The position numbers and the translations under genes were made by a program. Below the pieces are notes generated by a model, which saw only the letters and a list, made by a program, of their open reading frames with translations, was not told where the DNA came from and did not search any database. Below, in pieces: positions 1 to 32,740 of a stretch of 32,740 nucleotides of DNA. Location of the stretch: the NCBI GenBank assembly GCA_012523075.1, contig JAAYJF010000135.1, positions 1 to 32,740 on the forward strand, given 5' to 3'. The DNA is from Clostridiales bacterium (GTDB taxonomy: Bacteria; Bacillota; Clostridia; Ch29). How positions within the stretch are numbered: the stretch's first letter is position 1; each line of letters opens with the position of its first letter.

Positions 1-2676
1 GATCCGGCCATGGGCAGCGGGAATATACTTGTATATGCATTCGATTTGCTTTATGAAATATACCTTTCCCAAGGTTACAAAGAGGATGGGATACCCGCTC
101 TAATAATTAAAAACAATCTATACGGACTGGACATTGACGAGCGAGCTGCGGGCCTTGCATGCTTTGCTCTTATGATGAAGGCAAGAAGCAAAGACAAGGG
201 TTTTTTACGAAAAGGAATAAAGCCTAACCTTTATGTTTTGCAGGAAAGCGGTGGGCTGACCGCCGGTGACGTAATGCCGCTGGCAGGCACCGCGCATAGG
301 GTAACGATACCGGAGGGATGCATAAAGGATATGGACAGGCTGCTGGCGGCTTTTCGTGATGCCCGGGGGCTGGGTTCCGTCATAAAGCTTCCGGATATGG
401 ACCTGGAGCGGCTGCAGCAGTGGTGGGAAGAACTGGACGGGCGGTATCGCCGGGGTACCGACGGGCCGGAGGCCCTACTGCCGCATTACGATAGGATATT
501 AGGGCTTATAAAGCAGGCAAAGGCAATGCAAGGGAAATACAATGTGGTGGTTACAAATCCTCCCTATATGGGCATAAGGGGTATGAATCCTCGGCTTGCC
601 GGCTACCTTAACACCCACTACAAGTATTCAAAATACGACCTTTTTACCGTTTTCATGGACCTTGCGCTAAAAATGACGGTGGACGGGGGATGCATGGCGC
701 TCATAAACCAGCACTCCTGGATGTTCCTGTCAAGCTACAGGAGGTTCAGGGAAAATTTCTTAGGCCAGTGCTGCATCTGTAGCATGTTGCACCTGGGTTC
801 CGGGGTTTTTGAGGGGAACGTGGGAACAATAGTACAGTCCACCGCCTTTGTGGCAAGACGGGTGCAGGTGGAGGGCTACCGCTCGGTATTCATAGATTTG
901 CAACGCTGCAGCGGTTCCAGTGCAAAGGAGAGGTCCCTGCTTGCCATGGATTCGGGCTGCGGGGAAGCAAAGAAATTCACAGCAAGCATGTCTGAATTTG
1001 ACGGTATCCCGGGCAAACCCATTGCCTACTGGGCCGAAAAAAGGATTATCCGTGCTTTTGTAGACAACAAAAAGCTGGGGGATATTGCAAAACCTAGGCA
1101 GGGCATGGCCACCTCCGACAACAAAAGGTTTGTAAGATACTGGTACGAGGTGCCCTACCAAAACATCGGCTTCGGGTGCGGTAGCACCGACGAGGCCCTC
1201 CAAAGCGGCCGCCGATGGTTTCCCTACAACAAGGGAGGCGCCTACCGGAAGTGGTACGGGAACAACTTGCTGGTGGTAGACTGGAAAGAAAACGGCAGCG
1301 AGGTAAAGGAACTGGCAGCTTCCCTGTACGGTAACTATTCCAGGACCATAAAGAACATTCGCTATTATTTCCGGGAGGGCATTACCTATACGTTTATCTC
1401 CACCAACCTGGGTGCAAGATATTCGCCTCCGGGGTTTATATTTGACGTTGCGGGCTCCTCAATCTTTGCCCCGGAAGAAGACCTTTACATACTGCTGGCT
1501 TTTTTATGCAGTAAGCTTTCAGTGGTGTTTCTTGAGATACTAAACCCTACCTTTAATATCCAGGTAGGTGATATTAAAGACTTGCCCATAGCAGATATAA
1601 AGGATGATAGCCTAAGGGAAAGAATAAAGCAGCTTTCCAAAGAAAACATAGAAATATCAAAAACCGACTGGGATTTCAAGGAGACCTCCTGGGACTTCAA
1701 AAAACATCCGCTGATTGAATACAAAGAAGGGGCCGGAAGAATTGAAGAGGCCTACGCAAACTGGTATCAGGTTGTGGAAGGCCTTATAAGACGTCTCAGG
1801 TCAAACGAAAAGGAACTAAACGATATATTTATAAAGCTTTACGGATTGCAGGGAAGCCTTAAGCCGGAGGTGGAGGAGAGGGATATAACCATAAATGTGC
1901 CGAGCCGTGAGGAAGCGGTAAAGTCCTTCATATCCTATGCGGTGGGGTGCATGTTCGGGCGTTTTTCCCCGGACGCTGAGGGTCTTATCCATGAGGGCGG
2001 CCCCTCCCATAGAGGTAATTATAAAGGCTTTGCAGTGAAGGAGGACAATATAATACCCGTAACGGATGCAGGATGTTTCAAAGACAGTATATTAAGTCTG
2101 TTTACCGGTTTTGTGGAGGCGGTCTTCGGCGCAAAAACCCTTGCCCAAAACCTTGAGTTCATTGCCCGCACCCTTGGTAAAAGACAGGATGAAACTGTGA
2201 AGGAGGCCATAGAGCGGTATTTTGAAAAGAGCTTTTATAAAGACCATTTGTCAATGTATAACCGAAGGCCTGTTTACTGGTTGTTTGATTCGGGCAGGGA
2301 AAAGGGCTTCCGGGTCCTTGTATATATGCATCGTTACAGTTCTTCAACTCTATCGGTGATGCGGGAGCATTACCTGGGAAGGGTTATAGAGTTTTATCGT
2401 AAGAAACTGGTTCAAAACGAAAAGCCCGTTTCTGAGGACAAGGGGTTGGCAGAGAAAAAGAGGGAACGGAAAAGGAGAGAAACCCTGGAGAAAAGACTGG
2501 AGGAATGCATTGTATATGACAGTGCCCTTCTTGAGGCCATTCGGAAGGGAATAACTATAAACCCCGATGAGGGCGTTGTAAATAACTACCTAAAATTTCA
2601 AGGCGTATTAGCATCAGAGCAGGAAAAGGGCAAACCTATGAGGGTGAATCTGTTGGCTCAAAAAGGGCTTCGGTAA
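1..2676 (+). CDS. pglX: BREX-type adenine-specific DNA methyltransferase PglX, 3' part (5' end outside window)
   Basis: The reading frame is open from base 1, so this is a partial gene of 891 visible codons. The first visible residues, DPAMGSGN, are the SAM-binding motif I of N6-adenine methyltransferases and lead into VYAFDLLYEIY, typical of PglX. The catalytic motif NPPY lies at about residues 186-189 in TNPPYMGIRG. The long C-terminal part (about 700 residues) fits the target-recognition and helical regions of PglX, which is usually about 1,200 residues, so roughly 300 N-terminal residues are missing. In BREX phage-defence systems PglX methylates host DNA to mark it as self. No pglZ, brxL or other BREX gene follows; about 510 bp without a gene comes next, so this is either the last gene of a BREX island or an orphan PglX-like enzyme (type IIL-like enzymes are related). 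Family call is firm; BREX membership depends on upstream genes that cannot be seen. Confidence 0.9.
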   Translation, partial: DPAMGSGNILVYAFDLLYEIYLSQGYKEDGIPALIIKNNLYGLDIDERAAGLACFALMMKARSKDKGFLRKGIKPNLYVLQESGGLTAGDVMPLAGTAHRVTIPEGCIKDMDRLLAAFRDARGLGSVIKLPDMDLERLQQWWEELDGRYRRGTDGPEALLPHYDRILGLIKQAKAMQGKYNVVVTNPPYMGIRGMNPRLAGYLNTHYKYSKYDLFTVFMDLALKMTVDGGCMALINQHSWMFLSSYRRFRENFLGQCCICSMLHLGSGVFEGNVGTIVQSTAFVARRVQVEGYRSVFIDLQRCSGSSAKERSLLAMDSGCGEAKKFTASMSEFDGIPGKPIAYWAEKRIIRAFVDNKKLGDIAKPRQGMATSDNKRFVRYWYEVPYQNIGFGCGSTDEALQSGRRWFPYNKGGAYRKWYGNNLLVVDWKENGSEVKELAASLYGNYSRTIKNIRYYFREGITYTFISTNLGARYSPPGFIFDVAGSSIFAPEEDLYILLAFLCSKLSVVFLEILNPTFNIQVGDIKDLPIADIKDDSLRERIKQLSKENIEISKTDWDFKETSWDFKKHPLIEYKEGAGRIEEAYANWYQVVEGLIRRLRSNEKELNDIFIKLYGLQGSLKPEVEERDITINVPSREEAVKSFISYAVGCMFGRFSPDAEGLIHEGGPSHRGNYKGFAVKEDNIIPVTDAGCFKDSILSLFTGFVEAVFGAKTLAQNLEFIARTLGKRQDETVKEAIERYFEKSFYKDHLSMYNRRPVYWLFDSGREKGFRVLVYMHRYSSSTLSVMREHYLGRVIEFYRKKLVQNEKPVSEDKGLAEKKRERKRRETLEKRLEECIVYDSALLEAIRKGITINPDEGVVNNYLKFQGVLASEQEKGKPMRVNLLAQKGLR

Positions 2677-3185
2677 GCCTGGGCGTAGCTACTTGGACTA
2701 GGCAAAAAGAAAGGGATGTAAAAATTCCCTTTACAATTAATAAAAATAATGGTATATTTTTAGGTAAGTATATAAAAGATGTGGCATTATATGCGTTATT
2801 TTTGTCAAATGCGATAAATTTTCTCTAATAGTCTTATCCTCGTCCTTTGAAAACCTCATAAGAGAATAGTCGGGATACTAAGAAATTCCGAGCCGATTTT
2901 ACTTACTGAGGTCTTTACATTAAAAACAAACCTAATATTCAGTTCACAAACAGGGCCCGTCATTACATAATTATTCAACCCATTGGGTCCAAGACGCCGA
3001 ACAACTCGATGAATGCAACAAGCTTTAACAGCGCTATCCGACAGGTGCACCGCTATATGCCATGAATCCCTTTAGTTGGAAATGTTCCAATTAAATGGAT
3101 GAAGCTGCTTTGGCATTAACCCGTTGGTCTATAAATTCCTTAAGGATCAAACGGGATAAAATAAATAAATTAGGAGGTTGAATTA
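2677..3185. other. Gene-free interval between pglX and the ABC importer
   Basis: No convincing reading frame on either strand; the longest open stretches are about 60 codons without ribosome-binding sites. Near the start (about 2709-2731) a 7-bp inverted repeat AAAGGGA/TCCCTTT could form a weak hairpin; its T-rich flank is on the minus-strand side, so it is not a clear terminator for pglX. Near the end, CCCGTT (3120-3125) and AACGGG (3150-3155) form a 6-bp inverted repeat enclosing the palindrome TCCTTAAGGA (3137-3146), just ahead of the ribosome-binding site AGGAGG of the next gene. The promoter of the importer operon must lie here, but I see no pair of good -35 and -10 boxes; TAAAAT at 3157-3162 is a possible -10. 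Confidence 0.5.
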
Positions 3186-4358
3186 ATGGCAAAAAGGCTT
3201 TGGATTTTAGCGTTTGTAGTTGTACTTATTGCTTCCGGGGTTTTTGGCTGTGGGCAGCCCGCCGCACCATCGCAGGGCGAAGATGAAGAGGCTGGAGGAG
3301 CCGAAGCACCCCAGTTTGACGGGGAAATACTTGTAGGCATTATGGTACCTGTAACCGGCTCGGAAGCTACATATGGCCAGGATATGGAGAATGCGATGAA
3401 AATCGCAGCAGATGAGATAAATGCAGCAGGCGGTATACTAGGCAAGGAACTTAAATTCACTCTGGGTGATGACGGATGCGACCCACAGATGTGTACCGCA
3501 GCAGCCAGCAAGCTTGTATCCTCAGAAGTTGTGGCTGTACTCGGAGGCTATTGCTCCGGGGCAACCATACCTGCATTGAAGATTTATGGGGATGCTAAGG
3601 TACCCTTTATCATTACAGCAGCAAACTCAACCGAGTTAATAAAAGAGAACCCGGGCTGGGCGTTCATGATAAACAGCCCCGGCTATCACCAGGCGGATGC
3701 AGCGGCAGATTGTTTTGAAAAACTGGGCGTTTCCAAGCTGGCCTTCGTACACCAGGGAGACGGCTTCTCGGAAAACCTGGCGGAACTTACAAGGGATGAA
3801 TGGCTAAGCCGAGGCCACGAAGTTGTAGCCTATGACGTTGTTAACAAGGGTGAACAGGACTTCTCATCGCTGGTTACCAAGATAAGGTCTTCGGGAGCAG
3901 AAGGGGTCTACTGGACAGCCTATCACGCCGATGGTGCCATGTTAATAATGCAGCTTCGCCAGGGGGGCTATACCGGTGAAATAACCGTTGCCGACGGCTC
4001 CAGTTCGGTACAGCTTCTGGAGATTGCCGGAGCAGCCGGCGAAGGCGTGTACTGCACGTCGCCTCCGGTTGTTGACTACCTGCCGGCGGCACAAAAGTTT
4101 ATTTCCACCTATAATGCGAAATACAATCAGGAGCCCGGTCCCTATGCAGGGCTTGCCTATGACGGTACCCACCTTCTGGCAGATGCCATAGAAAGGGCGG
4201 GGAGCACCGACCCGGATGCAATTCGCGATGCATTGGCAGCAACCGATAAATTCGAAACCCTTTGTGCAACAGTCACCTTTACACCGGAAAACGTACTTGA
4301 GGAGAGTAACTTCATGATTCTTAAAGGTGAAGGAGGCAAATGGGTCCTAGTAGAATAA
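3186..4358 (+). CDS. livJ: Branched-chain amino-acid-type ABC transporter substrate-binding lipoprotein
   Basis: 390 residues with a lipoprotein signal peptide: basic start MAKR, hydrophobic core to about residue 17, and lipobox VFGC with Cys22 as the lipidation site. The mature protein begins with a low-complexity acidic linker, then a Leu/Ile/Val-binding fold of the periplasmic-binding-protein type I family (GEILVGIMVPVTGSEATYG, followed by the typical DEINAAGGILG segment). It would capture an amino acid outside the membrane and pass it to the permeases encoded downstream. The start is supported by AGGAGG about 9 bases upstream. It heads a five-gene operon in the standard order; a strong hairpin separates it from the permease genes. 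Family members bind Leu/Ile/Val but also other amino acids, amides or aromatic acids, so the actual ligand is not settled. Confidence 0.93.
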   Translation: MAKRLWILAFVVVLIASGVFGCGQPAAPSQGEDEEAGGAEAPQFDGEILVGIMVPVTGSEATYGQDMENAMKIAADEINAAGGILGKELKFTLGDDGCDPQMCTAAASKLVSSEVVAVLGGYCSGATIPALKIYGDAKVPFIITAANSTELIKENPGWAFMINSPGYHQADAAADCFEKLGVSKLAFVHQGDGFSENLAELTRDEWLSRGHEVVAYDVVNKGEQDFSSLVTKIRSSGAEGVYWTAYHADGAMLIMQLRQGGYTGEITVADGSSSVQLLEIAGAAGEGVYCTSPPVVDYLPAAQKFISTYNAKYNQEPGPYAGLAYDGTHLLADAIERAGSTDPDAIRDALAATDKFETLCATVTFTPENVLEESNFMILKGEGGKWVLVE

Positions 4359-4366
4359 ACCTGTTG

Positions 4367-4401
4367 GCGCAGGACGGGGGCATTTTGCCCCCGGCCTTGC
4401 G
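4367..4401 (+). promoter_or_regulatory. Intercistronic hairpin between binding-protein and permease genes
   Basis: An 8-bp perfect stem CGGGGGCA (4375-4382) / TGCCCCCG (4386-4393) with a TTT loop, extended outward by a partly paired GCGCAGG / CCTTGCG. No run of T follows, so it is unlikely to stop transcription fully. By analogy with other ABC importers, such a structure protects the 3' end of the binding-protein mRNA or reduces read-through, so that more binding protein than permease is made. The structure is seen directly; the role is inferred. Confidence 0.75.
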
Positions 4402-4431
4402 TATACCTCCAATATACGAAAGGGTGAGCTT

Positions 4432-5349
4432 ATGTCTTTACAAGAGATTGTCATTCAACAGCTATTCAATGGCTTGCTTTTGGGGTCCTTTTACGGGCTG
4501 GTCGCTCTGGGCTATTCCATGGTTTATGGCATCATCAGACTGCTGAACTTCGCCCATGCAGATATATACATGGTGGGAGGTTTTTGCAGTTTATCTTTGT
4601 TGACCTTTTTTGGAGGAACCTTTCTTGGCAAAGGTTGGCTTGGAATAATTGTATCCATGCTTATTACCATGATAGTAGTTGGCCTGCTGGGAGTGATAAT
4701 AGAAAGAGTTGCTTATAAGCCACTGCGGGAAGCCCCACGGCTTTCACTCCTTATAACCGCATTGGGTGTTTCGATGGTTTTGTACAATTCGGTAATGGTT
4801 ATTACTGCCGGTGAATACCGGGCTTATGGAACCGGACTGGGATATGACGGGTTTTCGATAGGCAGCGTTTTTATTACCCATACCCAGGCTATTCTGATAC
4901 TGGCAGCGGTGGCCCTCATGCTGGTGCTTCATCTGTTTATAACAAGGACCATGTATGGCAAAGCGATGAGGGCAATATCCATGGACCGTGATTGTTGTCG
5001 CTTAATGGGCGTTAACGTCAACAAAATAATAGCCCTTACTTTTTTTGTTGGCTCTGCATTGGCTGCCTCTGCAGGAATGATGGCGGGGGTCTATTATGGA
5101 AGCCTGCATTTTTATATGGGCTTTACTATAGGAATTAAAGCCTTTACTGCTGCAGTCATAGGCGGGATAGGAATAATTCCCGGTGCTATGCTGGGCGGAC
5201 TGCTGCTGGGCCTTCTGGAATCCTTCGGAACACAGATCCCTTTAATTGGATCGGCGTGGAAGGATGTATTTTCCTTTACGATATTAATATTTATTCTGAT
5301 ATTCAAGCCAACGGGGCTTTTGGGTAAAAAAGAAAGCGAGAGGATGTAG
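4432..5349 (+). CDS. livH: Branched-chain amino-acid-type ABC transporter permease LivH
   Basis: 305 residues, highly hydrophobic with about eight predicted membrane segments. The N-terminal stretch NGLLLGSFYGLVALGYSMVYG, read in parts, is the hallmark of LivH permeases, and the cytoplasmic loop with AMRAISMDRDCCRLMGVN is the region that contacts the ATPases (usual form RAxAxDxxxAxLMGI). It forms a heterodimer with the LivM-type permease encoded 5 bp downstream. The start ATG has an AAAGGGTG ribosome-binding site. Two cysteines (CC) where the loop usually has small residues is a minor peculiarity. Confidence 0.95.
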   Translation: MSLQEIVIQQLFNGLLLGSFYGLVALGYSMVYGIIRLLNFAHADIYMVGGFCSLSLLTFFGGTFLGKGWLGIIVSMLITMIVVGLLGVIIERVAYKPLREAPRLSLLITALGVSMVLYNSVMVITAGEYRAYGTGLGYDGFSIGSVFITHTQAILILAAVALMLVLHLFITRTMYGKAMRAISMDRDCCRLMGVNVNKIIALTFFVGSALAASAGMMAGVYYGSLHFYMGFTIGIKAFTAAVIGGIGIIPGAMLGGLLLGLLESFGTQIPLIGSAWKDVFSFTILIFILIFKPTGLLGKKESERM

Positions 5350-5354
5350 AGCCT

Positions 5355-6371
5355 ATGAAGGAAAAACAGACATGCTTGCAGAGCGCATCTGCTCAGACGG
5401 CTACAAAACGTAAAAACCCTTTGGCACAGCTTATTGACAGGCTGTATGTGTTGTTTGATGATAAAAAGGTGCGTTACGGTGTTTTGGCGGTTGCAGTTGT
5501 GGTGCTTATTTACCTGCCTATGAAAAGTAGCATGTATATTACGGAGGTTATGACAACTTTCTGGTTTCATGTAGTTGTATGCCTTGGGCTAAACATAATA
5601 GTAGGATTTGCCGGGCTTCTTAGTCTTGGCTATGCGGCTTTCTTCGCTGTTGGGGCCTATACCACCGGCATTATGATTTTGCACTATGGCATAAGCTTTT
5701 GGCTTACACTTCCCGTAAGCGTTTTAATGGCAATAATCGCCGGTCTGGCAATAGGCGGTCCTACCCTTAAACTACGAAGCGATTATCTTGCAATAGTGAC
5801 GCTGGGTTTCGGCGAGATAATCAGACTGGCAGCCAGGAACTTGGAAATTACCGGCCGGGCCACCGGGCTGGTCGGGATAGACAGGCCCACTTTTTTTGGC
5901 ATTGCCATGGTAAGGATAAATCATTTCTATTACGCTTTTTTGGTATTGGCTATTATGGCGATTTTTATATCGTATAGGCTGCAGGATTCGAGACTGGGAA
6001 GGGCGTGGAAATGTATAAGAGAGGATGAGGACGCTGCCGAAGCGATGGGTATTAACGTGGTTGCGGTCCGACTTCTTGCATTTATTATCGGGTCGGTATT
6101 CGGAGCGCTGGCGGGGTCCTTTATGGCAATAAAAATGACAGCCATTTCACCCGAGTCCTTCTTGTTTACCCAGTCGGTTATGATACTGCTGGCGGTTGTG
6201 CTCGGGGGAATGGGAAAGATTCCGGGCGTAATACTCGGCGCATTTGCGGTGGTTATCTTCCCCGAGGTTTTTAGGGGTATCGGGCAGTATAGGATGTTAA
6301 TATTTGGTGTGGTATTATTGGTCTTGATGATTTATCGTCCCCAGGGACTGTGGCCTGAACGCCATACCTAA
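5355..6371 (+). CDS. livM: Branched-chain amino-acid-type ABC transporter permease LivM
   Basis: 338 residues with a charged N-terminal tail of about 35 residues, then multiple membrane segments. Family hallmarks are GLNIIVGFAGLLSLGYAAF (first conserved helix), TLGFGEIIRL, and the ATPase-contact loop SRLGRAWKCIREDEDAAEAMG. The end carries GMGKIPGVILGA and the usual C-terminal RPQGLWP. It pairs with the preceding LivH. Only 5 bp separate it from livH, so both are expected on one mRNA and probably translated together. Confidence 0.95.
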   Translation: MKEKQTCLQSASAQTATKRKNPLAQLIDRLYVLFDDKKVRYGVLAVAVVVLIYLPMKSSMYITEVMTTFWFHVVVCLGLNIIVGFAGLLSLGYAAFFAVGAYTTGIMILHYGISFWLTLPVSVLMAIIAGLAIGGPTLKLRSDYLAIVTLGFGEIIRLAARNLEITGRATGLVGIDRPTFFGIAMVRINHFYYAFLVLAIMAIFISYRLQDSRLGRAWKCIREDEDAAEAMGINVVAVRLLAFIIGSVFGALAGSFMAIKMTAISPESFLFTQSVMILLAVVLGGMGKIPGVILGAFAVVIFPEVFRGIGQYRMLIFGVVLLVLMIYRPQGLWPERHT

Positions 6372-6412
6372 AACTTACCGCAGGGAAAAATTTATATCGG
6401 ACGGGGTGAATA

Positions 6413-7189
6413 ATGGTGATTCTAGAGATTAAAGACTTAACATTAAGGTTTGGAGGACTTACAGCGGTCAATAAGGTAAGTTTCGGTATAGAAGAGGGTT
6501 CCATAGAGAGCCTCATAGGACCCAACGGTGCGGGGAAAACGTCGCTTTTCAACTGCCTGACCGGTTTTTATAGGGCCCAGGAGGGGGATATACTGTTTGA
6601 GGGGAAGAGTGTAATGAAAATGAAACCTCATAAAATAACCACCCTGGGCATGGCCAGGACGTTTCAGAACCTCCGGCTGTTTAAAAACCTGACGGTTATG
6701 GAAAACGTTATGTCCGGGATGCACTGCCGTGCATCTGCCGGTGTGGCCGGTGCAATTCTTAGACCCCCCACCCAGAGGGCGGAGGAAAAAAGGATTAGGG
6801 ACGTGGCACTGGAATGCATGGACTTTGTCGGAATCCTGGACAAAAAGCATAGGCTGGCAAAAAATTTGCCCTACGGGGACCAAAGAAGGGTGGAGTGGGC
6901 AAGGGCACTGGCTACGCAGCCAAAGCTGCTGCTGCTGGACGAGCCTGCTGCCGGGCTCAACTACGACGAAAAGATGCAGCTTGTAGAGCTTATAAGGCGC
7001 ATCCGGGACGAAAGAAAGATAACTGTATTCCTGATAGAGCATGATATGGGACTTGTAATGAAGGTTTCGGAAAAAATATTCGTAATAGATTATGGTACCA
7101 AGATTGCGGAGGGTACCGCCCAGGAAGTACAAAATAACCCCAGGGTAATTGAAGCATATTTGGGGAAAGAGGAGGAAACTGCCGTATGA
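6413..7189 (+). CDS. livG: Branched-chain amino-acid-type ABC transporter ATP-binding protein LivG
   Basis: 258 residues. Walker A is GPNGAGKTS, the Q-loop lies in ARTFQNLRLF (typical for LivG), the signature is LPYGDQRRVEWARALA and Walker B is LLLLDEPAAGLN, with the switch His in LIEHDM. LivG-type ATPases carry the degenerate signature YGDQRR rather than LSGGQ, as seen here. One of two ATPases that power the LivH/LivM channel from the cytoplasm. Its stop overlaps the next start by ATGA (7186-7189), implying translational coupling with livF. Confidence 0.96.
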   Translation: MVILEIKDLTLRFGGLTAVNKVSFGIEEGSIESLIGPNGAGKTSLFNCLTGFYRAQEGDILFEGKSVMKMKPHKITTLGMARTFQNLRLFKNLTVMENVMSGMHCRASAGVAGAILRPPTQRAEEKRIRDVALECMDFVGILDKKHRLAKNLPYGDQRRVEWARALATQPKLLLLDEPAAGLNYDEKMQLVELIRRIRDERKITVFLIEHDMGLVMKVSEKIFVIDYGTKIAEGTAQEVQNNPRVIEAYLGKEEETAV

Positions 7190-7902
7190 GTGAAGTAGTC
7201 CTTACCCTGAAAAATCTTGAAACCCGGTACGGGCAGATTTACGCGCTAAAAGGTATCAGCCTGGATGTCCGAGAAGGGGAGATAGTAACGCTTCTTGGTT
7301 CAAACGGAGCTGGGAAAAGCACCACCTTAAAAACAATATCAAGCCTGGTGCCGGCCTGCGGAGGTAAGGTGGAGTTTTTGGGCAAAGACATCACCAACGC
7401 TCCGCCCCATACTATAGTGGAGATGGGTGTTATTCATGTACCTGAAGGACGTCGGATTTTCAAGGAGCTTAATGTTACCGAAAACCTGGAGCTTGGTTCC
7501 TTTACATTAAAGGACGATGCCGAAAGAAAGCGAAGGATTGATAATGTATTTGAACTGTTCCCCGTTCTTGCGGAGCGGAGCAAACAATCGGGAGGACTGC
7601 TTTCCGGCGGCGAGCAGCAGATGCTTGCAATTGGGCGTGCTCTTATGACCGAGCCGAAGGTGCTGCTTCTTGATGAGCCTTCTATGGGTCTTGCTCCGAT
7701 AATAGTCCAGGGTATAATGGATATTATCAAAACGATAAACGAGAGGGGAACCACAGTACTACTTGTGGAGCAGAATGCAAAGGTAGCACTCAAACTGGCC
7801 GACAGGGGGTACGTGCTGGAAACGGGCGAGATAGTGATGGAAGGAGATGCGGATAAGCTTAGTAAAGATGACAGCATTGTAAAGGCTTATCTGGGGCATT
7901 AA
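7186..7902 (+). CDS. livF: Branched-chain amino-acid-type ABC transporter ATP-binding protein LivF
   Basis: 238 residues. Walker A is GSNGAGKST; the LivF-typical HVPEGRRIFKELNVTENLELG precedes the signature LSGGEQQMLAIGRALM and Walker B LLLDEPSMGLAP, with the switch His position replaced by Gln in LLVEQNA, which is normal for LivF. Second ATPase of the importer. It overlaps livG by four bases and is the last gene of the operon; a terminator-like hairpin follows within 15 bp. Confidence 0.96.
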   Translation: MSEVVLTLKNLETRYGQIYALKGISLDVREGEIVTLLGSNGAGKSTTLKTISSLVPACGGKVEFLGKDITNAPPHTIVEMGVIHVPEGRRIFKELNVTENLELGSFTLKDDAERKRRIDNVFELFPVLAERSKQSGGLLSGGEQQMLAIGRALMTEPKVLLLDEPSMGLAPIIVQGIMDIIKTINERGTTVLLVEQNAKVALKLADRGYVLETGEIVMEGDADKLSKDDSIVKAYLGH

Positions 7903-7912
7903 TACAACCATA

Positions 7913-7952
7913 GGGGTGTCGGAGAAAAATTCTACCGGCACCTTTTTAATTT
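7913..7952 (+). terminator. Rho-independent terminator of the importer operon
   Basis: GGTGTCGG (7915-7922) pairs with CCGGCACC (7935-7942), eight pairs including one G-T, with an AT-rich loop, followed directly by TTTTT A A TTTTT (7943-7954). Confidence 0.85.
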
Positions 7953-7973
7953 TTCATGGGGTTCCATTTACAA

Positions 7974-8002
7974 TTGTTGTTAATACATATAAGCTGTATA
8001 AT
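7974..8002 (+). promoter_or_regulatory. Candidate promoter of the macroglobulin gene cluster
   Basis: Perfect -10 TATAAT at 7997-8002 with a weak -35 TTGTTG at 7974-7979 and a 17-bp spacer, just past the importer terminator and 48 bp before the next start codon. The nearest clear promoter for the run 8050-17695. Confidence 0.6.
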
Positions 8003-8049
8003 TAAGTTAGTAGATACCGGGTAGAAACAATGGGTGGGAGGATGTACTT

Positions 8050-11000
8050 ATGGAATTTTTGAAGGGTCTCATGAAAGGGAGCAAAGGTAAAAGGACGGCG
8101 GCGGTGTTAATCGCCCTATGTCTAATTTCGGGGGCGGTATACCTGGCCGGGTTTGGGGGCAGGAGCACTTTTGCGCCGGACAGGGTTTTAGCGTCGGTAC
8201 TTACCCTTACCGCAACCGCCGAAGACAGCCTAGGTATATCGCTGGACACCCAGTTTATCTTAAAAAGCGATGTACAGTTGCAAAGCTCGGATGTAAGGCA
8301 TTTACTTGAAACCGAGCCGGAGATACATTTCTTGGTGGAAGAACAAGGCGGTGACGGGAAGGCGTTTATTATAACTCCAACCGAAGTGCTGGACGCCAAC
8401 AAAGTCTACCGGTTCCGGCTGGGGGAGGGTACATGGTCCTTCCAAACCAAAAATGAGTTTACCGTGCTGGGTAGCCTTCCCCGGGACAAGGGCTGGGCCG
8501 TGCCGGTAAATACCGGTATAGAGATAGTCTTTAGCCATGAAAATTACCAGGACATAGAAGAATATTTTGAAATAACCCCGAGGGTGGAGGGTTTTTTTGA
8601 AAGGCATAAGAGGACGGCGGTTTTTGTGCCCAAAGGGCTGCAGCCGGGCACCATATATACCGTAAGGGTTAAAAAGGGGTTGGGGGTTTTGGGAAGCAGC
8701 GAGACCCTTAAAGAGGACTTTGTCTTTCAGTTCGAGACCCAGTCGACGGAAGCCGCCGAAGGCAAAGGACCGACAATGGAGGTCTATTTTTCCAAAAAAA
8801 TGTACGAGTATCCAGTAGGGGAGCGGCCTCTGTTTGACTTTGGATACTACCGACACAATGGACGAGACAAAGCCCCGATAATTACGGTTGACCTGTATAA
8901 ATATAAGGACGTCGACGGGTTTATTGACGCCCTTAAAGAGTATCACCGGATTCCCAACTGGGCGTATTGTTCCCAAAAGGCCCACCGGGCGGAGGTGTCC
9001 GGCCTGGAAAGGGTGGCTTCCTTCCAGCCCCCCATGCAGCAGTCCCAATACAACCATTACATAATATTCCCGGAGGGCTTGGCGGAGGGGCACTACCTGG
9101 CGGACATTGTCTGTACAGACAATGCATCCGGCGATAGGGCAGTAAACCAGGTGTGGCTGCAGGTAACCGATATTACCGGTTATGTATCGGCATCCTCCGA
9201 CAAAACCCTTGTATGGGTTAACGATATAGACGGCGGGCCTGTAAAGGACGCCCGGGTGGAGATTGCAGGAGCCGGGGAGGCAGGGAGGACCGGTAGCGAC
9301 GGAGTGCTTACCTTTGACACGCCGGAGGACATGAAAGCAGGTTCGGATATGGAAGCCTCCCATATGTATATTAAGCTGTCGGCCGGGAGCAAAAGCCCCT
9401 GTGTCATACCGGTTATAAGGGTGTGGTACGACTATTACTATGGAGATACAAGGCACCAGGATTACTGGAGTTCCATACATTTTGACAGGCAACTGTACCA
9501 GCCCGCCGATACGGTTAGCTTTTGGGGCATAATTAGGCCAATGGATGGAAGAATGCCGGAGGGAAGGCTGGAGGCGGTGCTGCAAAGGAACGATTATTAT
9601 TACGGCTACGGGGGCGGTGCCCAGGAAATAACCACGCTGGACCTTAAAAGCGAAAAGGACGGGACCTTTGCCGGAGAACTAAAGCTTCCCGGCTTGTCGC
9701 CGGGTCATTATCATATTGCGTTCAGGCTGGGCGACCAGTATATAACCGGCAAATGGTTTGAGGTTGCCAGCTATACAAAGCCGGCCTACAGGATAGAAAT
9801 AAGTAAGGATAAAAGGGCGGTTTTCTCCGGGAAGGACAAAATTACCTTTGATATAAAGGCTTCGTTTTTCGAGGGCACCCCGGTAAGTTCTATGCAGCTT
9901 TCCTGCAGCGGAGGCTCCGATACCGGGACGGTGACCACCGACGAGGAAGGCAGGGCATCGGTGACCCTCTTGCCCAAGTACAGGGACGTACACTGGGCAT
10001 CAGGCCTTGAGTACTTCAGCGTGTACAACTTGCTGCCGGAGGCGGGGGAAATATACGGTATTACAAATTACATGGTGTTTCATAACGACATGGACCTCCA
10101 GTGCTCTGTCCGGGCGACCGAAAGCGGGGCGGAAGTTTCAGCCAAGGTAAACTGGATAACCCTGGACCGGATAAATGACGGTGGTAGCCGGATGGAAGAC
10201 CCCTATTACGATACTTCCCTTTATATAGGAGACCCGGTGCCGGGGCAAGCCATTTCTGGAAGGGTTTACGAGAACCGGTGGCGCAGGGAGGAGCGGGGCA
10301 AGTACTACGACTTCATAAATAAGGAGGTAAGAACCAGCTATTTCTATTACCCCGAGTACATACCGGTAACCGACTTTACCATAACAACCGATGCAGGGGG
10401 TAAGGGAAGCTTTGTATTCCCCTATGAGGATGACAAGGCCTATCGTGTAGACCTGGAAACAACCGACGGTATGGGTAGAAGGGTAAAAAGGGAGCAGTAT
10501 TTCTACGGCAGTAGCTTTGTTGACTACCAGTGGCAGTACTGGGACTACTATCACCTGGAGGAGCAGAAGGAGGAATATAGGTTTTACCGCACCGGGGAAG
10601 AGTATTGCCTTAGCTTCAAGAATAACAACGAGATGCTGCCGGAGGGAGAGGGCAGTCATTACCTGTACCAGGTGAATCAAAAAGGCCTGAAAGGTTACAG
10701 GGTAGATACAGCCCCCTGTTACAGGGCAGCCTTCCGGGAGGAGGACATACCCAGCCTTCACGTGACGGGGGTGTACTTTAACGGGCGTACTTACCATAAA
10801 ACCAGTCCATGGGTAGTTCAATACGACAGAAAGGAAAGGGAACTCAAAATAACGGTAACTGCCGACCGGGAAATTTACCGGCCGGGGGAGGAGGCAACCC
10901 TGGATATATTTGTTAAGGACGCTTTAAGAAAACCGAGGGAAGCAACGGTTAATATAAGCCTTGTGGACGAGGCAATGTACCAGTTGATGGGGGAAGACGA

Positions 11001-12993
11001 AGGGGTGCTGGAAGGCCTTTATTCGAGGGTGCTGGATTCGGGGATAATATCCGACGGTTATTCCCACCTCTGCCCCGATATGATTGGAGGCCCCGGTGCC
11101 GAGGGCGGCGAAGGGGGAGGCGAGAGGAAGGACTTCAGGGATACCGCCTATTTTGGCATCGTAAAAACCGACCGCCAGGGAAGGGGAAGTATTACCATAA
11201 AGCTGCCCGACAACCTCACCTCGTGGAGGGCGACGTACAATGCGGTAACCGGGGACCTAAGGGCAGGCAGCGGCAGTATATCCCTTGTTGTAAAACTTCC
11301 CTTTTTTGCGGATATGATTATAAACGACAGCTACCTGGAGGGCGATAGGCCCCACATTGCGCTCCGGTCCTACGGGGATGCGATCTCTTCCGGTGACAGC
11401 GTTGAATACAAAATCAGTGCACCCACTATTTTTAAGGGTGAAAGGTTGCTGGAGGCGGACGCCTTTGAAGCGGTGTGGCTTGAGATGCCGCCCCTTTCAC
11501 CCGGTGCCCACCTGGTGACGGTAAAGGCTCGCTGCGGGGAGGGCCTTACCGATACGCTGACCCGGGAGATTATGGTTTATGACAGCTATCTTAATAGAGG
11601 AGTAACTGAGTATTATACCCTAAGCAAGGGTATGAAAATAAAAGGGAGCGGGGAAGGGCTCACAAAGCTTGTTTTTACCGACCGAAGCAGGGGAATGTAT
11701 ATAGGACCTTTGTACCAGCTTTACTATAATTATGGTAAGAGGGTAGACCAAAGGCTTGCCAAACAGGTGGCATACAGCCTTCTGGAAGGGTATTTTGATA
11801 CCGACCTGCCGGTGCCCGACGAGTTTGATGTGCATTCATACCAGGCACCGGACGGAGGCATTTCGCTCTTGCCCTACAGCGAGAGCGAGGCGGCCTTAAG
11901 CGCAAAAGTTGCCGCGCTGGGGGTGGAGGGCTTTGACAGGGGGTGCCTGGAACATTATTTTTACAAGCTTTTGTTCGAGACCGGTAAAACCGAGGAGGAG
12001 GTAAGCTGCGCGCTGTGGGGCCTTGCGGCCTTGGACCAGCCGGTGCTTAACCAGGTAAAAACCATGCTGGAGGAAGGGAACCCGGGCGTTAAAACAAAGC
12101 TTCAACTGGGCCTTGCCCTGGGGGAGCTAGGCAGCGGGAACCATGCCGCCGGGGTGCTGGATAAAGTCCTAAAAGAATGGGGCAAAACACGGGACCCCTA
12201 TGTGTTGGTGGATTCAGGTGCCGAAAGGGACGATGTGATGGAGCTTACCTCGCTGGCGGCACTGCTGGCGGCGAGGGTAAATCACCCCGCAGCGGAGGCT
12301 ATGTTTATGTATATAACCGACAACAGTACCAAGGATATACTGGTGCTGCTTGAGCAGGCGATGTACCTCTCCGAAATGCTGGCTAAGGGCCAGGACAGCC
12401 CGGCGGAGTTTTCCTATAGGCTGGACGGCAAAAGGACAGACATAAGCCTTGAAAAAGAGGCCTCTTACAGCCTTTTGCTTACGCCTGAAAGGCTGGCGGA
12501 GATGGAAATACTTGAGGTAAAGGGCGAAGCTGCGCTGTGCAGCATTTATGAAGCCGCCTTTTTACCGGAGGATACCCCGGAAATTGAAGGCCTGGCTATA
12601 AGAAGGCAGTATCTTGTAAACGACAGACCGGTTAAGGAGTTTAACCAAAGCGATATAGTCAAGGTGGTTATTGATTATAGTTTCGGCGATAAGTCCTTGG
12701 AAGGGAGCTACCGGGTATCGGATTTTCTTCCCTCGGGCCTTAAAATAATTGCGGCTCCCTATACAAGGGGTCTTGAATACTCGAACATACGCTACCCCTA
12801 TGAGGTGAACGGCCAAAAAGTGAGTTTCTACCTGTATAACAGTGCCAATAATTCATCGGTGAATGAACCGGTTGTATATTATGCAAGGGTGGTATCAAAG
12901 GGAAGCTTCAGGGCCCAGGCTGCCTTTTTGCAGAATATGAAGGCTGATGGCGAGATAAAGATGACAAATGAGGAGACAGTAACGATAAGATGA
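8050..12993 (+). CDS. Membrane-anchored alpha-2-macroglobulin-like protein without thioester motif
   Basis: 1,647 residues. A positively charged start and a hydrophobic segment at about residues 17-35 form a signal anchor, with no lipobox Cys. Two Ig-like (Big_5/SbsA-type) domains follow to about residue 235, then macroglobulin MG domains. Around residue 1010-1026 is a Gly/Glu-rich stretch in the bait position. The A2M domain is recognised by FRDTAYFG, then TDRQGRG and LPDNLTSWRATYNAVT from about residue 1029. The helical thioester-domain fold seems to be kept (YQAPDGGIS further on), but the spot where CxEQ should be reads IGPLYQLYYNYG (from residue 1218), with no Cys. Bacterial macroglobulins trap proteases near the cell surface, sometimes through the thioester; this one could act only non-covalently. 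The stop overlaps the next start (ATGA at 12990-12993). Family assignment is firm; target and role are unknown. Confidence 0.9.
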   Translation: MEFLKGLMKGSKGKRTAAVLIALCLISGAVYLAGFGGRSTFAPDRVLASVLTLTATAEDSLGISLDTQFILKSDVQLQSSDVRHLLETEPEIHFLVEEQGGDGKAFIITPTEVLDANKVYRFRLGEGTWSFQTKNEFTVLGSLPRDKGWAVPVNTGIEIVFSHENYQDIEEYFEITPRVEGFFERHKRTAVFVPKGLQPGTIYTVRVKKGLGVLGSSETLKEDFVFQFETQSTEAAEGKGPTMEVYFSKKMYEYPVGERPLFDFGYYRHNGRDKAPIITVDLYKYKDVDGFIDALKEYHRIPNWAYCSQKAHRAEVSGLERVASFQPPMQQSQYNHYIIFPEGLAEGHYLADIVCTDNASGDRAVNQVWLQVTDITGYVSASSDKTLVWVNDIDGGPVKDARVEIAGAGEAGRTGSDGVLTFDTPEDMKAGSDMEASHMYIKLSAGSKSPCVIPVIRVWYDYYYGDTRHQDYWSSIHFDRQLYQPADTVSFWGIIRPMDGRMPEGRLEAVLQRNDYYYGYGGGAQEITTLDLKSEKDGTFAGELKLPGLSPGHYHIAFRLGDQYITGKWFEVASYTKPAYRIEISKDKRAVFSGKDKITFDIKASFFEGTPVSSMQLSCSGGSDTGTVTTDEEGRASVTLLPKYRDVHWASGLEYFSVYNLLPEAGEIYGITNYMVFHNDMDLQCSVRATESGAEVSAKVNWITLDRINDGGSRMEDPYYDTSLYIGDPVPGQAISGRVYENRWRREERGKYYDFINKEVRTSYFYYPEYIPVTDFTITTDAGGKGSFVFPYEDDKAYRVDLETTDGMGRRVKREQYFYGSSFVDYQWQYWDYYHLEEQKEEYRFYRTGEEYCLSFKNNNEMLPEGEGSHYLYQVNQKGLKGYRVDTAPCYRAAFREEDIPSLHVTGVYFNGRTYHKTSPWVVQYDRKERELKITVTADREIYRPGEEATLDIFVKDALRKPREATVNISLVDEAMYQLMGEDEGVLEGLYSRVLDSGIISDGYSHLCPDMIGGPGAEGGEGGGERKDFRDTAYFGIVKTDRQGRGSITIKLPDNLTSWRATYNAVTGDLRAGSGSISLVVKLPFFADMIINDSYLEGDRPHIALRSYGDAISSGDSVEYKISAPTIFKGERLLEADAFEAVWLEMPPLSPGAHLVTVKARCGEGLTDTLTREIMVYDSYLNRGVTEYYTLSKGMKIKGSGEGLTKLVFTDRSRGMYIGPLYQLYYNYGKRVDQRLAKQVAYSLLEGYFDTDLPVPDEFDVHSYQAPDGGISLLPYSESEAALSAKVAALGVEGFDRGCLEHYFYKLLFETGKTEEEVSCALWGLAALDQPVLNQVKTMLEEGNPGVKTKLQLGLALGELGSGNHAAGVLDKVLKEWGKTRDPYVLVDSGAERDDVMELTSLAALLAARVNHPAAEAMFMYITDNSTKDILVLLEQAMYLSEMLAKGQDSPAEFSYRLDGKRTDISLEKEASYSLLLTPERLAEMEILEVKGEAALCSIYEAAFLPEDTPEIEGLAIRRQYLVNDRPVKEFNQSDIVKVVIDYSFGDKSLEGSYRVSDFLPSGLKIIAAPYTRGLEYSNIRYPYEVNGQKVSFYLYNSANNSSVNEPVVYYARVVSKGSFRAQAAFLQNMKADGEIKMTNEETVTIR

Positions 12994-13895
12994 AAAAACC
13001 AAGCACCCGACCGGTGAATGTACTGGTGTTTTTCCTATTGATATTGTATACCTTTACCGGGTGTGCAGGCTGGGCAGAAAACGCGGAGGGACAGGCCGCT
13101 AAGAGCTATGCACATCCATGCAGCTTTTATAATGAAAGGGACTTTTTCGAGAGCCTGTCCCGGGCAGGGGCCAAGCCGTCGCAGATGCTTATTAGGGGCG
13201 GGGTCATACCCCACCACCTGGTGGCCGGTTACATGATAGCGGATTTCTTCAGCATGCTGTCCGGCCAGGAGGTGGATAGGGTAATACTTATCGGGCCCAA
13301 CCATCACCTTAAGGGGCCGAGGGTGATAAGCTCTAGGCATGGCTGGCGGACCGCCTTCGGGATACTTGAAACAGAAACTGAGTTGGTAGAAAGGCTGGCA
13401 GGCTCGGGCATTGCAGGCTTCGATGAGGAGGCCATTGCCGGGGAGCATTCCATAGCCGCAATTGTCCCATATATAAAATACTATTTGCCGGATTCAGCCA
13501 TTGTGCCGTTAATACTGCATCCCGACCTTACCGGGGGAGAGACCGAAAACCTGGCGGACCTTTTGCTGCAGCACACCGGAGACAGGGACGTATTTGTGGC
13601 GTCGGTTGACTTTTCCCACTATCTAAAGGGCCGGGATGCGGCTAAAAGGGATGAGGTAACCCTGGATGCCATTAAGGGGAAGGATTATTCCCGGCTTCTA
13701 ATGATGGGAGATGAATACCTGGATTCTCCGTCAAGCATTGTTACGCTGTTAAAGGTGATGGAAAAGTCGGGTAGCGGCAGCATGGAAGTGATTCATAATT
13801 CCAATTCCGCGCTGCTGCTGGGCAGGGATATTGAAGAGACCACAAGCTATTTTACGCTTATATATTACCAGAACTGTAGAGGAGGCTTGTCATGA
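12990..13895 (+). CDS. MEMO-family (AmmeMemoRadiSam protein B-like) lipoprotein
   Basis: 301 residues. The N-terminus has a hydrophobic stretch ending in FTGC, giving lipidation at Cys25, so the protein should sit outside the membrane. The rest matches the MEMO fold (related to class III dioxygenases): VIPHHLVAGY (His75/76), GPNHH (His105/106), GEHSIA (Glu152-His153) and SVDFSHY (Asp207, His210) supply the metal-site residues. Where I expect the family Cys (a CG motif near the C-terminus, from memory), the sequence reads HNSNSALLLG. It is coupled by ATGA overlaps to the macroglobulin gene before it and the prolyl-tRNA editing gene after it. The usual partners, AMMECR1 and the AmrS-type radical SAM protein, are not in the window. 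Function is unknown; a metal-dependent redox or hydrolytic role is possible. Confidence 0.85.
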   Translation: MKKPSTRPVNVLVFFLLILYTFTGCAGWAENAEGQAAKSYAHPCSFYNERDFFESLSRAGAKPSQMLIRGGVIPHHLVAGYMIADFFSMLSGQEVDRVILIGPNHHLKGPRVISSRHGWRTAFGILETETELVERLAGSGIAGFDEEAIAGEHSIAAIVPYIKYYLPDSAIVPLILHPDLTGGETENLADLLLQHTGDRDVFVASVDFSHYLKGRDAAKRDEVTLDAIKGKDYSRLLMMGDEYLDSPSSIVTLLKVMEKSGSGSMEVIHNSNSALLLGRDIEETTSYFTLIYYQNCRGGLS

Positions 13896-14380
13896 CAAAG
13901 GACCAAAGGGTGTACAGGTTGCTTGAAGAGCTGGGAATAGAGTATAGGGAGACACAACACCCGCCGGTGTACACGGTGGAGGAGGTAGAAAGGTACTGGA
14001 GGGATATTCCCGGTGCCCACTGCAAAAATTTGTTTTTGCGTGACCCAAAGGGAAAGAAGCATTACCTGGTTGTTATGCTACACAATAAAAAGGTTAATAT
14101 GGCGAACCTTGCAGGACAGATTGGCGACGGCAGGCTGGGCTTTGCATCCGAGAAAAGGCTGGAAAAATACCTGGGTCTTGAAACCGGGGCGGTATCACCC
14201 TTCGGGCTGATAAACGACACCGATAGGCGTGTACGTGTGGTGTTGGATTCAGAGCTGAAGGGTGCCGACAAGGTGAGCTTCCATCCCAACGTGAATACTG
14301 TCACTGTTACCATTTCCTTTGGGGACTTTGAGCGGTTTCTAGCCCACTGCGGGAACCCTGTGTCCTACCTAACCATATGA
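13892..14380 (+). CDS. Prolyl-tRNA editing deacylase, YbaK/ProX (PrdX) family
   Basis: 162 residues, the full length of a stand-alone YbaK/ProX domain. Conserved features are HPPVYTVEE near the N-terminus, the catalytic-site Lys45 in CKNLFLRDPKG, VNMANLAGQIG, LGLETGAVSPFGL, and the FHPNVNT segment near the end. This family hydrolyses mischarged tRNA, most often alanyl-tRNA(Pro), in the cytoplasm; PrdX of clostridial proline-reductase operons belongs here. It overlaps the MEMO gene by ATGA and lies 47 bp ahead of the hydroxyproline-dehydratase pair, an intriguing setting because a proline analogue could also end up on tRNA(Pro). Substrate is not determined from the sequence. Confidence 0.92.
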   Translation: MTKDQRVYRLLEELGIEYRETQHPPVYTVEEVERYWRDIPGAHCKNLFLRDPKGKKHYLVVMLHNKKVNMANLAGQIGDGRLGFASEKRLEKYLGLETGAVSPFGLINDTDRRVRVVLDSELKGADKVSFHPNVNTVTVTISFGDFERFLAHCGNPVSYLTI

Positions 14381-14427
14381 ACTAAAAGGGTTTCCCTAAA
14401 AAATTAAGGATTAGTTGGGGGTGCTTT

Positions 14428-15330
14428 ATGATAACGGGAACGATTTTCGACATTCAGAGATATTCTATCCACGACGGTCCGGGTATTCGCACCACCGTTT
14501 TCCTGAAAGGATGCCCCTTAAGCTGCTGGTGGTGCCACAACCCAGAAAGCCAGAGGTATGGTCCCCAACTGGTTTTGTGGAAAGAAAGGTGTATCGGATG
14601 CGGCGACTGCGTTAAGGCCTGTCCCGAGGGCGCAGTTTCCTTACAGGGAGGCCCTCCGGAAATAATGAAGGATAAATGCCGCTGTTGCGGGGTCTGCTCA
14701 AAGGCCTGTCCCGCCGCTGCCCTTGAAATTATTGGTAAGACAGTGACAACCGAATACGTAATACAGGAAATCGAAAAGGACCTGATTTTTTACGATCAGT
14801 CGGGCGGAGGAGTGACATTTTCGGGCGGGGAGCCGCTCATGCAGCCGGAGTTTTTGAAAAGCCTTCTTGTAGGATGCAGGGCAAAGGATATTCACACCGC
14901 CGTTGACACCTCGGGCTATGCAAACTGGGAAGTGCTATCGATGATTTCAGGTTTTACAGACCTGTTCCTTTACGACATCAAGCATATGGACGATGCGGTA
15001 CACACAAAAACCGTGGGCGTATCCAACAGGGTCATCCTGGAAAACTTAAGGAAACTGGCCAGCATTCATAATAATATAAATATAAGGGTTCCGCTGGTGC
15101 CGGGGATAAACGATGATGAAATTAACATCCAGCAAACGGCGCAGTTTGTTTCCTCCATCAAAATCAGCAAAGTGAATATACTACCCTATCACAGAACCGG
15201 TATGGACAAATACGGAAGGCTGGGAAGGGAATACAGGGTTGCGCATATACGTGAACCCTCGAAGGGACTGGTGGAAAGCGTTGCAAAGGTATTTGAAGGA
15301 TACGGACTGAGTGTAAAGATTGGAGGTTGA
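14428..15330 (+). CDS. hypE: Glycyl radical enzyme activating enzyme (radical SAM), HypD activase
   Basis: 300 residues. The radical-SAM motif CxxxCxxC is Cys29, Cys33, Cys36 (GCPLSCWWCHNPES). A two-cluster ferredoxin-like insert follows: Cys55/58/61/65 and Cys84/87/90/94, as in activases of the glycerol-dehydratase and hydroxyproline-dehydratase classes. GGVTFSGGEPLMQ and YDIKHMD are further family motifs. It would cleave S-adenosylmethionine to abstract hydrogen from Gly761 of the enzyme encoded next. The stop lies 4 bp before the start of that gene, whose ribosome-binding site is inside this gene's end. The short gap (47 bp) upstream holds no terminator with a T run and no clear promoter, so it may be co-transcribed with the macroglobulin cluster. 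The activase role is firm; the symbol follows the partner's assignment. Confidence 0.92.
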   Translation: MITGTIFDIQRYSIHDGPGIRTTVFLKGCPLSCWWCHNPESQRYGPQLVLWKERCIGCGDCVKACPEGAVSLQGGPPEIMKDKCRCCGVCSKACPAAALEIIGKTVTTEYVIQEIEKDLIFYDQSGGGVTFSGGEPLMQPEFLKSLLVGCRAKDIHTAVDTSGYANWEVLSMISGFTDLFLYDIKHMDDAVHTKTVGVSNRVILENLRKLASIHNNINIRVPLVPGINDDEINIQQTAQFVSSIKISKVNILPYHRTGMDKYGRLGREYRVAHIREPSKGLVESVAKVFEGYGLSVKIGG

Positions 15331-15334
15331 AAGC

Positions 15335-17695
15335 ATGAACGAAAGGGTAAAAAAGCTAAGGAAGCAGAGCATTGAAACGGTGCCGAGCATTTCAATCGAA
15401 CGGGCGGTTCTTGTAACCGAGGCCTATAAGGAGTACTCCGGAAAGGTATCGGTGCCAATGCTGAGGGCCCTTACCTTCAAGCATCTGATGGAGAACAAGA
15501 CGGTATGCATTAACCCCGGTGAGCTCATAGTGGGAGAGAGGGGACCCGGTCCCCAGGCAACGCCCACTTACCCGGAGCTATGCTGCCATACAATCGAGGA
15601 CTTGGAAATAATAGACGGACGGGACAAGATTTTTTTCAAGGTGAGCGATGAGGTAAAGGATATTCAAAGGGACAAGATAACCCCCTACTGGAAGGGCCGC
15701 TCCATTAGGGATAAGATATTTACACAGATGTCGGACCAGTGGCTGGACTGCTATAACGCCGGGATTTTTACTGAGTTTATGGAACAGAGGGCGCCTGGGC
15801 ATACCGTTGCCGACGGAAAGATATATAAGAAGGGTTTCCTGGATTTTAAGGCGGATATTGAAGAAAGCCTTCAGAGCATCGACTATCTGAACGACCAGGA
15901 AGCCTACGAGAAACAGGAGCAGCTAATGGCGATGAGGGTCTGTGCCGATGCCATAATAACCTACGCCAAAAGGCATGCGGAAAAAGCTGCACAATTGGCG
16001 GCCATTGAAAAGGACCCGCTAAGAAAAAGAGAACTGGAAAGGATAGCGAAAGTATGCTCCCATGTACCAGCTAACGCTCCCAGGAATTTCTGGGAGGCAC
16101 TGCAGGCGTACTGGTTTGTGCATATAGGAGTAATCACCGAACTGAATACCTGGGATTCCTTTAACCCCGGCAAACTGGACCAACACCTGTATCCATTCTA
16201 CAAAAAGGAATTAGAGGAGGGCACACTTACCCGGGAGGGGGCAATGGAACTACTGGAGTGCTTCTGGGTAAAATTCAATAACCAACCCGCCCCGCCCAAG
16301 GTGGGGGTTACGCTGGCCGAAAGCGGAACCTATACCGACTTTGCAAATATAAATATCGGTGGAATAAAACCCGACGGTTCGGACGGGGTAAACGAAGTAT
16401 CCTATTTGCTGCTTGAAGTGATTGGCGATATGAAGATATTGCAGCCCAGCACCAACGTTCAGGTAAGCCAGAAAAACCCCGACAGGTTTGTTAAAAAGGC
16501 ATGTGAAGTGATTAGGATGGGTATGGGTTTCCCCTCGGTGTTCAATACCGATGCGGTGGTAAAAGAGCTTATACGCCAGGGCAAGACGATTGAGGATGCA
16601 AGATGCGGCGGCACCAGCGGCTGTGTCGAGACCGGTGCCTTTGGCAAGGAGGCCTATATACTCACCGGGTACTTCAATATACCTAAAGTGCTGGAAATTA
16701 CCCTAAATAACGGAGTAGACCCCAGGACCGGCAAGAGGATTGGGATAGAAACCGGCGACCCGGAAGGCTTTGAGACCTTTGACCAGCTGTTCGAGGCCTT
16801 TGAAAGGCAGATGCGTCATTTTCTGGACATAAAGATGCGGGGCAACAATATAATAGAGAAGCTGTACGCCACTCAAATGCCTGCACCCTTCCTTTCCATT
16901 ATTGTGGACGACTGCATAAAGAAGGGGAAGGACTATAACGCAGGGGGCGCCAGGTATAACAGCAACTATATACAGGGAGTGGGAATAGGCACCATAACCG
17001 ACTGCCTGTCGGCGATAAGATACCATGTATTTGATAACAAGACAATGACCATGGCGGACCTTCTGGGAGCCCTTGCAAACAATTTCGAGGGCCAAGAAAG
17101 AGTCAGGCAACTGCTCATTAACAAAACGCCCAGGTACGGGAACGACGACGATTACGCCGACAGTATTATGGTATCGGTTTTCCAGACCTTTTTTGATATG
17201 ATAGACGGCAGGAAGAACATAAAGGGCGGTAATTACCGGATAAACATGCTCCCCACTACCTGCCACATATATTTCGGCTCGGTGATAGGGGCCACACCCG
17301 ACGGGCGTAGGGCGGCACAGCCACTGTCCGAGGGCATATCGCCGGTGCAGGGAGCGGACAAAAACGGGCCCACGGCGGTAATAAAATCAGCATCAAAGAT
17401 GGACCACATAAAGACCGGCGGTACGCTGCTCAACCAAAAGTTTACACCCCAGGTACTTGAAGGGGAGGAGGGCCTGGAGAAGCTTACTCACCTTATCAGG
17501 TCCTACTTCAGACTGGAAGGGCATCATATACAGTTTAACGTGGTTAGCGCCGATACGCTGCGGGATGCCCAAAAGAACCCCGGGGAATACAGCGGGCTTA
17601 TTGTAAGGGTGGCGGGGTACAGTGACTATTTCAACAATTTGAGCAAGGAACTGCAGGATGAGATAATAATAAGGACTGAGCATTGTTCGTTTTGA
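15335..17695 (+). CDS. hypD: Trans-4-hydroxy-L-proline dehydratase (glycyl radical enzyme)
   Basis: 786 residues from the ATG at 15335, which has GGAGG 8 bases upstream; an in-frame ATG at 15320 lacks such a site. The glycyl-radical motif RVAGYSDYF has Gly761, and the thiyl Cys430 lies in GTSGCVETG with Glu432. Compared with my memory of Clostridioides difficile HypD (His160, Ser334, Asp339, Phe340, Cys434, Glu436, Thr645, Gly765), this protein has His156, Ser330, Asp335, Phe336, Cys430, Glu432, Thr641 and Gly761, a constant offset of four, which strongly supports the same substrate. The enzyme removes water from trans-4-hydroxy-L-proline to give pyrroline-5-carboxylate, normally reduced to proline by ProC. 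No proC is present here. It needs strict anaerobiosis and the activase encoded just upstream. Confidence 0.93.
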   Translation: MNERVKKLRKQSIETVPSISIERAVLVTEAYKEYSGKVSVPMLRALTFKHLMENKTVCINPGELIVGERGPGPQATPTYPELCCHTIEDLEIIDGRDKIFFKVSDEVKDIQRDKITPYWKGRSIRDKIFTQMSDQWLDCYNAGIFTEFMEQRAPGHTVADGKIYKKGFLDFKADIEESLQSIDYLNDQEAYEKQEQLMAMRVCADAIITYAKRHAEKAAQLAAIEKDPLRKRELERIAKVCSHVPANAPRNFWEALQAYWFVHIGVITELNTWDSFNPGKLDQHLYPFYKKELEEGTLTREGAMELLECFWVKFNNQPAPPKVGVTLAESGTYTDFANINIGGIKPDGSDGVNEVSYLLLEVIGDMKILQPSTNVQVSQKNPDRFVKKACEVIRMGMGFPSVFNTDAVVKELIRQGKTIEDARCGGTSGCVETGAFGKEAYILTGYFNIPKVLEITLNNGVDPRTGKRIGIETGDPEGFETFDQLFEAFERQMRHFLDIKMRGNNIIEKLYATQMPAPFLSIIVDDCIKKGKDYNAGGARYNSNYIQGVGIGTITDCLSAIRYHVFDNKTMTMADLLGALANNFEGQERVRQLLINKTPRYGNDDDYADSIMVSVFQTFFDMIDGRKNIKGGNYRINMLPTTCHIYFGSVIGATPDGRRAAQPLSEGISPVQGADKNGPTAVIKSASKMDHIKTGGTLLNQKFTPQVLEGEEGLEKLTHLIRSYFRLEGHHIQFNVVSADTLRDAQKNPGEYSGLIVRVAGYSDYFNNLSKELQDEIIIRTEHCSF

Positions 17696-17702
17696 CAAAT
17701 TA

Positions 17703-17842
17703 CAGATTACAGTTGGTAGTTCGTAATTGGTAGCTTGTAGGAGACAGGGTAGTGCTTGCGGGTGACATATATAACATGAAAACCCTACACAGTTGTCATG
17801 CTGAGAGGCTTCCCTGTCATCCTGAGCGAAGCGAAGGATCTT
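17703..17842. repeat. Intergenic repeat elements after hypD
   Basis: Two kinds of repeat-like sequence. At about 17710-17741 a low-complexity stretch contains repeated TTGGTAG-like units. At 17794-17805 and 17815-17842 are two copies of a TGTCATNCTGAG element; the second continues as an imperfect hairpin in which ATCCT pairs with AGGAT around GAGCGAAGCG. From memory this second element resembles a short intergenic repeat scattered in many bacterial genomes. It lies between the convergent hypD and prenyltransferase genes. No T-rich terminator is evident. Confidence 0.5.
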
Positions 17843-17877
17843 GCGTAAGGTAAAATAAAGGTCCTTAGACATTCTCT

Positions 17878-18516
17878 TTATCCGCCTAAAGTTATATCCT
17901 GCTTGTCGTACCACTGAAGGGCCGAGTAGAGGTGCTCCGGTTTAAACTCCGGCCAGTAGTCGTCAATAACATAGAAATCCGAATATATGGACTGCACCGG
18001 TAAAAACCCGCTAAGTCTCCTTCTACTGCCCCAGCGAATAATCAGGTCAACGCGGGATATGTCACTGGATTTTAGGTGTTTTTTCAGTTCTATGGGTTTT
18101 TTGTTTCCCATAAGGCTGCTTAAGTCCCATTCCCAGCCGTAATTGACAAGAAAATTGACCCTTATGCCGCCCCTGCCAAAGGTGGTTCTACGTGTAAACT
18201 TAAGCAGTTCCTCCGGGAACATGGGTGAATCGGTGTTGCCTACCACAAGCAATTCCGCATCCTGCATGGCCAGTAGCTGTACCGCCATTACACAGGCCTT
18301 GGTGAAGGCGCGGGTCTGTATCGACGGCCTCTTTGTATTGTCCATGGTAAACCCATAATAGGTAAGCTCCCGGACACCGAGGTCCTTGCACAGGGTAAAC
18401 AGCTCAAGCCCTGGGTCCAGGCCCTTTGCGTATCCCATCTCCTTAGGCAGGCCCCTTTCCAACGCCCATCTTCTGTTGCCGTCGGGTATAATTCCAATAT
18501 GCCCGGGAATCCTCAT
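17878..18516 (-). CDS. Divergent cis-prenyltransferase (UppS family)
   Basis: 212 residues from the ATG at 18516, which has GGAGG 8 bases upstream; the in-frame GTG at 18525 overlaps that site and is rejected. The diphosphate-binding motif PDGNRRWALE (Asp12) is near the N-terminus, FTMDNTKRP matches the FSxENxxRP segment, and RWGSRRRLSGFLPVQSIYSD corresponds to the RxxGExRxSNFLxWQxxYxE region. Members condense isopentenyl diphosphate onto an allylic diphosphate to make cis-polyprenyl carriers. It is shorter than typical UppS (about 250), and two usual residues differ: the Glu of GExR is Arg, and the metal-associated Glu after YxE is Asp. Probably a second, specialised paralogue rather than the essential UppS, which normally sits with cdsA. 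Follows the RNA methyltransferase gene on the same strand. Confidence 0.83.
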   Translation of the reverse strand: MRIPGHIGIIPDGNRRWALERGLPKEMGYAKGLDPGLELFTLCKDLGVRELTYYGFTMDNTKRPSIQTRAFTKACVMAVQLLAMQDAELLVVGNTDSPMFPEELLKFTRRTTFGRGGIRVNFLVNYGWEWDLSSLMGNKKPIELKKHLKSSDISRVDLIIRWGSRRRLSGFLPVQSIYSDFYVIDDYWPEFKPEHLYSALQWYDKQDITLGG

Positions 18517-18581
18517 TTTTTGCACCTCCGGTAAAACATATCAGTATTATTTCCCCAAATAGAAAAAATATCCGGCTGACA

Positions 18582-18640
18582 GGTGCCGCCAATACTCCAA
18601 TCTTCACGGAGAGGGGTTTCGGTGGCACCGGGTTTCCCGG
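18582..18640. other. Structured intergenic segment between two minus-strand genes
   Basis: GGTGCCGCC (18582-18590) and GGTGGCACC (18621-18629) are complementary apart from one position, and CCGGG-TTT-CCCGG (18628-18640) forms a second compact hairpin. In minus-strand RNA the first stem is followed after a short gap by ATATTTTTTC, so it may weaken transcription from the RNA methyltransferase gene into the prenyltransferase gene. CACCT at the stem's 3' side could also pair with AGGTG at the downstream ribosome-binding site. No known riboswitch was recognised. Confidence 0.4.
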
Positions 18641-18670
18641 ATAGGGTATTAATCCCGGAGAATATTTGAT

Positions 18671-19810
18671 TTACTCTCCCCTTGGAGGTCTCTGCCCATG
18701 GTACTGGTAATAGTCCACTCTAATTCTGCCGTTATACAGTTTCCTTTTACGATGGGCCTTCCTCCCGTAGAGGGTTTCGAAGTTCTCCTCCGAGGTAAGC
18801 ACGTATACCGACCAGGTATTATTATAGGTCAGTTTTTTGCCCATATCACGGTACAGGTTATGTACCTGTTTCAGGCTACCCAGCCTTTCACCGTAAGGGG
18901 GATTGGTGATAATTATTCCATGGTCTTCGGCTGTTTCAAACTGCGAAAAGGGCATTGTGCAAAACTCAATACAGTCGTCCACACCACAGTTAACGGCGTT
19001 CTTCCTGGCGGTTTCTATAGCTTTTGCATCAATATCCGAACCCCTTATTCGTATCCGGGTATCCTGGTCTATTGACTTAAGAGCCTCAACCCTGGCCTGT
19101 TTCCACAGGCCCTTGCCCACCCTCGGCCAATCCTCGGATGCGAAGCTCCGACCCAAGCCTGGGGCTATGTTTCGTCCAATCATTGCCGCTTCTATGGGTA
19201 TAGTTCCCGAGCCGCAGAAAGGGTCTAAAAGCAGCCGGTCTTTGTTCCAGAAGCTCAGCTCTACTAGCGCTGCTGCCAGTGTTTCCTTTAAGGGTGCCTC
19301 CACCGATTGGGCCCGGTAGCCTCTCTTGTGTAGGCCGGTGCCGCTGGTGTCTATTGTGAGGGTTGCAATATCTTTTAATAGCGAAACCTGGATGGTAAAC
19401 TCCGGCCCCGTCTCACTGAACCAGTCCTTTTTGTATTTTTGTTTCATCCTTTCCACCACGGCTTTTTTGACTATTGCCTGGCAATCGGGGACACTAAAGA
19501 GCTTAGATTTTACCGATTTTCCCGTCACCGTGAATTTGCCGTCCTCTGTAATCCAGTCGTCCCAAGGCAGGGCCTTTGTCCCTTCAAAGAGCTCCTCGAA
19601 ACTTAGCGCCTTAAACTCGCCCATTTTGAGCAATACCCTGTCGGCGGACCTAAGCCACAGGTTTGCCTTGGGTATCGCGTCTAGGTCGGCGGAAAAGGTA
19701 ACTTTACCGTCCTCCGTAACAAGGTCGGTGTATCCAAGATTTATGACTTCCCGTTTTACGACCGCCTCAAGCCCGAAGGTGGCGGTAGCTATTAGTTTAA
19801 TACTAGACAT
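18671..19810 (-). CDS. THUMP-domain class I SAM-dependent RNA methyltransferase (RlmL N-terminal/YpsC type)
   Basis: 379 residues from the ATG at 19810, with AGGAG upstream; the frame stays open 20 codons further but without a start context. The N-terminus IKLIATATFGLEAVVKREV is typical of the family, followed by a THUMP RNA-binding domain. The methyltransferase domain has LLDPFCGSGTIPIEAA (SAM motif I) and NPPYGERLG (catalytic motif IV for N2-guanine methylation). The E. coli relative is the N-terminal half of RlmL, which makes m2G2445 in 23S rRNA; Firmicutes have the stand-alone form YpsC. Transcribed from a TGn-extended promoter at 19839-19850. Molecular class is firm; the exact modified nucleotide is inferred from homology. 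Confidence 0.92.
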   Translation of the reverse strand: MSSIKLIATATFGLEAVVKREVINLGYTDLVTEDGKVTFSADLDAIPKANLWLRSADRVLLKMGEFKALSFEELFEGTKALPWDDWITEDGKFTVTGKSVKSKLFSVPDCQAIVKKAVVERMKQKYKKDWFSETGPEFTIQVSLLKDIATLTIDTSGTGLHKRGYRAQSVEAPLKETLAAALVELSFWNKDRLLLDPFCGSGTIPIEAAMIGRNIAPGLGRSFASEDWPRVGKGLWKQARVEALKSIDQDTRIRIRGSDIDAKAIETARKNAVNCGVDDCIEFCTMPFSQFETAEDHGIIITNPPYGERLGSLKQVHNLYRDMGKKLTYNNTWSVYVLTSEENFETLYGRKAHRKRKLYNGRIRVDYYQYHGQRPPRGE

Positions 19811-19838
19811 AGGCACTCCTATATACGTATTTTTTGTT

Positions 19839-19850
19839 ATTATAACACAA
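19839..19850 (-). promoter_or_regulatory. Extended -10 promoter of the THUMP methyltransferase gene
   Basis: Read on the minus strand this is TTGTGT followed by TATAAT, so a TGT precedes a perfect -10 box. It lies about 29 bases before the start codon at 19810. No good -35 box is seen, as expected of extended -10 promoters. Confidence 0.7.
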
Positions 19851-19977
19851 TAACCGGGGATTGTATCCAAATAATTGGATGGTTTAAGCCATTGGGTGGC
19901 TTAGGCAAGAAAAAAATGATATATTTATTTAAATGCCTAAATAAACAAACAACTTAAATACCTGGAATGGTTTTATT

Positions 19978-20015
19978 CCCTTTTACATGCTTTTATTAGG
20001 CGGCATGTAAAAGGG
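19978..20015. promoter_or_regulatory. Perfect 13-bp inverted repeat upstream of the NimA-like gene
   Basis: CCCTTTTACATGC (19978-19990) and GCATGTAAAAGGG (20003-20015) are perfect complements around a 12-bp AT-rich loop. It lies 35 bp before the start codon at 20051, close to a possible -10 TATAAT at 20032-20037. It could be an operator or an RNA hairpin; no T-run follows, so a terminator is unlikely on the plus strand. Confidence 0.7.
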
Positions 20016-20050
20016 GAGTTGGATTACTGAATATAATAGGGAGGTGCTTT

Positions 20051-20512
20051 ATGAGACGAAGTGATAGGGAAATATTCGACAGGGCGCTTATTGACAGGAT
20101 ACTGGAGGAGGCTATTGTCTGCAGGATTGCACTTTGTGAGGGTGACAGTCCTTACATAATACCCATGAATTTCGGTTATAGGGACGGATGCCTGTACCTG
20201 CATTCCGCCGGTGAGGGGAAGAAGATTGAAATGCTGAAAAAAAATCGAAACGTATGCTTTGAGGTGGATACCGGATGCGAACCGATACCGGCAGGGAAAC
20301 CCTGTAAATGGAGCATGAAATACTGCAGCGTCATAGGATTTGGGAAAGCTGTATTTTTGAACAGTGTCGAAGAAAAGAAAAAAGGCCTTGACATAATAGT
20401 GGAAAAGTATTCGGGAAAACCCTACACCGATTACGCTGATGAAATGATAAAGAGGTTGGCAGTAATAAGGGTTGATATTGAAAGTCTTACCGGAAAAATA
20501 TCAAAGGGCTGA
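20051..20512 (+). CDS. Pyridoxamine 5'-phosphate oxidase-like flavoprotein (NimA family)
   Basis: 153 residues. The split-barrel flavin-binding fold is recognised by LEEAIVCRIALCEGDSPYIIP, MNFGYRDGCLYLHSAGEGKK and the following CFEVD strand; the motif WSMKYCSVIGFGKAVF is also typical. NimA-type proteins bind FMN or related cofactors and include nitroimidazole reductases, but most family members have unknown substrates. The ATG has GGGAGGTG 6 bases upstream. The perfect inverted repeat just upstream suggests its own regulation. No evidence points to a particular substrate. Confidence 0.88.
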   Translation: MRRSDREIFDRALIDRILEEAIVCRIALCEGDSPYIIPMNFGYRDGCLYLHSAGEGKKIEMLKKNRNVCFEVDTGCEPIPAGKPCKWSMKYCSVIGFGKAVFLNSVEEKKKGLDIIVEKYSGKPYTDYADEMIKRLAVIRVDIESLTGKISKG

Positions 20513-20619
20513 TACAAAGAGGCAAGATATAAAAATGGACAATGGCTATGGACAAAAACCCCGGCAACAGACAGGGTTCCGGGGGAATTGGTTAACATAA
20601 ATTGTACGTTGCTATTTAG

Positions 20620-20665
20620 GCCGTTCTCCTTTATCATTCTTACTATAACCGGAAGGGGGAACGGC
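20620..20665 (+). promoter_or_regulatory. RNA hairpin covering the ribosome-binding site of the GH18/SLH gene
   Basis: GCCGTTCTCCTT (20620-20631) can pair with AAGGGGGAACGGC (20653-20665) with one mismatch or bulge. The right arm contains the ribosome-binding site AAGGGGG and ends exactly at the start codon (20666). If the hairpin forms, translation should be blocked, so this may be a thermosensor or a ligand- or protein-controlled switch. Pairing is seen; control is inferred. Confidence 0.6.
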
Positions 20666-22273
20666 ATGAGCAGACTTAAGCATATAAAAAGGATTGCAGC
20701 AGCGGGAATCGCCCTTATAATCATTACCGGCCTTGTTTTTGGCGGACATGCCTATGCAAAGGGCAACAGATTTAACATGACATATATCTATTTCGGAGAC
20801 ACCCAGGCCTTCATAAGAAACGTGGACAAAGCCGGTGACGACCTTGATACGGTATCGCCCAGCTATTTTGATTTGGATGATGCAGGGAACCTCATTCTTA
20901 ACGGTATCACCGATAAGGGGTTTGTGGAGGCGATGGAGGAGAGGGATGTAAGGGTTGTTCCTTTCCTGAGCAACCATTGGGACAGGGCCAAGGGCAGGGC
21001 CGCCCTGGCAAACAGAAAAGCCCTGGCCAGGCAGGTTGCTGATGCGGTGATGGAATACGGTTTTGATGGGGTCAATGTGGACATAGAAAACGTTACCGAC
21101 GCGGATAGGGAAGCCTATGTGGACTTTGTGAGGCTTGTAAGGGAGGAATTGCCAGGCACAAAGGAAGTATCGGTTGCAGTGGCGGCAAATCCAAGGGGGG
21201 TTAGTACCGGATGGCAGGGCTCCTATGACTATGAAGCACTGGCACGGTACAGCGATTATCTTATGATAATGGCCTATGACGAAAAGAGCGAAGGGGACGT
21301 ACCGGGGCCGGTGGCAAGTATTTCCTTCGTTGAAGACGCTATAAAGTACGCCCTCAGGCATGTGCCCGCGGAAAAGATAGTATTGGGTATTCCATTCTAT
21401 GGCCGGTACTGGAAGGTAGGCCAGAAATATGGGGGCTACGGATTGCACCTTAGCAAGGTTCAGGAAATACTGGACAGGTATAACGGCAGGGTGGAATTCG
21501 ATGAATATGCCGCTTCCCCAAAGGCGACATTTACAATAGGCCCCGGAGACGGAAACTGCTGGTTATCCGGCCGGAACTTAACTCCCGGGACATATGTAAT
21601 ATGGTTTGAAAACGAGGAATCGATACAACATAAGCTAAGACTGGTACAGAAATACGGGCTTAAGGGTGCCGGCAGCTGGAGCCTCGGCCAGGAAACGATT
21701 GATACCTGGGACTATTTCGGGCTATGGCTTAACGGCAACTGGTTTGTTGACAGCTACGGGCACTGGGCCCAGGACGAGATTGCCGATATGGAGGAAAGGG
21801 GCTGGATGCAGGGCGTTTCCAGCACCCATTTTGCCCCGGATAAGCCGCTTACCAGAGCGCAGGCTGCGGCCATAATGGTAAGGGCCCTGGAGCTTGACGA
21901 AGGCCGGGGAGCCGGTTCCTTTAACGATGTTCCCGGGCAGTACTGGGCGGTAAAAGAGATAGGTATAGCCCGGGATAACGGTATTATGCAGGGTAAGGGT
22001 AATAGTATGTTCGGCCCCGAGGACCCTCTGACCAGGGAAGAGATGGCGGTTATACTGGAAAGAGTAATTAACATGGACGAAGAAGACCTGGATGAGGAGG
22101 AAGTCTCCTTCTGGGATGTAGACAAGGACCGGTGGTCCTACCCGGCTATTGAAGCGATGAGCCGCCGGGAGATCTTCATGGGTTATGATGACGGTACCTT
22201 CAAGCCCGCGGAGAGGGTTACCAGGGGGCAGATGGCAGCCCTTATGAGCAGGATTGCCAGCGATATAGAATAA
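20666..22273 (+). CDS. Secreted GH18 glycosidase (SleL/YaaH-like) with three SLH domains
   Basis: 535 residues from the ATG at 20666 (ribosome-binding site AAGGGGG). A signal peptide (basic start, hydrophobic core to about residue 25, cleavage near AYA) leads to a GH18 barrel at about 35-350. The catalytic motif is DGVNVDIENV, with Asp139 and general acid Glu141; the first Asp of the usual DGxDxDxE is Asn, as in spore-cortex-lytic SleL/YaaH relatives, and MAYDEKS is the conserved downstream motif. Three SLH domains at about 360-408, 418-470 and 482-533 (FNDVPGQYWA, DPLTREEMAVIL) would attach it to cell-wall polymer. A role in hydrolysing peptidoglycan or another N-acetylglucosamine polymer at the surface is likely. 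Its ribosome-binding site lies in a hairpin. Confidence 0.9.
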   Translation: MSRLKHIKRIAAAGIALIIITGLVFGGHAYAKGNRFNMTYIYFGDTQAFIRNVDKAGDDLDTVSPSYFDLDDAGNLILNGITDKGFVEAMEERDVRVVPFLSNHWDRAKGRAALANRKALARQVADAVMEYGFDGVNVDIENVTDADREAYVDFVRLVREELPGTKEVSVAVAANPRGVSTGWQGSYDYEALARYSDYLMIMAYDEKSEGDVPGPVASISFVEDAIKYALRHVPAEKIVLGIPFYGRYWKVGQKYGGYGLHLSKVQEILDRYNGRVEFDEYAASPKATFTIGPGDGNCWLSGRNLTPGTYVIWFENEESIQHKLRLVQKYGLKGAGSWSLGQETIDTWDYFGLWLNGNWFVDSYGHWAQDEIADMEERGWMQGVSSTHFAPDKPLTRAQAAAIMVRALELDEGRGAGSFNDVPGQYWAVKEIGIARDNGIMQGKGNSMFGPEDPLTREEMAVILERVINMDEEDLDEEEVSFWDVDKDRWSYPAIEAMSRREIFMGYDDGTFKPAERVTRGQMAALMSRIASDIE

Positions 22274-22293
22274 GGGAATCAAGGCCTTGTATC

Positions 22294-22322
22294 TTGAAAG
22301 GTTGTATTTGGCATAATATAAT
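22294..22322 (+). promoter_or_regulatory. Promoter of the VOC/flavin-reductase operon
   Basis: TTGAAA (22294-22299), 17-bp spacer and perfect TATAAT (22317-22322). A transcript should begin near 22329, inside the long hairpin that starts right after the -10 box. Confidence 0.8.
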
Positions 22323-22376
22323 TGGGATGTGAGAAGTGGGATGTGAAAGCTCACACTTCCAACCTCTCACTTCCCA
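22323..22376. repeat. Long imperfect hairpin repeat directly downstream of a promoter
   Basis: The left arm at 22323-22346 (TGGGATGTGAGAAG and on) and the right arm at 22351-22376 (ending CTCACTTCCCA) are nearly complementary over about 24 bp around the loop AAGC. The GTGAGAAGTGGGA-type words resemble short intergenic repeats I associate with clostridial genomes. Placed at the very start of the transcript of the next operon it would form a stable 5' stem. Confidence 0.7.
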
Positions 22377-22402
22377 TAGCACAAATAAAGGACGGTGGTA
22401 CA

Positions 22403-22816
22403 ATGTCAGTATTCAAAGGGCCTGCCCATATAGGTATTCATACCAGGGATATGGAAAGGTCAAAGGCTTTCTACATAGAAAACCTGGGGTTTAAACTTGA
22501 ACACGAGGCCAGGCTTGAAAAGCCCGGTAACCAGTGGGTTAACCTTTCCTTCCTGCGACTGGGTTCAATGCTTGTAGAGCTGATAGAACCTTCCGATAAG
22601 ACAAAGGCAGGCCAAGGCCAGGGCGGAAGCATCAACCATATTGCGGTAGAGGTAAAGGGTATTGGAGATATCGTCAAAACGCTGAAGGAAAAGGGTATCG
22701 AGATGGAAACGGAGCAGCCTAATTCAATACCCCATCTTTTTAACGGCGTTAAGACGGCATTTTTCAAAGGGCCCTCGGGGGAAAGAATAGAGCTGGTAGA
22801 ATATACGGAGGTGTAA
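22403..22816 (+). CDS. VOC (glyoxalase/bleomycin-resistance/dioxygenase) superfamily protein
   Basis: 137 residues from the ATG at 22403 with a GGTGG site upstream. The two beta-alpha-beta-beta-beta modules are visible: AHIGIHTRDMERSKAFYIENLGF begins the first (metal-ligand His near the start) and INHIAVEVKGIGDIVKTL the second, ending in FKGPSGERIELVEY with the last metal-ligand Glu. VOC proteins bind a divalent metal and act as glyoxalases, epimerases, lyases or dioxygenases; methylmalonyl-CoA epimerase and glyoxalase I share this size. Substrate cannot be named. It ends 2 bp before a flavin reductase gene, so the two are co-expressed. Confidence 0.9.
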   Translation: MSVFKGPAHIGIHTRDMERSKAFYIENLGFKLEHEARLEKPGNQWVNLSFLRLGSMLVELIEPSDKTKAGQGQGGSINHIAVEVKGIGDIVKTLKEKGIEMETEQPNSIPHLFNGVKTAFFKGPSGERIELVEYTEV

Positions 22817-22818
22817 AC

Positions 22819-23322
22819 GTGTACAGGGAAATGGATTTTACCGAAATATCCGGAGAGGCTCTAGAGCAGCTGCAAAGGGGAGCCTTTCTGACAGTGAGCG
22901 ACGGGGAAAGGGCCAATACCATGACCATAGCGTGGGGAACTATCGGGTTTATGTGGAAAAAGCCGGTCTTCATGGTTATGGTAAGATACAGCCGGTACAC
23001 CCATGAGATAATTAGCAAGGCGGGGGAGTTCACCGTGAGTTTTCCTTTGAGGGGCCAGCTTAAGGACGCCCTTAACGTATGCGGTACCAAATCGGGCAGG
23101 GATATTGACAAGTTCAAAGAATGCTCACTTAAGACCGAAAAGGGCCAGGCAGTGGACACGCCGATAATAAGTGACTGTGATATACATGTAGAATGTAAAA
23201 TAGTATACAAACAGGGCATGGACGAAAGCAGTCTAGCAGACATTATAAAGGAATCCTGCTACGCGGGGGGAGACTACCACGTATTGTATTACGGAGAAAT
23301 TCTAAGGGCATATAGAAAGTAG
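22819..23322 (+). CDS. Flavin reductase-like FMN-binding protein
   Basis: 167 residues starting at GTG 22819, which has GGAGG 7 bases upstream; the first in-frame ATG is 4 codons later. The split-barrel fold of the flavin reductase family is indicated by GAFLTVSDGERANTMTIAWGTIGFMWKKPVF and VRYSRYTHEIISKAGEFTVSFP (given as typical segments). Such proteins bind FMN and reduce flavins or act as small redox proteins in anaerobes. It follows the VOC gene by 2 bp. No terminator is evident before the convergent gene that ends at 23327. Confidence 0.88.
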   Translation: MYREMDFTEISGEALEQLQRGAFLTVSDGERANTMTIAWGTIGFMWKKPVFMVMVRYSRYTHEIISKAGEFTVSFPLRGQLKDALNVCGTKSGRDIDKFKECSLKTEKGQAVDTPIISDCDIHVECKIVYKQGMDESSLADIIKESCYAGGDYHVLYYGEILRAYRK

Positions 23323-23326
23323 GGAA

Positions 23327-23614
23327 TCATCCGGAATTATGGGCCGCCAGTAGCAAAAACAGCATAAAACCAAGGCTGGTAAGCTGGTCCACCAGTTTGA
23401 TTGCCCTTTCTTTCTCGTGGCCGGGTATGGGTTTTTCCTGTATCACCCGGACCAATAGGTCCTCCAGCGGGCCAGCTATTATGACGGCCAGTATTATTAA
23501 CATAGGCGTCGTGTTCCGATGGTGTTTATACTCGGACAGTGCCACCGACCCTATGGCTATTCCCAGGGCGTAATTCATAAGATTAAGGAAGTACAGGGTG
23601 CTATCCTTCTCCAT
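23327..23614 (-). CDS. Small hypothetical membrane protein
   Basis: 95 residues from the ATG at 23614, chosen because GGAGGGG lies about 8 bases upstream; the frame is open 17 codons further without a comparable site. Three hydrophobic stretches: about residues 8-27, 36-52 and 78-92, with a charged, Lys/Glu-rich loop between the second and third. No family recognised. It converges with the flavin reductase gene (4 bp between stops) and diverges from the gene at 23766. Confidence 0.65.
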   Translation of the reverse strand: MEKDSTLYFLNLMNYALGIAIGSVALSEYKHHRNTTPMLIILAVIIAGPLEDLLVRVIQEKPIPGHEKERAIKLVDQLTSLGFMLFLLLAAHNSG

Positions 23615-23719
23615 TCTTATCCCCTCCGGCCGGTGTAAATGAGCGGAATTTGCTCCTTGTTCCATTCTATGTCTGTGGCTGGTTTTTTGTGTCGCTAGGA
23701 TGTGGGAAGGCTTATGAAT

Positions 23720-23731
23720 TTGTGCTATAAT
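23720..23731 (+). promoter_or_regulatory. Extended -10 promoter of the 165-residue gene
   Basis: TTGTGC directly followed by TATAAT (23726-23731), giving the extended TGC-TATAAT form. It lies 34 bases before the start at 23766. The same 12 bases occur at the rlmA promoter. Confidence 0.75.
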
Positions 23732-23765
23732 ACCTGATAATGAGAATAACGGGGAAGGTGACTGT

Positions 23766-24263
23766 ATGGAGGACTACGGGTACATAGATAAACTGGCCGA
23801 GAAACTGAGTGTCTATTTTGATATTGAGAAGGACTGGAAGATGGAAAACCTGTGCTGTGATTTATATGCCAGGTCCCATATTAAGAATGAAAAGTACTTT
23901 TTTTCGAAAAAAGCAAAGGTATATGGCTTCGAAAACTATGAACACTGCATTGTGAAATATTTCCCCAGCATAGGGGTCAAGGACATTGACGGTTTTACCG
24001 ACAGCCTGAAATGCGCCGCCGATAAACTGGTGACGCCCCATGACGAGCACATGTCCAGCATTATTACGGGGGTTATGGTGACGGCGGAAAAACCCGACCG
24101 GGATGTGGCGGATGCGGTAAGAAGGTTTAAATTCCATAAAAGCTTCGCCTTCGGGTTCAAGGGATGGATGGATATAAGGCTAATTCTCGTTCACCCGCAG
24201 AGTAGAGAGGTTGTAACAAACAAAAAAGGTAAAGAGGTGGCCAAGTTTTACGCTTCCAGGTAA
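23766..24263 (+). CDS. Conserved-looking hypothetical protein, 165 residues
   Basis: A soluble protein of 165 residues with an acidic start and a basic, charged C-terminus; no signal peptide or membrane segment. I do not recognise the family with certainty. Visible features include two adjacent Cys (LCCDLYAR) and a pattern of alternating beta-like hydrophobic strands (SSIITGVMVTAE, WMDIRLILVHPQ). It has GGGGAAGGTG as a plausible ribosome-binding site, its own extended -10 promoter and its own strong terminator, so it is a single-gene unit. Good codon structure and signals make it a real gene. Confidence 0.8.
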   Translation: MEDYGYIDKLAEKLSVYFDIEKDWKMENLCCDLYARSHIKNEKYFFSKKAKVYGFENYEHCIVKYFPSIGVKDIDGFTDSLKCAADKLVTPHDEHMSSIITGVMVTAEKPDRDVADAVRRFKFHKSFAFGFKGWMDIRLILVHPQSREVVTNKKGKEVAKFYASR

Positions 24264-24272
24264 AAAACGTAG

Positions 24273-24306
24273 ACCAGGGGGACGGTTCCCCTGGTTGGTT
24301 TTTTCA
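24273..24306. terminator. Bidirectional terminator between the 165-residue gene and rlmA
   Basis: ACCAGGGG (24273-24280) pairs perfectly with CCCCTGGT (24288-24295) around a 7-base loop, followed by TGGTTTTTT on the plus strand. On the minus strand the same stem is followed by CTACGTTTTTT, so it can end rlmA transcription as well. Confidence 0.92.
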
Positions 24307-24330
24307 TGGCAAAAACTCCGTCCCCTTGAG

Positions 24331-25203
24331 TTACATTGATTTGTTAATGCCCAATATTACCGCCAAATCTATGGTAATGTGGGGGATGCCTATTCTTAGT
24401 ACTTCCTTTATCCTTTCATCCGCAGCTCCCCAGGACAGCGGGGTCATCCTGATAAGGTGTTCAAGGTTATGTTTGTCTACCGGTATACTATACAGTATGT
24501 CCCAGGTACCGGCTGTGTTGAAATTTTCTTCGAAATGAGCGACAATCCTCTCGTTCGAATACTTTTCTTTTCCGGTTGACCTGTAGAAAAGCTCCCGAAG
24601 TTCAAGAAGATACTTGCTGCCGGGCACCACCTTTATAAGGATGCCGTCACCGGTCAAAAGCCTTTTGAATTCGGCATAATTTGCCGGGGAAAGGATGTTC
24701 AATATAGCATCAAAGCTGCCGTCTTTAAAGGGCACCTTTGCCAGGTCGGCCACGCACCAAGCAATGCTTGGGTATTCCCTGGAAGCGATTTGTATCCCCT
24801 CCTTGGAAATATCGATACCTACCCCGGTTACCCGCCTGTCGTTACGGCCTTTCATGCTTTGAATCACCCGGGCAAGGTGGGAGCCCTCGCCGCACCCGGC
24901 ATCCAGTATCCTTGTGACGTTGGTGTGGGGTCCACCGGCGTGGTCCAGTATTAGACCGGCAAGTTTACCCGTAAGGGGTTCAAACAGTCCGTTTCGGATT
25001 ATTATGCTTCTTGACTTCAGCATTTCTTTGTCATAATCGGTTTTCGCAGGGCTTGTAAGAAGATTAACGTATCCTCTTTTGGCCAGGTCAAAGCAGTGGT
25101 TTTTTGCGCATACAATGCTTTTTTCGCCGACCATCCGCATTTTGCCGCCGCAAAAGGGGCATCTAAATAGATTTAAGTTTTCCTTAACCTGCATTGTTTT
25201 CAT
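24331..25203 (-). CDS. rlmA: 23S rRNA (guanine-N1-)-methyltransferase, RlmA family
   Basis: 290 residues. The N-terminus has a zinc-ribbon: CPFCGGKM, then CAKNHCFDLAKRGYVNLL, the usual RlmA pattern. The Rossmann methyltransferase domain shows ILDAGCGEGSHLARV (SAM motif I), GIDISKEGIQIA (motif II) and FDAILNILSPANYAEFKRLL. RlmA methylates N1 of a guanine in hairpin 35 of 23S rRNA (G745 or G748); the G748 form (TlrB) affects macrolide susceptibility. Which of the two positions applies is not decided here. Its own extended -10 promoter is at 25235-25246 and it ends at the shared terminator. Confidence 0.92.
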   Translation of the reverse strand: MKTMQVKENLNLFRCPFCGGKMRMVGEKSIVCAKNHCFDLAKRGYVNLLTSPAKTDYDKEMLKSRSIIIRNGLFEPLTGKLAGLILDHAGGPHTNVTRILDAGCGEGSHLARVIQSMKGRNDRRVTGVGIDISKEGIQIASREYPSIAWCVADLAKVPFKDGSFDAILNILSPANYAEFKRLLTGDGILIKVVPGSKYLLELRELFYRSTGKEKYSNERIVAHFEENFNTAGTWDILYSIPVDKHNLEHLIRMTPLSWGAADERIKEVLRIGIPHITIDLAVILGINKSM

Positions 25204-25234
25204 TTCACTGCACTCCGAAAGCTATTTTACAGCA

Positions 25235-25246
25235 ATTATAGCACAA
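25235..25246 (-). promoter_or_regulatory. Extended -10 promoter of rlmA
   Basis: On the minus strand: TTGTGC followed by TATAAT, identical over 12 bases to the promoter at 23720. It is about 32 bases before the rlmA start. Confidence 0.75.
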
Positions 25247-25262
25247 GAGGAAACGGGTTGAA

Positions 25263-25304
25263 AGCCTCAGCCCATCCCCGGGTAGGAGGCTGTAAGTTTT
25301 TTTT
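25263..25304 (+). terminator. Terminator-like hairpin with no upstream plus-strand gene
   Basis: AGCCTC (25263-25268) pairs with GAGGCT (25286-25291), with inner CCC/GGG pairing, followed after GTAAG by eight T (25297-25304). Only the minus-strand rlmA lies upstream, so it may end an unannotated short RNA or be a chance structure. It also lies just ahead of the map promoter. Confidence 0.45.
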
Positions 25305-25335
25305 GACTACAACTTTACTAAAAAGATTATGGTTT

Positions 25336-25347
25336 TTGTGTTAAAAT
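25336..25347 (+). promoter_or_regulatory. Extended -10 promoter candidate of map
   Basis: TTGTGT followed by TAAAAT (25342-25347), the same arrangement as three other promoters in this region. An alternative is TTGACT (25303-25308) with GATTAT (25325-25330) at a 16-bp spacing. Confidence 0.5.
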
Positions 25348-25432
25348 ATTAAGGTAATACGAATTACTCCCAGGGCTGTTGAAACATTTTGATATCGAAT
25401 CGCATAACTGTATTAAGAAAGGATAGGTTGAG

Positions 25433-26179
25433 ATGATTACTTTAAAATCCGAAAGGGAAATAGCCATGATGCATGAGGCCGGAAAGCTTTTGGCTTCCTG
25501 CCACAAAGAGATTAGGAAAATTATTCAGCCGGGTATTACCACCCTTGATATAGACAGCTTTGTTGAGGACTACCTGAAAAGAAACGGGGCAACGCCGGAA
25601 CAGAAAGGATACATGGGCTATAAGTACGCCACCTGCGCCTCGGTTAACGATGAGATATGCCACGGTTTTCCCCGGAAAACCCCACTTAAGGACGGTGATA
25701 TTGTGACCATAGACATGGTTGTCAACTTGGAGGGTGCCCTGGCGGATTCCGCCTGGACCTTTGCGGTGGGGAGCATTTCGGAAAAGGCGAAGCGTTTACT
25801 GGATGTAACCCACAAAGGCCTGTACAAGGGGATTGAGAAGGCCGTTGCCGGCAATAGGATTGGCGATATTGGCCATGCGATTCAGTCTCTTGTGGAAGCG
25901 GAAGGGTTCTCGGTGGTCAGGGACTTTACCGGCCACGGTATAGGGCCTACCATCCACGAAGACCCGCAGGTACCCCATTTCGGCATTACCGGGAAGGGAC
26001 CGAGGCTGGTGGAGGGGATGGTTATCACGATAGAGCCCATGGTGAACGAGGGCACCTGGGCCTGCAGGATGGATTTGAACGGTTGGACGGCTAGGACCGC
26101 CGACGGCAAGCTGTCGGCGCAGTACGAGCATACGATAGCCATAACAAAGGACGGGCCGCTAATTCTGACCGAGCAGTAA
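25433..26179 (+). CDS. map: Type I methionine aminopeptidase
   Basis: 248 residues, full length for a type Ia enzyme. All metal ligands are present: Asp94 (TIDMVV), Asp105 (ADSAWTF), His168 (GHGIGPTIHEDP), Glu201 (TIEPMVNEG) and Glu232 (QYEHTIAIT); His77 in CHGFP matches the substrate-site His. It removes the initiator Met from new proteins in the cytoplasm. Single-gene unit between rlmA and rsgA, not in the usual ribosomal-protein operon, so the genome may hold a second copy. Confidence 0.95.
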   Translation: MITLKSEREIAMMHEAGKLLASCHKEIRKIIQPGITTLDIDSFVEDYLKRNGATPEQKGYMGYKYATCASVNDEICHGFPRKTPLKDGDIVTIDMVVNLEGALADSAWTFAVGSISEKAKRLLDVTHKGLYKGIEKAVAGNRIGDIGHAIQSLVEAEGFSVVRDFTGHGIGPTIHEDPQVPHFGITGKGPRLVEGMVITIEPMVNEGTWACRMDLNGWTARTADGKLSAQYEHTIAITKDGPLILTEQ

Positions 26180-26186
26180 TAATGCA

Positions 26187-26216
26187 TTGAATATTGGAAA
26201 AAATGAGTGTTATAAT
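26187..26216 (+). promoter_or_regulatory. Promoter of rsgA and its leader
   Basis: TTGAAT (26187-26192), 18-bp spacer and perfect TATAAT (26211-26216) preceded by TGT, an extended -10. Transcription would start near 26223, leaving a leader of about 135 bases before the rsgA start. Confidence 0.8.
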
Positions 26217-26251
26217 GCGATTATTGAAAAAGAGATAGGAGATGTGTATTT

Positions 26252-26308
26252 ATGAAATACAACAGAACAGCGGAGATTGTAATAATAGGGGAGGTATGTA
26301 TAAGATAA
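26252..26308 (+). CDS. Possible 18-residue leader peptide upstream of rsgA
   Basis: ATG at 26252 with AGGAG 10 bases upstream, 18 codons (MKYNRTAEIVIIGEVCIR) and TAA at 26306-26308. It overlaps the upstream GGGAGGT segment that can pair with the anti-SD sequence of the rsgA leader. It is too short to prove as coding; the case rests on its start signal and position. Confidence 0.4.
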   Translation: MKYNRTAEIVIIGEVCIR

Positions 26309-26352
26309 TTGTACAAAACCTCCCAAAGGTTACAATCAAACTTCAGGAGGTT
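26289..26352 (+). promoter_or_regulatory. Leader with mutually exclusive pairings controlling the rsgA ribosome-binding site
   Basis: ACCTCCC (26318-26324) can pair with upstream GGGAGGT (26289-26295, 7 bp), while the overlapping AACCTCC (26317-26323) can pair with GGAGGTT (26346-26352, 7 bp), which contains the rsgA ribosome-binding site. A third, 5-bp pairing AACCT/AGGTT (26317-26321 with 26327-26331) is also possible. The first and second pairings cannot coexist, so the leader could switch rsgA translation on or off. Base pairing is seen; switching is inferred. Confidence 0.5.
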
Positions 26353-26358
26353 AATGAA

Positions 26359-27447
26359 TTGGAAAAAATAGATATAAAAAGCATAGGGCTTACCGAAAGG
26401 TTTATTAAGGAAGCCGGAGGATATAATGGTCTTTATATAGGCCGGGTTTCTTCGCAGCATAAGGATATATACAGCGTAATTACACAAGAAGGAGAGATTA
26501 AGGCAGAGGTCTCCGGCAAATTTCGTTACCTTGCCGGGGCTGCTTTAGTCCAGTACCCGGCAGTTGGTGACTTTGTAATGATTGACCGTACCGATGATTC
26601 TAAGGGCAGTGCAGTCATTCATCATGTGCTTGCCAGGAAAAGCGTCTTTATACGGAAGGCAGCCGGGCCCACAAGGGATGCACAGGTTATCGCAGCCAAC
26701 ATCGATACGGTTTTCATATGCATGTCGCTCAACAACGATTTTAACCTGAGAAGGCTAGAGCGATACCTTTCCATTGCCTGGGACAGCGGGGCGACGCCAG
26801 TTGTGGTGCTCACAAAATCCGATCTATGCGATAACCCGGAAGGAAGGCTTAAGGGCGTGGAAGCGGCGGCAGCCGGGGTGGACGTACTGCTTACGACAAG
26901 TATTTCAGATGATGGGCATTCATCGGTCAAGAAATATATCCGAAAGGGGCAGACGGTCGCTTTTATCGGCTCATCAGGAGTTGGGAAGTCCACCCTGATA
27001 AACCGGCTGGCCGGTGAGGACTTGCTGGCCATAGGCGGGTTAAGGGATGACGACAGGGGAAGGCATACTACCACCAGACGGCAGCTTGTGGTGCTGCCGG
27101 AGGGCGGCGCGGTGATTGATACCCCGGGGATGCGGGAGATAGGGATTATTGATGCCGACCTTTCAAAGGCCTTTGCCGACATCGACGACCTTGCCGCTGG
27201 ATGCAGGTTCAGCGACTGTACCCATGGCAGCGAGCCGGGATGTGCAGTTCAAGAAGCGATAAGGGAAGGCTTCCTCCCGGCGGAAAGGCTTGAGAGCTAT
27301 AAAAAGCTTAAGAAGGAAGCCAGGTATGAAGGGCTTAATTCCAAGATGATTGAAAGGGAAAAAATAACCGAAATGTTTTCCGGCTTCGGCGGAATGAAAA
27401 ACGCCAGGAAATTCATTAAGGAAAAGGCCAGAAAAAAACAGTGGTAA
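26359..27447 (+). CDS. rsgA: Ribosome small-subunit-dependent GTPase A (RsgA/YjeQ)
   Basis: 362 residues from TTG 26359, preferred because GGAGG ends 8 bases upstream and the resulting N-terminus MEKIDIKSIGLTERF fits family members; an in-frame ATG at 26296 has its GGAGG only one base away. An OB-fold domain is followed by a circularly permuted GTPase: LTKSDL (G4) comes before GSSGVGKSTL (G1) and DTPGMREIG (G3). A zinc-binding C-terminal domain has Cys/His in CRFSDCTHGSEPGC. RsgA binds the 30S subunit during late assembly and hydrolyses GTP there. This longer form is often a second rsgA-like gene in clostridia. A good terminator follows. Confidence 0.93.
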   Translation: MEKIDIKSIGLTERFIKEAGGYNGLYIGRVSSQHKDIYSVITQEGEIKAEVSGKFRYLAGAALVQYPAVGDFVMIDRTDDSKGSAVIHHVLARKSVFIRKAAGPTRDAQVIAANIDTVFICMSLNNDFNLRRLERYLSIAWDSGATPVVVLTKSDLCDNPEGRLKGVEAAAAGVDVLLTTSISDDGHSSVKKYIRKGQTVAFIGSSGVGKSTLINRLAGEDLLAIGGLRDDDRGRHTTTRRQLVVLPEGGAVIDTPGMREIGIIDADLSKAFADIDDLAAGCRFSDCTHGSEPGCAVQEAIREGFLPAERLESYKKLKKEARYEGLNSKMIEREKITEMFSGFGGMKNARKFIKEKARKKQW

Positions 27448-27455
27448 TATACGTG

Positions 27456-27493
27456 CCGGCCGTGGTGATAGTTGTCACAACGGCCGGTTTTTT
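27456..27493 (+). terminator. Terminator of rsgA
   Basis: CCGGCCGT (27456-27463) pairs with ACGGCCGG (27480-27487); an inner GTGA/TCAC adds to the stem, and TTTTTT (27488-27493) follows. Confidence 0.93.
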
Positions 27494-27537
27494 ATTGCTC
27501 TGTAATGACACAGGGCGTTTTATTCTTTTAAATTTTG

Positions 27538-27593
27538 TTGACAGCGGAAGCGAAATGTTATACATTTATAACATAAAGTTATAAATATATAAC
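27538..27593 (+). promoter_or_regulatory. Promoter with two tandem palindromic operators
   Basis: Perfect -35 TTGACA (27538-27543) and, after 17 bp, TACATT (27561-27566) as -10. Two palindromes GTTATA-N4-TATAAC lie at 27557-27572 and 27578-27593, 21 bp apart (two helical turns). The first covers the -10 box and the second covers the start of the transcript up to the ribosome-binding site. This is a classic repressor layout, most simply for the XRE protein encoded by the second gene of the operon. Confidence 0.8.
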
Positions 27594-27607
27594 GGGAGAT
27601 GGTTGAA

Positions 27608-27949
27608 ATGAAAAACAGAATAAGCCTTATGGGGCTTTTAGGACTGTTGGGCCTTCTGGGCCTTATTACAGATAACCCTGGCTTCTATGGTTTCTTCGGT
27701 TTCTTCGGTTTTTTCGGGTTTGCTAAGATTCTTCCCGATGAAATGTTCAAGCAAAATGTAAACAAGGCTGCCAAAAACGCCTTTTTCACAGGGCTAATCA
27801 TATATCCGACGGTGGTTGTTATTGGCACCCTTTCTTTATTTCCATTTGCCTTGGTTTTCACCTTCGGTTTTGCAGTAAACTTTGCCGTGCAGATACTTGT
27901 GTTTAGTTTTTCCCTGTCAAAATACGAAAAGTCTGGTGGTGTAAGATGA
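27608..27949 (+). CDS. Small membrane protein with LLG and FFG repeats (DUF3796-like)
   Basis: 113 residues from the ATG at 27608, which has GGGAG about 9 bases upstream; the in-frame ATG at 27599 overlaps that site. It opens with [13 protein letters not shown], then has [14 protein letters not shown], a repetitive Gly/Leu and Gly/Phe pattern, and two further membrane segments (about residues 62-80 and 82-101). From memory this fits the DUF3796 proteins, which are often next to XRE regulators. Its stop overlaps the start of the XRE gene (ATGA). Role unknown. Confidence 0.8.
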
Positions 27950-28149
27950 AAATGGTAACCAAGATTAGGGAATATAGGGCCAAAAAAAACATGACCCAGG
28001 AAAACCTTGCAAACCTTGTGGGAGTGAGAAGGGAAACCATTGTACACCTTGAAAACGGGAGGTACAACCCTTCCCTAAAACTTGCCTTTTATATTGCAAA
28101 GGCTTTGAATACGACTGTGGAAGCTCTCTTTGATTTTATAGAAGAATAG
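27946..28149 (+). CDS. XRE-family helix-turn-helix transcriptional regulator
   Basis: 67 residues, essentially a single HTH domain: [20 protein letters not shown], then [21 protein letters not shown], ending in ALFDFIEE. This is the compact Cro/C1 (YozG-like) form. It is translated from an ATGA overlap with the small membrane protein gene, so both are made together, and it probably binds the tandem palindromes upstream of the pair to regulate itself. Such pairs are thought to be controlled by the membrane protein in some systems, but nothing here shows that directly. Confidence 0.93.
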
Positions 28150-28219
28150 GTAAGTGTAATACGGCTTGTTTCCCCGGTTGCAGCTCGCTTCATGCTGTTT
28201 TGATTTACCCGCCGACATG

Positions 28220-29557
28220 TTACCTAAGCAGCAGCCTCTCGAACTGCTCCTTTTCCATGCTTTCCAGGAATTTCAGAAGCTGTCTCACGTTAATATTGTC
28301 AATTGGGTTTGTAAAGGATGCTCTGTGCCCGTATTCTTCTACGCACCGCCTGCCCTCTGCCGCGTCCACGTTGGCTCTGGGTCCGCCCACGCAGCCTCCC
28401 TCACAGCCCATGCCTTCGATGAAATTTGCCTCCAGAGAGCCGGATTTGATTTTGTCAAGGAGTTCTTTGCATTCGGTTACGCCATCGGCCTGGATGGCTT
28501 TAAACTCAATTGTTCTGCCGGGAGCTATTCTCTCAAGGGTTATTCTTACTGCTTCGCTTACGCCGCCGGTCCGGGCATAAGTCCTGCCCCCATAGGAAGA
28601 CTGCTCTTTATTGTCCTCCGGCATCGCTTCCAGGTCAATGTCCAGCGCCTTAAACACCTCGGAAAGCTCACTGAAGGTTAGTACGTAATCTATTGCTCCC
28701 TTAAGGTCGGGGTGTTTTGCCTCGGCTTTTTTTGCCACGCAGGGGCCGATGAAAACCGTTTTACAGTTGGGGAAAATGTACTTTATAACCCTGCCCGAGG
28801 CAATCATTGGCGATACGGTTTTGGTAAGCCTTTCGTACAGCTTTCTGTAATGCTTGGTAAGAAGGTTTACCCAGATGGGGCAGCAGCAGCTGGTTATTAG
28901 GAAGTCTTCTGTTGTTTTTATCAGTTTATTGAACTCGTCGGCCTCTTTCAGCGTAACCATATCGGCGAAAAGGGCCACCTCCAGCACATCGGCAAAGCCT
29001 ATTGACTTAAGAGCACTCCTTAGCTTACCCATGGTTACGCCCCTGCCGAACTGGCCTGCCACCGCCGGTGCCACAGTGGCGTACACCGGGGTACCGGAGG
29101 CGAGATATCTGCTCAAGGGTATAAATTCAATCTTGTCGTTTATCGCGTCCAGAGGGCAGCGAGATATGCATCTGCCGCAGGACAGGCACTTTCCGTTTTC
29201 TATGATGGGATTGTCCCAGTGGGCCTGGCCCTCCCTGTCGTATACACAGTCGCTTTGGCATTCCCTTTCACCGCCAAGAGTGCATTCATCACAGATACTC
29301 TTGTTTACCGTCACTAATGGCAGCTCAATTTCCTCTAGGCTAAGGGCGGCGTCCACCTCCTTGGAAAGCTCGGTATCCGCCCCAGCGGTGGGATTAAGGC
29401 CCATAGCCACTAGGGCTTCGTTTTTCACGGCGGTAATACCGCCGGGGTTTTCTTTAAATCTATAGGGTATCCGGTCAATATCCTCCTTAAGCCGGTTGGT
29501 GTAGACAAGCTTTGCAATTTCTCTAAAGATTTCCATTCTCCTTTGACTGTCGCCCAT
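28220..29557 (-). CDS. Monomeric [FeFe]-hydrogenase-type protein, group D-like (putative sensory)
   Basis: 445 residues with AAAGGAG 6 bases before the ATG. The N-terminal part has two iron-sulfur binding sites: Cys89/92/100/104 (unusual spacing) and Cys124/127/130/134 (CLSCGRCISRCP). The H-cluster motifs are TSCCCPIW (residues 222-229, one Cys more than the usual TSCCPxW), GPCVAKKAEA (271-280, Cys273) and EGMGCEGGCVGGPR (381-394, Cys385 and Cys389). The extra Cys and the GPC form recall, from memory, group D enzymes such as the one from Thermoanaerobacter mathranii, proposed to sense H2 rather than turn it over fast. No hydE, hydF or hydG maturation genes and no NADH or ferredoxin partner subunits are nearby. 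Confidence 0.9.
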   Translation of the reverse strand: MGDSQRRMEIFREIAKLVYTNRLKEDIDRIPYRFKENPGGITAVKNEALVAMGLNPTAGADTELSKEVDAALSLEEIELPLVTVNKSICDECTLGGERECQSDCVYDREGQAHWDNPIIENGKCLSCGRCISRCPLDAINDKIEFIPLSRYLASGTPVYATVAPAVAGQFGRGVTMGKLRSALKSIGFADVLEVALFADMVTLKEADEFNKLIKTTEDFLITSCCCPIWVNLLTKHYRKLYERLTKTVSPMIASGRVIKYIFPNCKTVFIGPCVAKKAEAKHPDLKGAIDYVLTFSELSEVFKALDIDLEAMPEDNKEQSSYGGRTYARTGGVSEAVRITLERIAPGRTIEFKAIQADGVTECKELLDKIKSGSLEANFIEGMGCEGGCVGGPRANVDAAEGRRCVEEYGHRASFTNPIDNINVRQLLKFLESMEKEQFERLLLR

Positions 29558-29601
29558 TTATTTCTCCTTTCAGACAAGTGACTTTTTTGTTTATTCTTTG
29601 T

Positions 29602-29630
29602 AGCATATGAACAAAATATTTATGTAACAA
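29602..29630 (-). promoter_or_regulatory. Candidate promoter of the hydrogenase gene
   Basis: On the minus strand TTGTTA, 17-bp spacer, TATGCT, ending about 45 bases before the start codon. Moderate match only. Confidence 0.4.
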
Positions 29631-29731
29631 CATTCAATAAACCCTAAGGCTGCAAATATAAACAAAGAAGGGCGACCCATTGGCAAGTATGGTAAAATAG
29701 ATTTGTTAATACGAAGTAAGGGGGCTTTTTG

Positions 29732-30247
29732 ATGAAGGGTTATGTTCAGGTTTATACCGGTGAAGGAAAAGGAAAGACCACCGCTGCCATAGGCCTGGCA
29801 GTCAGGGCCGTGGGGGCGGGGCTTAAAGTATTTATAGGGCAGTTTGTAAAGGGGATGCATTACAGCGAACTTAACGCCCTAAAAAGGTTTTACCCCGACG
29901 TTGTTATCAAACAGTACGGCCGGGGCTGCTTTATTGAAAAGAAGCCGGTAGATGAGGACTTTTCCGCCGCAAGGAAGGGTTTTGAAGAATTAGAAGAGAT
30001 AATTAAATCCGGGCGATTTGATGTGGTGATACTGGACGAAGCAAACATTGCGATGCATTTCGGTCTTATACCCGCGGCGGACTTTGCAAGGCTTATTGAC
30101 CAAAGGCCCGAAGAAGTGGAGCTTGTATTCACCGGCCGCAGAGCTCCCCGGGAGATACTTGAAAGGGCGGACCTCATAAGCGAGATTAAGGAGGTCAGGC
30201 ACTATTACCAAAAGGGTGTCGAGGCCAGGGAGGGTATAGAAAAATAA
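29732..30247 (+). CDS. cobO: Cob(I)alamin/corrinoid adenosyltransferase (CobO/BtuR type)
   Basis: 171 residues from the ATG at 29732, with AAGGGGG about 8 bases upstream; the preceding in-frame TTG is less likely. The N-terminal P-loop is YTGEGKGKTTAAIG, with VILDEANIAMHFGL as Walker B and LVFTGRRAPREILERADLISE at the end, all typical of the CobA/CobO family. It transfers adenosyl from ATP to reduced cobalamin or cobinamide in the cytoplasm, making coenzyme B12. A shortened N-terminus compared with E. coli BtuR (196) is common in Firmicutes. Stands 27 bp before the amidohydrolase gene and may share its transcript. Confidence 0.92.
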   Translation: MKGYVQVYTGEGKGKTTAAIGLAVRAVGAGLKVFIGQFVKGMHYSELNALKRFYPDVVIKQYGRGCFIEKKPVDEDFSAARKGFEELEEIIKSGRFDVVILDEANIAMHFGLIPAADFARLIDQRPEEVELVFTGRRAPREILERADLISEIKEVRHYYQKGVEAREGIEK

Positions 30248-30274
30248 GCTAATGGCTGCAGAGGGGGAATATGA

Positions 30275-31459
30275 TTGCAGGGGAATCGTATAGAGGTGCC
30301 CGAGAGGGTTAAAAGGTTTGAAGAGCGAATTATTGATTTAAGAAGGGACTTTCATATGCATCCGGAGCTGGCCGGCCAGGAGGTCCGCACCTCCGGGGTG
30401 GTGAGCGGGATGCTGGAAGACCTTGGGCTAAAGGTAGTAAGGGGTATCGCCGACACCGGCGTTGTGGCGCTTCTGGAGGGAAGGGGAAATGGGAAAACAG
30501 TAGCCCTCAGGGCGGACATGGATGCACTTCCGATACAGGATCAGAAAGATGTTTCATACTGCTCCAGGGTGAAGGGAAGGATGCACGCCTGTGGCCATGA
30601 CGCCCATACCGCAATGCTGCTGGGGGCGGCGATGGTGCTGGCAGAGTTGAGGGATAGTTTTAACGGAAACGTCAAATTTATATTCCAGCCCGCCGAGGAG
30701 TCCATAGGTGGGGCAGAACGGATGGTAAAGGCGGGGGTTATGGACAACCCACCGGTTGACGCCGTGTTTGGCCTACACGTATCTCCGGAGCTTGAGACGG
30801 GTACGGTGGGCATCAGGTACGGCATCGCAAACGCCTGTTCCGATGACGTGTTCATAGAGGTGCTGGGCAGGTCGGCTCACGGGGCGCAGCCCAATGAGGG
30901 AGTGGATGCAATAGTGATTGCGGCGCAGGTGATAAGCGCCCTGCAGCAGATAATAAGCCGGGGTATAGACCCGCTGGAATCGGCCACCCTGACCATTGGG
31001 ACCATAAATGGAGGCAGCCAGGCTAATATTTTAGCGGACAGGGTAGAAATGGCAGGCACCATGAGGACGTTGGACAGCGCTGTACGGGAGAAGATTCAAA
31101 GCAGCATAGAGCAGATTACGGCAAATATCTGCCGGTCAATGGATGGACAGCATAGGGTGACCTTTCAGCCGGGGTATCCGCTGCTCATTAACCACCATGG
31201 AATGACCCACCTGGTGAAGAAGGCCGCCGGTAAAATTGTGGGGGACAGGATAAAGGAGATTGAGAAACCAAGGTTGGGGGTGGAGGACTTTGCATACTAC
31301 CTACAAAGGGCTCCCGGCGCCTTCTGGAGGCTTGGGACCGGAAGCAAAGAAAAGGGTATACAGTGCGTATCCCACAGCCCCTATTTCGATATTGACGAGG
31401 ATGCGCTTTCAATTGGCACCGCGATCCATGTGCAGACAGTTTTGGATTATCTGGGATAG
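30275..31459 (+). CDS. M20 family metal-dependent amidohydrolase
   Basis: 394 residues starting at TTG 30275, with GAGGGGG about 8 bases upstream; a nearby ATG at 30271 is out of frame. Metal-site residues are Cys106 and His108 (HACGHDAHTAML), Glu141/Glu142 (QPAEES) and His168 (GLHVSPE), with a final His near the end (SHSPYFDIDE). The dimerisation lid domain starts at GRSAHGAQPNEG. The Cys in place of the first His marks the M20D group (N-acyl-amino-acid, hippurate and indole-acetyl-amino-acid hydrolases). It likely releases amino acids from N-acyl conjugates in the cytoplasm; the exact substrate is not known. Confidence 0.92.
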   Translation: MQGNRIEVPERVKRFEERIIDLRRDFHMHPELAGQEVRTSGVVSGMLEDLGLKVVRGIADTGVVALLEGRGNGKTVALRADMDALPIQDQKDVSYCSRVKGRMHACGHDAHTAMLLGAAMVLAELRDSFNGNVKFIFQPAEESIGGAERMVKAGVMDNPPVDAVFGLHVSPELETGTVGIRYGIANACSDDVFIEVLGRSAHGAQPNEGVDAIVIAAQVISALQQIISRGIDPLESATLTIGTINGGSQANILADRVEMAGTMRTLDSAVREKIQSSIEQITANICRSMDGQHRVTFQPGYPLLINHHGMTHLVKKAAGKIVGDRIKEIEKPRLGVEDFAYYLQRAPGAFWRLGTGSKEKGIQCVSHSPYFDIDEDALSIGTAIHVQTVLDYLG

Positions 31460-31500
31460 GTGCAATAATTAATTAATATTTCATTTCACAGGGTGGTCCT

Positions 31501-32073
31501 ATGGATATTAGCAGTGTTTTGGTTGCTGACAGCAGCCAGACCTCGAGAGGTCATGTAAAGGATATTCTAATTAAAAGAGGTTATAGGGTATACCAGGCAA
31601 GCGACGGATCCGGAGCGGTACGAATTGCCAGGAGCATTAGGCCCGACCTTGTGCTTATGGACATAAATCTCTGGGGGACCAACGTCTTTGAAACCGCAGG
31701 TTTAATTGAGAGGGAAAGGCTGTCCATCGTTGTTTTTATGACCGCAAAACCAAGCAGGGACTTGTTGGAAAAATTAAAATCCATGAAGGTTTATGCGTAC
31801 ATCACAAAGCCAATTAACCCGGCGTTGCTAATCCAGGTAGTTGAGTTTTCGTTAATAAATTCAAACAGGATTAAAATCCTTGAAGAAAGGGTGGAAAGAT
31901 TAGAAAGCTCACTATCGGCAAGGAAGACAATAGACAGGGCAAAGGGAATTCTTATGGACAAGCTGGGAATGCTGGAGCGGGAAGCCTACAGCCGCCTCAG
32001 GAAAATGAGTATGGACAAAGGTAAACCTATGGAATGGGCTGCCAGGGAAGTGATAAAAAAATACAATGGTTAG
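31501..32073 (+). CDS. Response regulator with ANTAR RNA-binding output domain
   Basis: 190 residues. A receiver domain at 1-120 has the phosphorylatable Asp54 (VLMDINL), Thr81 (FMTAK) and Lys103 (ITKP), but only one acidic residue (Asp10) in the usual metal-binding pair region. A short coiled coil (about 121-140) leads to the ANTAR domain, about residues 134-187 (KTIDRAKGILMDKLGM, then EAYSRLRKMSMDKGKP). ANTAR proteins act as antiterminators by binding paired hairpins in leader RNAs. No sensor kinase is encoded next to it. No clear target hairpin pair was found in this window. Confidence 0.95.
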   Translation: MDISSVLVADSSQTSRGHVKDILIKRGYRVYQASDGSGAVRIARSIRPDLVLMDINLWGTNVFETAGLIERERLSIVVFMTAKPSRDLLEKLKSMKVYAYITKPINPALLIQVVEFSLINSNRIKILEERVERLESSLSARKTIDRAKGILMDKLGMLEREAYSRLRKMSMDKGKPMEWAAREVIKKYNG

Positions 32074-32111
32074 GGAGACAGATATTACATAGGCAATATA
32101 TAGGGATTTTT

Positions 32112-32140
32112 TTGATTTTCCCCTTCTTTTCATGTAGAAT
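32112..32140 (+). promoter_or_regulatory. Promoter of the CAP-domain protein gene
   Basis: TTGATT (32112-32117), 17-bp spacer and TAGAAT (32135-32140), five of six matches to TATAAT. Leader of about 63 bases to the start at 32210; CCTGTT (32162-32167) can pair with AACAGG (32195-32200) at the edge of the ribosome-binding site. Confidence 0.65.
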
Positions 32141-32209
32141 GTAAAACCTGGTCAGCAAATGCCTGTTTTGGGCCTAACAAATATCAAACTAATGAACAGG
32201 AGGGGAAGT

Positions 32210-32740
32210 ATGAGAAAGAAATACGCAGTAGCAATTATTCTAATGGTTACCTTACTGGTGGTGTCAATGGCTTCCACAGCCTTTGCCGGTAACTTTGTCG
32301 ATACAGGCAGGTGTGAAACAACCGTCAACAAAAAGGTAAAGGTTAACAAGGAAAGCGGACCAAGGGCTTCGGAAAAAGAAAAAATCGGGGTTATGGAAGT
32401 CCTGATAAGGAACAAGCCGGAGGTACCGGTAGAGCAACCGGAGGCACCAGTGGTAGAGCAACCGGAGGTACCGGTAGAGCAACCGGAGGCACCAGTGGTA
32501 GAGCAGCCGGAGGTACCGGTAGAGCAACCGGAGGCACCGGTAGAGCAACCGGAGGTACCGGTAGAGCAACCGGAGGTACCGGTAGAGCAACCGGAGGCAC
32601 CAGTGGTAGAGCAACCGGAGGTACCGGTAGAAGAAGAGCCGGAGGTTCCCGTGGCTGAAGAACCAAAAGGCCCGGCGGACCAGAACCTTTCCGGGTTAAG
32701 CGTCCAGGAAAGGGAAATGGTGGAGTACGTGAACCAGGAA
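32210..32740 (+). CDS. Secreted CAP-domain (SCP/PR1-like) protein with repeat stalk, cut by window end
   Basis: Open to the end of the window (177 codons seen, no stop). AGGAGGGG precedes the ATG. The first 26 residues form a signal peptide (MRKK start, hydrophobic core, STAFA cleavage site). After a basic linker comes a stalk of eleven imperfect Pro/Glu/Val repeats, for example PEVPVEQ and PEAPVVEQ. The last visible residues, LSVQEREMVEYVNQE, match the start of CAP domains of YkwD-like proteins in spore-forming bacteria. The protein is probably secreted or wall-associated; the catalytic or binding part is outside the window. CAP function in bacteria is poorly known. Domain call is moderately sure because only its first residues are visible. 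Confidence 0.85.
   Translation, partial: MRKKYAVAIILMVTLLVVSMASTAFAGNFVDTGRCETTVNKKVKVNKESGPRASEKEKIGVMEVLIRNKPEVPVEQPEAPVVEQPEVPVEQPEAPVVEQPEVPVEQPEAPVEQPEVPVEQPEVPVEQPEAPVVEQPEVPVEEEPEVPVAEEPKGPADQNLSGLSVQEREMVEYVNQE
32417..32662 (+). repeat. Tandem in-frame repeats coding for a Pro/Glu-rich stalk
   Basis: Eleven units of 21 or 24 bp; the commonest begin CCGGAGGTACCGGTAGAG (PEVPVE) or CCGGAGGCACCAGTGGTA (PEAPVV). Near-identical DNA suggests recent expansion and likely length variation between strains. Confidence 0.92.

Follow-up and report, generated by a model that had tools for sequence, protein, structure and literature searches.

A probable uORF-controlled translational attenuator in the leader of the RsgA paralog RsgA2, shared with RNHCP and GNAT genes

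INTRODUCTION

The leader of an rsgA-like gene in a Clostridiales genome raises the question of whether translation of a short upstream open reading frame (uORF) decides if the gene itself is translated. RsgA is a GTPase that binds the 30S ribosomal subunit. The window analyzed here is the whole stretch of 32,740 nucleotides (nt) of contig JAAYJF010000135.1 (assembly GCA_012523075.1). In a preliminary description, the leader was proposed to form either a GGGAGGT:ACCTCCC hairpin or a pairing that hides the ribosome-binding site (RBS), with translation of an 18-codon uORF selecting between the two. Our data indicate that the leader is probably a uORF-controlled translational attenuator: a uORF with Shine-Dalgarno (SD) sequence, start and stop, mutually exclusive hairpins and, as far as modeling goes, a ribosome position that decides between them are all found.

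RESULTS

The controlled gene encodes an accessory RsgA paralog

The gene product carries the RsgA GTPase domain (PF03193, 169 bits with a cut-off of 30; TIGR00157, 157.5 bits with a cut-off of 100). It had been taken for rsgA itself, but a canonical RsgA of 301 amino acids (aa) is encoded elsewhere in the same genome (L038), in the gene order serine/threonine kinase, rsgA, ribulose-phosphate epimerase, and the window protein (362 aa) is longer and 34% identical to it. An RsgA match was present in 38 of 40 class genomes, and a second, longer RsgA in only a few. Because the classical 301-aa protein exists in the same genome and second copies are rare in the class, the window gene is an accessory paralog, RsgA2, rather than the housekeeping copy.

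The TTG start at 26359 matches the homologues. Its weakness had been read as fitting tight control; this start is not conserved, ATG or GTG standing in its place in several relatives. The rsgA2 frame is open in the 5' direction through the whole leader to an ATG at 26242 (window 26242-27447), so that annotation software may translate the leader into a false N-terminal extension of 39 residues.

The leader can form two mutually exclusive hairpins

The features of the locus are collected in Table 1. The sequences GGGAGGT, ACCTCCC and GGAGGTT were all found where the preliminary description had placed them, as was the 18-codon uORF that runs over the first of these with its own SD.

Table 1. Positions of the leader elements and of rsgA2 in the window
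Feature	Position	Strand	Remark
Putative promoter, TTGAAT-18-TATAAT, TG before -10	26187..26216	+	consensus match only
Expected transcription start of the putative promoter	near 26223	+	
uORF Shine-Dalgarno sequence, AGGAG	26237..26241	+	SD-like sequence also precedes the uORF in homologous leaders
uORF, 18 sense codons, MKYNRTAEIVIIGEVCIR	26252..26308	+	ATG 26252, TAA 26306-26308
Basal stem, 5' strand, GATTGTAA	26275..26282	+	covaries with 26330-26337
GGGAGGT within the uORF	26289..26295	+	5' strand of open-state hairpin; GGAGG 11 nt before uORF stop
Apical stem, 5' strand, TGTATAA	26297..26303	+	partner 26309-26315
Apical stem, 3' strand, TTGTACA	26309..26315	+	
Switch strand, AACCTCCCAAAG	26317..26328	+	partner 26289-26295 (open) or rsgA2 RBS (closed)
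ACCTCCC inside switch strand	26318-26324	+	complement of GGGAGGT
Basal stem, 3' strand, TTACAATC	26330..26337	+	partner of GATTGTAA
rsgA2 RBS region, CTTCAGGAGGTT	26341..26352	+	sequestered in closed state; RBS GGAGGTT at 26346-26352
rsgA2, RsgA-family GTPase, 362 aa	26359..27447	+	TTG start

Folding of the leader (approximately 26223-26358) revealed that two mutually exclusive hairpins are possible, the first of which is overlapped by the uORF. The fold of positions 26223-26361 (-33.3 kcal/mol) is more stable than those of dinucleotide shuffles (-18.9 ± 3.0 kcal/mol; z -4.8), none of 200 reaching it, and z was -5.3 when a longer stretch was taken. The hairpin exceeds the one first described, given that a basal stem and an apical stem flank GGGAGGT:ACCTCCC; the uORF stop is inside the loop of the apical stem.

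Both alternative pairings covary

We assessed the pairings by an alignment-free strand-swap test, in which the uORF strand of each species was combined with the switch strand of every other. For the open pairing, own partners had a mean advantage of 4.5 kcal/mol (z -8.9), and none of 20,000 permutations was as good; for the pairing of switch strand and RBS, comparison with between-species chimeras yielded z -4.6. Thus, the covariation named beforehand as a check on the two pairings is present in both. When flanks were shuffled within species and the core was kept, z fell to -1.3 (open) and +0.5 (closed). After thinning to 13 leaders with identities below 72%, the natural pair beat the median chimera in all 13 (open) and in 11 (closed). 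Pair counts gave 78% of cells paired, versus 41-53% when slid, and a covariation score of 0.22, versus ≤0.08 in slid controls. Compensatory changes were seen in G004, a genome of the same family (GATAGCA/TGCTATC), in GNAT leaders (L152/L155; GAGAGG/CCTCTC) and in a Peptoclostridium leader. As the CCTCC:GGAGG core is nearly invariant, support for the closed state comes mostly from its extension, CCTCC(C)AAAG...CTTT(A)GGAGG, for which slid controls score almost as high and the contrast is weaker.

The element is conserved in several classes and lost in the nearest relative

Scanning one genome per species for RsgA2, we retrieved the 80 closest loci, which belong to Bacilli, Clostridia, Negativicutes, Synergistota and others. 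A covariance model located the leader at 42 of these at E ≤ 0.0053, many of them being training sequences. Among the 45 parsed leaders, the window's family included, the distance from GGAGG to the uORF stop is exactly 11 nt in 37 and never less, and the uORF spans 14-22 codons (18 in most RsgA2 homologues), its frame being kept through the length changes. By inspection, the first codons of the uORF peptides vary, and the motifs EI(V/A) and EV(C/Y) coincide with base-paired strands. A model trained without the window, G004, G005 and L045 recovered the window leader at E = 6e-11 as the sole significant site in the 2.0-Mb genome; its only other match there was the same palindrome on the opposite strand (E 0.94). 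When the 3' arm was sought as an exact string across 391 class genomes, the matches beyond the family were only chance ones within coding sequence. Comparison of these sequences is what establishes both pairings and the uORF, with its SD, frame and stop position.

Absence of the pairings or the uORF from close relatives had been set in advance as the refuting outcome. Pairings, uORF, SD and stop persist across the 45 leaders and several classes, so the proposal withstands this check. Within the same family, G005 retains the whole element with an 18-codon uORF (MNNRKISEIVTDGEVCSK), and G004 retains it with stems that are altered yet still pair (uORF MFKAYTVEIAVKGEVYAD). In contrast, the nearest relative, G002, which belongs to the same genus and is the one close relative with the gene, has two rsgA2 copies that both lack ~31 bp between two ATTGTA repeats. 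This deletion removes the GGGAGGT strand, and both copies are predicted to be permanently closed. Control is therefore dispensable in a close relative. G003 and G001 yielded no RsgA2 match at E ≤ 1e-30.

Where this leader is missing, RsgA2 genes in some cases carry another, with an apparent intrinsic terminator shortly before the start: GGGCATAGT..ACTATGCCC-T (L061, L104, L108, L111, L114 and L120) or AGCGCAGT..ACTGCG-T (L106, L107, L110 and L117). Other attenuator types may control the RsgA2 family at these loci. A second rsgA2 copy in G005 (L036, on C49) has a tRNA, a recombinase-like ORF and an RNHCP gene in its vicinity, and the locus is possibly mobile.

At gathering score, Rfam release 15 gave no leader match for the window and 18 homologous loci; a hit to mir-994 at relaxed threshold (E 3.3) was discarded as chance.

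The same element precedes RNHCP and GNAT genes

With a covariance model trained on RsgA2 leaders only (R1), we scanned 291 class genomes and obtained 17 matches, i.e., 7 before rsgA2, 4 before a gene with an RNHCP domain (PF12647) and 6 before one GNAT family. A refined model (R2), applied to 398 phylum genomes, some of which repeat species of the first collection, added 28 matches (18 RsgA2, 4 GNAT, 3 RNHCP and 3 without an assigned gene). Thus, what had been described as an rsgA leader is a real element, but one common to RNHCP and GNAT genes rather than specific to rsgA. Among the three unassigned R2 matches, L165 and L168 could be linked to no gene, and L169 was rejected as an element, since it resembles an intrinsic terminator.

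The families are also linked by gene order: leader, rsgA2 and GNAT follow one another in L134, as do leader, RNHCP and rsgA2 in L138, and RNHCP adjoins rsgA2 in L036. The window's own genome has no RNHCP gene. On a plasmid of Roseburia sp. 831b, a 526-aa protein annotated as RsgA (L171:2986-4566) matches the GNAT family in its N-terminal part, which suggests a GNAT-RsgA fusion.

GGAGG-N11-stop recurred in 14 of the 18 further RsgA2 leaders, and the other four have the stop at +14. The uORFs of L133/L151 and of several GNAT leaders were read by eye, the automatic parser having picked wrong start codons. The 11-nt spacing does not hold throughout: the uORFs of the GNAT leaders and of some RNHCP leaders, ~11 codons long, have their stop immediately ahead of GGGAGG. 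Even so, the GGGAGG strand would lie under a ribosome terminating at such a stop. In three GNAT-type leaders (L130, L137 and L139), an additional segment of the ATCT type (TACAATCTC in L137) is complementary to GAGATTGTA of the uORF, which is suggestive of a third alternative pairing.

Modeled ribosome position and state of the switch

In partition-function folding, the mean unpaired value of the RBS fell from 0.56 without a ribosome to 0.08 once one was placed at the uORF stop, and the direction was the same in 43 of 45 leaders. In a few leaders (L048, L050, L092 and L118), the closed fold is predicted to prevail with no ribosome present. As the model ribosome was moved along the uORF, the window leader and the average over leaders behaved alike: the RBS was open as long as the P-site codon was at -11 from the stop or earlier, and closed between -9 and -2. 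Outcomes at positions -3 and -6 did not change for footprint edges from +13 to +18, and among the retested positions (-1, -3 and -6) only the stop (-1) was sensitive to the edge. With an edge of at least +17, a ribosome at the stop covers the first switch-strand bases of the window leader and the RBS opens, as it does in leaders with a stop-to-anti-SD spacing below 10. In 26 of 36 leaders, the switch strand lies at least 10 nt past the stop, and no edge up to +18 opens them (mean 0.12). Given that only the stop position depends on the footprint, the leader is best read as a switch turned off by translation, which leaves room for a special role of stalling at the uORF stop.

These predictions bear on both halves of the original proposal. 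That translation shuts the gene agrees with a closed RBS when the model ribosome is on the second half of the uORF, and that stalled or low translation opens it agrees with the open state predicted for an empty uORF or for early codons, the state at the stop codon being footprint-dependent.

DISCUSSION

In the mechanism we propose, a uORF that is untranslated, or on which ribosomes halt within the first seven or eight codons, would leave the switch strand in the 5' hairpin, so that the rsgA2 RBS would be free and rsgA2 translated. Ribosomes passing through the second half of the uORF would melt this hairpin, and the freed switch strand would then pair with the rsgA2 RBS and close it. The sign of control, i.e., repression of rsgA2 by uORF translation, is what the folding model predicts. 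With the stop in the A site, the last sense codon is 8 nt after GGAGG, a spacing that is also the SD-to-start distance of rsgA2 in many leaders. This shared spacing raises the idea that SD pairing with GGAGG, 11 nt before the stop, may hold terminating ribosomes and strengthen the off state. We infer that the natural signal would be failing translation, whether through poor initiation, inhibitors that stall ribosomes early or too few active 30S subunits. As the same switch stands before three families in many Gram-positive bacteria, these genes are probably on when protein synthesis falters. Only tentatively do we extend this to a translation-stress regulon of Bacillota and Synergistota, comprising RsgA2, the RNHCP protein and one GNAT acetyltransferase, which would be on when uORF translation fails and whose sensor might be a terminating ribosome held by SD pairing at GGAGG.

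Could the leader instead work as an antibiotic-type attenuator, in which only a ribosome arrested at a set site, such as the uORF stop, opens rsgA2 by covering the switch strand, and ordinary or absent translation does not? GGAGG and the uORF stop stand at a fixed distance, termination stalling induces other uORF-controlled genes (PMC12121999), and the window and leaders with a spacing below 10 do open with a ribosome at the stop once the edge reaches +17. However, most leaders are already open without a ribosome, so a stall at the stop is unneeded; the 26 leaders with the more distant switch strand stay closed over the edges tried; and uORF peptides, by inspection, do not appear to be conserved as arrest peptides are. 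We consider such a mode unlikely. Less plausible still is a protein-binding leader, with RsgA2 or the 30S subunit binding the hairpin for autoregulation independent of uORF translation: RsgA binds 30S, and the SD-like GGGAGG in the uORF could be a direct 30S site, but the same element precedes RNHCP and GNAT genes, which are unrelated to RsgA, and the uORF retains its start, SD, frame and stop, none of which would be required for protein binding.

A switch turned off by uORF translation also has to be weighed against decay, i.e., a leader that functions in relatives and is a leftover in the window's genus, from which rsgA2 is disappearing. The locked G002 copies and the lack of RsgA2 matches in G003 and G001 point that way; against this, the window copy keeps every feature and was found by the leave-out model, and G005 and G004 of the same family retain the leader, which makes decay improbable. 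Hardly credible is a metabolite riboswitch, for which exclusive hairpins that sequester an RBS would be a typical expression platform, since the interval between promoter and uORF has neither the room nor a conserved aptamer, and the apical loops are variable and coding, with no Rfam match.

Attenuators of the ErmC type have a leader uORF with its own SD, alternative hairpins and a sequestered main-gene RBS, are off when the leader is untranslated, and are induced by drug-specific stalling. The window leader shares the short ORF with SD, the alternative hairpins and the hidden RBS, but has three strands rather than four and, as judged by inspecting the peptides, no apparent arrest-peptide signature; since most leaders are predicted to be open when no ribosome is present, the polarity would be opposite. 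The toiL uORF of the E. coli topAI-yjhQ operon, a generic sensor of several ribosome-targeting antibiotics, likewise serves a hidden main RBS (PMC12121999). There, it is the uORF RNA that pairs with the RBS and a stalled ribosome opens it, whereas the uORF strand of the window leader is an anti-sequestor, so that ribosome passage would close the RBS. The VmlR/ABCF leaders of Bacillota also place a uORF before an inducible ribosome-associated factor in the same phylum (PMC9226507, PMC10201436), the main gene being an ABCF rather than RsgA2; transcription attenuation and pausing of RNA polymerase are reported to take part in vmlR control (PMC9226507). A candidate before fthC in Streptococcus is predicted to respond to uORF initiation and has SD, start and stop inside the motif, but it ends in an intrinsic terminator and belongs to another gene and genus (PMC11109978). 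With the RsgA/YjeQ/CpgA GTPases, RsgA2 shares the GTPase domain, being longer and accessory. In a search that most subscription journals lay outside, we found no paper on a bacterial RsgA2 leader or joining rsgA with leader peptide and attenuation, so that a prior description is possible, and, with most subscription papers likewise outside, none on RNHCP biology.

If correct, our interpretation would describe a regulatory RNA family of broad distribution whose polarity is inverted, the gene being turned on by translation failure, and would place three little-understood protein families under a single signal. RsgA2, RNHCP and GNAT proteins could then be tested for a role in the response to ribosome-targeting drugs or to failing 30S subunits, and the leader would offer a direct way to ask if translation capacity controls ribosome-assembly factors.

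Other features of the window

An RlmA-like 23S rRNA methyltransferase gene (window 24331-25203, minus strand) lies close to map and rsgA2. Downstream, the N-terminal region of a DUF3796 protein (window 27599-27949) contains runs of GLL and GFF triplets. At window 32264-32666, on the minus strand, overlapping repetitive ORFs encode LLYRYLR-like and VPPVALP-like repeats and probably represent a DNA tandem repeat.
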